IMG/VR virus record: IMGVR_UViG_3300005290_000007
Coordinates: 1-48,568 of that record
Strand: one strand, 5' to 3'
DNA from: a virus
DNA: 48,568 nt
In this document: positions 1 to 48,568 of the stretch, one piece after another
Layout of the letters: the number at the start of each line of letters is the position of its first letter
Position numbering within the stretch: the first letter of the stretch is position 1
The notes under the pieces: generated by a model
Seen by the model: the letters and a program-made list of their open reading frames with translations, nothing else
What the model was told of the DNA's origin: nothing
Databases searched by the model: none
Position numbers and translations under genes: made by a program

Positions 1-290
1 GTGTATGAATCTGATTTAATATTTGTTCCAGTTACAGTAGGATCGACTAAAGCAGATGTTGTCCATCCACTTGTTGATTGTAAATTAATATCATAGGTCG
101 AAGCATTACCGGCCTCGCCAGTTATTGGTAGTCTTTCAATATAAAAATCACCCCTTATTGATCTAACGTTACCGTCATTGTCGGTATAAACAATTTCTAA
201 ATCTTGTACTTCACCAAAAACATCTTCGTCTAGGAAATGAAATACAGATAAGTTACCGTCATTATCAGAAGTAGTTGCGCCCGATATTAC
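1..290. repeat. Left copy of imperfect terminal redundancy
   Basis: Bases 1-290 match 48279-48568 along their whole length with no gaps and 11 substitutions (positions 66, 96, 99, 111, 113, 114, 129, 131, 153, 174, 180). Bases 181-290 are identical. The match runs exactly to the last base of the window, as expected for a circular or circularly permuted genome assembled with overlapping ends. Both copies read the same minus-strand frame. Nine codons differ and only one changes the amino acid (Ala versus Ser). Confidence 0.95.
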
Positions 291-476
291 ACAAGTAGCC
301 GATCTCATTCTTGGTCTTTTTTCTAACGATCTTCCGCTTTCCGGTGTTGTAGCTCCTATTAATTCCTGTGATGCTTCAAATACTACGTTGGTTCCGCATA
401 CTATTTCAAAAGGGGTAGTATCTAAGTATTTAAATACATGAACGTTTTTACCTTGTATGTTTAAGCCGGTATTCAT
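1..476 (-). CDS. Tail-tip or fibre-region structural protein, N-terminal part (gene crosses the join)
   Basis: The reading frame starts at the ATG at 476-474, which overlaps the stop of the preceding 782-aa gene as ATGA, and stays open to the window edge. After removing the 290-bp overlap it continues in the same frame from 48568 to the stop at 48083, giving a protein of about 223 residues. It begins MNTGLNIQGKNVHVF and includes two acidic DNDG loops. I do not recognise a named family. Its place between a tail-tip protein and the fibre genes, its beta-rich composition and the coupled start suggest a minor tail or baseplate component. Its C-terminal module resembles the next gene product (47820-48083). 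Confidence 0.8.
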   Translation of the reverse strand, partial: MNTGLNIQGKNVHVFKYLDTTPFEIVCGTNVVFEASQELIGATTPESGRSLEKRPRMRSATCVISGATTSDNDGNLSVFHFLDEDVFGEVQDLEIVYTDNDGNVRSIRGDFYIERLPITGEAGNASTYDINLQSTSGWTTSALVDPTVTGTNIKSDSY

Positions 477-2821
477 TCTTGAATATATTTAAACTCAAAC
501 GTATCATCATAATTCCTGTCACCGTCCGCATCGCTTGTTTCTACGAAAACCCCATTCCATCCACAGTTAGCGAAGTTCATATTCCTAAAAGATGTTAACA
601 TGAATTTCTTATTTTCCTGCCCACCATGAATTATTTTCCATCTGTTAACCATACTAGGAATGTCAATTATATCATTCGCCGCTAGTCCTTGAATGTCTGT
701 TTCTATTACTGTTCTTGTTTTTCTGTACTGATTCCACCACCCGTAAACGATATGCTTTGCAAGTTTGCTATCAGTTAGAACAGTCGGATCGTGGTAATAG
801 TTCCATGTTTCAGTTAAGACATAATTAGTGCCGTCGAATTTTTTTAAAGCTCCTTTGAAAATTAGTTCTGGACTATCTCCCAAAAACATCTCATGTTCTA
901 TATTCTTCCTAGAATTGGTATCTCCAGTAACTTTATTTTCCTGTGCTGTTATTTTATGGTAAGTACCATTTATATAAGCGAAGTATGTAAATCTTAAATC
1001 AGAATAATTTATAGTCTGGTCATCTTCTGCTACTCCCGTTTGATTTATTTGATTTAACCAGATATAAATTTTTCCATCAACGGGTATTTCAGGAGTTTCC
1101 TCAATGGTTTGAGTTTGCCACTCCGTTTCTTCTATTAGAGTAAAATCAATGTCTATTCCACCGGCTCCCGTATTAACCGTAAAGCCTGAAGTGTCCCACC
1201 ATTTCAAAGGCGTTGTTGGGTCTGCTATTGTGGTATTACCAAGAAGCCAATCGGAGCCATCTGTACCTCTCAAGTAAATCCTCATCACATTATAATTGGC
1301 TCCAAAATCAGCATTTGATTCTAGTCTCCAATTAACAGAGGCTTCAAATTTCCCCTTTGCTCTTACGTCAATACCTTGCGATTCTGCATAAGTCTGATCC
1401 GTACTGGAACCCGCAGAAGATCCTTCTGGAGTTAAATATAAATATCTATCATCCTCATTATCGTTTGCATCGAAATGAACGGCTATTTTCATTTCAATAG
1501 AAGTGGAATTATAAGCGCCTGGAACGCCACGCCTAAGAGTCCAACATTCCGGGTCGTAAGTCTTTAAAGGAAGTACATCGTCATCAACAGCCCCCCTAAG
1601 AAAAGCCGAATTACAAGGGACCTCCCTCGGCTGTTCAAACTTATAAATATGTGCTATAGACTTCCATCTTCTTTGAAATCTTTTAACTGCATTGTCCTGT
1701 GATAATCTATATCCTTCATAAAGCGCATCCTGATCGTGGGTTATTGTTTTGTCTACATCAATATCAACATACCCAAGAAAAAGAGAATCAAATCTAAATT
1801 TTGCAAATTTTAAAGTACTTGTTCCTGTTGTTATTCGGTCATACTCGTCCCATCTTATAATATACCAACCATAAGCAGAACCAGTATCAGCAAACGCCAT
1901 AAAGCAACCGAAAGCATCAAGTATTTTATTTAATACAGTAAGGCAATCGTCTCTTTCGTTAACGTCCGTTTCAAACGTTGTCGCATCGAGCATTATATCC
2001 CAAAAGGTATGATTATTAGAAATGAAAATCCAAACCTCTGTAGTCTCGAAAGTAAATGTCGATGTGCTTACTTGTATATCTATTGATGTAGTCCCGTTTA
2101 TAGTAATACCGATAATTGTGTAGCTTCCATTATTCCCTAATGTCGATCCGGTAATTTCTATTGTATCACCATTAGTTAAAAATCCAAGCTGATCATAAGG
2201 AATTCTGAATTTATCAGTAGCGGTTACATTAAAATTAGCCGATAGTTTTCTGAATCTTGATTTCTCATAAAGATTCATTGCTATGTAAGTATCGTATCCT
2301 GACGAAATTCTATTTAAGCACAGGTATATGTAATCAATCAATCTAAAGTGACCAACCGGAACATCATCATCAGATTCTCTTAATGGTAAATTTTTTAAAG
2401 ATCCCAGACCTTCGCTTGCATATAATCTAACAGGATTAGGAGTTGGTTGAAAGGCCTCTGTGTTATCATCAAGAACTAAGCTACCATTGAACGGGATTGT
2501 TCCTGGCCCTGAACTAATATTTAGTTGAACCATATAATCATCCTCATCCCCATCTGAAAAAGTGTCTGCATTATTAGCAAGTGTAGTAACCGCACCCGGA
2601 ATTTCATCAGTTGAAAGAAATCCACAAGTCAATCTTCGGCCTTTTATAACTTTTGTTTTATCATCATCTGCGTCTACTGATTCAAGTATGATAGCATTAT
2701 CCGAACCTTCAAGAAACGGATCTATAAATTCATCTACATCAGCATCACGAGGAGCTGTAATGTCAACCCTTATTGCTTGTTGTTCAAAATTTACAATATC
2801 TAGTCTGTACGATACACTCAT
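473..2821 (-). CDS. Large tail-tip/baseplate-type protein (782 aa)
   Basis: This long frame lies directly after the tape measure gene, with a one-base TAATG-type overlap at 2821, and is followed by a coupled ATGA start at 476. In siphophages this slot normally holds distal-tail, tail-hub or baseplate proteins. The sequence is acidic and beta-rich, with many DADGD/DDD stretches near the N-terminus, and lacks signal peptide, coiled coil or recognisable enzymatic motif. The assignment rests on position, length and composition, not on a motif. It could also be a receptor-binding scaffold peculiar to phages of this host group. Confidence 0.75.
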   Translation of the reverse strand: MSVSYRLDIVNFEQQAIRVDITAPRDADVDEFIDPFLEGSDNAIILESVDADDDKTKVIKGRRLTCGFLSTDEIPGAVTTLANNADTFSDGDEDDYMVQLNISSGPGTIPFNGSLVLDDNTEAFQPTPNPVRLYASEGLGSLKNLPLRESDDDVPVGHFRLIDYIYLCLNRISSGYDTYIAMNLYEKSRFRKLSANFNVTATDKFRIPYDQLGFLTNGDTIEITGSTLGNNGSYTIIGITINGTTSIDIQVSTSTFTFETTEVWIFISNNHTFWDIMLDATTFETDVNERDDCLTVLNKILDAFGCFMAFADTGSAYGWYIIRWDEYDRITTGTSTLKFAKFRFDSLFLGYVDIDVDKTITHDQDALYEGYRLSQDNAVKRFQRRWKSIAHIYKFEQPREVPCNSAFLRGAVDDDVLPLKTYDPECWTLRRGVPGAYNSTSIEMKIAVHFDANDNEDDRYLYLTPEGSSAGSSTDQTYAESQGIDVRAKGKFEASVNWRLESNADFGANYNVMRIYLRGTDGSDWLLGNTTIADPTTPLKWWDTSGFTVNTGAGGIDIDFTLIEETEWQTQTIEETPEIPVDGKIYIWLNQINQTGVAEDDQTINYSDLRFTYFAYINGTYHKITAQENKVTGDTNSRKNIEHEMFLGDSPELIFKGALKKFDGTNYVLTETWNYYHDPTVLTDSKLAKHIVYGWWNQYRKTRTVIETDIQGLAANDIIDIPSMVNRWKIIHGGQENKKFMLTSFRNMNFANCGWNGVFVETSDADGDRNYDDTFEFKYIQE

Positions 2822-5160
2822 TAGAACCTACCGTTTGATGATTGCGCTCTTGATAAAACAATATTTAAATCCTGACCTGATACATTAACCGCTCCTACTA
2901 TCTGAACTATATTACTAAAAGGAGAACCGCCTATTCCGCCGAAGTTTGCTGATCCTCCCAGGCCACCAACTAATCTGCCTATACCTCCAGCAGCTCCGCC
3001 AATAGCAGCACCGCCGCCAGGAAAAATTAAATTAGTGATCGCTTTTAAAATCAGCATCTGAGCAATGGCCTTAATAGTTCCTACAACTAATTCTTTTATT
3101 GCATTACCTAATGCTTTGAATACATTTTTGCCTTCGAGTATCGCATCGAAAACAGAATTGAAAGCATTTACTAACCCGCTTCCGATCGCCTGATTTAAAG
3201 TATTAGCAACCTCCATCATGTTTCTAAGCTGCTTGGTTGCTTCTTCTATTCCTTTATTTATATTTGTGAAATCAATTTTATTGAAAGCATCAGTTCCAAT
3301 TCGTCCAAGTACTTCAAACTGTTTCTTTAAGTCTAGTTTCTTATTTATTTTCTCTATTGAGCCGGGAGCAAGTGAAGGATCAAAAGTTATTTCTAATGGG
3401 ATACCTTTTTCTATTTGTATATCCTTAAAGAATCTTTCAGTAAGTTCTTTTAATTGCTGTTCGCCTAATTTAAAATCATCAGGATTGAAAATAAAATCCG
3501 CATCTGTAATTATCTGAACAGGTAGTTTTATTTTTAGATTACCCGTCTTTATATCATTAAGTTCTTTTAAGGCTTTTTTAAAAATCTCACCCTTCTTTGT
3601 AAAGAAGTGTTCATCTAAGTCGGGAACAACAAATACATCACCAAATTCTTTATTGAATTGTCTTGCCTTTGCAATGGTTTCTGCCTGGAATTTTTCAAAG
3701 TCGGCTTTTATTTTTGCGAGCTTATCTTTAAGCGCCTTATCATCTATCGTTCCTGCAAAATCCTTAAATGTTATTCCTAATTTTTTAAAAGTATCATCTA
3801 GTAGTTTAGTGATATTTTCTGGCTTAAACTGATTTATTGCGTCTTGTGTTCTAATTATAGCCCCTGTAGTTTCGTCAAGAGCAAAAGCAGTAGCATTCCC
3901 ACCGCTTTTTAAAAAATTTTTTATTTTCTGACCAAAAGTAATTTCCCCTTGTTTTGCAATAGTAGCAATACTTTCTGCAAGAGTCGCATTCACTATTGAT
4001 AAAGCAGCACTTACTTTAACAGTCGTTACTAATTGTTGTATATATTTCTGAAGGGCAACATCTGATTCGCCTATTTTTATTTTATCTCCATCAAATGATT
4101 TTTGAAACTCTGGAGCCTGTGCAATTAATTCAGCTTTTACTTTTTTAAATTCAGTCGATGATAGAGTACCGCTTTGAAGTGCTCTTACCATTGTAATAAT
4201 ACTAGCGGTTTCTTTCGGTATTGATCCGACTGCTTCGTCTATTGCACTACTAAATTTGCTTGCACCAAAAGCAGCTCCAAATAACTCATCTGCAAGACTA
4301 CTTACTGCGGTAGCAGCTAACCCAACCAAACCACCTATGCCAATACCGGGCAGTATATTTGCAATTGTTCTTAACCCGCTAAATGCTTTTGTAAATGAAT
4401 TACTCATAGAAGCACCTGAAGCGGCTGATTGCGCCTCTAAAGATTTTAACTGTGTAATCACAGGAGCAATAGATGATGGCAGTTGTTTAAACCCCGCTAT
4501 CGCAGGCGGTATAAAAGTCTTTACCCCGCCACCAAAAGCCGCTACTTGTGTAGTAAGATTCTTAACCGAACTGATCGTTTGATTAGGAACTACGAATAAT
4601 TCAAACCCCTTTTTACCTACGTTCTGCAACCTTCTTACTTGTGCCTCTAAACTTTGGATCTCTTTATTATAAGCGGCTATTTTTGTAATGTCAGTCTCGG
4701 TAGTAATGAATATCTTCTTAGCTTCCGCCCTTGCCCTTAATGTCTCGATTGATTCTGAAAGTATGTTAACATCTGCTTGTGCTTTTACCACATCAACACC
4801 GATAGGAACAACAAGTGCCTGCGTTTTTAAAGAAGCTATTTCAGCTTTTACTCTTTGAATATTAGATTCAAATAAGGCCAACTGAGTTGAACTTACATCA
4901 GGAGAAATCTTTAAGGCTTCTAAATTTATTAACTGCTGCTCAAGGGCTCTTATTTTTTGAACTGCATCATCAGAGTTAACTCCTAGCGTTACACCCTTAC
5001 CAGATAACGAACTTATGTTTTGTTTAATAGATCCAATAGAAGCATTAGCTGTTTCAGTTGCTTTTACAAAGTCTCCAGAAATAACATTAGAAAGATTTTT
5101 AACTCCGGCAATTGCCCCGTTTACATCCGCATCAATTACTATTTTTAACTGCTCTGCCAT
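2821..5160 (-). CDS. Tail tape measure protein (779 aa)
   Basis: Measures tail length and is carried inside the tail tube. The first 200 residues are heptad-rich coiled coil with Ala/Gln/Lys repeats. A hydrophobic Gly/Ala segment lies near residues 265-300, more coiled coil follows, and near the C-terminus there are a hydrophobic stretch (AIAQMLILKAITNLIF) and a Gly-rich patch. It follows the two tail chaperone genes and precedes the tail-tip gene, the standard siphophage order. Using the usual rule of about 0.15 nm per residue, 779 residues imply a tail near 115 nm (inference). The start overlaps the previous stop as TAATG. Confidence 0.93.
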   Translation of the reverse strand: MAEQLKIVIDADVNGAIAGVKNLSNVISGDFVKATETANASIGSIKQNISSLSGKGVTLGVNSDDAVQKIRALEQQLINLEALKISPDVSSTQLALFESNIQRVKAEIASLKTQALVVPIGVDVVKAQADVNILSESIETLRARAEAKKIFITTETDITKIAAYNKEIQSLEAQVRRLQNVGKKGFELFVVPNQTISSVKNLTTQVAAFGGGVKTFIPPAIAGFKQLPSSIAPVITQLKSLEAQSAASGASMSNSFTKAFSGLRTIANILPGIGIGGLVGLAATAVSSLADELFGAAFGASKFSSAIDEAVGSIPKETASIITMVRALQSGTLSSTEFKKVKAELIAQAPEFQKSFDGDKIKIGESDVALQKYIQQLVTTVKVSAALSIVNATLAESIATIAKQGEITFGQKIKNFLKSGGNATAFALDETTGAIIRTQDAINQFKPENITKLLDDTFKKLGITFKDFAGTIDDKALKDKLAKIKADFEKFQAETIAKARQFNKEFGDVFVVPDLDEHFFTKKGEIFKKALKELNDIKTGNLKIKLPVQIITDADFIFNPDDFKLGEQQLKELTERFFKDIQIEKGIPLEITFDPSLAPGSIEKINKKLDLKKQFEVLGRIGTDAFNKIDFTNINKGIEEATKQLRNMMEVANTLNQAIGSGLVNAFNSVFDAILEGKNVFKALGNAIKELVVGTIKAIAQMLILKAITNLIFPGGGAAIGGAAGGIGRLVGGLGGSANFGGIGGSPFSNIVQIVGAVNVSGQDLNIVLSRAQSSNGRF

Positions 5161-5522
5161 TAATTAAGATTCTTAAGCTGTTTATTTTTCTTTTCTCTTT
5201 CTTCCAGAATTTTATTTGTGACCTCAACCCGTTTCATTATCTCAATACTTTGTTTATTCAACTCCTCCTGAGTCATTTGCTTTTCCTTCTCACCGAACCA
5301 CTCAGCTATAAACTTTTTACCATACAAAGGTTTGCCTGCTATGTTTTGATGTATAGCGGCAATGTAAAAGGCAACTTTAGCAAAACTAATATCATCTGAT
5401 TTGCGCTTTTCAAAAAAACCATCACACATTAAAAAGAAATCAGTAATTTCCATTTCATAGAACTCTGTTGGTTTCAAACCGAGCCATCCAAATGCAATCC
5501 TTCTTATTTTGTCAAAAGTCAT
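5160..5522 (-). CDS. Tail assembly chaperone, second frame (gpGT-like)
   Basis: A 120-aa protein encoded between the first chaperone and the tape measure gene, the position of lambda gpT. It contains MTFDKIRRIAFGWLGLKPTEFYEME, split here as MTFDKIRRIAFGW followed by LGLKPTEFYEME, the F-x-L/M-T-P-x-E-F style motif seen in second-frame chaperones, then a charged C-terminal helix rich in Glu and Lys. Its ATG shares one base with the upstream TAA (TAATG), so it lies in the -1 frame relative to the upstream gene. It may be made by reinitiation, by -1 frameshifting, or both. It should help hold the tape measure protein during tail assembly and be absent from the virion. Confidence 0.8.
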   Translation of the reverse strand: MTFDKIRRIAFGWLGLKPTEFYEMEITDFFLMCDGFFEKRKSDDISFAKVAFYIAAIHQNIAGKPLYGKKFIAEWFGEKEKQMTQEELNKQSIEIMKRVEVTNKILEEREKKNKQLKNLN

Positions 5523-5986
5523 TAACTCGGATGGCTCCCTGCTTCCCCCGATTCCACAGCTTCCTCCAAATTTATTTTATTATACACATCAATTAGTTCA
5601 TCTACTCCTGTAGTACTCAAACAATAAACCTCATGTTGAATATCTTCAAATGATAATTCAATTTTTTCCTTATTAATACTTTTATCAGATGCGTACCCGG
5701 CATATATTAAACCAGCAGCATACAATGGCTTTTCTGTTGTGGTTATCATTTTGTATAACCTAGTTTCTGTTATACTGTTTCCGTTTTCTTCTGGTATAGG
5801 TATGTTTTTATGTGTAGCTGCTTCAATTTCCTTTTTTCTTGAATCTGCTTTTTGAGCTAATTCAAAAGCTGCTGCATATAAATCAATACTAGTCGCATCC
5901 TTAAAATACTTATAGAAATAAAAGCTACCAAAATCCAATGCAATCGTTTTACCGTTTAATTCAACGGATGTTTTTTTATTACTCAT
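5522..5986 (-). CDS. Tail assembly chaperone (gpG-like)
   Basis: A 154-aa soluble, helical protein immediately after the major tail protein gene, where lambda gpG-type chaperones lie. It starts MSNKKTSVELNGKTIAL, has an aromatic FGSFYFYKYFKD segment near residues 20-31 and an acidic C-terminus. No enzyme motif is present. Function is assigned from gene order (major tail, chaperone pair, tape measure), length and fold-like composition. The last codons contain a G-run that could act as a slippery site (see the frameshift entry). Confidence 0.8.
   Translation of the reverse strand: MSNKKTSVELNGKTIALDFGSFYFYKYFKDATSIDLYAAAFELAQKADSRKKEIEAATHKNIPIPEENGNSITETRLYKMITTTEKPLYAAGLIYAGYASDKSINKEKIELSFEDIQHEVYCLSTTGVDELIDVYNKINLEEAVESGEAGSHPS
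5541..5550 (-). other. Possible -1 frameshift site in tail chaperone gene
   Basis: On the minus strand the end of the first chaperone gene reads TCG GGG GAA GC. Slipping back one base on the five-G run moves the ribosome into the frame of the next gene, and that frame has no stop before its ATG, so a fused gpG-GT product is possible. Frameshifting here is conserved in many siphophages, but this heptamer is not the classic GGGAAAG type and only the first tRNA could re-pair perfectly. This is therefore a weak candidate. Confidence 0.3.
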
Positions 5987-5996
5987 AATTCATATT

Positions 5997-6452
5997 TTAA
6001 GATTCATCAGCCTCTGTGGTATCAACAGTACCTGTTATTTCAAATGTCCAATCAAAGGTCAATGATCCTGCTGCTGGCGCCTTTGGTGCTACATTAGTGA
6101 AATATCCAATACCTCTTATTAGTACTGCTGCCCCTGTTGCTACAGTTCCAATAGCGAGGTTTACCATTCTACCTTCAAGCTGGGTTTGTGCATTGGCCAA
6201 ATCAAGTACAGCGGCCAGCGATGCCTGAGATGATGTTGGCGATGTGTTAGCTGCCCCGCTCCCGGTAATAGTAGCGCCAGCAACACCAAGAGCTTTAATC
6301 TGGCCACATTTAGTTGTAAGAGTGGTCACGTCTGAACTCAGTGTGCCATTAAGATCAGTTTCGCATACAATAGTTTTCCATGTGCTTGCAGCCGCACCGA
6401 CTGTTTTGTACTGAAACACTACATTGTTTGCCAGAAAGTCATTAGTTGCCAT
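5997..6452 (-). CDS. Major tail tube protein (151 aa)
   Basis: Small beta-rich protein rich in Thr, Ala and Gly and nearly free of charged clusters. It is encoded between the tail terminator and the chaperone pair, which is the normal slot for the tail tube subunit. The pattern of a cysteine-containing strand pair, a hydrophobic Ala/Leu helix (ASLAAVLDLANAQTQLEG) and a C-terminal strand (GSLTFDWTFEITG) fits a lambda gpV/HK97-like tube fold. It should polymerise around the tape measure protein. Confidence 0.85.
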   Translation of the reverse strand: MATNDFLANNVVFQYKTVGAAASTWKTIVCETDLNGTLSSDVTTLTTKCGQIKALGVAGATITGSGAANTSPTSSQASLAAVLDLANAQTQLEGRMVNLAIGTVATGAAVLIRGIGYFTNVAPKAPAAGSLTFDWTFEITGTVDTTEADES

Positions 6453-6465
6453 TTTTTATCATTTT

Positions 6466-6891
6466 TTAAGTTGTTTGAACAATTCTATTTCTATATCTAA
6501 CTATCTTTCGATAATATTTTTTACCCGATGAAACTTCTTCAAATCCGGTACTTGTTTCCATTAATACATGAACTATCTGCATACCTGATTGAGCAGCCAA
6601 GTTGTGAATACCAGGAGTTGAATTTATAAGAACTTTAATTTCGTTATCAATTCCAGATGCTATACTTCTATCTGTTGCTATCTGCATTGAAGTAACTATA
6701 TCCGTTATAATAATTTCATCACTCCTGAATGATTGCTTTGTATCGTCCGACGAATTTGATTCCCACCTTAACTCAACATAGTTACTTGTTATTGATTCAG
6801 GCACACTTCCTTCTTTATATACCGGGACAGATATATGACCATCTAATAAAGCCATCCATGAATCCATTAATTTATCATCTACTGCGATCAT
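6466..6891 (-). CDS. Tail terminator / tail completion protein (DUF3168-like)
   Basis: A 141-aa protein whose gene overlaps the HK97 gp10-like gene upstream as ATGA and precedes the major tail protein. The pattern of an N-terminal helix, then PVYKEGSVPES, VELRWESN, a VTSMQIATDR strand and an IDNEIKVLINS helix matches tail terminator proteins of the DUF3168/gpU type, which cap the tail tube before it joins the head. Assigned from position and general pattern. Confidence 0.7.
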   Translation of the reverse strand: MIAVDDKLMDSWMALLDGHISVPVYKEGSVPESITSNYVELRWESNSSDDTKQSFRSDEIIITDIVTSMQIATDRSIASGIDNEIKVLINSTPGIHNLAAQSGMQIVHVLMETSTGFEEVSSGKKYYRKIVRYRNRIVQTT

Positions 6892-7394
6892 ACTGCATCT
6901 TTTAAAACATTTAATACTCTTCTTAATAATTGTTTTCTCACCGGCGCAATCTGCTTAAAGAAAAAGGGCTGTGGTTTAACACCGAATTTTAAAATTGTTT
7001 TCGCAACCGCATACGGGTTATGTGGCAATCCTTTTCGTCTTACCCAATTTTTAATATTAGATATAAACTGTAACCATGTGCCGCCAGCAGGCTGCCCCTT
7101 AAATTCACTTGCATCTATTCCTGGTATAGGTTGAAATTTAGTTTTTGTACCAAACTCCATAGGAGCAGAGTATTTAGAACCGCTTACAACTTCTGCCGTT
7201 AATTCACCTACCTTATTAACCGTTATCTGTGATCTTAAAAAACCAACATCTGCCGGAGCATCATTAATAGCTTTATCTCTGAAATCTTCAGCCGCAAATT
7301 GTACCTCTGCACCAACTTCTTTTTTAATATTAGCCGGAGCAGCTTCAATTCGCTTTAATAATCTATCAAACCCTATTAAATTAACCTTCACCAT
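6888..7394 (-). CDS. HK97 gp10-like neck/tail completion protein (168 aa)
   Basis: Typical features of the HK97-gp10 family are visible: an N-terminal helical part (FDRLLKRIEAAPANIKKEV), the DKAINDAPADVGFLRSQI motif near residues 57-74, the YSAPMEFGT motif near residues 99-107, and a basic C-terminal helix (PVRKQLLRRVLNVLKDAV). Such proteins sit in the neck where the head joins the tail. It overlaps the preceding gene by 14 bp and the next by 4 bp. Confidence 0.9.
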   Translation of the reverse strand: MVKVNLIGFDRLLKRIEAAPANIKKEVGAEVQFAAEDFRDKAINDAPADVGFLRSQITVNKVGELTAEVVSGSKYSAPMEFGTKTKFQPIPGIDASEFKGQPAGGTWLQFISNIKNWVRRKGLPHNPYAVAKTILKFGVKPQPFFFKQIAPVRKQLLRRVLNVLKDAV

Positions 7395-7689
7395 TTATTA
7401 ACCAGTTAAATCGTTTTTCTTGTATGCGTTCAATATCTGTTATCGAATATCTTTTTTTCAAGTAAACAATTTTCCATGTACTATCAATCTGCCAATCAGG
7501 ACGGAAACGGATCTTAAATGTTCTTGTTTTATTTAATCTTGTTTGTCCCTGGCTATCCGTTCTTACTCCTGACGATTGAACTATTTCAGCCCATAGATTA
7601 TAAATATTTTGTATAGCTTCTTTCATATTACCATTAGAGTCTTTTGAAGCACCCCATTTTTCAATTCGTATTTGTGTTTTAGGTATCAT
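7381..7689 (-). CDS. Head closure / head-tail joining protein (102 aa)
   Basis: Short beta-barrel-type protein with the pattern of SPP1 gp16-like head-tail joining proteins: an N-terminal strand (TQIRIEKWGASKDSNG), a central NLWAEIVQSSG, a TFKIRFRPDWQIDSTWKIVY core and an ERIQEKRFNWLI C-terminus. It lies between the connector (gp6-like) and gp10-like genes, the conserved order of neck genes, and should close the portal channel after DNA packaging. Confidence 0.85.
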   Translation of the reverse strand: MIPKTQIRIEKWGASKDSNGNMKEAIQNIYNLWAEIVQSSGVRTDSQGQTRLNKTRTFKIRFRPDWQIDSTWKIVYLKKRYSITDIERIQEKRFNWLINGEG

Positions 7690-7701
7690 ACTATAACAAA
7701 A

Positions 7702-8277
7702 TCATATTATAACAGTATTCCTTGAATATTTACATGATAGTTTATAAGCCATCCTTCCAGCCCCTTCTTCATCGCCTCTGTACTCATATAAGTAAGCAAC
7801 TACTCTCATTATGTCGATCTTTATAGGCATAGGCAGAATATCAAATCCAGCCGTATAAGTTATTGTCATATTTTTTAATTCAGGGCATTTTAAATACTTC
7901 CACTTATTGCCAACTATTTTGTAGGATGTACTTGTAATATCGTTCCCATCCTCATCAACCAAACTAATAATATCATGCACCGGCCCGTATGGTATTTCGA
8001 TCATGCCGCATAGATTAGTTAACACCGTTTCCCATGTTTTTGCAACTATTGTAATACCTGCTTTTTCTTCTATAAGTTCCCTTGATCCTTTTATTAGATC
8101 AGCTAGCAAAGCATCATCCCCTGTAAAGTTTGAAAGATTATCAGAAGTTGATTCATCGAAATCAACATACCCTTCTAACCTTAAATAATCTTTCATTTCT
8201 TCTATAGAAACAGGCTCTTCAAATGTTCCTGATTCATCTGTAATATCCAGCGATGATATGACTGCGTTATAATTCAT
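7702..8277 (-). CDS. Head-tail connector (gp6-like, 191 aa)
   Basis: Matches the phage gp6-like connector pattern: PVSIEEMKDYLRLE near residues 22-35, ALLADLIKGSRELIEEKAGI near residues 56-75, a beta-hairpin with TWETVLTN, then ITYTAGFDILPMPIKID, the typical loop before the C-terminal helices. These proteins form a ring beneath the portal. It overlaps the neighbouring 87-aa gene by 4 bp (ATGA at 8274-8277). Confidence 0.9.
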   Translation of the reverse strand: MNYNAVISSLDITDESGTFEEPVSIEEMKDYLRLEGYVDFDESTSDNLSNFTGDDALLADLIKGSRELIEEKAGITIVAKTWETVLTNLCGMIEIPYGPVHDIISLVDEDGNDITSTSYKIVGNKWKYLKCPELKNMTITYTAGFDILPMPIKIDIMRVVAYLYEYRGDEEGAGRMAYKLSCKYSRNTVII

Positions 8278-8537
8278 AAATGTGATCTAAATTCTATTAC
8301 AGTTATTTTACCGTATTTAAAATTACTACCGTTACTAGCTTTAGCCTGAACTCTCCATACTCCTGCAACATCAATATCCGTCTCAGTTATATCATAACTA
8401 ACAGTATCTGTTGAAATACTGCCAACCCATTCACCACTAACACCATTAGGCTTTGTATATAATATAACACCATCATACCCGCTTACATCTACATCAGTAT
8501 CTAATTCAAGTGTTATCGTTTGACCTTTAAATACCAT
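8274..8537 (-). CDS. Small beta-rich structural protein (87 aa)
   Basis: An 87-aa protein rich in Val, Asp and Gly with alternating hydrophobic residues, which suggests a single Ig-like beta sandwich. It is encoded between a repeat-rich structural protein and the connector, and its gene overlaps both neighbours (11 bp and 4 bp). The position suggests a minor virion component, for example a head fibre or anchoring domain. I do not recognise the family. The fold is inferred only from hydrophobic periodicity (TITLELDTDVDVSGYDGVI). Confidence 0.6.
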   Translation of the reverse strand: MVFKGQTITLELDTDVDVSGYDGVILYTKPNGVSGEWVGSISTDTVSYDITETDIDVAGVWRVQAKASNGSNFKYGKITVIEFRSHL

Positions 8538-9957
8538 CTTTTATAACTGATTTTACAAGTGATGATCCTATCTCTGATTTTAATGAGCTATTAGAAACTA
8601 CAGAATGTAAATTCCCATCATTATTAACAGTTGATTTTCTATTTAAAAACTCCCTGCGTAATCCTACAACAGTAGGAGCCAGACCAATAACAATCATCTG
8701 CCCTGTTTGCGTTTCAATCAATACTGATCCGCCGCCTAATGAAACTGTTGGTGCAAGACCAATAACAATCATCTGCCCTGTTTGCGTTAATATATTTTTA
8801 TTATCGCTTACATCTATTGATGGTGCTAACCCTTGCGTTAATATATTACCACTCTGAGTTAAAACATTTATTCCTATGTTTACAGTTGGTGTAAGGCCGG
8901 ATGTAGTAATGTTTCCAACTCCGGGAAATACGTTTTTATTATCTGATATATTTATTGTTGGCGCTAATCCAGTAACCGAAATCGAACCTATATTAGGAAA
9001 TACGTTTTTATTATCACTTACAGATATAGTAGGAGCAAGACCTGAAACTGAAATAACACCAACCCCCGGAAATGTATTTACTCCTATAACAATAGTAGGA
9101 GCAAGACCCGATGTAGTTAGTGATCCTATGTCAGGTAAAACGTTCTTATTATCCGAAACAGATATAGTCGGTGCTAACCCAGCAACTATTAAATCTCCTA
9201 CTCCTGGTGAAACGCTTATATTAGCACCTACGCTAACGGTAGGAGCTAAACCAGTAAGCACTATTGATCCAACTCCTGGGGTTACGCTTATAGCTACAAC
9301 AGGACGAAATGAAAATGCTATATATGCCTTTGGCGAAGCAGCTGATAATGTACTGGCAAAAGTCCCCATTGTACCAGCGGTTGCTTTAGTACCTTCTTGA
9401 ATAGAATACCCGCCACCACCGCCTGAAGTTGTAGAAAAATCCTGTCTATTAGCAAGCGACCCCAATGAAGCATTAGTCATGTTACCTATTGTGGCTGTAT
9501 TTGAATCGTTGCCTTGCGAACAAACACAAAAACACATACAATCATTCTCTCCTGTAGTTAATCCAGTAGCGAATGAAAAAGATGTATCACTAGTTACCTC
9601 TGTTGAGGTTGTAGAAACACCTATTGGAGATCCGTTAGGAACGCAACCAGAATAAGCTACTGTTCCCGCACAAACGTGATCAGAACCTGGAGTAACACTC
9701 GGCCCTGTTGATCCTGAAACATATCTTCCCCACCAAACATAAAGTTTTTCACCTGAAGCAATGTCTAACCCGCCGGAAGTTATTTCAGTCCATGAAAGCG
9801 ACCCAGCAGTAGTTATAGAAATAGAGCCTCCTGCAATAGTAGTAGCACATAGAATGACAATATCACCAGCAACAAGCCCCGCCGGTAATCCTACCGCCGT
9901 TGCGCCTGTTGTGCCAGTTGCCTTTGCCGATGCTGCTCTAAATACTGGTAGTGCCAT
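8527..9957 (-). CDS. Structural protein with nine GLAPT repeats (476 aa)
   Basis: Residues 1 to about 225 form a beta-sandwich-like domain (SLSWTEITSGG, a GTVAYSG strand, an IAFSFRP end) resembling the 236-aa protein at 44540-45250. Then follow nine repeats of about 23 residues with the pattern PGVG-x5-GLAPT-[IV]-x-[IV], most ending SDNK or GxN. A charged tail (GLRREFLNRKS) follows. Two repeats at 8681-8713 and 8756-8788 are identical over 33 bp. No enzyme motif is present. The position between capsid and connector genes suggests a capsid decoration or head fibre with an extendable beta-solenoid stalk (inference). Confidence 0.75.
   Translation of the reverse strand: MALPVFRAASAKATGTTGATAVGLPAGLVAGDIVILCATTIAGGSISITTAGSLSWTEITSGGLDIASGEKLYVWWGRYVSGSTGPSVTPGSDHVCAGTVAYSGCVPNGSPIGVSTTSTEVTSDTSFSFATGLTTGENDCMCFCVCSQGNDSNTATIGNMTNASLGSLANRQDFSTTSGGGGGYSIQEGTKATAGTMGTFASTLSAASPKAYIAFSFRPVVAISVTPGVGSIVLTGLAPTVSVGANISVSPGVGDLIVAGLAPTISVSDNKNVLPDIGSLTTSGLAPTIVIGVNTFPGVGVISVSGLAPTISVSDNKNVFPNIGSISVTGLAPTINISDNKNVFPGVGNITTSGLTPTVNIGINVLTQSGNILTQGLAPSIDVSDNKNILTQTGQMIVIGLAPTVSLGGGSVLIETQTGQMIVIGLAPTVVGLRREFLNRKSTVNNDGNLHSVVSNSSLKSEIGSSLVKSVIKDGI
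8681..8788. repeat. 33-bp exact direct repeat inside the GLAPT coding region
   Basis: The 33 bases at 8681-8713 recur exactly at 8756-8788, a shift of 75 bp (25 codons), so the frame is kept. The unit encodes most of the TQTGQMIVIGL stretch. Exact identity compared with the drifted neighbouring repeats points to a recent duplication or gene conversion, so the repeat number probably varies between relatives. Confidence 0.9.
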
Positions 9958-9962
9958 TTAGT

Positions 9963-10436
9963 TTAATTTGAGCTATCTCCTGTGTCTGTTGAAATACCGC
10001 CAGCGTTAATTGTTACTGTAAAAGTGTTACCCGTTGTAGCTGTTACATCAGCCGGAGCTGTATCAAGCAAGCATACAACAAAAAGAGGTTTAACTTTAGT
10101 CAGTACAGTTGAATTCTGGTATATAACAGCAAACCTGGCTGTAATTGATCCGCCAGAAGCGGTCCAAACAGGGCTAGTACAGGTAAATGTGACAACATTG
10201 CCAGACCTAGATAATGAAACTCCAGTTAATGCAATACCTCCGGTTGTATATCCATTAGCGTTTGCATGTTCATTTGTTAGATCGCCATAAACTTCATTTG
10301 AAGTTAATGTATCGCAATTAGATGTACTAAGGAATAAGGCCATCTTCCAGTTAGTAGTTAAACTAAGTGGCATCTCTCCATTAAGTTTATTTAACTGAGC
10401 TTTATCATACGTTTTCCATCCGCCTGCTGCTGCCAT
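9963..10436 (-). CDS. Capsid-associated structural protein (157 aa), probable decoration protein
   Basis: A Thr/Ser/Gly-rich beta protein starting MAAAGGWKTYDKAQL. It contains NEVYGDLTNEHANANGY, GNVVTFTCTSPVWTASGG and ITARFAVIYQNST. This pattern recurs in many phage structural proteins encoded next to the capsid, but I know no firm function for it. Its position five bases before the GLAPT gene and shortly after the major capsid gene suggests a decoration or head-fibre base protein. Confidence 0.65.
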   Translation of the reverse strand: MAAAGGWKTYDKAQLNKLNGEMPLSLTTNWKMALFLSTSNCDTLTSNEVYGDLTNEHANANGYTTGGIALTGVSLSRSGNVVTFTCTSPVWTASGGSITARFAVIYQNSTVLTKVKPLFVVCLLDTAPADVTATTGNTFTVTINAGGISTDTGDSSN

Positions 10437-10447
10437 AATTTTTAATT

Positions 10448-10591
10448 TTAAATTGTATCGTTCATTGAATGAAATTCTACTTTCTCTCTTGTTGTGTAAA
10501 CCATAACTTTTTTTGGTACTTGTTTGCGTTGCCGTTTTTTAGGCGGCTTAGTTTCTTTCTTATCTGTTATTTTAATTTCCCTCTTTTCCAT
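10448..10591 (-). CDS. Small basic protein between capsid and decoration genes (47 aa)
   Basis: A 48-codon frame from the ATG at 10591 to TAA at 10448 fills the gap between the major capsid gene and the 157-aa gene. The product is strongly basic (KKETKPPKKRQRKQVPKKV) with an acidic C-terminus. It starts just after a strong terminator-like hairpin that follows the capsid gene. It is unrecognised; a nucleic-acid or capsid-interior contact is conceivable. Lysine-rich composition in an AT-rich genome lowers certainty. Confidence 0.5.
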   Translation of the reverse strand: MEKREIKITDKKETKPPKKRQRKQVPKKVMVYTTREKVEFHSMNDTI

Positions 10592-10597
10592 TTTAAG

Positions 10598-10621
10598 AAG
10601 GGGCTATATTTCAAGCCCCTT
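10598..10621 (-). terminator. Hairpin after the major capsid gene
   Basis: Perfect 8-bp stem AAGGGGCT (10598-10605) and AGCCCCTT (10614-10621) around an 8-base loop, starting 14 bases after the capsid stop codon in the minus-strand direction. The following sequence is only moderately U-rich, so it may act as a partial terminator or as an RNA 3'-end stabiliser that lets capsid protein exceed the distal gene products. Confidence 0.65.
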
Positions 10622-10634
10622 AATTTAAGATCAA

Positions 10635-11888
10635 TTATGAGTTTGCAAAGTCTCTGTATATAACAGCATCTGAACGAAGCATATTAACTTCTTCAAAACA
10701 TTCTACTCTTGCCGTTACAAGGTTCTTTTCAAAATTATCCTGGTTCTCATAAGAGAATTCAACCTTAACACCTTCTGCTTCAACACGCTCAACATAATCA
10801 CGATCCCAAAGCAACAGATGATCTGTTTGCGCCCAGCTTGCACCGATTATTGGTGTTCCTGCAATAGTTGTTGTTCCTTGGTTATTAACAACAGTTCCTG
10901 CTGGCAAACTATAATCATTTGGCTTGGTAGTAAGAATCCTTGCCCACTCTGTCCAATCTACAACGGCTATATCAGCATTGAAGTTTGCATTGCGTTGGTT
11001 AGCGATCATCCTGATTATTTCTTCAACATCGACTGAGGGTGTCGGATTAGCAGCTGCGTTGTTACCTGTTGCATTACCAGCAATAGTTGTGTATAAATAA
11101 TCATCTTCTTTGCGGAAGAAATCTCTCATCAACATTCTCGGAAGTGAACCTTCAAGAAAATCAAGGTTGAATAAAAGTTGTTTTGAAAACGTAGAGAAAC
11201 CGGCAATATATTTCAGCGTCTTAGTTGTTGCTGTGAACGCATAGTTCAAAGCTGTCTTTGCGGAGCCCTCAGTTTGTACTCCTGCACTTTGAGCAGAGTT
11301 TGTTTCTGAGTAAGTAACAAATAAGCCGTTTTTACTTTGCACAGTTGGAAGCAAATCTCTCATGTGAATGTTTGCAGTAGGAAGCAAACCCTGGCGGGGA
11401 TTGTAAGCATTCATACCACCGCCTGTAATAGCATTTGATGTAGTAAGAATAGTTTTCATTTCAAACTTCAATTCTGTACGACCACGACCAATGCCAATAC
11501 CAAGATCATCTTCTGCTGATTTACCTTTAGTCTTTACATTAAGTTCTTCCCTGATCATCTTTGACCAGCTATCCTCAAACTTTTCATCTTTGTTAGCTGA
11601 CTTTCTTTTACGATCTGTGGCTAGTTCATCAATAAGGATTTGATTCTTTTTAGCGTCTTCAATAAATTGACCAAGACTATCGCCCATCTCTTTTATCTTA
11701 CCATTTATTTTGCTCTCTATTTCTTCTAACTCTTTTTTACCAGCACCAACTTCTTGCTTGTGCTTCATTGTTTCAAACTCAATCAAAAGACCACCTAATT
11801 GATCTTTTGTACTTTGTTCAAGGCTATCCTTCATGGCGTCAAACATTTTCTGAAGTTGCTGCCCAGATACTTTAATTTCTTCTGCCAT
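10635..11888 (-). CDS. Major capsid protein (HK97 fold, 417 aa)
   Basis: Residues 1 to about 120 form a charged coiled-coil region (QLQKMFDAMKDSLEQ, ELEEIESKINGKIKEMGD), typical of the delta/scaffold domain that the prohead protease removes. The mature part contains HMRDLLPTVQSKNGLFVTY, a KYIAGFSTFSKQLLFN segment and FRKEDDYLYTTIAGN, the pattern of HK97-like capsid proteins. It lies directly after the prohead protease gene and is one of the largest head genes. The product should form the icosahedral shell. Confidence 0.95.
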   Translation of the reverse strand: MAEEIKVSGQQLQKMFDAMKDSLEQSTKDQLGGLLIEFETMKHKQEVGAGKKELEEIESKINGKIKEMGDSLGQFIEDAKKNQILIDELATDRKRKSANKDEKFEDSWSKMIREELNVKTKGKSAEDDLGIGIGRGRTELKFEMKTILTTSNAITGGGMNAYNPRQGLLPTANIHMRDLLPTVQSKNGLFVTYSETNSAQSAGVQTEGSAKTALNYAFTATTKTLKYIAGFSTFSKQLLFNLDFLEGSLPRMLMRDFFRKEDDYLYTTIAGNATGNNAAANPTPSVDVEEIIRMIANQRNANFNADIAVVDWTEWARILTTKPNDYSLPAGTVVNNQGTTTIAGTPIIGASWAQTDHLLLWDRDYVERVEAEGVKVEFSYENQDNFEKNLVTARVECFEEVNMLRSDAVIYRDFANS

Positions 11889-11906
11889 TTTGTTTAAATT
11901 TTTTAA

Positions 11907-12767
11907 TTAAATAATAAATGAAAAATCAAGTCCAGGAACAAATGTTTTATTACAATTACGACATCTAATAGCTGAGCCGTCTTTTGAATTGTAATTAATC
12001 TTTTTGCAAGTTGGACATTCTACAACATCCGGCAGAGTGGATTTTATCACCGTGTCTGCTGATTTATCATTATCATGATCATCCGGGTCGGTGTCGTTAG
12101 ACGGGCGAGTGGACTTTAGATCAGTAATAACTTTAAGTAATTGTTTATTGTATATTAAAAGCGTCTCAATAGTTTCATCAGTAGCTTTAGATTCACTACA
12201 AAATTTTTCTATTGCTTCAGCTTGATTAATAAGTTTGTTAATTTCAATCTCGTTTTTTAATCCAGTTAACGGAGTGTTAGGATTTGCGCCCCATGCAGTA
12301 AGTGAACTTCCTTCCCAAAGTTTCAACTCTGTTAATTCTCTTCTAATGTCACCATCTTTATAATCTTCCCATGAAGTTATCTGATTAAACTTTTTAGTTT
12401 GATAGCCAATAGAATGTTCAGATATAAGATTTGATTCAACCATTTTAACGAAGTCAGTACCTAAGGCATGACTCCCCAATTTTGATTCATAGTAAAGTCC
12501 TTTATTATCTTCTTTTAGCATGGTTATAACACCTAAAGGCTTTGAAGGATCATGATTAAGTAAATGCTTTATTCTTGGTTTTGCACTCGAAGGACCAGAA
12601 TTGGCAATGCTTCTTGCAAAAGCACCCGATTTAATTACATCACCATCAGAATCTAAAGAATCGAAATTGGCAAAATAGCCAGTAACAATTCCTTTCTTCC
12701 CGTCAACATCCTTTATTTGTATAGGAGTTGATATTGAGAAATCTTTGTATGAATAAATATCTTTCAT
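11907..12767 (-). CDS. Prohead protease (HK97-type, U35) with C-terminal zinc ribbon
   Basis: Residues 1 to about 190 match the HK97 prohead protease: GYFANFDSLDSDGDVIKSGAF near residues 30-50 (shown in part as FANFDSLDSDGD), a LLNHD motif with His72, and SEHSIGY with the likely nucleophile Ser119. The enzyme cleaves the capsid delta domain and itself inside the prohead. Unusually, after an acidic linker (DTDPDDHDNDKS) the C-terminus carries four cysteines, Cys251, Cys254, Cys269 and Cys272, in a CPTC/CRNC zinc-ribbon pattern. This tail may bind scaffold or DNA and may be lost on maturation. Confidence 0.92.
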   Translation of the reverse strand: MKDIYSYKDFSISTPIQIKDVDGKKGIVTGYFANFDSLDSDGDVIKSGAFARSIANSGPSSAKPRIKHLLNHDPSKPLGVITMLKEDNKGLYYESKLGSHALGTDFVKMVESNLISEHSIGYQTKKFNQITSWEDYKDGDIRRELTELKLWEGSSLTAWGANPNTPLTGLKNEIEINKLINQAEAIEKFCSESKATDETIETLLIYNKQLLKVITDLKSTRPSNDTDPDDHDNDKSADTVIKSTLPDVVECPTCKKINYNSKDGSAIRCRNCNKTFVPGLDFSFII

Positions 12768-12776
12768 TTTATATAA

Positions 12777-13001
12777 TTATATTGTTACTACTTGTTTATT
12801 CGCATCCTTGTACTCTAAAAATATTTTAGACTGATTCACAACATGTCTCAATGAATTAAATTTAGATCCATCATTTGCTTCTAGCATTGACATATAGTAT
12901 TTATATCCGGATATTAAACCGGCGTACCCGCTTTCATCTTTCCATGCTATTATTTTATACTTACCAACTATTTCTTCAATATATTCTGTTACGTCTTTCA
13001 T
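12777..13001 (-). CDS. Small accessory head-gene protein (74 aa), bracketed by an 18-bp repeat
   Basis: The frame begins at an ATG overlapping the MuF-like gene stop (ATGA at 12998-13001) and ends at TAA 12777-12779, ten bases before the protease gene. The product (MKDVTEYIEEIVGKYKIIAW start) is mixed alpha/beta and unrecognised. Its C-terminus QVVTI is identical to the C-terminus of the MuF-like protein because the same 18 bases end both genes. It may be an inserted or duplicated unit. Confidence 0.65.
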   Translation of the reverse strand: MKDVTEYIEEIVGKYKIIAWKDESGYAGLISGYKYYMSMLEANDGSKFNSLRHVVNQSKIFLEYKDANKQVVTI

Positions 13002-13017
13002 ATTGTTACTACTTGTT
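12779..13017. repeat. 18-bp direct repeat flanking the 74-aa gene
   Basis: Bases 12779-12796 and 13000-13017 are identical (ATATTGTTACTACTTGTT on the plus strand). Each copy encodes the C-terminal residues QVVTI of the gene it ends. Recombination between the copies would remove 221 bp, including the whole 74-aa gene, and leave the MuF-like protein with an unchanged last residue and a TAA stop. Confidence 0.9.
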
Positions 13018-13900
13018 GTCTTGGCCTTCTGCTAGGGTATAACACTACTGTACTTATGCGTTTGGGTATTAATCTTCCATTATGATCTCGCTTCGGTTTT
13101 AATGACATTTGGCAACGGCAATTAATTACTGATTCTGCCGAAGCCTTTGGATCACCGGGCGATAATAATAAATCACCATTACGAGGATCTACAAAATGAT
13201 CTTCAAAATCTATTATAGTTCCGTCTAACCCAATATGAGAAGCATGATCTTTAGGATTAACTCCTCTTGTCCTATTATCATGAACGGCAATCCATTTCTT
13301 TTGCATCTCATATTCATAAGTCTGCCCCGCTGCAAGTGTACCGGCATTTGATGCAGCATTAATCTCTGTTCTTACAATACGGGCTGCTTGCATTGCGCTA
13401 AACTCTGATTGATCCAATAATCTTACCGTCTCATCAATTCCCAGTCCTTCAGTTATTGATTTATTAAGAACGTTTAATAAATAATCCCTTGTAGTTTTAT
13501 TTACGTTGAATGTTATATTCTGAATTAAATGAGTGTGCAGATAATTTAATATCCATTGAACCCATTGAGTGTTGAAACCAAATGAGCCGCCGGATTTAAT
13601 ATTATAGCCTATCAAATCATTCTTATCATATGCTATATAATCCTTTTGCGGTCTTCTCGCCCCTCTCTCTTGCTGCTTCAAATCTCTTGTAGCCATATTG
13701 GCATTTCTCACACCAACATTTGCATACAAGTTTTGTATAATAGTAGTTAACTCTGGATTAACTAAGTCTTTTGATAAGGTAGAAATAGCAGCATTAACGC
13801 CATGTGACTTGACAATAGAAATAGTTTCATCAAACTTATTGTCGATTGTTTTTTTAACCTTAGGGTAATATAAAACTTCGTATTTTTTATTTACACTCAT
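12998..13900 (-). CDS. MuF-like head morphogenesis protein (SPP1 gp7 family, 300 aa)
   Basis: The C-terminal half carries the family signature: ARIVRTEINAASNAGT near residues 175-190, KKWIAVHDNRTRG, KDHASHIGLDG, and the closing SVINCRCQMSL. These minor head proteins bind the portal and may be ejected with DNA. The gene follows the portal and a small overlapping frame. The C-terminus (RRPRQQVVTI) ends in the duplicated QVVTI sequence noted for the downstream gene. Confidence 0.93.
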   Translation of the reverse strand: MSVNKKYEVLYYPKVKKTIDNKFDETISIVKSHGVNAAISTLSKDLVNPELTTIIQNLYANVGVRNANMATRDLKQQERGARRPQKDYIAYDKNDLIGYNIKSGGSFGFNTQWVQWILNYLHTHLIQNITFNVNKTTRDYLLNVLNKSITEGLGIDETVRLLDQSEFSAMQAARIVRTEINAASNAGTLAAGQTYEYEMQKKWIAVHDNRTRGVNPKDHASHIGLDGTIIDFEDHFVDPRNGDLLLSPGDPKASAESVINCRCQMSLKPKRDHNGRLIPKRISTVVLYPSRRPRQQVVTI

Positions 13901-14069
13901 ATTTCTTTTTCATCATATTTATAAACTGTTCCCTTAACATCATAATCTTTCTTCTCTTCGCAGGACAACAACCAAGCTCAAGCGGGAACTCTTGCCTTGC
14001 CATTCGCTGAAGCTGTTGCTCCGTTAGTTGGATTTGTTGCTGCTGCAAGGCCGTTTCCGTTTGTTGCAT
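13887..14069 (-). CDS. Possible small gene overlapping the portal 3' end (up to 60 aa)
   Basis: A frame different from the portal frame runs from 14069 to 13887, overlapping the last 92 bp of portal and the first 14 bp of the MuF-like gene. Without it, the 77 bp between those genes would be empty in an otherwise fully coupled operon. The C-terminal part (ELGCCPAKRRKIMMLREQF) looks protein-like, while the Gln-rich N-terminus could be a shadow of portal coding. The true start may be an internal Met at 14003 or later. Unrecognised. Confidence 0.45.
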   Translation of the reverse strand: MQQTETALQQQQIQLTEQQLQRMARQEFPLELGCCPAKRRKIMMLREQFINMMKKKYECK

Positions 14070-15489
14070 TTACACTCGCATTTAAAGCGGCATCTACAAC
14101 CGATGCCTGGTAATCTGATAATGGAACCATTCCAGAAGAAGTCTTAACCCATACCTCATCTGCTTCTGGTTCTTGCCTTGTTTCCCAATTAATAGCCTCA
14201 CGCTCTTCATTAGGTGTTCTCATAGTTAATAACGATATTGCTTCCATTGCTTCCTTCATATCAACTTGCAATTCAGGGAAACAATCTGTTTCATAATCGA
14301 CATAAACATTCTGATCCTTAAAACCCCAATCAGTCTGAATTTTTCTGTTGAATGAGTTTCTTCTGCTATTCAATAGTGGTATTGCGCTGCGTGTTGTTAA
14401 TGCCTTCTCAGCTTCCTTTACATTGTTATAAGTCTTTTGCGTTAGTCCTAATAACTCAGGCGGCACACCATAACAGTTACAAAACATTATAGCATCCCAT
14501 TTTTCGGAATCAATTATACCGAGTTCCACGGGAGTTGATCCTAATTTAGCAACACCGACCTTCACACCACTAATTGCGTGTTTACCTTGTGCATCAGGCC
14601 CGGAAAATTCTTTCTCTGATAACTTCAGTTTCAATGCCTGTGCTTGCGCTAATCCCATCTCTGCATCAAACCGTTGATCATCCATGTATATAATATCTTC
14701 TAATCCTTTATTCTGAAACAAAGCAGCCGAAGCATCCTTTGCCGCATTATTACGAACTAAGTTTTTTAAGAAAGCCCTCAATGGTGCAAACCCATATAAC
14801 TGCTCACCGTTAATATTCCAGTTTGGGTTCCAGTACTTCTCATGCAGAATATCTTCTTTATTAAATTGCTGATTCCATAAGGTAAGCTCATAAGAAGATG
14901 GTCTGGATGGGAAACGACTATCATCAACCTTTATATTAATCAAGTGAGCGGGTAAACACCACAACATATTAGGGATGCCTTGATTTGCGCCACCTTGAAG
15001 TGTGTCACCCCATTCAAAATAATCACCTACAAGTAACTTATACCCCATGAGCGACCTATTATGATCCTGTATAGTATCCTGATCGTTTGGGTATTTTAGA
15101 AGATCTTTAAGTTTCCCTTGCTGAAGATTAAGTTTTTCTAACGGCTCTAATGATTCATACTTCAATTGCATTGCCTTCTTATACTGATTGCCTGTAATAT
15201 TCTTTTGAGACATTATTCTATGGTACTCTTTCAAAGAACTTTCATTAGTTATCTTAAATAAATTCCATTCAGGCAGAATAACTTTATCAAGAATTAGATT
15301 TATAACAGAATAAACAATATCATTTTTATTGTACCCCTCTGTTATATATGTCCTCTTATTATCAGCCGGAGTAATTAATCTTCCGTTTCTTACTTCGTAT
15401 CTTATACCTGGTTGTATGCCAGTAAAAGCCTTTTGTTCTAATTGCTCTGCCAGTCTCTTACCTAATATCCAACGTTGAATTAAATTCAT
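13978..15489 (-). CDS. Portal protein (503 aa)
   Basis: Forms the dodecameric ring through which DNA enters and leaves the head. It follows the large terminase gene by 9 bp and precedes the MuF-like gene. Recognisable portal features include NDIVYSVINLILDKVILPEWNL near the N-terminus (shown in part as YSVINLILDKV), the QGIPNMLWCLPAHLINIK core, WNPNWNINGEQLYGFAPL, and FCNCYGVPPELLGLTQKTYNN, the conserved segment preceding the C-terminal helices of HK97-type portals. The last 35 residues are a low-complexity Asn/Ala tail. Confidence 0.93.
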   Translation of the reverse strand: MNLIQRWILGKRLAEQLEQKAFTGIQPGIRYEVRNGRLITPADNKRTYITEGYNKNDIVYSVINLILDKVILPEWNLFKITNESSLKEYHRIMSQKNITGNQYKKAMQLKYESLEPLEKLNLQQGKLKDLLKYPNDQDTIQDHNRSLMGYKLLVGDYFEWGDTLQGGANQGIPNMLWCLPAHLINIKVDDSRFPSRPSSYELTLWNQQFNKEDILHEKYWNPNWNINGEQLYGFAPLRAFLKNLVRNNAAKDASAALFQNKGLEDIIYMDDQRFDAEMGLAQAQALKLKLSEKEFSGPDAQGKHAISGVKVGVAKLGSTPVELGIIDSEKWDAIMFCNCYGVPPELLGLTQKTYNNVKEAEKALTTRSAIPLLNSRRNSFNRKIQTDWGFKDQNVYVDYETDCFPELQVDMKEAMEAISLLTMRTPNEEREAINWETRQEPEADEVWVKTSSGMVPLSDYQASVVDAALNASVNATNGNGLAAATNPTNGATASANGKARVPA

Positions 15490-15498
15490 TATATTATT

Positions 15499-16830
15499 TT
15501 ACGCTACCGCAACCACAAACTTCGGTTTCAATTCAAACCATTCACGCATCATTAAAGTATCGCTAAAGTCAGGTGAACGGCCTATCAGTTCCTTCACCTT
15601 ATCCTTTGGCATCACTTCCTTTCTGTTATCCTTATCCATGTTGTATTGTTTTACTTGCTCCAACTCTTCAATTATTGTTTGCTTTAAATTTTCTTCACAC
15701 TCGATATATAAACCACCTGCATTTATCCTATCTGCCAATTTGAAATAACATTGAGATTTTAAATTCCTGAAATTCTCTGTTATTACATTTCCTTTCTCAT
15801 TTATCTTTGGTACTTCCCCAGCTAATGCTGTTGAATTATTTACAAAACCCTTACATTTCAAAATATCTACAACACCACCACCTACACCATCCTCATCAGC
15901 TATTATATTTGATGTACCTACATGAAACTTATCTTTAAACTCTTTTATCTTTTCTGCGCTTTGTGTTACTGATAACCCATGAAATGAAAACAACTTAACC
16001 CTGTGCCCTTTCCAAACTCCTATAACCGTATTATCAGATCCGTAACGTGCAATATCTGCTGTTATATAAGTTCCTGATCCATTAACATGAGTATTGCTAA
16101 AAGCATCTATGATTTTATCATACTCAATAAGCGTTGCCGGGTCGTCGTCATATCGCCAATTGCCATTTAACAATCTTTCCCTGCTATTCTTATCCAATCC
16201 TTTCAAAGATTCTATGTAATGAGAACTTATATTTGGGTTATCTGTTACCAAAGCCTGAATGAATTTCCTGTCTGATCTTAGTTTCCCTTGCTCACTTGGT
16301 AAATAGAAATCATAATAAGCCCAACCCTTCGACGGGTTGCCTGTCATTAGCAGCTTTGGGATTAAACCATGTTCGTCAATCTTAAACCTTATTCTTGACT
16401 TTAAAATCTGCTTTGCCTTACTGATAATCTGAGGTGCTTCATCTACAAAAGCATCTGTTATCTCCAACGATCCCAATGAATCAAATTCCGGGTCACTAGG
16501 GTAAGCGTACAGATCAGCCAGTATAATTTCAGAGCCGTTAGTAAATTTTATAATACTAGATTGCTCATTGTATTTAAAATGAACTTCCGGTTTTAATCCC
16601 TGCATTTTACAAACTTCAAAGAACGAGTTTAGGGTAGTTTTCTTTAGATTCTTTAACTCTGATCTCCCGATAAACCCTCTTGTACCAGGATACTTTAATC
16701 TATTTTTTATCTGCCAGTAACAACCAAGAACCGATTTACCACCACCTGCTGCTCCACCGTAATAAAGTTCACCTGTGCTGTTATCTTCCAAATAATCTAA
16801 GGCAATAGTCTGTTTTATTGTCAGCTTCAT
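15499..16830 (-). CDS. terL: Terminase large subunit (443 aa)
   Basis: ATP-driven motor and nuclease that packages DNA through the portal. Walker A GGAAGGGKS lies at residues 25-33, and Walker B ends in FVDEAP with Asp130-Glu131. The C-terminal RNase H-like nuclease shows ITADIARYGSDNT with Asp258, IIADEDGVGGG with Asp311 and Asp313, and a late PDFSDTLMM. Length is usual for the family. The gene lies at the head of the structural operon, behind a cluster of hairpins and downstream of possible late regulators. Confidence 0.96.
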   Translation of the reverse strand: MKLTIKQTIALDYLEDNSTGELYYGGAAGGGKSVLGCYWQIKNRLKYPGTRGFIGRSELKNLKKTTLNSFFEVCKMQGLKPEVHFKYNEQSSIIKFTNGSEIILADLYAYPSDPEFDSLGSLEITDAFVDEAPQIISKAKQILKSRIRFKIDEHGLIPKLLMTGNPSKGWAYYDFYLPSEQGKLRSDRKFIQALVTDNPNISSHYIESLKGLDKNSRERLLNGNWRYDDDPATLIEYDKIIDAFSNTHVNGSGTYITADIARYGSDNTVIGVWKGHRVKLFSFHGLSVTQSAEKIKEFKDKFHVGTSNIIADEDGVGGGVVDILKCKGFVNNSTALAGEVPKINEKGNVITENFRNLKSQCYFKLADRINAGGLYIECEENLKQTIIEELEQVKQYNMDKDNRKEVMPKDKVKELIGRSPDFSDTLMMREWFELKPKFVVAVA

Positions 16831-17043
16831 ACGCTCATTCTCTAAATAGCAAAGCCCCTACATAAGTAGAGGCGTTATAAAAGCGATCGGATACCCGTGT
16901 GCTTATATTTCATATTGCCAAATAAGGTAATGCCTTATTGGATGGCTAAGTTAATTTATTATTTTTTGATTACATGTGTCCATTTTTGGACATAAGAAAA
17001 GCCCCCGGTATGGAGGCTTGAAGATTGAAGTAGGTCGATATTG
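16831..17043. other. Noncoding spacer with four hairpins before the terminase gene
   Basis: No convincing gene lies in these 213 bases. Four inverted repeats follow one another: 16854-16861 with 16866-16873 (one mismatch, loop ATAA), AATAAGG/CCTTATT at 16921-16939, TGTCCA/TGGACA at 16977-16992 with loop TTTT, and a terminator-like hairpin at 17001-17017. The spacer separates the upstream regulatory-looking genes from the structural operon, so it probably holds the end of one transcript and the start of another. I see no clear TAnnTTTG promoter on the minus strand. Confidence 0.7.
16991..17017 (-). terminator. Rho-independent terminator candidate
   Basis: On the minus strand GCCTCC pairs with GGGGGC (six pairs, one G-U) around ATACC, followed by TTTTCTTAT. 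It lies 26 bases past the stop of the 89-aa gene at 17044 and ahead of the terminase gene. Confidence 0.65.
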
Positions 17044-17313
17044 TTATACTGCCTTTGTAAATTCATCTAACAATTTGGTTTTATCAGTTTCTTCCTGCTC
17101 TATGAAATCAATATTCTTTACCACTCCCTCAATCTTATTTTTCATTCCCTCAGCCACTATTGATTTTACAATTACATCTGCGATCTTAACCTTTACATTT
17201 GCTTCGCTAAGTTCTACGCTTCTTTCGTCAATATCTGACCAAAGTTCAGCAAGTTTAAATCTGAGTTCAGGAAGACTACTTATCAGCTTCCTTGTTCTGG
17301 GTGTCTTTGCCAT
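17044..17313 (-). CDS. 89-aa protein upstream of terminase; small-terminase candidate, uncertain
   Basis: Helical, charged protein (SLPELRFKLAELWSDIDERS, then an ADVIVKSIVAEGMKNKIEG segment) whose gene overlaps the end of the preceding zinc-motif gene by 38 bp. Small terminases usually sit immediately before the large subunit, and this is the nearest gene, but it is shorter than usual and shows no clear helix-turn-helix. The 95-aa protein at 26779-27066 competes for the same role. Confidence 0.6.
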   Translation of the reverse strand: MAKTPRTRKLISSLPELRFKLAELWSDIDERSVELSEANVKVKIADVIVKSIVAEGMKNKIEGVVKNIDFIEQEETDKTKLLDEFTKAV

Positions 17314-18016
17314 GTTGTTTAATTTTACGTTTTATTTGAATAATTGTTTTCTTTATTTCTATGAGTTCTTCCCCAATAATTTCTTTCGGAACTCCTTGGT
17401 TAATTAATTGTTTTTTCAAATATGCCTCTCTTAATTCATCCCTCATCTTTTTGCCTCTTTTCTTAACCGCTTCCAAATGCCTAGTTTTGTTTTTATTCTC
17501 CCACTCTCTTTTCATTTTCTTTACAATATCAGGATTTTCTATTCTAAATTTTTTAGCAGCAGCAATAGCTTTTGTTGGGTTATAATTTCTCTTTGCCGAT
17601 TCTCTTGACAATTTTCTTGATCTTTCTAAATCTTTATAATAACGTTCCTGGTTTCGTGTTTTTATTTTAACACTATTTTTTTTAGCATACTCTTTGGCGT
17701 ATATTGAAATTTTATATTTATTTCTTAAATATGATTTATGGCATACCTCTTTTCTTTTCTCTTTATTATTTTCCCTGTAACGCTTAGCAGATATTTTTTC
17801 TCTGTCCCTAACTTTTTTCAGCTTTTTAGGATCATTTTTTATTTTTTCATTATAATGTTTTTTTGCCTTCTTATTAGCCCGTTCTCTTGACTTATCTATA
17901 TCCCTGTTATAATATTCTTTTTGAGCTATACTGCAACATTCTTTACATGGCCGTGACTTACCTTTACTAAACTCACTCTCATCTTTTTCAATATGGCATT
18001 TACTACAGACTTTCAT
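17276..18016 (-). CDS. Lysine-rich zinc-motif protein (246 aa)
   Basis: The N-terminus carries CSKCHIEKDESEFSKG followed by CKECC, a treble-clef-like four-cysteine motif common in phage DNA-binding and HNH-associated proteins. The remainder is an extremely basic helical region with repeated YxK/R and NKxK patterns, and no HNH catalytic residues are visible. It shares the C-x2-C...F...C-x2-C module with the neighbouring 185-aa protein. A nucleic-acid-binding role is likely; whether it is a regulator or a remnant of a homing endonuclease cannot be told from the sequence. Confidence 0.75.
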   Translation of the reverse strand: MKVCSKCHIEKDESEFSKGKSRPCKECCSIAQKEYYNRDIDKSRERANKKAKKHYNEKIKNDPKKLKKVRDREKISAKRYRENNKEKRKEVCHKSYLRNKYKISIYAKEYAKKNSVKIKTRNQERYYKDLERSRKLSRESAKRNYNPTKAIAAAKKFRIENPDIVKKMKREWENKNKTRHLEAVKKRGKKMRDELREAYLKKQLINQGVPKEIIGEELIEIKKTIIQIKRKIKQHGKDTQNKEADK

Positions 18017-18570
18017 TTCAGGCTTCTTTTATAAATAAGTTCATTCTTCTTTCTTTTAACAACCCAAGGATGGGTGTGTAAAAAATCGTATGAATATTTA
18101 TTACACCTAACAAGAAGTCCTCTTATATAAGAATTTGACATTTTATTACTTTTATTTTGGCAAGTGTTACAGTAAGTATTTATTTCATATTTATGATGGC
18201 GAAAATAAAATTGAAAATTATCTAAACTAAGTTCTCTTTTGCATTTAGGGCATATTTTATACCCGTTTTTATTGGGCATATTATAATTAGGATCAGTATT
18301 AACTTTAATATTTGTTTGTAGTGAAACAAACTTAGGTTCATCTCTTAATTTCATAATGACGTTGTAAATGAATCTTCTCATATTTTCAAACGTACATTCT
18401 TCCCCTTTTGTTTCTAACTTTAAATAGGCGTCATTAACTACATCACAAGGATCAGAAACATATTGACCCTTTTTCTTCAATATGCTTTTTGCATAATTTA
18501 TAAAAGATTCATATTGCTTCTCAGTTATCACAAAACTAAAAACCGGCTTCAATTTTCTGGGGGAAAACAT
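18013..18570 (-). CDS. Sigma region 2-like protein with C-terminal zinc motif (185 aa)
   Basis: Residues about 15-80 (ITEKQYESFINYAKSIL, VSDPCDVVNDAYLKLE, then FENMRRFIYNVIMKLRDE) resemble region 2 of an ECF-type sigma factor: two helices, a D-V-V-x-D-A-Y-L-K-L stretch where sigma factors read DLVQEAFLRL, and a YIYxxI-like helix. No region 4 follows. Instead comes CPKC...CNTC, a zinc motif like that of the next gene product. The gene lies four genes before terL, directly downstream of a stand-alone HTH gene. It may help direct RNA polymerase to late promoters (inference). Confidence 0.6.
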   Translation of the reverse strand: MFSPRKLKPVFSFVITEKQYESFINYAKSILKKKGQYVSDPCDVVNDAYLKLETKGEECTFENMRRFIYNVIMKLRDEPKFVSLQTNIKVNTDPNYNMPNKNGYKICPKCKRELSLDNFQFYFRHHKYEINTYCNTCQNKSNKMSNSYIRGLLVRCNKYSYDFLHTHPWVVKRKKNELIYKRSLK

Positions 18571-18670
18571 CTGCCGGCCTTTTGATTTAATTAAAAACCG
18601 TTTTGCTCCCCAGCAACATAACGGCTAATACATAATGCTAATATAACAACTTATATAATACCAACCAAAA
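18571..18670. other. 100-bp spacer between the HTH gene and the sigma-like gene
   Basis: No frame with a convincing start is present. The spacer contains a possible minus-strand promoter at its upstream edge and leaves an untranslated leader of about 90 bases before the sigma-region-2-like gene, unusual in a genome where most genes touch. Confidence 0.5.
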
Positions 18671-18693
18671 TTAAGATAATAAATTTTTATCAA
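18666..18693 (-). promoter_or_regulatory. Possible Bacteroidota-type promoter
   Basis: On the minus strand TAATTTTG (18673-18666) fits the Bacteroidota -7 consensus TAnnTTTG. A TTG lies 17 bases upstream (18693-18691), slightly short of the usual spacing to the -33 element. It would start transcription about 90 bases before the sigma-like gene at 18570. Matches of this quality can occur by chance in AT-rich DNA. Confidence 0.35.
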
Positions 18694-18859
18694 GTACCAA
18701 TTTATAAAAATTAATGAACGACTTACATCCATGCTTCTTTACTAGCCTCTGAATACGCTTAGAAACAGCAGTTTCATTCAGCCTTAGCTTCCCAGCAATC
18801 GCTTTAACCGTCAACCCATCAGCCTTTAGCAACACTATTTGTTTTTCAATGTCAGTCAT
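18671..18859 (-). CDS. Sigma region 4 / GerE-like HTH protein (62 aa)
   Basis: Start chosen at the ATG 18859-18857 because it overlaps the preceding stop as ATGA. An upstream Met at 18868 is less likely. The protein reads MTDIEKQIVLLKADGLTVKA, then IAGKLRLNETAVSKRIQRL, the classic E-x-x-[IV]-L-x-L-x-x-x-G-L-[ST]-x-[KE]-x-IA-x-x-L-x-[LI] arrangement of sigma region 4 and LuxR/GerE helix-turn-helix domains, with nothing else attached. It should bind DNA, possibly at a -33 element, and could pair with the region 2-like protein encoded next. Confidence 0.75.
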   Translation of the reverse strand: MTDIEKQIVLLKADGLTVKAIAGKLRLNETAVSKRIQRLVKKHGCKSFINFYKLVLDKNLLS

Positions 18860-19536
18860 ACCTCCCATCTTGATTTATTTGGATACAATTCCTCCAGAAC
18901 GATCTTCATCGGCTCCCTCACCCCATTACTACCAGTTGAGAAAAACATCTTACCATTAATGATTTCATATATCCCTTCCTTACTTAACAACTGATCTATT
19001 TTACAATCTTCCATAAACACACCGTCAAGCTGTAATGAATTGCAGTAGTACGATTTTATACATATCTCATTCTCCTTGCCGGTGAATAACGTTCTAAACT
19101 TAGCCTTATTATAAACTATCGGGGTATGTATATCGAAGTTTAATGCATCTGGGATAAAACTAAGAGTACGCTGAACCGCTTCACCATACCTGGAAGATAA
19201 TCCTCTTGCATACTCATTAGCCAGCCAACCGTTATTCCAGTACTTAATATCTGATACTTGTAATGGCTGTAAAAGAAAGTGATCATCATTCCAAAATATA
19301 AAATTATCTGTTACATTGCTCCAGCCACAAGCAAGTAATATTTTATGGTATATGGAGTATTGTTTCCTGCCTACATAATTTTCTGATATGTATGATGCAC
19401 CCTTATACCATTCAGGAGTACGTCCTATGATTATAAGATTAGTGAATCCAGTTAAGTATTTATCTATTGATCGTAGTGAATACCGTAGTTCTTCGCCGTC
19501 GTGAATATCGGGTTTATATGGGAGGATAATGGTCAT
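18856..19536 (-). CDS. Stealth-like glycosyl/sugar-phosphate transferase (226 aa)
   Basis: Starts with ILPYKPDIHDGEELRYSLRSI, abbreviated here as YKPD...LRYSLRSI, the opening of Stealth and related transferases that act on capsule or surface glycans. IIIGRTPEWYKG and NFIFWNDDHFLLQPL (the NDD metal-binding motif near residues 82-84) follow. Stealth proteins transfer sugar phosphates to polysaccharide. It ends the glycan island and overlaps both neighbours by four bases. The substrate could be the host surface, the virion, or a small molecule. Confidence 0.7.
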   Translation of the reverse strand: MTIILPYKPDIHDGEELRYSLRSIDKYLTGFTNLIIIGRTPEWYKGASYISENYVGRKQYSIYHKILLACGWSNVTDNFIFWNDDHFLLQPLQVSDIKYWNNGWLANEYARGLSSRYGEAVQRTLSFIPDALNFDIHTPIVYNKAKFRTLFTGKENEICIKSYYCNSLQLDGVFMEDCKIDQLLSKEGIYEIINGKMFFSTGSNGVREPMKIVLEELYPNKSRWEV

Positions 19537-19748
19537 TTAATAATTTCTTTTAAAACATCGAAATTTATTAACCCGATTTCCTCCGCCTTTTCCATGCTGA
19601 TTACTAATGTGTCAACTTCCATTCCATGTTCTACCACAATATTAACCATGTCATACTGATCAACTCTTACCGAACTAATTCTATGAGTAACATTTTTACC
19701 CTCTTTGATACTATATAAACTGTTTTTATATGCTATTACTTTATTCAT
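19533..19748 (-). CDS. Hypothetical protein (71 aa)
   Basis: Start placed at the ATG 19748-19746, immediately after the stop of the methyltransferase gene (19750). A longer frame starting at 19832 would overlap that gene by 83 bp. The product starts MNKVIAYKNSLYSIKEGKNV and has a strand-strand-strand-helix pattern like a small beta-barrel with a C-terminal helix. Unrecognised. It overlaps the next gene by four bases. Confidence 0.65.
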   Translation of the reverse strand: MNKVIAYKNSLYSIKEGKNVTHRISSVRVDQYDMVNIVVEHGMEVDTLVISMEKAEEIGLINFDVLKEIIK

Positions 19749-19749
19749 A

Positions 19750-20433
19750 TCATTTTCTTTTAAACCCCATTGATAAAATATTCTGTAAATGATTATCTGA
19801 ACTATTTTGTATTGTTCCATCTTTGGTAACAAGATCCCTTACCGCCTTTCTCACAATATTCTCATGATCTGATTCTGCAACCGCATCCCATCCGTAAGAC
19901 TTCATAAATGCTGTTAATGACCAGGGAGTAAAATGACGAATATGTTCATCCGGTTTTAAATGATGCCATGATTCAAACCATTGTATCCCATGAGTATGAT
20001 AATGACAGTACGGTAATGAAACTATAACGGTATGGCATGGTAACTCATGTAAAAATCCACATTCAGGAAAGTGTTCTAACACATCATGAAACGTATACAC
20101 ATCAGCTTTCACAAACTCAGGCATCACATAAGCCCCGTCAAGAGGCACTCCGGTAATATCAAAGCCATAGGTATAGGGGACATGGTTCTTAACAGAGTTA
20201 ATAAACGCTGCATTACCATAACCAACATCCATGAGCGATCTGATTGGCTTACCATGCACTCCTAAAGCAAACCCTAGTCTTAACGCTTGCAATAAATCAG
20301 ATCCTTGTTTATATTCCGGCTTATCATAGATAGCTGAATATTCAGGATCGTATTTGAACGGCCTGTGATCAACTTGAGTTATTACTCCGAAGTTGTCTAT
20401 TTCGTATTGGCGGCCTTTACAGGTGAAGGTCAT
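19750..20433 (-). CDS. Class I SAM-dependent methyltransferase (227 aa)
   Basis: A Rossmann-type SAM site is visible: RSLMDVGYGNAAFINSV near residues 65-81 (motif I, G-x-G), YGFDITG (motif II acidic residue), VYTFHDVLEHFPE (the DVLEH signature of Methyltransferase 23/11-type enzymes) and HLKPDEHIRHFTPWSL. Such enzymes methylate small molecules, sugars or glycans. The setting among glycosyltransferases suggests a glycan substrate. It overlaps the preceding 68-aa gene as ATGA. Confidence 0.8.
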   Translation of the reverse strand: MTFTCKGRQYEIDNFGVITQVDHRPFKYDPEYSAIYDKPEYKQGSDLLQALRLGFALGVHGKPIRSLMDVGYGNAAFINSVKNHVPYTYGFDITGVPLDGAYVMPEFVKADVYTFHDVLEHFPECGFLHELPCHTVIVSLPYCHYHTHGIQWFESWHHLKPDEHIRHFTPWSLTAFMKSYGWDAVAESDHENIVRKAVRDLVTKDGTIQNSSDNHLQNILSMGFKRK

Positions 20434-20636
20434 TCTTGATAAACTATTTTTTTTATTAATTGCTTATTTGATTTTAATTTATCTATTTCTTTTTTAGCCT
20501 CATCATAATTATTATAAACTCTTGCACAAATATCCCATTCATCAAGCGATGCACCCGACCAAAAAAACAATATTTTTCTTTGAATATAAAATCCTGGTTG
20601 TGATCCGCCCCTTTGTTCAATTATTCTATATTTCAT
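20430..20636 (-). CDS. Hypothetical protein (68 aa)
   Basis: Short protein beginning MKYRIIEQRGGSQPGFYIQ with a Trp-rich core (FFWSGASLDEWDICARVY) and a charged C-terminal helix (DEAKKEIDKL). The pattern of strand, WxxxWDxC and YxxYDEAKxxI resembles small beta-beta-alpha modules frequently found in Bacteroidota phages, without a known role. It overlaps the next gene as ATGA. Confidence 0.65.
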   Translation of the reverse strand: MKYRIIEQRGGSQPGFYIQRKILFFWSGASLDEWDICARVYNNYDEAKKEIDKLKSNKQLIKKIVYQE

Positions 20637-20657
20637 CTTACTTTTTTTAAATATAAA

Positions 20658-20786
20658 TTAAAATATATTATCCCAATAATTTGAATTTCCATTAATATCA
20701 TCAATTATTGATATTACACCATAGTAAATCATAAATATTGATGGCACTACAATAAAGATTATAAATGCTAAATTAGGACTTGTCAT
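20658..20786 (-). CDS. Small membrane protein (42 aa)
   Basis: A 43-codon frame whose ATG (20786-20784) overlaps the stop of the GT9-like gene as ATGA. The product has one strongly hydrophobic helix (LAFIIFIVVPSIFMIYYGVI) followed by a polar tail (DDINGNSNYWDN). Coupling plus a clean single transmembrane design supports a real gene. Function unknown. It is one of several micro-genes of this kind in the island. Confidence 0.6.
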   Translation of the reverse strand: MTSPNLAFIIFIVVPSIFMIYYGVISIIDDINGNSNYWDNIF

Positions 20787-21580
20787 TTTATACGTTTTAA
20801 ATGTGAATCCGGCATCATATCAGCCGTAAATGTATGTGAAGGCGATAAATATTCTGAGCCTAGTAAATGTTCATTATATGTACCTAGATGACAGTTAGTT
20901 TTTGTTCCGTTCATTACCAATGAGTATTCTTTTCCTATCCCTTGCGCAATAGTTAAGGCAACTCCTTGATTGCAGTATAGTGCTTCTGTATCTCTTATTA
21001 AACGAGCCATCTCTAATAAATTCTCTGTTGGCAGGTGTTCAATAGCGCCGAATCTAATTGTAAAATCCAACCACTCACATTGCAACCCGATAAAATAAAC
21101 TTTGCCATGCCGCTTCATAGCTTCTTCATATATTGTTCGCCATTTATATTGGAGTCCGTTCCAACGTGGTGTTAAATGAATCAATGCGAACTTTTCTTCA
21201 CGTTTATAAGCATCATCTATTTTCAGAAATGGTTTCCTGTGATCTGCTTTAATACCAAATTGATCGAAGTATCTTTTTATAATATGAATCCTTCCACGTT
21301 GTGATTGCCGTCTTGCGTCGTCCAGATCATAATCGTATTTCAGATTAGGCCAGTTAAAGTAATTCCAGTTATCATCTATCGGTACAAATGGGTGAACTTC
21401 TTTTATTCCTGGTTGCTGAAGTAATAAATCTTTACAAAAAGTAAACTGATCGCCATAAACATATTTAGCTTGCTTGATGTAAACAATAGCATTATCGCTG
21501 CTATTACGTTTTTCAAGTTCCTGAATACAGGGGATTGAAAAGACTATATCACCGGCGTTACCTGAGTGGGAGTATATCAT
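20783..21580 (-). CDS. GT-B glycosyltransferase, GT9/heptosyltransferase-like (265 aa)
   Basis: Opens with SGNAGDIVFSIPCIQELEK, the G-D-x-x-x-[ST]-x-P-x-[IL]-x-x-L signature of GT9 (ADP-heptose:LPS heptosyltransferase-like) enzymes. The middle has FALIHLTPRWNGLQYKWRT and YFIGLQCEW, and near residues 205-225 comes CNQGVALTIAQGIGKEYSL, the equivalent of the D-[ST]-G-x-x-H-x-A-x-A-x-G-x-P nucleotide-sugar site. It is shorter than bacterial heptosyltransferases (about 350 aa). Probably modifies a surface glycan. Confidence 0.75.
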   Translation of the reverse strand: MIYSHSGNAGDIVFSIPCIQELEKRNSSDNAIVYIKQAKYVYGDQFTFCKDLLLQQPGIKEVHPFVPIDDNWNYFNWPNLKYDYDLDDARRQSQRGRIHIIKRYFDQFGIKADHRKPFLKIDDAYKREEKFALIHLTPRWNGLQYKWRTIYEEAMKRHGKVYFIGLQCEWLDFTIRFGAIEHLPTENLLEMARLIRDTEALYCNQGVALTIAQGIGKEYSLVMNGTKTNCHLGTYNEHLLGSEYLSPSHTFTADMMPDSHLKRIK

Positions 21581-22074
21581 AAACTCGCAATTAAAATCCC
21601 ATCCTTTGTAGGATTATCAACGAAAGTAATTTTATAATCAGGGTTAATATTCCGTATCTCTTTCAGTACATCCTCTCTAGTATAAGGAACTTTGTACCAT
21701 TCCCACATATACCAATCATCAATAATGATCGTATGTGTTTTAATCTTGTGCCTTGCAATCTGTTTAAGCTCTTCGAGTAACGGGAATGATGTATCTGTTA
21801 TTTCACCTTCACCCTGGTAATGGGCATCGAGCCAAAAAGTAATCTTTTCATTTATCGGTTCTATCATACCAAGTAAATGCTTAGCACTATCACCTACGAA
21901 TAACGAAACATTAAGATTCTGTATTTGATAACCGTGCTTAATATCTATTGATAATATTTCTTTAATACCCGCCTCAATCATAGCTGCGATACCATCACCC
22001 TTGTAAGTGCCGGTTTCAACACCCACTTCATTCGGGTATTCTTTGAATAAGTTTCTATTTGGAGGGAGGCTCAT
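21577..22074 (-). CDS. Class I methyltransferase-like protein (165 aa)
   Basis: Contains EVGVETGTYKGDGIAAM near residues 16-32 (motif I-like G-T-Y-x-G), ILSIDIKHG, FVGDSAKHL, ITFWLDAHYQGEG and HTIIIDDWYMW. The order GTYxG / D / GDS / DAHY / IIDD fits Methyltransferase 24/FkbM-like enzymes acting on small molecules or sugars. The gene starts at an ATG overlapping the preceding 32-aa gene (ATGA) and ends overlapping the GT9-like gene. Confidence 0.7.
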   Translation of the reverse strand: MSLPPNRNLFKEYPNEVGVETGTYKGDGIAAMIEAGIKEILSIDIKHGYQIQNLNVSLFVGDSAKHLLGMIEPINEKITFWLDAHYQGEGEITDTSFPLLEELKQIARHKIKTHTIIIDDWYMWEWYKVPYTREDVLKEIRNINPDYKITFVDNPTKDGILIASL

Positions 22075-22169
22075 AAATTAATAATGATTACCATGATTAA
22101 ACAAGTTAGCGCAATTGATAATAAATACAAATCTTCTCTGTCTTTAGGGTAAAAATCTTTAAGTGTCAT
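22071..22169 (-). CDS. Micro-membrane protein (32 aa)
   Basis: A 33-codon frame coupled at both ends: its ATG at 22169 overlaps the preceding TGA, and its own TGA at 22071-22073 overlaps the next ATG. The product has a charged N-terminus (TLKDFYPKDRED) and one hydrophobic helix to the end (LYLLSIALTCLIMVIIINL). The double ATGA overlap strongly supports translation. Function unknown. Confidence 0.6.
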   Translation of the reverse strand: MTLKDFYPKDREDLYLLSIALTCLIMVIIINL

Positions 22170-22336
22170 AACTGCTCCCCATTTAAGATCCAATTAGTAC
22201 CGTCAAACTTTATTACATCATCACCCTTCGTATAAATCCTACCATTACGAGTCCAGCCGTTAGCTAGAAGCCAATCGGTGTGAAGGCCTATAGGTGAGTT
22301 GACTTGTTTTATAATATCTTCTCTTTCTTCTTGCAT
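22166..22336 (-). CDS. Small Trp/Gly-containing protein (56 aa)
   Basis: Starts at an ATG inside the 3' end of the methyltransferase gene (28-bp overlap) and ends at TGA 22166-22168, overlapping the next micro-gene as ATGA. The product (MQEEREDIIKQVNSP, then THTDWLLANGWTRNG-like and DGTNWILNGEQL stretches) looks like a compact beta module and fills a gap otherwise lacking a gene. No family recognised. Confidence 0.6.
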   Translation of the reverse strand: MQEEREDIIKQVNSPIGLHTDWLLANGWTRNGRIYTKGDDVIKFDGTNWILNGEQL

Positions 22337-22908
22337 ACAAATATCGGTTCAATAGCAGCCGGGTTAACGATCTCTAACAATTCCAGCCCCGCCGTCTCAA
22401 TATCATCTACAATTTCCTGTTTGGATTTCCATACATGATGAAAATCTGTGCCGTCATCCTTAGTCTCGTAAGCTATTGGCATATCAAAGATAAAATATTC
22501 ACCGAATGAAGCAATCTTATTGAATATATCTAACCACTCATGAAAGCCGAAGTGTTTGAGGAAGCCGAATGAAATAACCAGGTCTGCGTATGATCCTGTA
22601 TGGGTAATCCTTATATCACCAACTATAAATTTAAATTGACTATTCTTTGTCTCTGCATATTTAATACAATCTTCGTTTAAGTCCATACCTATATAACTAA
22701 CGATACGACAATTATTAGATAATATATTTGCTAGCTGCCCTGTTCCGCAACCAATTTCTATAATATTATTTATCTCGTATTTCTTCACAGCATCACTTAC
22801 TGCCTTAGCATGATCTTCGTGAATATGTGGATTAAGTTTCCATTGCTGCTCTATAAACGAAAGCATACCTGGTTGTTTTAGATATTCGGAGTAGTCTGGG
22901 AGGCTCAT
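22309..22908 (-). CDS. SAM-dependent methyltransferase (199 aa)
   Basis: Canonical class I motifs: INNIIEIGCGTGQLANIL near residues 46-63 (motif I GCGTG), YIGMDLNEDCIKYA (motif II), FIVGDIR, and ADLVISFGFLKHF (motif IV). It resembles Methyltransferase 25-type enzymes that modify small molecules. The setting in the glycan island suggests sugar O- or N-methylation, or a cofactor role. Four-base overlap with the upstream gene. Confidence 0.85.
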   Translation of the reverse strand: MSLPDYSEYLKQPGMLSFIEQQWKLNPHIHEDHAKAVSDAVKKYEINNIIEIGCGTGQLANILSNNCRIVSYIGMDLNEDCIKYAETKNSQFKFIVGDIRITHTGSYADLVISFGFLKHFGFHEWLDIFNKIASFGEYFIFDMPIAYETKDDGTDFHHVWKSKQEIVDDIETAGLELLEIVNPAAIEPIFVCKKKEKIL

Positions 22909-23162
22909 AATGTTTTATTTAAAAATCTCTTTATAAAACGTGGCATTTTATAAGCTTCAAATATTAGTATAGCTGTAATTCTATTATAAACAAAGTCGTC
23001 TGCATGTTGATCTGAAATTTGTATAGTTACGTTTATTACACGATATGATTTATTAAAATAATTTTTGGTCTCATTTTTAAGCACTCTATTTAACCAATTT
23101 TTCATTGGATCATATTCATTAACTAAATCTTTATTTACGGTTAACAAGTGCTTTATTCTCAT
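22905..23162 (-). CDS. Hypothetical protein (85 aa)
   Basis: Starts MRIKHLLTVNKDLVNEYDP and continues with NRVLKNETKNYFNKSYRV and an INVTIQISDQHADDF strand, then a hydrophobic ITAILIFEAYKM and a basic end (PRFIKRFLNKTL). Overlapping stops and starts on both sides (ATGA) support expression. No recognised family. The amphipathic basic end might associate with a membrane. Confidence 0.65.
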   Translation of the reverse strand: MRIKHLLTVNKDLVNEYDPMKNWLNRVLKNETKNYFNKSYRVINVTIQISDQHADDFVYNRITAILIFEAYKMPRFIKRFLNKTL

Positions 23163-24016
23163 ATCTTCCCATTTTTAATCATCCAATCAAATATTAATTT
23201 AGGGTCACAAAACAAACAACCCTTATACGCCCCTGATTCTATTCTAGCGGGGTCGGGCCAGGCATTAATCAGCTTACTAAGATGTGGCGGGTAAAACATG
23301 ATGGTCTGTTTAGCTGCCAGAGTTTCATTGATAATCGACAACCCCGAAGGGAACCCAATAAAACAATCTAATCGTTTCAGTATCTCAACTACTACTGATA
23401 ATGGTTGGCCCACTGTGTTTATATATTTATCTTTTTCCATGAACGCCATTATTTGTTTTGGAATTTCTATATCATAATCGGCTCCTATTAAAACAAATTT
23501 ATAGTTAGGATTGTAGTCTGATATAAGCCCTATAAGTTTCATCCATTCAACTACACCCCACCCGCCCCAATGACGAGCGTTAGAATATGCGGAGGTGTAT
23601 ATCCCGATGTATTTAGTTTTAGCCCCGGTATAATAATTAGATGGCATCAATAACATTGCCTTATCATAGTCCAGTTCACTAGTAGTAAACTCCAACTTAA
23701 ACGTAGTCTTTAAATCAGGTAAATACTTTTCAATCCTATGACCTTGCTCTAAATGACTATTAGCTTCAAGATAAAACGTTTCAGGTGTTTTCTTCCATTT
23801 ACCATTGAAAGCATTTCGCTTAATTTTATTATACCCAGATTGAGGTATATATTCAAACGATTCAACTAACTGAGGGAATAAATCAAAAATCGCTTTACCT
23901 CGCTGTGGTGATCCATCGCCAATCTTCCAATGAAATTTTTCTTCTTGGTTAATTAGTTTCATAAATAACCAGATTGAATCGCCGATGCCGGGGCAGGTCG
24001 TGATAGTGCGGGTCAT
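23159..24016 (-). CDS. GT-B glycosyltransferase, GT9-like (285 aa)
   Basis: N-terminus TITTCPGIGDSIWLFMKLI holds the G-x-G-D-[SV] nucleotide-binding start of GT9-like enzymes. The second domain shows KYIGIYTSAYSNARHWGGW, FVLIGADYDIEI, INTVGQPLSVVVEILKRL and CFIGFPSGLSIINETLAA (site for the nucleotide sugar), followed by FCDP. The arrangement matches heptosyltransferase-like GT-B folds. It is the first large gene of the island and probably acts together with the second GT9-like enzyme. Confidence 0.75.
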   Translation of the reverse strand: MTRTITTCPGIGDSIWLFMKLINQEEKFHWKIGDGSPQRGKAIFDLFPQLVESFEYIPQSGYNKIKRNAFNGKWKKTPETFYLEANSHLEQGHRIEKYLPDLKTTFKLEFTTSELDYDKAMLLMPSNYYTGAKTKYIGIYTSAYSNARHWGGWGVVEWMKLIGLISDYNPNYKFVLIGADYDIEIPKQIMAFMEKDKYINTVGQPLSVVVEILKRLDCFIGFPSGLSIINETLAAKQTIMFYPPHLSKLINAWPDPARIESGAYKGCLFCDPKLIFDWMIKNGKI

Positions 24017-24219
24017 TTATTTTTATTATGTGGTTCTATAATAGTTATCGGTTCATCAATAATCTCTGTAAAAACCATCTTAGTTTCTTTAGTATTAAAA
24101 CTTGCATTTACGCTATACTCAGATAAATAAATATGCTTTGTCTTAAAATATTTCTTCATTACTTTAAGAATAGATTTTTCTAAGTCTGTCATGAAATTAT
24201 CGTAATCTTTAGGCATCAT
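24013..24219 (-). CDS. Hypothetical protein (68 aa)
   Basis: Begins MMPKDYDNFMTDLEKSILKV. Alternating polar and hydrophobic residues suggest a helix followed by three strands (KHIYLSEYSVNAS, KMVFTEIIDEPITII). Coupled to both neighbours by four-base overlaps. Unrecognised. Confidence 0.6.
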   Translation of the reverse strand: MMPKDYDNFMTDLEKSILKVMKKYFKTKHIYLSEYSVNASFNTKETKMVFTEIIDEPITIIEPHNKNK

Positions 24220-24596
24220 AATTCAATCGCCAGCTCCTCTCCTGTTAATGCGAAGTATAAGTTTTGTAATTGGTGAAGATATTTTATTTTTGATTGAACG
24301 GTAACAGCTTCATCATAACTATAACCAATTAATAAACATATACCTTCAAGATCAATAGCCAGTTTATCATTACCGTTCATTCCTTTTTCTAATACTTTTT
24401 CATACATTAATTGCAATTTCTTAAATCCAGCCTTCTCTAATATTTCAGGGGTAATAGATATAGGCTTTAAATTGTCAGTTACATTTAATTGTGAACCACT
24501 AGTTATTTTTATTCTTTCAAATTTTGACCAATGGCCTTTATTAACATAAGTGCCGCAGTCAATCCAATTCCCTATTCGTAGTTCATTAGATTTCAT
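24216..24596 (-). CDS. MKxNELRIGN family protein (126 aa)
   Basis: Start chosen at ATG 24596-24594, which follows a good GGAGGA ribosome site and overlaps the previous stop as ATGA. The longer frame from 24662 would cross the 31-aa gene. The product begins MKSNELRIGNWIDCG, continues with PISITPEILEKAGFKK and ends HQLQNLYFALTGEELAIEL. This arrangement is very common in Bacteroidota phages and prophages (general knowledge). Its role is unknown. Confidence 0.8.
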   Translation of the reverse strand: MKSNELRIGNWIDCGTYVNKGHWSKFERIKITSGSQLNVTDNLKPISITPEILEKAGFKKLQLMYEKVLEKGMNGNDKLAIDLEGICLLIGYSYDEAVTVQSKIKYLHQLQNLYFALTGEELAIEL

Positions 24597-24688
24597 TCTT
24601 CCTCCTGTGTTCTTAAAAATACTGCAACGATAAGAAGCAATACCATTAGCATGGTTATACATGAGATTATTAAGGTGGCTGTTTGCAT
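24593..24688 (-). CDS. Micro-membrane protein (31 aa)
   Basis: ATG at 24688-24686 shares one base with the lipoprotein stop (TAATG), and its TGA overlaps the next ATG (ATGA). It consists almost entirely of one transmembrane helix (LIISCITMLMVLLLIVAVF) with an acidic end (RTQEEE). Its 3' end carries the GGAGGA ribosome site for the next gene. Double coupling supports a real gene. Function unknown. Confidence 0.6.
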   Translation of the reverse strand: MQTATLIISCITMLMVLLLIVAVFLRTQEEE

Positions 24689-25005
24689 TATTTTGGGTAT
24701 TTAGATGGTTGAATTTTTATTCCGTTCTTAGTATAGTATAAATGCTGTAATACTTCTCTCATATTACAATCAATAAACCACCGATCGCTTGCCGTGTCAA
24801 TTTTAATGGATTCCTTCGGTACAAGTTCTCCAAGATCTTGAACATATCTTTTAGGTGTGCCACTTGTATCTAACGGGTACCAATCAACGATCATTCTATA
24901 GGTTGTTCTCCTATCGGTATTTAGATAAGAGTAATCGGTTTGCTTATAGCATGAGCATAGCGAAGCGATGAAACAGCAAAGTAGTATGAAGATTAGGAAG
25001 CGCAT
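24688..25005 (-). CDS. Predicted lipoprotein (105 aa)
   Basis: The N-terminus (MRFLIFILLCCFIASLCSC) is a signal peptide with the lipobox L-C-S-C ending at Cys19. The mature part is polar (YKQTDYSYLNTDRRTTYRM start) with a WFIDCN motif near residues 75-80. It should be anchored in the cell envelope. Single lipoproteins expressed outside the lysis module in phages are sometimes superinfection-exclusion factors, a possibility only. Confidence 0.65.
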   Translation of the reverse strand: MRFLIFILLCCFIASLCSCYKQTDYSYLNTDRRTTYRMIVDWYPLDTSGTPKRYVQDLGELVPKESIKIDTASDRWFIDCNMREVLQHLYYTKNGIKIQPSKYPK

Positions 25006-25010
25006 AAGTA

Positions 25011-25166
25011 TTATTTTTTTAAGCCGACTCCCTTAAATCTTTCTGTCCATTGCTGCAATTCTATGTCAGCCTTTATTTCATTGTAGCTTCTTTTATCGCC
25101 TTCACGAATTAGTTTTTCTGCTAATTCTTTTTTCTGTTTTCCCGATAACCAAAGTATCTGTAACAT
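25011..25166 (-). CDS. Small charged protein (51 aa)
   Basis: A 52-codon frame between the lipoprotein and the 96-aa gene, ATG at 25166-25164, stop TAA at 25011-25013. The product (MLQILWLSGKQKKELAEKLI, then a polar helical stretch with ELQQWTERFKG) has clean helical periodicity and normal codon use. Without it the 200-bp gap would be empty. Unrecognised. Confidence 0.55.
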   Translation of the reverse strand: MLQILWLSGKQKKELAEKLIREGDKRSYNEIKADIELQQWTERFKGVGLKK

Positions 25167-25180
25167 GGTAGGTAGATTAA

Positions 25181-25202
25181 TAGCCCCAGCGAACCAGGGC
25201 TA
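25181..25202 (-). terminator. Hairpin between small genes
   Basis: Perfect 6-bp stem TAGCCC (25181-25186) and GGGCTA (25197-25202) with a 10-base loop, placed in the short gap between the 96-aa gene and the 51-aa gene. There is no clear U-run on either side, so attenuation or RNA stabilisation is as likely as termination. Confidence 0.45.
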
Positions 25203-25206
25203 TGAG

Positions 25207-25497
25207 TTACACAACATCAGGGTTAAGATCATCGGCTGATTGCAGATTACTACCAAGAGCATTTACAGCATCTACGATATCCTGCGGTACGTTACTTGAA
25301 CCAGCAACCAAATCTTTTAGTGCCTGAATTTCTGTAATGATCTTTTCTACTTTAGCGTCATCTGCTAAAAGTAATGCGAGTAGTTCTTCGTTTGTCATTG
25401 TAATTAAATTTAGTTTTTTAATTATTGAATCGAGTTTATGTAAGACGTTATTATCCGAATATTGATCTACGAAGTGATGGTATATGTGAATTTTCAT
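25207..25497 (-). CDS. Hypothetical helical protein (96 aa)
   Basis: Contains a coiled-coil-like helix (NEELLALLLADDAKVEKII, continuing TEIQALKDLVAG) and an Asn/Asp-rich C-terminus. The start at 25497 gives an extra 33 residues (MKIHIYHHFVDQYSDNNV). An internal ATG at 25398, after an AT-rich stretch, would leave a 63-aa protein that looks complete by itself, so the start is uncertain. Unrecognised. Confidence 0.6.
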   Translation of the reverse strand: MKIHIYHHFVDQYSDNNVLHKLDSIIKKLNLITMTNEELLALLLADDAKVEKIITEIQALKDLVAGSSNVPQDIVDAVNALGSNLQSADDLNPDVV

Positions 25498-25563
25498 AAT
25501 ATAGATTTATCAAAATTTAATAAAAGTCAAGTTGTGGAAACAACCTGGCTTTAATCGTACCTA

Positions 25564-25734
25564 TTAAACCAACTGTGTTATGGGACAAAAGCTACTAATA
25601 TAATTATTTTTAAAATGAGGGGCTAAAGGTCTCCAGTTATTCACGGGCCGGGGAGACTCCACGCAATGCCCGTCCAGATGTCGCTTGTACCCCTCGGCGA
25701 CCCACGCAACTTTAATATTTTTACTTTGTTCCAT
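25564..25734 (-). CDS. GC-rich 56-aa frame overlying a structured island
   Basis: ATG at 25734-25732, stop TAA at 25564-25566, overlapping the previous gene by 14 bp. The product reads MEQSKNIKVAWVAEGYKRHL with a later CVESPRPVNNWRPLAP segment. Between 25617 and 25711 codon use is GC-rich (GCG, GTC, CTG, GGG), unlike all neighbours, and the same bases fold into several stems, so this could be a recently acquired gene, a structured RNA, or both. Unrecognised. Confidence 0.4.
   Translation of the reverse strand: MEQSKNIKVAWVAEGYKRHLDGHCVESPRPVNNWRPLAPHFKNNYISSFCPITQLV
25617..25701. ncRNA. Candidate structured RNA island A (pseudoknot-rich)
   Basis: Four complementary pairs interlock: GAGGGG 25617-25622 with CCCCTC 25690-25695; GTCTCC 25629-25634 with GGAGAC 25652-25657; ACGGGC 25643-25648 with GCCCGT 25668-25673; GTCGC 25680-25684 with GCGAC 25697-25701. 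The second and third pairs cross, as in an H-type pseudoknot. GC content is far above the surrounding AT-rich sequence. Strand is undecided, and the frame on the minus strand remains open, so the RNA call is tentative. Confidence 0.35.
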
Positions 25735-25918
25735 TGGCAATTCGTTCTGCTTGTTTAGCGGCCTCTTGTAATGTTTTTACTTCTTCTTCTATAGCTTCAT
25801 TCAATGCATCACGCAAAGATACTTTTGCTTGCAATGATAATTTCATTACGCCGTCCTTAATACTTTCTTCATTACGAGGTGTACGGGTTTTCTTTACTTT
25901 GGTTAATGTGTCGGTCAT
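25721..25918 (-). CDS. Small helical protein (65 aa)
   Basis: Basic N-terminus (TDTLTKVKKTRTPRNEESI) and a long charged helix (ALNEAIEEEVKTLQEAAKQ). The ATG at 25918 overlaps the preceding stop as ATGA. The basic start plus helix could bind nucleic acid, but no fold is recognised. Confidence 0.6.
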   Translation of the reverse strand: MTDTLTKVKKTRTPRNEESIKDGVMKLSLQAKVSLRDALNEAIEEEVKTLQEAAKQAERIANGTK

Positions 25919-26286
25919 GGTTGTATAGTTTGAGGTTTTAAATCAGATGTTTCATTAACAGGTAATACAGCAATATCACTTGTAATATCTTTCCATTTTG
26001 GTTGCTGCATGCTTTTGATGTCGTACAAGGCAGCAATGATGCGTTGTTTGGGAGTTGGTTGCCTATACCGATTATCACCATTATCGTTTATTACTGATGG
26101 GTTTTGAAACAGGTGTTTCATAAATAAATCGGTAAATGATTTGGCCACTATCCCGCAATACGTTGGCTCGTTACTGCAATGCCAATATGCACACCGATTA
26201 AAAATACTTCCCTGACCAATACTATTCTCCGGTATTGCTTCAAACTTTTTAATGAAGTAATCAACGTTGTAGTTAGTCTGTTCCAT
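25915..26286 (-). CDS. Cys/His-containing hypothetical protein (123 aa)
   Basis: Starts MEQTNYNVDYFIKKFEAIPE and carries FNRCAYWHCSNEPTYCG near residues 30-46 (three cysteines and a histidine), followed by FTDLFMKHLFQNP and PKQRIIAALYDIKSM. The central C-x3-H-C-x6-C cluster could bind metal. A close family with the I-P-x-x-x-I-G-x-F pattern occurs in Bacteroidota phages, function unknown. Located near the head of a new transcription unit that runs into the glycan island. Confidence 0.65.
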   Translation of the reverse strand: MEQTNYNVDYFIKKFEAIPENSIGQGSIFNRCAYWHCSNEPTYCGIVAKSFTDLFMKHLFQNPSVINDNGDNRYRQPTPKQRIIAALYDIKSMQQPKWKDITSDIAVLPVNETSDLKPQTIQP

Positions 26287-26291
26287 AAAAA

Positions 26292-26405
26292 TTATTTATA
26301 CTTTATCCCCTGCGCTCTTACTGCATCCAATAGATAAACCTTGTTACAGCTTCCGTCGGGAGTGCTAGTAAAAAACGCAAGAGATAAAATTGATTGTAAA
26401 TTCAT
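26292..26405 (-). CDS. Micro-gene with start codon in a hairpin loop (37 aa)
   Basis: ATG at 26405-26403, stop TAA at 26292-26294, six bases before the 123-aa gene. The product reads MNLQSILSLAFFTSTPDGSC and ends VYLLDAVRAQGIKYK. The 13-bp arm CTTGTTACAGCTT lies directly before the ATG and its complement covers codons 19-23, so the start sits at the edge of a stem-loop. Protein-like C-terminus; unrecognised. Confidence 0.5.
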   Translation of the reverse strand: MNLQSILSLAFFTSTPDGSCNKVYLLDAVRAQGIKYK

Positions 26406-26418
26406 AAGCTGTAACAAG
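26340..26418. repeat. 13-bp perfect inverted repeat around a start codon
   Basis: CTTGTTACAGCTT (26340-26352) and AAGCTGTAACAAG (26406-26418) are exact reverse complements separated by 53 bases. In minus-strand RNA the upstream arm ends immediately before the ATG of the 37-codon gene and the other arm lies inside its coding region. Such a stem could control translation. As DNA it could serve as a protein-binding or recombination site. Confidence 0.85.
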
Positions 26419-26449
26419 AGAACTAAGCTAACAATTCTAAACGAGACCG

Positions 26450-26477
26450 CAAAATAAATTTTAAAATATCTTTCAAA
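26450..26477 (-). promoter_or_regulatory. Possible promoter for the 26.4 kb to 18.7 kb unit
   Basis: On the minus strand TTTG (26477-26474) is followed 17 bases later by TATTTTG (26456-26450), close to the Bacteroidota -33/-7 pair but one base short of TAnnTTTG. It lies between two terminators and the first micro-gene of the next unit, where a promoter is expected. Weak match. Confidence 0.3.
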
Positions 26478-26543
26478 CTAACTAACTTTCTATTCTACTC
26501 GCCTCAGGGTTTCTCCTGTAGCTAGTCAGAAGCAAAAAAGATC

Positions 26544-26567
26544 ATGCCTGTATTTTTATACGGGCAT
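26544..26567 (-). terminator. Hairpin terminator with U-run
   Basis: A ten-base-pair stem ATGCCTGTAT/ATACGGGCAT (one G-U pair) with loop TTTT spans 26544-26567. On the minus strand it is followed by GATCTTTTTTGC, a good U-run. On the plus strand it is followed by CTTTATTT, so it may work both ways. Confidence 0.7.
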
Positions 26568-26581
26568 CTTTATTTACAACA

Positions 26582-26607
26582 AACCCCCGGTAAGACTACC
26601 AGGGGTT
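26582..26607 (-). terminator. Hairpin terminator
   Basis: Stem AACCCC/GGGGTT plus an inner GGTA/TACC pair with one mismatch and loop AGAC. It lies 44 bases past the stop of the 43-codon gene in the minus direction and just ahead of the second terminator. Confidence 0.65.
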
Positions 26608-26650
26608 GCTAATAAAAAACCATTAACCAATTAAACCTTATCCAAAAAAG

Positions 26651-26782
26651 TTATAATAACAATTTTCTTTTACCAACCACAACCCAATATTGATCTCCAA
26701 AAACTAAGTATAGTGATACAGTTGTTAATATAATTTCTTTTATTTTACTCTCAATTAATTTTATTAGTTGTTCATCACTCAT
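26651..26782 (-). CDS. Small protein after the GRKPK-type gene (43 aa)
   Basis: ATG at 26782-26780 overlaps the preceding stop as ATGA; stop TAA at 26651-26653. The product starts MSDEQLIKLIESKIKEIILT and ends in a hydrophobic/basic stretch (YWVVVGKRKLLL). Amphipathic helix then two strands. Coupling supports expression. Unrecognised. Confidence 0.55.
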   Translation of the reverse strand: MSDEQLIKLIESKIKEIILTTVSLYLVFGDQYWVVVGKRKLLL

Positions 26783-27066
26783 AACGATTCATTTTTAGTT
26801 TCACTCGGTCCAGGTTTCTCGTAGGTGCGTTCTTCGTGCCAGGTGATGCCCATTTCACCTGATAGCTCAACTTTTTCCTTTGGCTTACCAACTGCATGTT
26901 CCCATACGAATTTAATTAGGGATGCTTCACCGCTTCTTAGAAGAGTTTTAAAGCCATTCTCGACACTTCCGTAAAGCTGTGTTATAGCTTCAATAGATTG
27001 ATTTCGTACCAGCTCTTCGTCTGCTTTAGGCTTACGGCCCGATCCTTCTCTTGCTCCTCCTCTCAT
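26779..27066 (-). CDS. GRKPK-type DNA-binding protein, small-terminase candidate (95 aa)
   Basis: Begins MRGGAREGSGRKPKADEEL, the N-terminal motif of many phage and mobile-element DNA-binding proteins including small terminase subunits. Then come helices SIEAITQLYGSVENGFKTL and FVWEHAVGKPKEKVELSGE, where the GKP-x-x-x-V-E element is typical of terminase small subunits. It lies far from terL, directly after a replication gene, so either terS is displaced or this is an accessory regulator. Confidence 0.6.
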   Translation of the reverse strand: MRGGAREGSGRKPKADEELVRNQSIEAITQLYGSVENGFKTLLRSGEASLIKFVWEHAVGKPKEKVELSGEMGITWHEERTYEKPGPSETKNESL

Positions 27067-27117
27067 TTGAAAAAATATTGATTATTCATTTTATAAAGTT
27101 ATAACTTTCATAGCAAT

Positions 27118-27717
27118 TCAGTAAACCATACCCTTTTTAGGTGGTTCGAAATTCTGGTTTCCCGCATTTTTGCCAAACAACGGATCTGTAAAATCTGTAT
27201 TCTTTTTTTCTACAGAAAAATCTGTATTGCTATTTTCTTTTCTTTTACTTTCTTTTACTTTACTTTGCTTCAAATTTTTAACCACTGCTTCGTTTGCTTT
27301 AACCACTGCTTCGTTATTGCTTCCGTTAATTTCAGAACGTCTTGATAGTCCAGACTTTATACCGCCAACACGACCTGCCTCAACCTTAATTTGCCGTTTT
27401 TCTTCCTTTTCTTCTAAATTTCTCAAAACTCGCTCACTCCAGATGTATTTTTCGTCCTCTTGAAGCAGAAAATATTCGTGAAGCAGTGCTTCAATTTGCT
27501 TCACTACAAACTCTTTTTCACACCCAAACTCATGAGCCATACCATCAAATAGCTTCGGGAATTTCTCTAATTTACCACCTGTTTGTTGATGCAGCAACTC
27601 TATAAGACACCAATAAAATCCGTAACCAACCATGCCATGATCGTGAATTAAAGCAGCACATTTAGGATCATGCTGAGCGTTAGAATCGTGTGGGAAATAG
27701 TAAGCATCTTTTTTCAT
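27118..27717 (-). CDS. DUF4373/Lin1244-type replication-associated protein (199 aa)
   Basis: Opens MKKDAYYFPHDSNAQHDPKC, the hallmark K-D-[AT]-x-Y-F-x-H-D-x-N-A start of the Lin1244/Lin1753-like (DUF4373) domain, with GYGFYWCLIELLHQQ following. The region resembles a DnaD/winged-helix replication initiator. The C-terminal half is a low-complexity, lysine-rich linker. The gene follows the primase-helicase (ATGA overlap at 27714-27717), consistent with a role in loading the helicase. Confidence 0.8.
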   Translation of the reverse strand: MKKDAYYFPHDSNAQHDPKCAALIHDHGMVGYGFYWCLIELLHQQTGGKLEKFPKLFDGMAHEFGCEKEFVVKQIEALLHEYFLLQEDEKYIWSERVLRNLEEKEEKRQIKVEAGRVGGIKSGLSRRSEINGSNNEAVVKANEAVVKNLKQSKVKESKRKENSNTDFSVEKKNTDFTDPLFGKNAGNQNFEPPKKGMVY

Positions 27718-29471
27718 GCGTTTAAATATTGACGGGTGAAAGTATCAAATGAATAGCTTGTAAACCCAATATGACCAAGCCATGAGAATCGTATTTTCTG
27801 AACATAAACATCGACCATACCGTTATCAAAATCCCTGTGAATTGAAACACCATTATCTGTTTTATTAAAGAAATGGGCTGATCCAGAAATATCGTACATA
27901 GTAGCAATTGGATATTTACCTTTCTGATCTTTTTGTAGTTTACGGGGGTGAGCTATAATAAAAACATGGGTATCGGTTTTAACAGCAAATTCTTTTATTA
28001 ACGATAACGCTTCAGATATGTATTGTGTTTCGGTATAGCCGTTAGGTACTTTGTGCTCTATATAATTCCAAGGATCAATAACAATTCCTTTAATGCCGGT
28101 TCGTAAAACTAACTCTTTACATTTATCAAGTATACCTTGTATAGTAACATCTATTTGAGAAATATCAATAAATGAAAAATATAGATCAGTTAATCTTACT
28201 CCATCTTCAAAATCATTACTTGACATTCTATGATTTGGATCTTTACGAAAGTTAAAAGATAAGCCTACAAATTTTTCCATCAATTTAGTTACATGAATAG
28301 CGGCAGGATTTTCGAATGATAAGATAGCAAATTTCCATTTATGGTTTTTAGCTAGTGAAGTACTAATATAATCTAAAAACTCCGATTTACCACTACCAGG
28401 ACTACCTGTTATAACAGTCATTTGACCACCAGAGAATGAAAGTAGTTCATCAAACTCTCCAATTCCGGCTGCATATCCTTTAGGGTAACCGTTATTGTAA
28501 TAGTCGGCTACGAGTGGGTATAAATCATCCATTGTAATAACGCCTTGTATTGGCCATCTCTTGGCTTCTGAGACGATATGCTGGATAGCTTGCTTACCAT
28601 GTAATCTGAGAACATCGTTCATGTCCTTACAATCCGGCGGGTATTGGATCATATAGCAACGATCATAACCAAGTCGCCGGGCTAATTCATCCCGAAGGGC
28701 TTTCCCTGGTTCGTCATTATCAGTAGCAATAATAATTTTATCCTTACCGTCGAATGATTGCCAACAGTTATTTAGATACTCTAAATTAAGTTGAGAGTTT
28801 GCCGGGGGTGTGCCATTAGGGACTGATATAACATTTCTTATTCCAGCTTCATGTAGGCTCATGCAATCTATTTCGCCCTCAACGATTACAACTTCGTTTT
28901 CATTTTCAATAGCATCTAAGTTGTAAAATATTGGCTCAGCGTTCTTAGATAATTTAAAATCTTTGTCTTTACCTCTGAATTTAATATTTACTAACTCTCC
29001 TGATCTGTAGTAATTAAAACAAATTACTTTAATCTCACTCTTTGCTTTCGGCATCCATTCGGTCGTTTCTGTTATTCCGAAATGGCGTACTGTACCGGCT
29101 GAAATATTTCTCTTAACAAAGTATTGAATGACCGGATCGGCGGGTTGTTGTGTTCTTGGAGCGGGTTTATCGTATTGCTTGGTATTGCGTTCTTCTATTG
29201 GGATTGAATATTTATTAGCTAGTAGTTTTATAGCTTCAATGTAGTTTATGTTATTGTGTTCTTGAAGAAAGTTAATAGTGTCACCTGATCTACCACAACC
29301 AAAGCATTTATATAAATCTTTCGCTTGGTTAACTTTGAATGATGGGGTTTTCTCATTATGAAATGGACAAAGCCCGGTCATATTAACGCCGTCTCGTTTA
29401 AGTTTTACATAGTCAGAAATTACTTCAACTATATTGGCGGCGGCTTTTATTTCTTCGATGTTGGAGATCAT
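27714..29471 (-). CDS. DNA primase-helicase (585 aa)
   Basis: Three modules are visible. A DnaG-type zinc finger at residues 35-59 (CPFHNEKTPSF ... CFGCGRSGD, ligands Cys35, His38, Cys56, Cys59). A TOPRIM domain with VVIVEGEIDCMSLHEAG (Glu198/Glu200) and IIIATDNDEPGKAL (Asp251/Asp253). A RecA-like helicase domain with Walker A GSPGSGKS at 356-363. This T7 gp4/Twinkle-like layout unwinds DNA and makes primers. The start overlaps the preceding gene by four bases. Confidence 0.95.
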   Translation of the reverse strand: MISNIEEIKAAANIVEVISDYVKLKRDGVNMTGLCPFHNEKTPSFKVNQAKDLYKCFGCGRSGDTINFLQEHNNINYIEAIKLLANKYSIPIEERNTKQYDKPAPRTQQPADPVIQYFVKRNISAGTVRHFGITETTEWMPKAKSEIKVICFNYYRSGELVNIKFRGKDKDFKLSKNAEPIFYNLDAIENENEVVIVEGEIDCMSLHEAGIRNVISVPNGTPPANSQLNLEYLNNCWQSFDGKDKIIIATDNDEPGKALRDELARRLGYDRCYMIQYPPDCKDMNDVLRLHGKQAIQHIVSEAKRWPIQGVITMDDLYPLVADYYNNGYPKGYAAGIGEFDELLSFSGGQMTVITGSPGSGKSEFLDYISTSLAKNHKWKFAILSFENPAAIHVTKLMEKFVGLSFNFRKDPNHRMSSNDFEDGVRLTDLYFSFIDISQIDVTIQGILDKCKELVLRTGIKGIVIDPWNYIEHKVPNGYTETQYISEALSLIKEFAVKTDTHVFIIAHPRKLQKDQKGKYPIATMYDISGSAHFFNKTDNGVSIHRDFDNGMVDVYVQKIRFSWLGHIGFTSYSFDTFTRQYLNA

Positions 29472-29650
29472 TTGGTAAGTGGTTCGACGTATAACTCTGT
29501 GTAAAAAATTGTTACGGTAAGATTATAATTTCCATCTTCAGATTGAAGTATTGTATAATCTTTAATAGAAATAGTAGATAACCACTCGTTGATTTTGTCT
29601 TGTAAAAATTCGTAGCTACTTCCGTTGGAGTAAAATATTTTGCATTGCAT
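29468..29650 (-). CDS. Small protein before the primase-helicase (60 aa)
   Basis: ATG at 29650, directly after the U-run of a structured RNA element, and stop overlapping the primase start (ATGA at 29468-29471). Starts MQCKIFYSNGSSYEFLQDKI, with a strand-helix-strand-strand pattern like a small single-domain protein. Unrecognised. Its translation may depend on the fold of the upstream RNA. Confidence 0.65.
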   Translation of the reverse strand: MQCKIFYSNGSSYEFLQDKINEWLSTISIKDYTILQSEDGNYNLTVTIFYTELYVEPLTK

Positions 29651-29744
29651 ACAAAAAAAATAAACCCCTTTGACGTAGGAGTGTCGCCGGGGCTATTAAG
29701 TAAATACCACCACCATGTAAAGCTCCTACCCATTACATGGTGAT
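29651..29744 (-). ncRNA. Candidate kissing-hairpin RNA element ending in a terminator-like stem
   Basis: On the minus strand a perfect 10-bp hairpin (arms 29742-29733 and 29720-29711) exposes a 12-base loop containing GTAGGAG. A second hairpin (GGGG/CCCC, 29665-29668 with 29689-29692, plus an inner GAC/GTC stem) exposes CTCCTAC. The loops are complementary over seven bases (29675-29681 with 29723-29729). A run TTTATTTTTTTTG follows, as in an intrinsic terminator. The element lies between the nuclease gene and the primase operon and may be an attenuator. Confidence 0.6.
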
Positions 29745-30221
29745 TCACTTCAAAGATAATATAAAGGCGTCATACCATTGTAAAAATTGGTCAGGTGTGT
29801 AAATAAACTCATACTGGCCCCCTGCTGATCGTTCTAGCTCCTGCTCCTTTAATTGATGTTCTCTTGGTTTATCCCTACCTGCTTTAATTTCAAACATACA
29901 GGACCGCCCGTGAATCGTTGCAGATATATCAGCCGTTCCCTTCCTGGTCATACTATGCATCCATTTCTTAGTACCAAGTATCACACCGCTTGCTTGTTTT
30001 TCGGGTTGCTCTATAAGCCTACCCGATACATTTATACGAGTAGCTCGCCATCCTTCCCATTTAAGAAAGTTAGTTACAAAATTAGTTAGCCCGTTTGCTT
30101 TTGTTATGTCTGGGTATTTAACGGGTAACGTGCCGAAGTCTTTAGAGGATGCAGGGTAAGCAATGAGTTGCCATGCTTCGTATGCAGATTTATAGCGGAG
30201 TTTCCATTGGGGTATGCTCAT
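29745..30221 (-). CDS. VRR-NUC nuclease (158 aa)
   Basis: The C-terminal half shows the VRR-NUC order: TRKGTADISATIHG (G-x-A-D-I, metal-binding Asp), SCMFEIKAGRDKPREHQ (E-x-K plus downstream Gln) and ELERSAGGQYEFIYTP. It belongs to the PD-(D/E)XK superfamily and probably cuts branched or recombination intermediates. In many phages it neighbours helicases, as here, where it overlaps the fusion helicase gene by four bases. Confidence 0.85.
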   Translation of the reverse strand: MSIPQWKLRYKSAYEAWQLIAYPASSKDFGTLPVKYPDITKANGLTNFVTNFLKWEGWRATRINVSGRLIEQPEKQASGVILGTKKWMHSMTRKGTADISATIHGRSCMFEIKAGRDKPREHQLKEQELERSAGGQYEFIYTPDQFLQWYDAFILSLK

Positions 30222-32446
30222 ACTCCTGAAGTATTAAACCTTTGCAAAAACTTATCAATAGAAGAAATATTTCCTTTTGATTGTTCAGCTTCTTTACAAT
30301 TTTCAACTGCTACATTGAAATAAGATTCTTTTAATTCAAACCCAATACCGAAGCGATTTGCTTTGATAGCCTGATAAACTTCGCTGCCAATACCCGCAAA
30401 CGGAGTTAACACATTATCGCCCTCATTACTCCAAAGATGAATAGCACGATCAATAGTATCTAACTGTAGCGGCGCAATATGCTTTTCATCTAAGTCACCA
30501 CGTCCGGGTATTTTGTTCAAAGTATTTGAATAGTTTATATCAGTCCATATTGGCGAAGCATAACGCTGCCAAAGATCAACGGGTAAATAATTTTCTTTTG
30601 TATTATCAGTATCTTGATGAACAACTGGATTAATTGATTCACCCGGCTTACGAAATATAAGTAAGTAGTCGGGAATTCCAACTCTTGACATTGCAGCATC
30701 TTTTTTAATTTGCTTATGTAATAAACCAAGTGCTTTTGTACGCTGCATTTCAGTAACCGGATTCTTCCAGATTGTGACCCTGCTATGATAAATAAACCCC
30801 GCATCTTCAAATGATCTCAATATCATTCCTGAAAAATCTCTTAAACCAATGAAGCCCTCTTTGCCTTTCTGAATAGGTAAGTCCATGCAATGAACGACTA
30901 CATTTCTTCCGGGCTGCAATACCCTTAATAGATCAACCACTAAAAAATTAAAAGCATTAAAGAACTCGTTATAATCTTTTGAATTACCCATATCTTCTAA
31001 TTGATCTGAATATGTATATAGTTCGGCAAAGGGAGGGGAGAACACAGATAATCCTATTGATTCATCAGGTATCTTCTTTATCATTTCAACACAATCACCA
31101 AGCATCAAATGAAAGTTATCTGTCTTAACTTCCTTAAAAGTCCTTGTATGTTTTTCCTGCATGATTTTAGTATTAGTATGTTTTGTCATTTCAGATTGCA
31201 TTTCTTCAAATTGCTGTTCCTTTAATTTTATAGTATCAATAACGTTTGTCATTGTATCGGTAGTAATTATATAAATGTTTACTGGTTTTGTTTGTCCGAA
31301 TCTCCATGAACGCCTGATGCCCTGGTATAATCCTTCAAATGAAAAATCAAGCGATGCGAATACCTGGTTATAGCAGTTCTGATAATTCATCCCGAAAGAT
31401 GCGATCTTTGTTTTTGTTATTAATACTCTGAATGAACCGGCAGCGAAACCAAGTAGGTTATATTCTTTTGTTTCGTTATCGTCGGATCCTTTTACCTCGA
31501 CTGCATCGGGTATTAGTTTTCTTAATAGTTCGCCTTCTTCATTTTGTTTAATCCAAACTATAAATTGTTCACTGGATTTATTTATAGTATCTGCCGCTTG
31601 CTGTAAACGATCAATCTTTGTTAGTCTTAATTCTGCGTTGAAGTTGGTTGCCGATACCGCCGTTTCATTTATTGGAATCCAATCGTGACGCTGCCCGGTT
31701 TTAATGCAATGTTCTATCATTTTTAATTCAGGAAGATCGAATCCTGGTTGCTCAAATCCAATGTCTTTAGGATGCTGAAACATTATAGACCACGACGAAC
31801 ACCATTGCCAGAAAAGTTTTATTGCAGGTCGTTTAAGCCTCCATTTTTGTGTTTCACCGGCATCGTGAACGAAGTACATTGATAACATTTCATTCCTGCT
31901 CATAACGTCTAAGAACTCTGAATGATTGCCCAATTCCATCGGGTCATTTGGCGAAGGGGTTGCAGTACAACAAAGTTTATAAGGAGTATGTACAAATTTT
32001 TCTATTATTAAATTCCTATATGCACCTTCAAAGTTTTTTAATATTGAGCTTTCATCCAACACAACCCCGCCAAATAGAGAAACATCAATATTATCTAACT
32101 GCTCATAGTTGCTTATCTGTATTGGGTGATCGCTTCCGTCATACCGTTTAACGTCAATATGAAACTTGCTACCCTCTTGTATAGTTTGCCCCGATACAGC
32201 GAGAGGTGCTAAGATCAAAACTGGTTTCCCGGTATGTTTGTAAACTTCATTTGCCCAAACTTCCTGCATTAAAGTTTTACCAGTCCCACAGCCTGAAAAG
32301 ATTGCAAACTTGCCCGCCTTGAGTGCTTTGGTTACAACATATTTTTGAAAGGGGAATAATTCATCCGACAACGATTCGGGTTTGACATCGAATCCTGAAT
32401 GAATATGTTGCTTTCGTTTTTGTTCGAGAAATGATTCGTAGGTCAT
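30218..32446 (-). CDS. SF2 helicase fused to DNA N4/N6-methyltransferase (742 aa)
   Basis: Residues 1 to about 410 are a Snf2-like SF2 helicase: Walker A FSGCGTGKT (to Thr58), motif II VLDESS (Asp131-Glu132), motif III CTATPSPND, and motif VI YQGIRRSWRFGQTKPV. Residues about 440-720 are a DNA methyltransferase with MLGDCVEMIKKIPDESIGL, catalytic SPPF at 470-473, and late VLTPFAGIGSEV, the SAM motif placed at the C-terminus as in beta-class N4/N6 enzymes. One polypeptide could translocate on DNA and methylate it. The ATG overlaps a 46-codon gene (ATGA). Confidence 0.9.
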   Translation of the reverse strand: MTYESFLEQKRKQHIHSGFDVKPESLSDELFPFQKYVVTKALKAGKFAIFSGCGTGKTLMQEVWANEVYKHTGKPVLILAPLAVSGQTIQEGSKFHIDVKRYDGSDHPIQISNYEQLDNIDVSLFGGVVLDESSILKNFEGAYRNLIIEKFVHTPYKLCCTATPSPNDPMELGNHSEFLDVMSRNEMLSMYFVHDAGETQKWRLKRPAIKLFWQWCSSWSIMFQHPKDIGFEQPGFDLPELKMIEHCIKTGQRHDWIPINETAVSATNFNAELRLTKIDRLQQAADTINKSSEQFIVWIKQNEEGELLRKLIPDAVEVKGSDDNETKEYNLLGFAAGSFRVLITKTKIASFGMNYQNCYNQVFASLDFSFEGLYQGIRRSWRFGQTKPVNIYIITTDTMTNVIDTIKLKEQQFEEMQSEMTKHTNTKIMQEKHTRTFKEVKTDNFHLMLGDCVEMIKKIPDESIGLSVFSPPFAELYTYSDQLEDMGNSKDYNEFFNAFNFLVVDLLRVLQPGRNVVVHCMDLPIQKGKEGFIGLRDFSGMILRSFEDAGFIYHSRVTIWKNPVTEMQRTKALGLLHKQIKKDAAMSRVGIPDYLLIFRKPGESINPVVHQDTDNTKENYLPVDLWQRYASPIWTDINYSNTLNKIPGRGDLDEKHIAPLQLDTIDRAIHLWSNEGDNVLTPFAGIGSEVYQAIKANRFGIGFELKESYFNVAVENCKEAEQSKGNISSIDKFLQRFNTSGV

Positions 32447-32583
32447 TTTTTAGGTTTTGGGGTTGCTCCATATTTTTCTTCCATCATTTTAATCCATTGC
32501 TCAACCTCTAATTGGATGGCAATATTACCATTAGCAAGTCTGATACTTATAGTATCAATAACTACATTACATTGATAGTTCAT
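32443..32583 (-). CDS. Small protein before the helicase-methyltransferase (46 aa)
   Basis: ATG at 32583-32581, stop TGA at 32443-32445 overlapping the fusion gene start. The product starts MNYQCNVVIDTISIRLANGN and ends EEKYGATPKPKK. It fills the space between the clamp gene and the fusion gene. Strand-rich N-terminus then helix. Unrecognised. Confidence 0.6.
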   Translation of the reverse strand: MNYQCNVVIDTISIRLANGNIAIQLEVEQWIKMMEEKYGATPKPKK

Positions 32584-32602
32584 AAATATATAGTTTTAAA
32601 GT

Positions 32603-33610
32603 TTACGATTTAGCACTCCCTAAAAAACAAAACCATTCTTCCCCATCCTGAATGATTAAACAATTACTATTTGTTTTTGCCTTCACAACTCCCGAAGGAA
32701 CTGTTTTAAGAGCAGGAACAATAGCACGACTATTAAATGTAAATTCATCCGGTGTACCAATACACTCATATTCTGCATCAATAGAACGTGAGTAAGAAGC
32801 ATCATTAAGCTGCAATGACGAACCATTCATGGTGCAGGTTGCTATTTGCGATTGTGAAATATTATTAGCATCGTTGCAGAAAGATATTAATTCAGATACA
32901 TTGAATGAAAATTCCTTTCCCGGTAATTGCAATCTACTTAACACTTGATCGAGTGATGTTGGTTTTGCTTCTATCTTAGTAAAGATGTAGGTAAATCCAG
33001 GCTGATAAAAAACGTGATGATTAGGAAGATCTGAGAATTCCAATTCATCAGATGGTAATACGCCTATTTCATCGGGGCGAAGTAATACAATGGGCATATT
33101 ATTAAACCCACCATTGATATAAAAGAATTGTGGATTGAACGCCGCAATATTATCTTTCGTTACTTGCACAAAAGACATTGCTTCTGCTTCACCTACAAAT
33201 TTTGATGCGGTATTAATTGCTTTTAACTGATCTGAATTGAATTTATATATTTCAGCTTCTTGTATATCTGGAATAACAGGGAAAGTGTTTATAGTTTCAG
33301 TCGGTAGTGTAACTTTCGATTTACCGTATAATAATTTTAAGTTAGTCCCTTCCTGAACGATCTCGATAAACTCAGACTTTGTAGAACCGGAAATAGTTGT
33401 CAATGTATGTTCGTCAATTAACAATTCCGCATCTTCGCCCTCGTAATCCACCTGGCCTATAATAGTTGCTTCCAAATTTGATTTAGTTATAAGACAAATA
33501 CCATTATTGATAACGATCTTTAAATTAGCCAATACAGGTAATTGATTTGATCGTTGAATCTTTGATGCCTTAGTCGTGAAGTTCCTTAGTGAAGTAGTGT
33601 TTAATTTCAT
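32603..33610 (-). CDS. DNA polymerase III beta-type sliding clamp (335 aa)
   Basis: Resembles DnaN: QLPVLANLKIVINNGICL followed by TKSNLEATIIGQVDYEG corresponds to the first-domain LPILxNL...LxxTxxDLE pattern. ISGSTKSEFIEIVQEGTNL, later VSELISFCNDANN, then EYECIGTPDEFTFNSRAIV and a C-terminal WFCFLG strand fit three similar domains. A ring clamp tethers DNA polymerase. No polymerase gene is visible here, so it may recruit the host replicase. It is separated from the DnaA-like gene by a 403-bp structured noncoding region. Confidence 0.85.
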   Translation of the reverse strand: MKLNTTSLRNFTTKASKIQRSNQLPVLANLKIVINNGICLITKSNLEATIIGQVDYEGEDAELLIDEHTLTTISGSTKSEFIEIVQEGTNLKLLYGKSKVTLPTETINTFPVIPDIQEAEIYKFNSDQLKAINTASKFVGEAEAMSFVQVTKDNIAAFNPQFFYINGGFNNMPIVLLRPDEIGVLPSDELEFSDLPNHHVFYQPGFTYIFTKIEAKPTSLDQVLSRLQLPGKEFSFNVSELISFCNDANNISQSQIATCTMNGSSLQLNDASYSRSIDAEYECIGTPDEFTFNSRAIVPALKTVPSGVVKAKTNSNCLIIQDGEEWFCFLGSAKS

Positions 33611-34013
33611 TGTAAATTATTATGGAGTATATTAATGTTATTAAAAATAAAACTGCTGATAGAATAAAAATAGTTAACATGGGGTAGGGGGTTATAAAAT
33701 GCCGGTCTTTCCCGGCTGTCAGCACGATTATTAATATAAGGTTTGCCAAATCTCACGCTTGCGATGCACGCATTGGGATGGCAACCCCTTCGAGACTTCC
33801 CTTATACCCGTTGCCGTTTGACTGCGACGGTCGGATTTCCTTCTTTAAAGCGGGGCAGTTACTATCTTTGCGATGGCTAACTATATCACAAGATTGCGAA
33901 CCTTGATTTTTGTTTTCCCCCGCTTAATCTATTAAAGAGCTAATTTTATCCAGCCGGTAAGCCTGTTAATAATCTTTAGTACTGTTTAGATTTAACTCCC
34001 GGCTGGAATGAGT
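33611..34013. other. 403-bp noncoding region between dnaA-like and dnaN-like genes; origin or structured-RNA candidate
   Basis: The longest gene-free stretch in the replication module and locally GC-rich. Inverted repeats: GCCGG/CCGGC at 33701-33716, AAGCGGGG/CCCCGCTT at 33848-33855 and 33918-33925, and CCAGCCGG/CCGGCTGG at 33950-33957 and 33999-34006. A minus-strand frame from 33923 to 33753 is open but has no usable start codon. TTATCCAGC at 33946-33954 matches 7 of 9 bases of a DnaA box; no perfect box was found. The flanking genes suggest an origin. Confidence 0.5.
33786..33809. repeat. Island B core related to island A
   Basis: The 24 bases at 33786-33809 match 25669-25692 at 18 positions without gaps (both begin CCC and end TACCC), and both are followed on the same side by a related CACGCA[AT]T sequence. 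Both lie in GC-rich, fold-prone stretches of an AT-rich genome, and both sit within a 171-bp open minus-strand frame. Similarity is modest and could be chance. Confidence 0.35.
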
Positions 34014-34379
34014 TTATGATAATTGGGTTTCTAAGAATCTTACTTTACTTTGAAAGTCCTTTTCTGTTTTTATTAAATCTTCACATCTACGAATACCATA
34101 TATAACTGAACTATGATCACGGTTAAACATCACTCCAATATCGACCAATGTCATTTTAGTAAACTTCTTTAGCATATACCACATGATAAACCGTGAATCA
34201 GAAACATAGTAAGCTCTTACATTAGATGTCATCTTTTCAACTGTTACACCTGTGAAATCGGTTACTATCTGAATTACTTTATCTAAGTTAGAATAAATAT
34301 GAAAAGATACCCGGTTCATTTCAGGTCGTAGTCCAGGCATTGCCATATATGAGATTGATGCTATGTCATAGGTTTTCAT
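34014..34379 (-). CDS. Stand-alone DnaA domain IV protein (121 aa)
   Basis: The C-terminal half reads SDSRFIMWYMLKKFTKMTLV, then DIGVMFNRDHSSVIYGIRRC. RDHSSV (residues 87-92) is the DnaA-box recognition signature (RDHTTV in DnaA), preceded by the usual helix and L-x-x-I-G-x-x-F turn. The AAA+ domain of DnaA is absent. The N-terminal 50 residues may be a separate small domain. It should bind DnaA boxes in host or phage DNA, either to open the phage origin or to compete with host DnaA. Coupled to the Sak4-like gene (ATGA). Confidence 0.88.
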   Translation of the reverse strand: MKTYDIASISYMAMPGLRPEMNRVSFHIYSNLDKVIQIVTDFTGVTVEKMTSNVRAYYVSDSRFIMWYMLKKFTKMTLVDIGVMFNRDHSSVIYGIRRCEDLIKTEKDFQSKVRFLETQLS

Positions 34380-35266
34380 ACCGTTTGTTTTTTAGGTCTT
34401 AATTCCGCTGTACGTTTTGAAAACATTGCTTTGAGTTTCTCATCTTCGTTGACTGTAGCGATATGGGAGTTGTAGAGGTCGGATAGTTTGGCGATTGTGT
34501 CCATTGCGATGACTTCTTTCTGCCATACTTCGTAGAAGTCTGCGGCTTGGTTGTTGGTAGGCAACCCGTTCTTAACGGGCGTTATACTACCAGTCTGACA
34601 CCACTTTAATATTTGTTTACCAGTTTCAGCAGACGGTAAGAATTGCGGCTTATTCATAAACATATTTGTTCTATCCTTTGAAGTGGTCGCTTGTTGTTTC
34701 ATATCAAGATCGAAAACAACAGTTAGGTCATATTCCCACCCCTCACGGGTTATTGCCTTTAATCCAACTTTCTCAGGAACTTGTTTACCGTTTTTTTCAA
34801 CCAATACATAATCTGTTTTTGTTCTTAGTGTGCAAATAACATGGCACTTACTTTGTAAAATAGCCTCAACAAATTTATTATGTCTTGGTGTAACCTTACC
34901 CCAATTAGTAAAACTATTCCCTGTCATGTTGCTATGGGTTTCCAGGATGCCGCCTTTGCCTTCCCACTCATGCGAAACGCTATCAACTATTATAACTTCC
35001 ATTCCTGCGCTTTCGGCATCTTTAATAGCCTCAATATAGGATTCAGGAGTAAATGGGGGCGTTAATGTTATTACGTTATACTCACCCAAGTTGGAATATA
35101 ATTCACCTGATCCATTCTCTGTATCTATGAGCAGGATTTTATTCCAGTCATTGCATAGACCGTATGCGGTTAATAAACTTGACATTGTTTTCCCTGATCC
35201 TGCCGGGCCGGCGAAGCCAAGTTTTATTTTTACCTGATGCCGTGAGGCTTTTCTGATTGTTGACAT
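34376..35266 (-). CDS. Sak4-like RecA-fold ATPase / single-strand annealing protein (296 aa)
   Basis: Walker A GFAGPAGSGKTMSS (Gly20-Thr27), Walker B MEVIIVDSVSHEWEG (Asp95), then TPRHNKFVEAILQSKCHVI and CTLRTKTDYVL. This is the AAA_24/Sak4 pattern, a RecA-core ATPase used by phages for homologous annealing. The C-terminus holds a short helical region (LSDLYNSHIATVNEDEKLK) seen in the family. It is encoded between a methyltransferase and the DnaA-IV gene. Confidence 0.85.
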   Translation of the reverse strand: MSTIRKASRHQVKIKLGFAGPAGSGKTMSSLLTAYGLCNDWNKILLIDTENGSGELYSNLGEYNVITLTPPFTPESYIEAIKDAESAGMEVIIVDSVSHEWEGKGGILETHSNMTGNSFTNWGKVTPRHNKFVEAILQSKCHVICTLRTKTDYVLVEKNGKQVPEKVGLKAITREGWEYDLTVVFDLDMKQQATTSKDRTNMFMNKPQFLPSAETGKQILKWCQTGSITPVKNGLPTNNQAADFYEVWQKEVIAMDTIAKLSDLYNSHIATVNEDEKLKAMFSKRTAELRPKKQTV

Positions 35267-35270
35267 ATAT

Positions 35271-35882
35271 TTATGGTTTAATATTTAGTGATTGTCTGAA
35301 GATGTGTAAGCCCACTTCGGGGTGAACACAATTTCTTAAAACTTGTGCTGGCGTATGGTTTCCGTTATAATAAATGTTCCCCTCGTATTGTATGCCTAAC
35401 CAATTTTTAAGGGCTTGGATAGTTGCCGGGTCATCATTGTTTATAAATCCTGATGGGCTTTTAATATTAATTTCGTCTATTTCAAAATTTGACCAAAACA
35501 AATGGCGGCCTATTTTTTTACCTAGTATCAATGGTTCGTAATAAGGAATAACATTTTCTACAATCCATCTACCTTTGAAGTTGTGTTTCAAAAATAATAT
35601 CTCTTCGTATAATTTTAAATCAGGGTAACGGGGCTTCCTATTCCGGCCCGATCTTATAAATCTTGAATGTGATTGACACGGAGGGCTTGACCATATAAAA
35701 TCAAATTCATTATAATGCTCTAATAAATATTGGTGAGCATCTGTTAGTAAAACAGTATCATTCGGGTTTTGTTCTTTGTAAACTTCAGCAATCTTTTCAT
35801 CTAATTCAATAGCCGTTACTTCTACATTTTGCCATAGTTTACGATTGCCGCCAAGTCCTGCGTATAGGTTTAAGACTTTCAT
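35271..35882 (-). CDS. DNA cytosine-5 methyltransferase (203 aa)
   Basis: Compact C5 enzyme: motif I KVLNLYAGLGGNRKLW, AIELDE (motif II), motif IV WSSPPCQSHSR with catalytic Cys69, and motif VI RWIVENVIPYY (Glu109-Asn110). GRHLFWSNFEID follows. It is shorter than bacterial Dcm enzymes (about 350-470 aa) because the target-recognition region is reduced, as in many phage versions. It probably protects phage DNA from host restriction. Confidence 0.9.
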   Translation of the reverse strand: MKVLNLYAGLGGNRKLWQNVEVTAIELDEKIAEVYKEQNPNDTVLLTDAHQYLLEHYNEFDFIWSSPPCQSHSRFIRSGRNRKPRYPDLKLYEEILFLKHNFKGRWIVENVIPYYEPLILGKKIGRHLFWSNFEIDEINIKSPSGFINNDDPATIQALKNWLGIQYEGNIYYNGNHTPAQVLRNCVHPEVGLHIFRQSLNIKP

Positions 35883-36085
35883 TATTTACTTGTTAGGTCG
35901 TGTGCTAATCTCTTTGTACCAAATTCCGCACCTGCATAAAATAATTTCCAATAAGCGGCCTCGTTATCCATCTTGATACTCACATCATACCTACCCTTCT
36001 CTTCGGCTGGCTTAATTACTACTTGGTTTTCGAAGTTGGATTGCAGGGCGGCGAGTTGTTCGGGTGATACATTAGTTAAGACCAT
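35882..36085 (-). CDS. First leftward gene, small hypothetical protein (67 aa)
   Basis: Start placed at ATG 36085-36083. The longer frame to 36106 would need a TTG start. The product begins MVLTNVSPEQLAALQSNFEN and contains GRYDVSIKMDNEAAYWK. Helix, strand, helix pattern, unrecognised. Its stop shares one base with the methyltransferase ATG (TAATG). Being first after the divergent junction, it is probably expressed early. Confidence 0.65.
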   Translation of the reverse strand: MVLTNVSPEQLAALQSNFENQVVIKPAEEKGRYDVSIKMDNEAAYWKLFYAGAEFGTKRLAHDLTSK

Positions 36086-36103
36086 TTTGATAAGTTTGAA
36101 ATG

Positions 36104-36111
36104 CAATAGTA
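36104..36111 (-). promoter_or_regulatory. Weak leftward promoter candidate in the divergent junction
   Basis: On the minus strand TACTATTG matches TAnnTTTG at 7 of 8 bases and lies 18 bases upstream of the 67-aa gene start. No clear -33 element was found. A leftward promoter must lie somewhere between 36086 and 36187. Confidence 0.25.
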
Positions 36112-36164
36112 AAACAATAAAACCAGATTAAAAAATATTTCTTAGTAAAATAATAAAAAAGTTT

Positions 36165-36172
36165 TATCTTAG
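36165..36172 (+). promoter_or_regulatory. Rightward promoter candidate in the divergent junction
   Basis: TATCTTAG resembles the Bacteroidota -7 element TAnnTTTG (one mismatch) and lies 15 bases before the ATG at 36188. The position between the leftward early genes and the rightward block fits a divergent early promoter. A -33 element is not obvious. Confidence 0.4.
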
Positions 36173-36187
36173 CCAAAAATTACATTT

Positions 36188-36361
36188 ATGGTGACTAAAA
36201 TACTTAATGCAAAAGTAAGCCCAAATCTAAAGGAAGCGGTTCGTATAATTGCCTTCCGTAGGGATAACAGCAATAGTAGTTTGACTATTAAAAGAATCCT
36301 TGAATCTGATCCGGATATTGCAGCAGAATTAAAGAAAATGAAACAATGTTTCAAAAAATAA
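36188..36361 (+). CDS. Ribbon-helix-helix-like regulator candidate (57 aa)
   Basis: ATG at 36188, stop TAA at 36359-36361. The product starts MVTKILNAKVSPNLKEAVRI and continues with an SSLTIKRILESDPD stretch. A short N-terminal strand, helix A (NLKEAVRIIAFR) and a turn into helix B (LTIKRILES) match Arc/MetJ/CopG-type DNA-binding proteins of this size. It is the first gene right of the divergent junction, the expected place for an autoregulated switch protein. No crisp operator was found. Confidence 0.55.
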   Translation: MVTKILNAKVSPNLKEAVRIIAFRRDNSNSSLTIKRILESDPDIAAELKKMKQCFKK

Positions 36362-36377
36362 AGTTAAGGCCAATTGA

Positions 36378-36406
36378 TTGTTTTACCGTTTTACTGCTTA
36401 TCTTTG
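36378..36406 (+). promoter_or_regulatory. Strong Bacteroidota-type promoter
   Basis: TTG at 36378-36380 is followed 18 bases later by TATCTTTG (36399-36406), a full match to TAnnTTTG. The predicted start of transcription near 36413 gives a leader of about 32 bases before the ATG at 36445. This is the best promoter match in the window. Confidence 0.65.
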
Positions 36407-36444
36407 GTATTCAATCGGATTAATTAACTTAAAAAACTTAGCTC

Positions 36445-36678
36445 ATGACAATTCAAAGAATCGCTGAATCAAACGGGTTCAAACTTGTAGCCTACAATCA
36501 GGCAGTTCAGCAAAAGCATAGTAAGCCCGTTTATACTTCTACATCATTTGCAGATTTTAAAGATGGTGTATTAAGAGGGTTTTCTGGTACGTCCTCTTTT
36601 ACTATCGCTATTGGTAGTTGGAAAGAGTGTTTGCAATATCTTAGAAAATTAACTTGCCCAATATACGATAGGGCTTAA
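36445..36678 (+). CDS. Hypothetical protein (77 aa)
   Basis: First gene behind the strong promoter. Starts MTIQRIAESNGFKLVAYNQA and contains FADFKDGVLRGFSGTSSFTI with a WKECLQYLRKL helix near the C-terminus. Alternating strands and a final helix; no recognised family. It is separated from the next gene by a hairpin (36687-36719). Confidence 0.65.
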   Translation: MTIQRIAESNGFKLVAYNQAVQQKHSKPVYTSTSFADFKDGVLRGFSGTSSFTIAIGSWKECLQYLRKLTCPIYDRA

Positions 36679-36686
36679 CCTCGCTA

Positions 36687-36719
36687 AGTTCCCCGAAATC
36701 GGAAGAAAGTAGGGGAGCT
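36687..36719 (+). terminator. Hairpin between plus-strand genes
   Basis: AGTTCCCC (36687-36694) pairs with GGGGAGCT (36712-36719), eight pairs with one G-U, around a 17-base loop. There is no U-run after it, so it is a weak terminator or an RNA-processing stem rather than a clear transcription end. Confidence 0.4.
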
Positions 36720-36746
36720 ATCAATTCACAATTAAAAAATAGTAAG

Positions 36747-36902
36747 ATGAAAAAGAAGTTAAATGTTTACCAAATAGAAGTAGTAAACACAGCCTCAGAT
36801 GTTACATTTTTTGTTTATATAAAAGGCGAGACGCTTACTGATGCCAGACAAAAATGTCTTGCTAAATTTCGTGAACCAGTTTATAAACAAACTGGGAATT
36901 AA
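36747..36902 (+). CDS. Small protein (51 aa)
   Basis: ATG at 36747, stop TAA at 36900-36902. Starts MKKKLNVYQIEVVNTASDVT and has a TDARQKCLAKF helix. The strand-strand-helix pattern with Lys-rich start fits a small soluble domain. It fills a gap between two other rightward genes. Unrecognised. Confidence 0.6.
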   Translation: MKKKLNVYQIEVVNTASDVTFFVYIKGETLTDARQKCLAKFREPVYKQTGN

Positions 36903-36908
36903 TTTAAA

Positions 36909-37091
36909 ATGATAGAAAAAACGCAAATAGAAATTAACGAATGGGAATTAGCCCACCTTGATAGAATTATAAAATGGGAGAAGGATTTTGAAAAGAACAC
37001 CATAACTTTTTGGTTAATATTCGGAGATGTTTTTACTTTTAAAACAATAACCAATGCCCAACCACTCAACCGATCAAATACCACCTCGTAA
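36909..37091 (+). CDS. Hypothetical protein (60 aa)
   Basis: Starts MIEKTQIEINEWELAHLDRI with a charged helix followed by strands (TITFWLIFGDVFTF). The C-terminal 13 codons overlap the next gene by 38 bp in another frame. It could be real, or a shortened copy of a larger family. Unrecognised. Confidence 0.5.
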   Translation: MIEKTQIEINEWELAHLDRIIKWEKDFEKNTITFWLIFGDVFTFKTITNAQPLNRSNTTS

Positions 37092-37308
37092 GGATAACTG
37101 GAGTTTATCTCAAGAAGGGTATGAGCAGGCAACCCGTCTCGATTACTTTGGCCAACCATATCAATCCTGGCAGCCGGTTAAAAAGGATCTTGGTAAAGCG
37201 TGGGAATCGTTTCGTGAACAATTTAGATCGCAGGAGCAACGTAAACCAGGGCATAATAGTTTTAACCCGCCGTTGGATAAGATAGAATGGAAGGAGGTAA
37301 ACCCATGA
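37054..37308 (+). CDS. Hypothetical protein (84 aa)
   Basis: Starts MPNHSTDQIPPRKDNWSLSQ and has a polar helical middle (KKDLGKAWESFREQFRSQE). The stop overlaps the next start as ATGA, after an AAGGAGGT ribosome site inside its own 3' end. Unrecognised. Confidence 0.6.
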   Translation: MPNHSTDQIPPRKDNWSLSQEGYEQATRLDYFGQPYQSWQPVKKDLGKAWESFREQFRSQEQRKPGHNSFNPPLDKIEWKEVNP

Positions 37309-37532
37309 CAACACAAGAGATTAAAAATAGTAAATGGCAGCTATCAATGATTAGGGGTGTCTGTATCGGAATTGAAGTTGTGATACAGGATGGCTATTCA
37401 AGAGTTATCCTTAATACAATTTTACCAGACACGGATAAGGAATATAAGAAAGATAAGAAGGATATAGAAGGGTTAATGCAATATATCTGTGATCTGCACA
37501 ACAATAAAACCCAACAAAATGAACCTAGATAA
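37305..37532 (+). CDS. Hypothetical protein (75 aa)
   Basis: Start placed at ATG 37305, which has an excellent AAGGAGGT site at 37291-37298 and overlaps the preceding stop (ATGA). An earlier in-frame Met at 37287 is less likely. Reads MTTQEIKNSKWQLSMIRGVC with DTDKEYKKDKKDIEGL near the end. Unrecognised. Confidence 0.65.
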   Translation: MTTQEIKNSKWQLSMIRGVCIGIEVVIQDGYSRVILNTILPDTDKEYKKDKKDIEGLMQYICDLHNNKTQQNEPR

Positions 37533-37869
37533 TACGCCTAAAGAGATTCAGGATTGGCATGATATATTTTGGGAAGAAATCGGTAAGGATTATTCTTACC
37601 CCGACCATATTCCTGAAATTTATGACACCTATGAATATTTAAGAGACAAAGTAATTTATCCGATACAAGCAGAGCTAAAAGAAAAAGAAGCAGAGATAGC
37701 GAAGTTGAAAAAGTTTGTAGTTGATGATTTGCAATTAGCCATTAAGGTGCTGAACAGATTGCTCACTCATTGCAAACTTGATTTGGGAGCGGAAGCAGCA
37801 AAAAAGATGCTCCATGAAATTGACGAGCTAAATAATAAAGGGTTACCGTCACAAGAAACAAAACTGTAA
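37519..37869 (+). CDS. Hypothetical coiled-coil protein (116 aa)
   Basis: Start chosen at ATG 37519 (14-bp overlap with the previous gene). An earlier Met at 37489 would increase the overlap. The product begins MNLDNTPKEIQDWHDIFWEE and carries a coiled-coil helix (LKEKEAEIAKLKKF) and a Leu-rich helix. Unrecognised. Confidence 0.6.
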   Translation: MNLDNTPKEIQDWHDIFWEEIGKDYSYPDHIPEIYDTYEYLRDKVIYPIQAELKEKEAEIAKLKKFVVDDLQLAIKVLNRLLTHCKLDLGAEAAKKMLHEIDELNNKGLPSQETKL

Positions 37870-37949
37870 ATAAGTTTTTAGTGTAATAATCCTGACAAAA
37901 AACATTATAAATAATTCATAATCAGCAGCACCTAATAAACAAAAAGACT

Positions 37950-38327
37950 ATGACAACAGAAGATTTAATGAAACCGAGATATAAAGTGATTGCGCTTTGG
38001 CCGAATACTGAATATAAAATAGGGAGCATTTTACAGCCAGATTATTTTATAGAAAAGACGATTAAGTTTTGCGAAACATACCCTCATCTATTCCGCAAAC
38101 TTGAATGGTGGGAAGATCGGGATGAAAAAGATATGCCCCTATACCTAAGGGCAGCGACAAATAAAAATTTGTGTTTAGTAGTAGAACATTTTTGCGGAGT
38201 TAAACAATCCGAAGCGTGGTGTTATTTTCCAGAATTAAATGGTAAACACTATGTCAGATATAGAGACGTTGAACCCGCCACCCTCGAAGAATACACCCAA
38301 TACACCAATAAACAAAAACAATCTTAA
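37950..38327 (+). CDS. Hypothetical protein (125 aa)
   Basis: Starts MTTEDLMKPRYKVIALWPNT, includes YKIGSILQPDYFI and an FRKLEWWEDRDEKDMPLYLR segment, and ends in a strand-rich part. Many small proteins of Bacteroidota phages share the KPRYKVIxxWP...FxxGxIL pattern (general observation). Function unknown. Separate from the previous gene by 80 bp that contain nothing recognisable. Confidence 0.65.
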   Translation: MTTEDLMKPRYKVIALWPNTEYKIGSILQPDYFIEKTIKFCETYPHLFRKLEWWEDRDEKDMPLYLRAATNKNLCLVVEHFCGVKQSEAWCYFPELNGKHYVRYRDVEPATLEEYTQYTNKQKQS

Positions 38328-38337
38328 ACCTAAAGAC

Positions 38338-38694
38338 ATGAAGCTACCTGAGATTATTTCTGAAATGGAGGATGATTTAAACTCCTATCAACATTATGTA
38401 GAACAGTTTGAAGGAATAGAGAAAAGCGCACTAATGTCAATGATTGGTATTCTTTCAAAATATCTCCCCAAACTCAAAGCCCTAAATGATGAGGATTGGG
38501 TAAGTGTTGAAAAGGGATTGCCGGAACAAGGGCTTTGGTATTTGGTTAATTCGCCAATGAGAGGTGTTCTTATTATGTTTTATGATAGCCCCGGAAATTG
38601 GCTTGAGCTAAATGATGGAGACGATTATACAGATGGCATCACCCATTGGAGACCACTCCCAACCCCTCCCAACATCGAAAACAGTAACCAGTAA
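38338..38694 (+). CDS. DUF551-containing protein (118 aa)
   Basis: Start set at ATG 38338; the frame extends upstream to 38239 but that part overlaps the previous gene. After a helical N-terminus (MKLPEIISEMEDDLNSYQHY), the C-terminal half is DUF551-like: EDWVSVEKGLPEQGLWYLV, then a strand region and GITHWRPLPTPP. DUF551 is a small domain frequent in phages, without known function. Confidence 0.75.
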   Translation: MKLPEIISEMEDDLNSYQHYVEQFEGIEKSALMSMIGILSKYLPKLKALNDEDWVSVEKGLPEQGLWYLVNSPMRGVLIMFYDSPGNWLELNDGDDYTDGITHWRPLPTPPNIENSNQ

Positions 38695-38707
38695 ATAAGA
38701 AATAAGT

Positions 38708-38791
38708 ATGAGAGAAAATTATTTTATCGTGGTTCGTCAGTCTATCATCGTCCCTTGCGACGCTCCGTTCAACATCTGTAATACTATTTAG
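38708..38791 (+). CDS. Possible micro-gene (27 aa)
   Basis: ATG at 38708, stop TAG at 38789-38791, four bases before the methyltransferase start. Product MRENYFIVVRQSIIVPCDAP plus seven residues. It fills the 100-bp gap, but the length makes chance possible. Confidence 0.3.
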   Translation: MRENYFIVVRQSIIVPCDAPFNICNTI

Positions 38792-38794
38792 CAA

Positions 38795-39400
38795 ATGAAA
38801 AAAATAACTGGTTATAATTCTCCTACCCAAACGAAAAAAAATATAGCGTGGTTTTTACCAAGACCAAAACCGGACAGGTATAAAGGCGGTATGCCGCTTT
38901 ATTGTGAACAATGGTTGATAGATTTGGCAAAAGATATTTTGGGTGAAGAAATAAAACTCCTGAATCTTTTTTGTGGGATGAACAAGCAAGGATTTAGAGT
39001 GGATTTAAAAGAAGAAGTAAAACCGGATGTTCTTTCGGACGCTCATTCATTTGTCAACACCTGCGGCATCACCTCTCATATAATAAAAAACGGGAAGTTC
39101 AATTTAATTATTGCCGACCCCCCATATTCAACTAAAGAGGCACAAGAAATTTACGGAACGCCGCCGTTAAAATATAAAAAGTGGACGGCAGAATGTGATA
39201 AAGTTTTAGAAGACGGCGGTCTGCTTGTTGTCTATCATAAAAACGTAATGCCAAATCCGAATCCTGAAAAATATATCGTTGTGAAAAGAGTTTTTATAGG
39301 CAACCGAAGCGGGCACTTACCAAGAGTTGCAATATATTTTCAAAAGAAGCTGAATAGCGAACAGAACGTACAAGTGAGTGACACAACGGAAGCTAAATAG
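38795..39400 (+). CDS. DPPY-type DNA adenine methyltransferase candidate (201 aa)
   Basis: IKLLNLFCGMNKQGFRVDLK (residues 53-72) resembles a SAM-binding motif I, and KFNLIIADPPYSTKE holds the catalytic DPPY at 108-111, typical of N6-adenine methyltransferases. VLEDGGLLVVYHKNVMP and VFIGNRSGHLPRVAIYF follow, as in MT-A70/phage-type families. No target-recognition domain is obvious. It could modify DNA bases or nucleotides. It is the only recognisable enzyme in the plus-strand block. Confidence 0.75.
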   Translation: MKKITGYNSPTQTKKNIAWFLPRPKPDRYKGGMPLYCEQWLIDLAKDILGEEIKLLNLFCGMNKQGFRVDLKEEVKPDVLSDAHSFVNTCGITSHIIKNGKFNLIIADPPYSTKEAQEIYGTPPLKYKKWTAECDKVLEDGGLLVVYHKNVMPNPNPEKYIVVKRVFIGNRSGHLPRVAIYFQKKLNSEQNVQVSDTTEAK

Positions 39401-39433
39401 TAATTCAAAAGCTAAGTAAAAAAATAAAAAACC

Positions 39434-39973
39434 ATGTCAGAAAAATTTTACAAGTTGGTGGATGGGATTCTTTGGGCTGATTGGATGAAGCCACCCGATT
39501 TACCACAAGACTACAGCAAGAAAGACGCAAAAGCGTGGCTTGATTATGATAACCGCCCCCATTACCCACTATCAGGAACTCTTGAAGGGAAAGAACGGTA
39601 TGAGATTGATGTGGACTTTTTTGTTTCATCAGGGATGTTTGAACCAACAGCATACTCGAAAGCAACCCCAATAGCCCAACCAGTGATAGAAGGGGAAATT
39701 CAAAAACACGAATATCCCGACAAGGTTATGGATAGGGTTGTTCAATGCTTATACCTTGAATTGCCGGAAGTAATAGCCGACGACGTTAAATCAAAATGGC
39801 TTGCCGTAAAATCATTAATGAATCAAAGAGAACAACGAATGGTTTCAATGATTCGTGAATTAGTTGAGATGGAGAAAATGAAAGAAGCCTTGAATTTAGT
39901 GCTTGGAAGTTTTGCTCTTGAAAGATGTGAAAAGTTTGAATTAATTGATAAAATAAAATCGCTATTAAAATGA
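39434..39973 (+). CDS. Hypothetical protein (179 aa)
   Basis: Starts MSEKFYKLVDGILWADWMKP, has a charged middle and an amphipathic helical C-terminus (MNQREQRMVSMIRELVEME, ALNLVLGSFALERCEKFEL). Partly disordered, no catalytic motif. The stop overlaps the next start (ATGA). Unrecognised. Confidence 0.6.
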   Translation: MSEKFYKLVDGILWADWMKPPDLPQDYSKKDAKAWLDYDNRPHYPLSGTLEGKERYEIDVDFFVSSGMFEPTAYSKATPIAQPVIEGEIQKHEYPDKVMDRVVQCLYLELPEVIADDVKSKWLAVKSLMNQREQRMVSMIRELVEMEKMKEALNLVLGSFALERCEKFELIDKIKSLLK

Positions 39974-40503
39974 TTATAGGACAAGCAAGATGCCCTCATT
40001 GTGGGTACAAAACAACAACTGGCGGCATTGGCGAACATACTAATCATTGCAGTAAAAATCCAGATAACAAACCAAATTCAGCCCAACCAGTAGAGGGAGA
40101 GAAAGAGGCCAAAACTGATGAACTGATTGCTGATTATGTTTTTGAAACCAAGAACATACCTTTTAAAAGATATTCGCAAATATTACTTGAAGTAAGGTTA
40201 TGGCTGAATGAAAATAAAACACGGCAGAAAACAACCGATCAATCAGGGAACGAACCCCGACCACCAAAAAACAATTCAGAGGATGTGTATAGATGGGTGA
40301 AAGCAAGCGAAATATTGCCGGTTGGCAAGAAGCCAGCAATTAATACTTATATAGGAGAACCCGGATGGCTTATAATTTTAAAAGACAGAGCTATTTTTTA
40401 TGAAGAAGGAAAAGAGGACGACAAGTTCTATTACGAATTTAATGATGAAAATTTATACAAACATATTCAATGGCTTGAAAAAATAACCCCAGATATTAAA
40501 TAG
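39970..40503 (+). CDS. Zinc-finger protein with DUF551-like C-terminus (177 aa)
   Basis: N-terminus ARCPHCGYKTTTGGIGEHTN followed by HC: Cys8, Cys11, His23 and Cys27 form a likely zinc finger. After a polar linker, the C-terminal part (YRWVKASEILPVGKKPAINT ... HIQWLEK) resembles DUF551 (W-x-x-V-x-x-x-L-P start, [HT]-x-W end). This would be the second DUF551-like gene in the plus block. Unknown function; possibly RNA- or DNA-binding. Confidence 0.65.
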   Translation: MIIGQARCPHCGYKTTTGGIGEHTNHCSKNPDNKPNSAQPVEGEKEAKTDELIADYVFETKNIPFKRYSQILLEVRLWLNENKTRQKTTDQSGNEPRPPKNNSEDVYRWVKASEILPVGKKPAINTYIGEPGWLIILKDRAIFYEEGKEDDKFYYEFNDENLYKHIQWLEKITPDIK

Positions 40504-40516
40504 AATTACCTGGGGT
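40486..40516. terminator. Bidirectional terminator at convergent gene ends
   Basis: ACCCCAG (40486-40492) and CTGGGGT (40510-40516) pair perfectly around a 17-base loop and cover the stop codons of both converging genes. On the minus strand TTATTTTTTC follows, a good U-run for the late lysis transcript. The plus-strand tail is less U-rich. Confidence 0.7.
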
Positions 40517-40940
40517 AATGAACATACTTAACGTGTGGCCCTTTCGAGATCCCATGCTCAGCTACCCTGTCACCGTTTGAACTTGTCCCGTCTGCCGAAG
40601 TATTACCGGCAATTCCCCCTAGATCAGTTATAAACCCAATATGATGTGCGTGATCTTCGTCATTCACATATAAGTATAGATCATCATTTACAGGATTATC
40701 GGTAAGCCATCCATCTTTCTTAGCCTGGTCATAAACTACCTGACAAGCCCCCTGGCGGGGTATAGGCGAAGATCCCTCAAAGCAAATATCTAGTACCATC
40801 GTTGCGAAATGGCAGCACCACGATTGCCCAGGCAAGCCCCCAGACCATTTCTGGATAGCTTCTACCCGTTGGCCTTTGTTCGGCCCGGCTTCCCTGACGT
40901 ATAGGAATTGTCTAGCTATATCAGTAGGCGAATATTTCAT
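40506..40940 (-). CDS. Endolysin, NlpC/P60 or CHAP-like cysteine peptidase (144 aa)
   Basis: Start chosen at ATG 40940-40938, which overlaps the previous stop (ATGA). The longer frame from 41000 would cross the upstream gene by 64 bp. The product begins MKYSPTDIARQFLYVREAGP. SWCCHFATMVLDICF holds the probable catalytic Cys (after PGQ), and HAHHIGFITD holds the His, followed by GIAGNTSADG, where Asn is the third site in CHAP-like folds. There is no signal peptide, so a holin should release it. It should cut peptidoglycan at the end of infection. Confidence 0.8.
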   Translation of the reverse strand: MKYSPTDIARQFLYVREAGPNKGQRVEAIQKWSGGLPGQSWCCHFATMVLDICFEGSSPIPRQGACQVVYDQAKKDGWLTDNPVNDDLYLYVNDEDHAHHIGFITDLGGIAGNTSADGTSSNGDRVAEHGISKGPHVKYVHYPR

Positions 40941-41314
40941 TTTAAATAAATTATCAAGTAAGTAATATACCCAGCTATGTAAAATAACCGTAAGAACCAA
41001 ACAGGCAACCCTATTTTATTTTCAATCCAATCAACAATGGATTTCTTTTTACTTATTTGTCCTTCGTATAATATAGGTAATCCCCTGAACAAATTCAATA
41101 ATATATCAAAGAAAGCCATCCTGGTAAGTAGTGCAAATAATATCATAGGAAATACCGGGTAATGAAGCAATATCAATACTACCGCAATTAAAACACTTGC
41201 TATAAAATACTCAGCGGTTTTTTGATTACTGTATATAGTTCTGCTACGTTTAATTAAATACCTATGCCATAAGGCATGAATTATGTTTAGTAATATGTAT
41301 GTGAGAGGAATCAT
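40937..41314 (-). CDS. Membrane protein of the lysis module (125 aa)
   Basis: At least three transmembrane helices: an N-terminal one (LTYILLNIIHALW), EYFIASVLIAVVLILLHYPV, MILFALLTRMAFFDILLNL, and a last one (FYIAGYITYLIIYL). Between them lie basic loops. Located between a two-TM protein and the endolysin, it could be a holin or antiholin, but the topology is more complex than most. Coupled to both neighbours. Confidence 0.65.
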   Translation of the reverse strand: MIPLTYILLNIIHALWHRYLIKRSRTIYSNQKTAEYFIASVLIAVVLILLHYPVFPMILFALLTRMAFFDILLNLFRGLPILYEGQISKKKSIVDWIENKIGLPVWFLRLFYIAGYITYLIIYLK

Positions 41315-41553
41315 TTATCAGAATGAATTAATATAAATGTTACGATAGCAATTGCCAAAAATATAAGTCCGAAAATATTAGCACCGATTGAAAACCAATT
41401 CATTCTTTTTGAGCTATCTGTTCTTGTAATCGGGCCACCGTTACGATCCATTGTAGTTATAGTTGTCCCACTTTTCCATTCCTTATTCCCTTTGTAAAAA
41501 GAAAATAGAGAAATTATAAAAATTCCTATTGGAAGTAATAATAGTAAATTCAT
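41311..41553 (-). CDS. Two-helix membrane protein (80 aa)
   Basis: A TM helix at residues 2-18 (LLLLLPIGIFIISLFSF), a polar loop with repeated Thr and GGPITRTDSSKRM, and a second TM (IFGLIFLAIAIVTFILIH). Two TMs and 80 residues fit a class II/III holin or antiholin. Coupled with both neighbours (ATGA). The dedicated holin may instead be the gene at 43112. Confidence 0.6.
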   Translation of the reverse strand: MNLLLLLPIGIFIISLFSFYKGNKEWKSGTTITTMDRNGGPITRTDSSKRMNWFSIGANIFGLIFLAIAIVTFILIHSDK

Positions 41554-42104
41554 ATATTTATTTTTTTAGGTTTAAAAATTCCATAAACTTTCCACCCACA
41601 GTAAACTATTATCAAGGCCAATAAACTCCACATATACAGGCCTCGCTTACCGGATTGCGCTTTATATTTATCTGCTTTATATGTCTGCTTCTTTAATAGA
41701 TCCATTATTAAACCGTTATCGAGTTGGCAGACTTTTAATGCGGCTGTGTTTTCCTTTATAATAGTATCCCTGATATGAACTGTATTTGTAATGACCTTAC
41801 CCGGTAATTGTATTGTATGAGTTATTATAATTGTATCTAATGAACGAACAGTATCAGTTAAATCTTGGCCTTCGATATATATAGTATCGGTTGTAAGTAA
41901 TGTATCACGTATGGTTGAATCTTTGACCGGGTAAGTTACCGCACATGACTGAGCTAATATCTTAGGATAAGCAACCGCAGCTTTAGAGAATTGGTTCCTT
42001 GCGGTTCTCTCTGAGTAACATGATGTCAGAATAGTAACAAGTATTATAGCTATGATTAAGCATATAGCCAGCATTCTCATATATTTTGGTTCATAGTTTG
42101 TCAT
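41550..42104 (-). CDS. Unimolecular spanin candidate: lipobox plus C-terminal TM (184 aa)
   Basis: Residues 10-29 are a signal peptide with lipobox L-T-S-C (Cys29), so the N-terminus would be lipidated in the outer membrane. Near residues 154-177 a transmembrane helix follows (LYMWSLLALIIVYCGWKVYG) with a basic inside tail (KPKKINI). In between lies a beta-rich periplasmic region of repeated DTI/RDT patterns (STIRDTLLTTDTIYI ... VHIRDTIIK). Lipid anchor at one end and TM at the other is the u-spanin topology (T1 gp11 type), which fuses inner and outer membranes in the final lysis step. Confidence 0.75.
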   Translation of the reverse strand: MTNYEPKYMRMLAICLIIAIILVTILTSCYSERTARNQFSKAAVAYPKILAQSCAVTYPVKDSTIRDTLLTTDTIYIEGQDLTDTVRSLDTIIITHTIQLPGKVITNTVHIRDTIIKENTAALKVCQLDNGLIMDLLKKQTYKADKYKAQSGKRGLYMWSLLALIIVYCGWKVYGIFKPKKINI

Positions 42105-42820
42105 TGTAGTGGTGGTGATACTTGCATTTTAACGATCATTTTGCCTTCATCTTTCCTAATTAACTTATAGTTCCCGTAATAGGTACATATTTTTATAAGG
42201 TATTTCCCGGGTTCAACTGAGTTAAAAAAGTACAACTGATTATATTTAATCGCTTCATATCCTGTAACACTACATGAAGCCTCGTAGGTCATATATTTTT
42301 TAAGTCTCTTATCATAAGGGATTAGATATATTTTAAGGTAACCAGGCATTACTATACCAGTAGTATCTAACTCAATAATAATAGAATTTTCATCAGGCTC
42401 TGGTAATTTTTCTTCTACATACTCCTGTTTCTTAGGCGATGCGGTTGCATAAACCTCTGTACTTCCTTTATTTCTTAACCCCGCAATCTCGTTATTTAAT
42501 CTTAATATTTCATTATTTGCTTCATTAAGTCTACGTCTTAATTCATCAACTTCTCTGTTATCTCTTTCTGGCTGATAAACGAAAGCAGATACTTGTTGTT
42601 CGTAATCGTGCTTTATATTTTGATATCTTTTTACTTCGTTAACCTTCTGATCAATTATAAGCCCGATAGAATCTATTTGATTAATCTGATCATCTGTTAC
42701 TTTAGAAATACTATCCCTGCTTGTGTTATTAACGTAAATTGGTGAAGCTGTTTCATTACTAGAGTTACAGGAACAAAAAATAATCATTGATATAATATAA
42801 TATCTAATCTTAATTATCAT
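42101..42820 (-). CDS. Coiled-coil lipoprotein candidate (239 aa)
   Basis: The N-terminus (MIIKIRYYIISMIIFCSC) ends in a Cys-Ser-Cys lipobox-like site, likely Cys18. Residues about 95-125 form a strong coiled coil (DELRRRLNEANNEILRLNN), and the C-terminal half is a beta-rich domain (IIIELDTTGIVMPGYLKIYL). It is encoded between two lysis-type membrane proteins. It may help disrupt or scaffold the envelope during lysis, or act as a second spanin-like component. The beta-rich half is longer than in known outer spanins, so the role is open. Confidence 0.6.
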   Translation of the reverse strand: MIIKIRYYIISMIIFCSCNSSNETASPIYVNNTSRDSISKVTDDQINQIDSIGLIIDQKVNEVKRYQNIKHDYEQQVSAFVYQPERDNREVDELRRRLNEANNEILRLNNEIAGLRNKGSTEVYATASPKKQEYVEEKLPEPDENSIIIELDTTGIVMPGYLKIYLIPYDKRLKKYMTYEASCSVTGYEAIKYNQLYFFNSVEPGKYLIKICTYYGNYKLIRKDEGKMIVKMQVSPPLQ

Positions 42821-43110
42821 GGTATTATTTTAAGTTCTTTGAAAACCATAAACTTTGAGTTAAGGGCGGCCCAGGCGCTATCTTTCCTACGGATTTGTTC
42901 GGTTAAAAAATCAACCTCAGTTCCTAATCTATCCGTTTTATCAGCACAAGCCTTAATACTTTTCTCTTGCTTTTTATCTTGATTAGAGTTAGCTCTTATA
43001 ATAATAGTAAACATTACAGAAATAGCAATAAGGCATACATAAACGAAAGCCATTTCTGGTTTCTGAGCGTTTACAAAATCTTTAAAGGACGGGAATTTTA
43101 TTCCTGGCAT
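42817..43110 (-). CDS. Single-TM coiled-coil membrane protein (97 aa)
   Basis: One transmembrane helix (MAFVYVCLIAISVMFTIII, about residues 20-38) is followed by a charged coiled-coil periplasmic part (QDKKQEKSIKACADKTDRLG, then TEVDFLTEQIRRKD). This is the topology of an inner-membrane spanin, and the coupled downstream product is a lipoprotein, so the two could form a two-component spanin in addition to the u-spanin candidate. Alternatively it is a holin regulator. Confidence 0.6.
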   Translation of the reverse strand: MPGIKFPSFKDFVNAQKPEMAFVYVCLIAISVMFTIIIRANSNQDKKQEKSIKACADKTDRLGTEVDFLTEQIRRKDSAWAALNSKFMVFKELKIIP

Positions 43111-43111
43111 A

Positions 43112-43354
43112 TTAAGGGTTAGGCGTGTTCTGATCGATTACTTGTTCTTCTGTTTTCTTAGCCGCTGCAGGTGTCTTGCCTGTAAGGTAACCAATTATTG
43201 CCGTACATATTGCAGTCATTGCACCGGCGACTGCTGTAACCCATGTAGGGAATGTCACACCTGTTTGCCCAGCTACTAAAATACCGCCGCCAATAGCTGC
43301 CAAAATACCACAAATAGTGCTTAATGTGTCTTTAATGTTCGATGTAGGTTGCAT
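43112..43354 (-). CDS. Holin candidate (80 aa, two TM)
   Basis: Two transmembrane helices (LSTICGILAAIGGGILVAG and VTAVAGAMTAICTAIIGYLT) separated by a short turn (QTGVTFPTW), then a basic, polar C-terminus (KTPAAAKKTEEQVIDQNT). Length and layout match class II phage holins, and it starts the lysis gene cluster right after the fibre genes. Expected to permeabilise the inner membrane so that endolysin reaches the cell wall. Confidence 0.75.
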   Translation of the reverse strand: MQPTSNIKDTLSTICGILAAIGGGILVAGQTGVTFPTWVTAVAGAMTAICTAIIGYLTGKTPAAAKKTEEQVIDQNTPNP

Positions 43355-43365
43355 GATGATTTGTT

Positions 43366-44358
43366 TTAATTTTTATAAACTGGTTGATAAAATAATAATT
43401 GCCCTTGTGCATTATACGCTTTTACTCCGATAAGTTGTTGGGGTGTTGCTGATAATTCTTGCAGAGCTACTTTCTTAGTAACTCCTGTAGATGTTTTTAC
43501 ATACATAAAATTGTCGTCGAATGTTATTGTTCTGCCTGAAATAGTGATAGCACCTACTTCTGCTACGCCTGTTGATACATCACCTTTATATACATTACCT
43601 ATATTTATTTCATTATCCTTTTTTGATTGGAGATTATAGCCCATCATAATTACACCGGAATGAGCTGAACCTAATCCTGTATAAGTTCCCATGTAAATAG
43701 AATTATTGATTGTCTTACCTACTGCTGCATTATTCATTTCTCCTGCATAAGAACCAATGAATATATTCCCGTATCCTTTTTCCATAAAACCGCCGGAGTA
43801 ATGACCTATTGAAACATTTTCATCCCCTGCTTGTAAATAGTAAAACGTATTAAAACCAATCCCGACATTACCGTTGCCCCTTTGATTCGTGTATTGTGAG
43901 CCTCTGCCAAGTGCTACATTATTACTACCTGTTGTATTACTGAATAAAGCATCTTGTGGCATTGCTATGTTTGCATTTCCTGAAGTGTTATTATAAAGAG
44001 CATCCCAACCAGCACCAAAATTATCCCTGCCGCTAATGTTCATTTTCAAAACATCTTTACCAAGTGCAGTATTGTAACTTCCTGTTTGGTTATTCTCAAA
44101 AGCGTTTTGGCCGATGGCTAAATTGTATTGCCCCACCACGCCGAAAGCATTTGCGCCTGCTGACATATATGAACCCCATACAGGATTATAACTAAGTACG
44201 CCACCCCCACCAACAACAGAACCTCTATCTTGCTTTGTACCATTGATGAATTGATAAAGCGTATTGTTTTCCATGAGTACGCTGTCAAGTCCTTGTGGTT
44301 TTCCCTTCTGAGCAAATAATATATAAGGAAACAGAATTAGTATTACCAGGTTTTTCAT
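43366..44358 (-). CDS. Fibre-like protein with signal peptide and YadA-head-type repeats (330 aa)
   Basis: Signal peptide MKNLVILILFPYILFAQ, then a region of about nine 20-residue repeats (NLAIGQNAFENNQTGSYNTA, GNANIAMPQDALFSNT, NNVALGRGSQYTN), the N-x-A-x-G-x-x-A-L pattern of trimeric adhesin heads and of fibres in Bacteroidota phages. The C-terminus (VALQELSATPQQLIGVKAY) may be a trimerisation or attachment end. Either a tail fibre with an unusual signal peptide or a secreted adhesin encoded by the phage. Confidence 0.75.
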   Translation of the reverse strand: MKNLVILILFPYILFAQKGKPQGLDSVLMENNTLYQFINGTKQDRGSVVGGGGVLSYNPVWGSYMSAGANAFGVVGQYNLAIGQNAFENNQTGSYNTALGKDVLKMNISGRDNFGAGWDALYNNTSGNANIAMPQDALFSNTTGSNNVALGRGSQYTNQRGNGNVGIGFNTFYYLQAGDENVSIGHYSGGFMEKGYGNIFIGSYAGEMNNAAVGKTINNSIYMGTYTGLGSAHSGVIMMGYNLQSKKDNEINIGNVYKGDVSTGVAEVGAITISGRTITFDDNFMYVKTSTGVTKKVALQELSATPQQLIGVKAYNAQGQLLFYQPVYKN

Positions 44359-44540
44359 TTGTATTTTAATTTAAATTTATAATCATGCACTGTTTCACCT
44401 ATGTTCCAATCTAAGAACTTATTTATTTGATCACCGCTATGTTCTATAATGTTACCGTCCCTTGTTAATATAGCTTTCTTATTCCCATCTTTAAAGAATG
44501 CTTTGTTTTTAGTTTGGTAATATGGGAATAAATGTTTCAT
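44355..44540 (-). CDS. Small coupled protein between two fibre-like genes (61 aa)
   Basis: ATG at 44540 shares a base with the preceding stop (TAATG), and its stop overlaps the next ATG. The product reads MKHLFPYYQTKNKAFFKDGN with an HDYKFKLKYK end. Strand-rich, basic, unrecognised. Position between two signal-peptide-bearing proteins suggests a fibre-related or chaperone role. Confidence 0.6.
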   Translation of the reverse strand: MKHLFPYYQTKNKAFFKDGNKKAILTRDGNIIEHSGDQINKFLDWNIGETVHDYKFKLKYK

Positions 44541-45250
44541 TAGTTTGTATTAAATATTCGTCTGCCTGATGCTTTAAATTCAATAGCCAAAGCACCCCAA
44601 TTACTTGAAGATGCTGTTACTGTTGGTGTATTATCTGTTGTGTTTACCCTGTGCATTAAATACCCTCCCGTATCGGGAACTGTATAACCGCCATCATGTT
44701 CTTCTGTCCATCCAGATTCAGCCGATCCCGCAGGTGGATTTGTTTCGCTTATGAATGTCATTATTACTCCCGCCCTATTACTTAGCGCAGACATGGTAAC
44801 TGATGGATTTGCGCTATTCCCGGAATTGCCAACAGTCTGAACTATTGCATCACTCCCGTTTGTTCCGGTAATAACAACCCCATCTATTCTGAATATATAA
44901 AGTACCCCTCCATCCTGAGATCCCGAATAACTTACTGTAGGGAATATTGTAGTGGTTGATGTGGCTACTTGTCTAAATGCTTGCATCCTTCTATTTCCAG
45001 AATTATTTAACTGACCACCAGAAGTTCCTATTTCCGTCCATGTTCCCGCTCCGGTTATTGAGACTGTGGCCGGGGTTCCTCCGGCATTAGAAGTGCCGAC
45101 AAAAATAATATATAGGTTGTCCTGTGTTACGGGTAGGCTAATAACCCCATATCCAGAAGTAGAATAATTAGAGGTTGCGATATTAACTATTGAAAGCTGT
45201 CCGTTACAAACCCCGGTAATCAATATAAATATGCTTAAAATAATCTTCAT
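44540..45250 (-). CDS. Secreted beta-sandwich virion-like protein (236 aa)
   Basis: Signal peptide MKIILSIFILITGVCNGQ, then a beta-sandwich-like domain with GTWTEIGTSGGQLNNSGN, PTVSYSGSQDGGVLYIFR, SAESGWTEEHDGGYT and a final WGALAIEFKASG. This matches the N-terminal domain of the 476-aa protein at 8527-9957 (SLSWTEITSGG ... IAFSFRP), so one domain is used twice in the genome, once with and once without a signal peptide. Probably a tail-fibre-associated or capsid-like decoration domain. Confidence 0.7.
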   Translation of the reverse strand: MKIILSIFILITGVCNGQLSIVNIATSNYSTSGYGVISLPVTQDNLYIIFVGTSNAGGTPATVSITGAGTWTEIGTSGGQLNNSGNRRMQAFRQVATSTTTIFPTVSYSGSQDGGVLYIFRIDGVVITGTNGSDAIVQTVGNSGNSANPSVTMSALSNRAGVIMTFISETNPPAGSAESGWTEEHDGGYTVPDTGGYLMHRVNTTDNTPTVTASSSNWGALAIEFKASGRRIFNTN

Positions 45251-47823
45251 CAGTCCTCAGTATAGTTTATGGTTAATGATATAGATGTGATTGTGCCACT
45301 ACTTGCTGTGGTAACTACCCAAATAAAACTTCCCGCCGGGATAGTTGCATCATTAAATCCAGATGAGTTACTACAACCCGTAGTTATCGAAGTGCAGGTA
45401 ATATCAGAAGTGAAAACACTTGTAGGGCTTGTTATGTCTGTCCCGAATTTTATATTATAAGTAACCGAAGGTGAAGAGCCTCGCAGGATTGCTTTTAAAC
45501 TGCTTACAGTTATCGCTACAGGAGTTTGCCACATATCAACCGCCTCAGAAGAAGAAGGAGATTCGATTGTAACGGCTTTTGATTGCGTTAACCCTTTCGG
45601 TGTTGCCCAATCTGCACCGCCATTAGCATCTGAGGTTAATACTTTTCCCGCTCCCTGCCTGCCAGTAACAAATTTTAAACCTCCATTAACCTGAAATGTA
45701 CTATCTGGCGCAACTTGGTTCACTCCTACATTTCCGCTACTTAATAGTGACAAACTTGCATTTGTTGAGCCATTGTATAGAGTAGTATTGAAATGATAGT
45801 TCTTCTTATTTTGACCGCCAAAGCCATTGGAAGTTGACATAATAATATCATCCCCAGAAGCAGATTGGTATATCATAAACTGTCTTGAACCGGATGTATA
45901 ATTCGGAAAATTACTTATGTAAAAAACAGTAGGAGACGTTGCGCCACTATAAGCAGGAGCGATACCAAAAGAACTAAAAGAGCCGGGAGTTGTGGATGGG
46001 TTGCCTATTCGCAAACTTGCATTGGGAAGTGTGCTGATAGTTAATAGGTCTTCATGTATTAAAGTTGAATAGCCCGAGTTAAGTGTTTCATTGGTTATAA
46101 GTCCGCCCGTTGCCTGTATTTGGTTTTTTACGTTAAGCCCTGCTGACGTTGTATAACCTAACGAATCACTTGCAGGAGTGGCAAAACTTCCACTTCTATT
46201 AAGTTGTACGTTCCCAAAATTTCCGGCAGGTGTACCGCTTCCGCCACCGGAAGAGATGACTCTATTAAATAACGTAGTGTCCCATCCGTGATTTGTTAAT
46301 ACCGCATTTGGCAACTCATAGCCGTCTGCATAAAGTGATTGAAGCGGTATTATAGGTATTGGAGTTCTTGGGTGTGGTGTTATTGCTTCTCTTATTTTTA
46401 TAGCTACATAATGATGACCCGAATCTGTTAAGTGTATTCCATCAACCGCTTCGTAAACGGGCTTCATCTGTGTTGTAGTTGGCAAAAGCAAAGAATCAAA
46501 CGTTGAAAGTATTTTTAGATCCGAGCCAAATCTAACTGTAGTATCAATAAAATCTCTTAATGGCGTTAAGTTAACTCCTTGTCTTGGTGTTTCTGCGGCG
46601 TGAATTACCTCTATGCCATGAGCCGTTAAACTATCTCTTATCTTAACTAAATTATTCTGCCATGTTGAAGTAGATATAGCAAATAATAAATCGTTCCCGC
46701 CTATCATTAAAACGACATAACGTGGCTTTAATTTATAAATTTCTGGCAGTTCATCAATTATTGATTGCGTAATATCTCCACCACCTGCAAGAGTTATTAC
46801 TGATATTCCAGAATCGCTTTCAAAAGTTCTGTTAGGGTATGTTAGATTATAAGCACTTGCTGCTTCTCCTTGTGTAATTGAATTACCAACAAAAGCATAA
46901 TCAGCGTTCCATGTATCTAACAATCTATACTCTTCGCCGATTATTGTAATGTCACCGCTTCTAAAATATATTGTCGGCTTGCTGTTATTATTAGGATAAA
47001 AATTAGTTGGTGTTGTACCTATCGTGGTTACTACCGTATCTGTTGAAGTTTCACCTGTTGTTATGTTTCTTGAATTTACTATATAGGTTAAATCTGACCT
47101 TTTCATTGTCACTTGGATTGTGTCTCCAACCGATATAGATGAAATGGCATCGCTTCCTACATGGGTGTAAGTATAACCTCTTCCAAAAATAAAAGACTTT
47201 CCTAAGTTTGGATGTCCTGTTGCCTGATACACACCTACCATAATATCATGCTGGCAACAATTTGTATTATTGCTTTTAACCCCTATCCAAACTCCAGAAT
47301 CAGTAGTGGATATAGCATTATTTATATAAGTAAGCGTTAATTCAAAGTTCGCTGCTGATGTATTGAAATTTCTCTGTACGTAGTTTAATAAATTATCTGC
47401 CCCTCCACTAAGATTTAACCCATTAGCATCTATTGTTGCTGTTGTTGCTGGTAGTGTAGAATAATAATTGCTTCCTAAGTATGACCTTGAAAAATTATCA
47501 TAATAAACAACTACGCCCTCATTATACAAAGTGTTCTTGAATGTGTAGGTTGTATCAGATCCGCTTACTGTCCTCCAAGTACCGCCTGAATATATATAAA
47601 GTAAATTATTACAAGTATCAATTGCTATTGCACCATCCTGAGTACTCCCGCCACCCCTCACACCTGACGGAGTTCCGCAATATCTTGGAACGTGCTGTGT
47701 TGAGTCTGTCATAGAAGAACCCTGTATCCTTTCTCTCACAATTCTTGTTTGATAACCTGGAGGTGTCTGCCCAAATAAATTAATAGATATAATTAATAAT
47801 ATTAATCCGAGTATTTTTTTCAT
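45250..47823 (-). CDS. Tail-fibre/spike protein with signal peptide and SGNH hydrolase domain (857 aa)
   Basis: Signal peptide MKKILGLILLIISINLFGQ, an N-terminal beta region, a LamG-like beta part (about residues 110-295), and an SGNH/GDSL hydrolase domain: block I YAFVGNSITQGEAA (Ser315), block II LAGGGDIT, block III VVLMIGGNDLL (Asn377), block V DGIHLTDSGHH (Asp461, His464). A further beta-rich region with GKVLTSDANGGADW, common in Bacteroidota fibre proteins, ends the protein. The enzyme would remove acetyl or other acyl groups from host glycans during adsorption. Confidence 0.85.
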   Translation of the reverse strand: MKKILGLILLIISINLFGQTPPGYQTRIVRERIQGSSMTDSTQHVPRYCGTPSGVRGGGSTQDGAIAIDTCNNLLYIYSGGTWRTVSGSDTTYTFKNTLYNEGVVVYYDNFSRSYLGSNYYSTLPATTATIDANGLNLSGGADNLLNYVQRNFNTSAANFELTLTYINNAISTTDSGVWIGVKSNNTNCCQHDIMVGVYQATGHPNLGKSFIFGRGYTYTHVGSDAISSISVGDTIQVTMKRSDLTYIVNSRNITTGETSTDTVVTTIGTTPTNFYPNNNSKPTIYFRSGDITIIGEEYRLLDTWNADYAFVGNSITQGEAASAYNLTYPNRTFESDSGISVITLAGGGDITQSIIDELPEIYKLKPRYVVLMIGGNDLLFAISTSTWQNNLVKIRDSLTAHGIEVIHAAETPRQGVNLTPLRDFIDTTVRFGSDLKILSTFDSLLLPTTTQMKPVYEAVDGIHLTDSGHHYVAIKIREAITPHPRTPIPIIPLQSLYADGYELPNAVLTNHGWDTTLFNRVISSGGGSGTPAGNFGNVQLNRSGSFATPASDSLGYTTSAGLNVKNQIQATGGLITNETLNSGYSTLIHEDLLTISTLPNASLRIGNPSTTPGSFSSFGIAPAYSGATSPTVFYISNFPNYTSGSRQFMIYQSASGDDIIMSTSNGFGGQNKKNYHFNTTLYNGSTNASLSLLSSGNVGVNQVAPDSTFQVNGGLKFVTGRQGAGKVLTSDANGGADWATPKGLTQSKAVTIESPSSSEAVDMWQTPVAITVSSLKAILRGSSPSVTYNIKFGTDITSPTSVFTSDITCTSITTGCSNSSGFNDATIPAGSFIWVVTTASSGTITSISLTINYTED

Positions 47824-48083
47824 ATTGAAACTTTATACATTATATAAATTTCTTCACCACCTGTACCAAACGGGAAACCAGTTCCGAATTCAATTCTTTT
47901 TGTATGTGGTATATACATCCAGTTAGACCCATTTAAACTACTTACCGGCACAAGCGGGGATTTATCTTTCTGCTCTCCCTGTCTTGCCACTTTAATAATC
48001 TGACCAGAAGAAAGACCGCCTGTACTTACGCTATGACTTCCTTCAGATCCTGTAACTGTTTTATAATATAATATATCAGCCAT
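47820..48083 (-). CDS. Small tail/fibre module protein (87 aa)
   Basis: Start set at ATG 48083-48081, which shares a base with the preceding stop (TAATG); an upstream in-frame start at 48095 is less likely. MADILYYKTVTG is followed by LSSGQIIKVARQGEQKD and RIEFGTGFPFGTGGEEIYIM. This repeats the C-terminal module of the gene crossing the join (ANIIEVCREGSEQLS ... GEITPDAGTTIDGQRMFVIW), pointing to duplication. Coupled to the large SGNH protein by ATGA. Confidence 0.7.
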   Translation of the reverse strand: MADILYYKTVTGSEGSHSVSTGGLSSGQIIKVARQGEQKDKSPLVPVSSLNGSNWMYIPHTKRIEFGTGFPFGTGGEEIYIMYKVSI

Positions 48084-48568
48084 TAATAAGTCCAAATTAC
48101 GAACATTCTTTGACCGTCTATCGTTGTACCCGCATCGGGTGTTATTTCTCCTGTTCCACTATTGAAACTATAAGGCAAACCTATTGATAATTGCTCTGAG
48201 CCTTCTCTACAAACTTCTATAATATTGGCCGCTGACAATCCTACCCATTCACTATCACTTATTTTGCCTCCTGATACTGTGTATGAATCTGATTTAATAT
48301 TTGTTCCAGTTACAGTAGGATCGACTAAAGCAGATGTTGTCCACCCACTTGTTGATTGTAAATTAATATCATAAGTTGAAGCATTACCAGATTCGCCAGT
48401 TATTGGCAATCTTTCAATATAAAAATCACCTCTTATTGATCTAACGTTACCATCATTATCGGTATAAACAATTTCTAAATCTTGTACTTCACCAAAAACA
48501 TCTTCGTCTAGGAAATGAAATACAGATAAGTTACCGTCATTATCAGAAGTAGTTGCGCCCGATATTAC
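48083..48568 (-). CDS. Tail-tip/fibre-region protein, C-terminal part (gene crosses the join)
   Basis: In frame with the gene whose start lies at 476: reading continues from 48568 (equivalent to 290) to TAA at 48083-48085. The visible residues include LEIVYTDNDGNVRSI, RLPITGESGNAS, STSGWTTSALVDPTVTG and a C-terminal module (ANIIEVCREGSEQLSIG, then GEITPDAGT, then RMFVIWTY). An internal TTG at 48409 is not needed as a start, since the frame is open to the window end. Role as in the other half. Confidence 0.8.
   Translation of the reverse strand, partial: VISGATTSDNDGNLSVFHFLDEDVFGEVQDLEIVYTDNDGNVRSIRGDFYIERLPITGESGNASTYDINLQSTSGWTTSALVDPTVTGTNIKSDSYTVSGGKISDSEWVGLSAANIIEVCREGSEQLSIGLPYSFNSGTGEITPDAGTTIDGQRMFVIWTY
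48279..48568. repeat. Right copy of imperfect terminal redundancy
   Basis: Same 290 bases as 1-290, differing at 11 positions. Nine of the 11 changes fall at codon third positions of the shared reading frame, and the other two at first positions (one silent in a leucine codon, one part of the Ala/Ser codon). Confidence 0.95.

Follow-up and report, generated by a model that had tools for sequence, protein, structure and literature searches.

The window, a stretch of 48,568 nt from an IMG/VR record, carries a gene for a stand-alone DnaA domain IV (DnaA-IV), an intergenic gap and a beta-sliding clamp gene, in that order of transcription on the minus strand. In our reading, which we hold at a probability of about 0.6, this locus belongs to the early replication/recombination operon of a tailed phage of Bacteroidota, the origin of which probably lies in a replication initiator gene. 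The dnaA-IV/clamp locus is no copy of a bacterial origin. The replication start of the phage most likely resides inside the initiator gene at 27118–27717, 6–7 kb from the dnaA-IV locus.

Judged by its sequence relatives, the window is a phage of Bacteroidota, since its nearest terminases are those of Flavobacterium phage 11b and Cellulophaga phage phi10:1 and its primase-helicase also occurs in genomes of Saprospiraceae and Chitinophagaceae, on one contig each. The Chitinophagaceae contig has a dnaA-IV gene as well. The window has no end repeats, and the record may therefore be incomplete. The main genes occupy the minus strand from about 1 to 36 kb. An ATPase gene (AAA_24/phrog_1366, 34376–35266, minus strand) belongs to the same operon as dnaA-IV (34014–34379, minus strand), which it overlaps by 4 nt; this ATPase is unrelated to the AAA+ domain of DnaA. 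The 403-nt gap (33611–34013) and the clamp gene (32603–33610, minus strand) follow, and profile matches identified a helicase fused to an N6/N4 DNA methyltransferase (30218–32446, minus strand) and the primase-helicase (27714–29471, minus strand). Our ORF analysis agreed with the coordinates, gene calls and gene order given in a preliminary description of this DNA. Searches with the DnaA-IV protein or the clamp alone yielded no close relatives; relatives were reached, and picked, by similarity of the primase-helicase.

The initiator gene and its iterons

The gene at 27118–27717 (minus strand) encodes a Lin1244-type replication initiator (PF14297; phrog_2562, replication initiation protein). 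Within its 600 bp, the hexamer GAAGCA/TGCTTC occurs eight times, compared with 0.66 expected copies (Poisson 5e-7). When the gene was recoded synonymously 5000 times, eight copies were never reached (mean 1.4, maximum 5), and the best result over all 6-mers in the gene corresponds to P<0.001. Outside the initiator gene, no 250-bp segment contains more than three copies. The iterons are arranged in two clusters: the first (27462–27502) comprises inverted copies at 27462, 27480, 27487 and 27497, and the second (27266–27323) has copies at 27266, 27286, 27307 and 27318, including an 18-nt perfect repeat with a spacing of 21. An AT-rich (78%) purine-strand stretch at 27218–27267 adjoins the iterons as a candidate unwinding element. 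At this gene, the GC skew of genes on the same strand shifts from about -0.15 to -0.06; there is no such shift at 33.6–34.0 kb, where an extremum had been anticipated. The in-frame iteron copies could partly reflect repeats in the protein. However, the iterons lie 10, 11, 13, 20, 22 and 31 nt apart, distances that do not correspond to whole numbers of codons. A purely protein-repeat cause is excluded by values such as 10, 11, 13, 22 and 31.

The two-cluster layout is constant between phages, whereas the repeat sequence varies. A related record, L055 (IMGVR_UViG_3300022910_000007), has the same layout with AATCGAAGCA as the repeat, and in a group of others (L068–L076, L088, L132 and L134), which share the layout, the repeat is CGAACGCA/CGCAATGC and its offsets are constant. 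Over 71 related loci, repeated 8-mers are seven-fold enriched in the initiator gene: an 8-mer occurring at least three times was found in 15.8% of 250-bp windows inside the gene and in 2.2% of those elsewhere. The arrays pass our repeat threshold in 22 of the 71 loci, and in 12 loci the top repeat score, with 4–5 copies, falls in the initiator gene. Two Baltivirus phages, phi13:2 and phi19:3, contain a 12-nt tandem repeat at a distance of about 1.9 kb from dnaA-IV, in a gene that neighbors a DnaC-like gene; this repeat is weaker evidence because its period is in frame.

A large group of Bacteroidota phages probably has origins of the lambda-O type, marked by these iteron arrays within Lin1244-type initiator genes. 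As in the lambda O gene with ori-lambda, the window and its relatives have iterons inside the initiator gene and an adjoining AT-rich stretch. Unlike lambda O, the initiator is of the Lin1244 type (PF14297), the iteron sequence is unrelated, and the helicase-primase is encoded by the phage. By analogy with lambda O/ori, the initiator would bind the GAAGCA iterons within its own gene, opening of the AT-rich stretch beside them would follow, and the primase-helicase of the phage would be loaded. Such arrays would make the origin position computable in many phages that have not been cultured.

The gap between dnaA-IV and the clamp gene

The 403-nt gap is specific to the lineage. In L055, the dnaA-IV and clamp genes overlap by 4 nt, and motifs conserved among relatives, which would have been expected from an origin, have no counterpart there as the gap itself is absent. 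In L056, with a 75% identical primase, dnaA-IV overlaps a downstream gene for 491 residues and the clamp is absent, presence and absence calls in IMG/VR being sensitive to fragment ends. The nested inverted repeats of the preliminary description do exist (9-bp arms at 33949–33957/33999–34007 and 8-bp arms at 33848–33855/33918–33925), but the folding of the whole gap is not notably above that of shuffled sequences (z of -1.5 for the minus strand and -0.7 for the plus strand). Its description as non-coding holds for ORFs of at least 60 residues. A possible hydrophobic ORF of 36 residues (MLTIFILSAVLFLITLIYSIIIY..., 33570–33680, minus strand), read within a 59-residue frame, overlaps the clamp start and could encode a small membrane peptide. 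Searches of the gap for tRNA, tmRNA and Rfam families, as well as for iteron-like repeats, were negative, and no GC-skew extremum was observed at 33.6–34.0 kb. There are no DnaA boxes in the gap and none within 2 kb; the whole window contains no exact box and four boxes with one mismatch, against 15.5 in composition-matched permutations.

The hairpin CTGACAG-CCGG-GAAAGA-CCGGC at 33701–33722 on the minus strand, which reads CTGACAGCCGGGAAAGACCGGC from 33722 to 33701 and is followed by ATTTT, resembles a terminator. The general motif CTGACAG-NNNG-GAAAGA-CNNNC was present in more than 100 phage contigs among the matches listed from a scan of viral contigs with CTGACAGnnnGGAAAGAC (including L129:355-376, L135:3009-3030 on the minus strand, and L137–L255). 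Among the loci collected, 114 of 128 pattern matches have a perfect 5-bp stem with varied but matching bases, and the control with permuted letters gave one weak hit. The copies are mostly intergenic, oriented along the gene strand and often located beside tRNA genes; 38 of 101 are found just upstream of a start codon. The hairpin has no Rfam entry, and the string was not found in the literature searched; it may represent a novel RNA element of phages. In one viral contig, the motif is preceded, at a distance of about 50 nt, by a HEARO RNA (Rfam 119.9 bits; L146:657-896, minus strand).

The chances are about even that the gap is a boundary between transcription units with a structured leader or small RNA, the terminator-like hairpin and a promoter for the clamp gene, which is compatible with an origin in the initiator gene. 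The hairpin followed by ATTTT and the intergenic, gene-strand placement of the motif in many phages are in line with this explanation. It is opposed by the lack of a convincing promoter in the gap, where the promoter count is close to the shuffle expectation, and by the upstream part of the gap, for which no relatives were found; the hairpin is the sole piece of the gap that has relatives.

The DnaA domain IV protein

The 121-residue protein is the helix-turn-helix domain IV of the DnaA family, as the preliminary description had proposed. PF08299 is its sole Pfam match over the cut-off (59.6 bits; cut-off 31.5), and an AAA+ domain III with Walker motifs is absent from the ORF. The AlphaFold model, which bears out the expected resemblance to DnaA domain IV, shows the DnaA DNA-binding fold for residues 31–120 with a pLDDT of about 95. 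Its core superimposes on the DNA-binding domains of the DnaA/box complexes 3pvp and 1j1v with an r.m.s.d. of 1.3–1.4 Å and TM scores of 0.86–0.87 (Foldseek). The fold and most of the DNA-contact residues are those of bacterial DnaA. However, the protein is devoid of domains I–III and consequently of ATP-dependent oligomerization, DNA unwinding and DnaB loading.

Base contacts of DnaA are made by residue 399 and residues 432–435 (PMC5043019). The window protein retains the base-contact residues as R55 and as DHSS at 88–91; by alignment, R55 and H89 are equivalent to R399 and H434 of E. coli. Among the aligned stand-alone viral copies, to which the window protein is 17–30% identical, R63 is invariant and R55 and H89 are conserved in at least 90%. 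Helix 5 retains its D-H pair in the two nearest relatives as well, which have DHTT. F64 of the window protein occupies the position of Q408 in most DnaA proteins, and the DNA specificity may have shifted given this replacement.

Residues 1–30 are predicted to be disordered. This N-terminal tail (34290–34379, minus strand) contains a Y..xPG(L/M) motif, which is kept in the nearest relatives (L055:4095-4180, L056:4959-5045 and L128:250-337, the last on the minus strand) and is possibly a short protein-binding motif.

Stand-alone DnaA-IV in other phages

Stand-alone DnaA-IV is an already known and common kind of protein in Bacteroidota phages, with a length of about 130–160 residues and the label "DnaA protein" or "replication initiation protein" (PMC4615864). 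It is annotated in the Cellulophaga phages phi10:1 (gp034), phi19:1 (gp042), phi13:2 (gp011), phi18:3, phi46:3 and phi19:3, in the Polaribacter phages P12002L (P12002L_0046), P12002S, Freya (Freya1_53) and Danklef, and in the Tenacibaculum phage Gundel_1 (Gundel1_36); Leeuwenhoekiella phage Arctus has it as well. Their neighbors in the annotated phages are genes for RecT, NinB, HNH, helicase loader and methyltransferase proteins. As in the window, the proteins of the Cellulophaga, Polaribacter and Tenacibaculum phages consist of domain IV only and are encoded in a recombination/replication module; unlike in the window, no beta clamp gene adjoins them in the phages examined. A DnaA-IV match was obtained in 20 of 40 related records (18 over the cut-off), which does not represent a frequency because the records were chosen partly for having such hits. 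Our literature search found no papers on phage-encoded DnaA domain IV. The names in use imply initiation, despite the absence of every initiating part from these proteins.

We discarded the DnaA-IV hits in five fecal "phage" records (L003–L007), which turned out to be full-length bacterial DnaA on contaminant contigs. These GenBank entries, named "Bacteriophage sp." (MT837266, MT838540, MT837747, MT839331 and MT837552), appear to be contamination with bacterial chromosomes.

Possible roles of DnaA-IV

DnaA-IV most likely serves the early replication operon as an accessory protein that binds DnaA boxes, a sequence-specific DNA-binding protein devoid of ATPase and helicase-loading parts. Two roles had been suggested for it, recruitment of host DnaA to phage DNA or displacement of DnaA from the host origin. 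DnaA interacts with itself via domains I and III. As both are missing, recruitment is unlikely. Displacement of DnaA from host boxes is our tentative preference, since the base contacts are kept and no phage sites are visible. DnaA-IV would then occupy DnaA-box-type sites (TTATCCACA) mainly in the host, at oriC and dnaA-controlled promoters, in competition with host DnaA. Interference with host initiation has a precedent by other means, as DnaA is known to be inhibited by lambda P and by the yfdQRST genes of CPS-53 (PMC4776307). This analysis sets DnaA-IV apart from the actual origin candidate and offers a testable idea of host interference.

A possible, less favored role is that of a repressor, activator or origin-accessory protein acting on diverged, phage-specific sites. 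In the annotated phages examined, DnaA-IV is encoded among the replication/recombination genes of the phage itself. This location, the fast divergence of the viral copies, phenylalanine at the contact position Q408, and the lack of DnaA-box enrichment in carrier phages all argue for such phage-side sites. On the other hand, the 17 carriers show no repeated candidate site near the gene, except for the in-frame array of the two Baltivirus phages 1.9 kb away, and helix 5 retains its base-contact residues, the two nearest relatives having exactly DHTT. Clusters of DnaA boxes near dnaA-IV were found in none of the 17 carriers; the one cluster detected (G009) is far from the gene.

Depletion of DnaA boxes was considered as a signature of phages with DnaA-IV and rejected, as 17 carriers did not differ from 15 non-carriers (p = 0.43 and 0.91). 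The shortage of boxes in the window alone is therefore no proof of host targeting.

The third explanation, in which a phage origin in the gap imitates dnaA-oriC-dnaN and is bound by DnaA-IV to recruit host DnaA, is highly improbable. In its favor are the gene order of partial dnaA, gap and dnaN (the two genes also being neighbors in one relative), the DnaA-IV fold, and the gap itself, which does span 403 nt and includes some inverted repeats. However, this gap has no DnaA boxes, skew turn, iterons or conservation, it is missing from L055 with both genes, strong iterons reside in a separate initiator gene (27118–27717), and domain IV lacks the self-interaction parts of DnaA.

The beta-sliding clamp

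The preliminary assignment of the 335-residue protein as a beta clamp was supported by matches to PF00712 (34.7 bits), phrog_947 (processivity factor) and, by sequence, beta clamps in the PDB, which identify it as a divergent phage clamp. The AlphaFold model from two sequences is poor (mean pLDDT 41); in residues 230–332, the only part of moderate quality, strands and helices follow one another much as in a clamp. As no phage polymerase was recognized among the proteins scanned, a part of the window ORFs, the clamp would serve DNA polymerase III of the host.

It is rather doubtful that dnaA-IV and the clamp gene constitute a two-gene cassette for replication take-over. In such a cassette, a domain unable to open DNA would fill the DnaA boxes of the host and block host initiation, the phage clamp would divert host polymerase III, and the phage would start from its DnaA-independent iteron origin. 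The special feature of the window is the clamp adjoining dnaA-IV, which we found in one other record only: L055, the sole relative with both genes, encodes a clamp of 61% identity.
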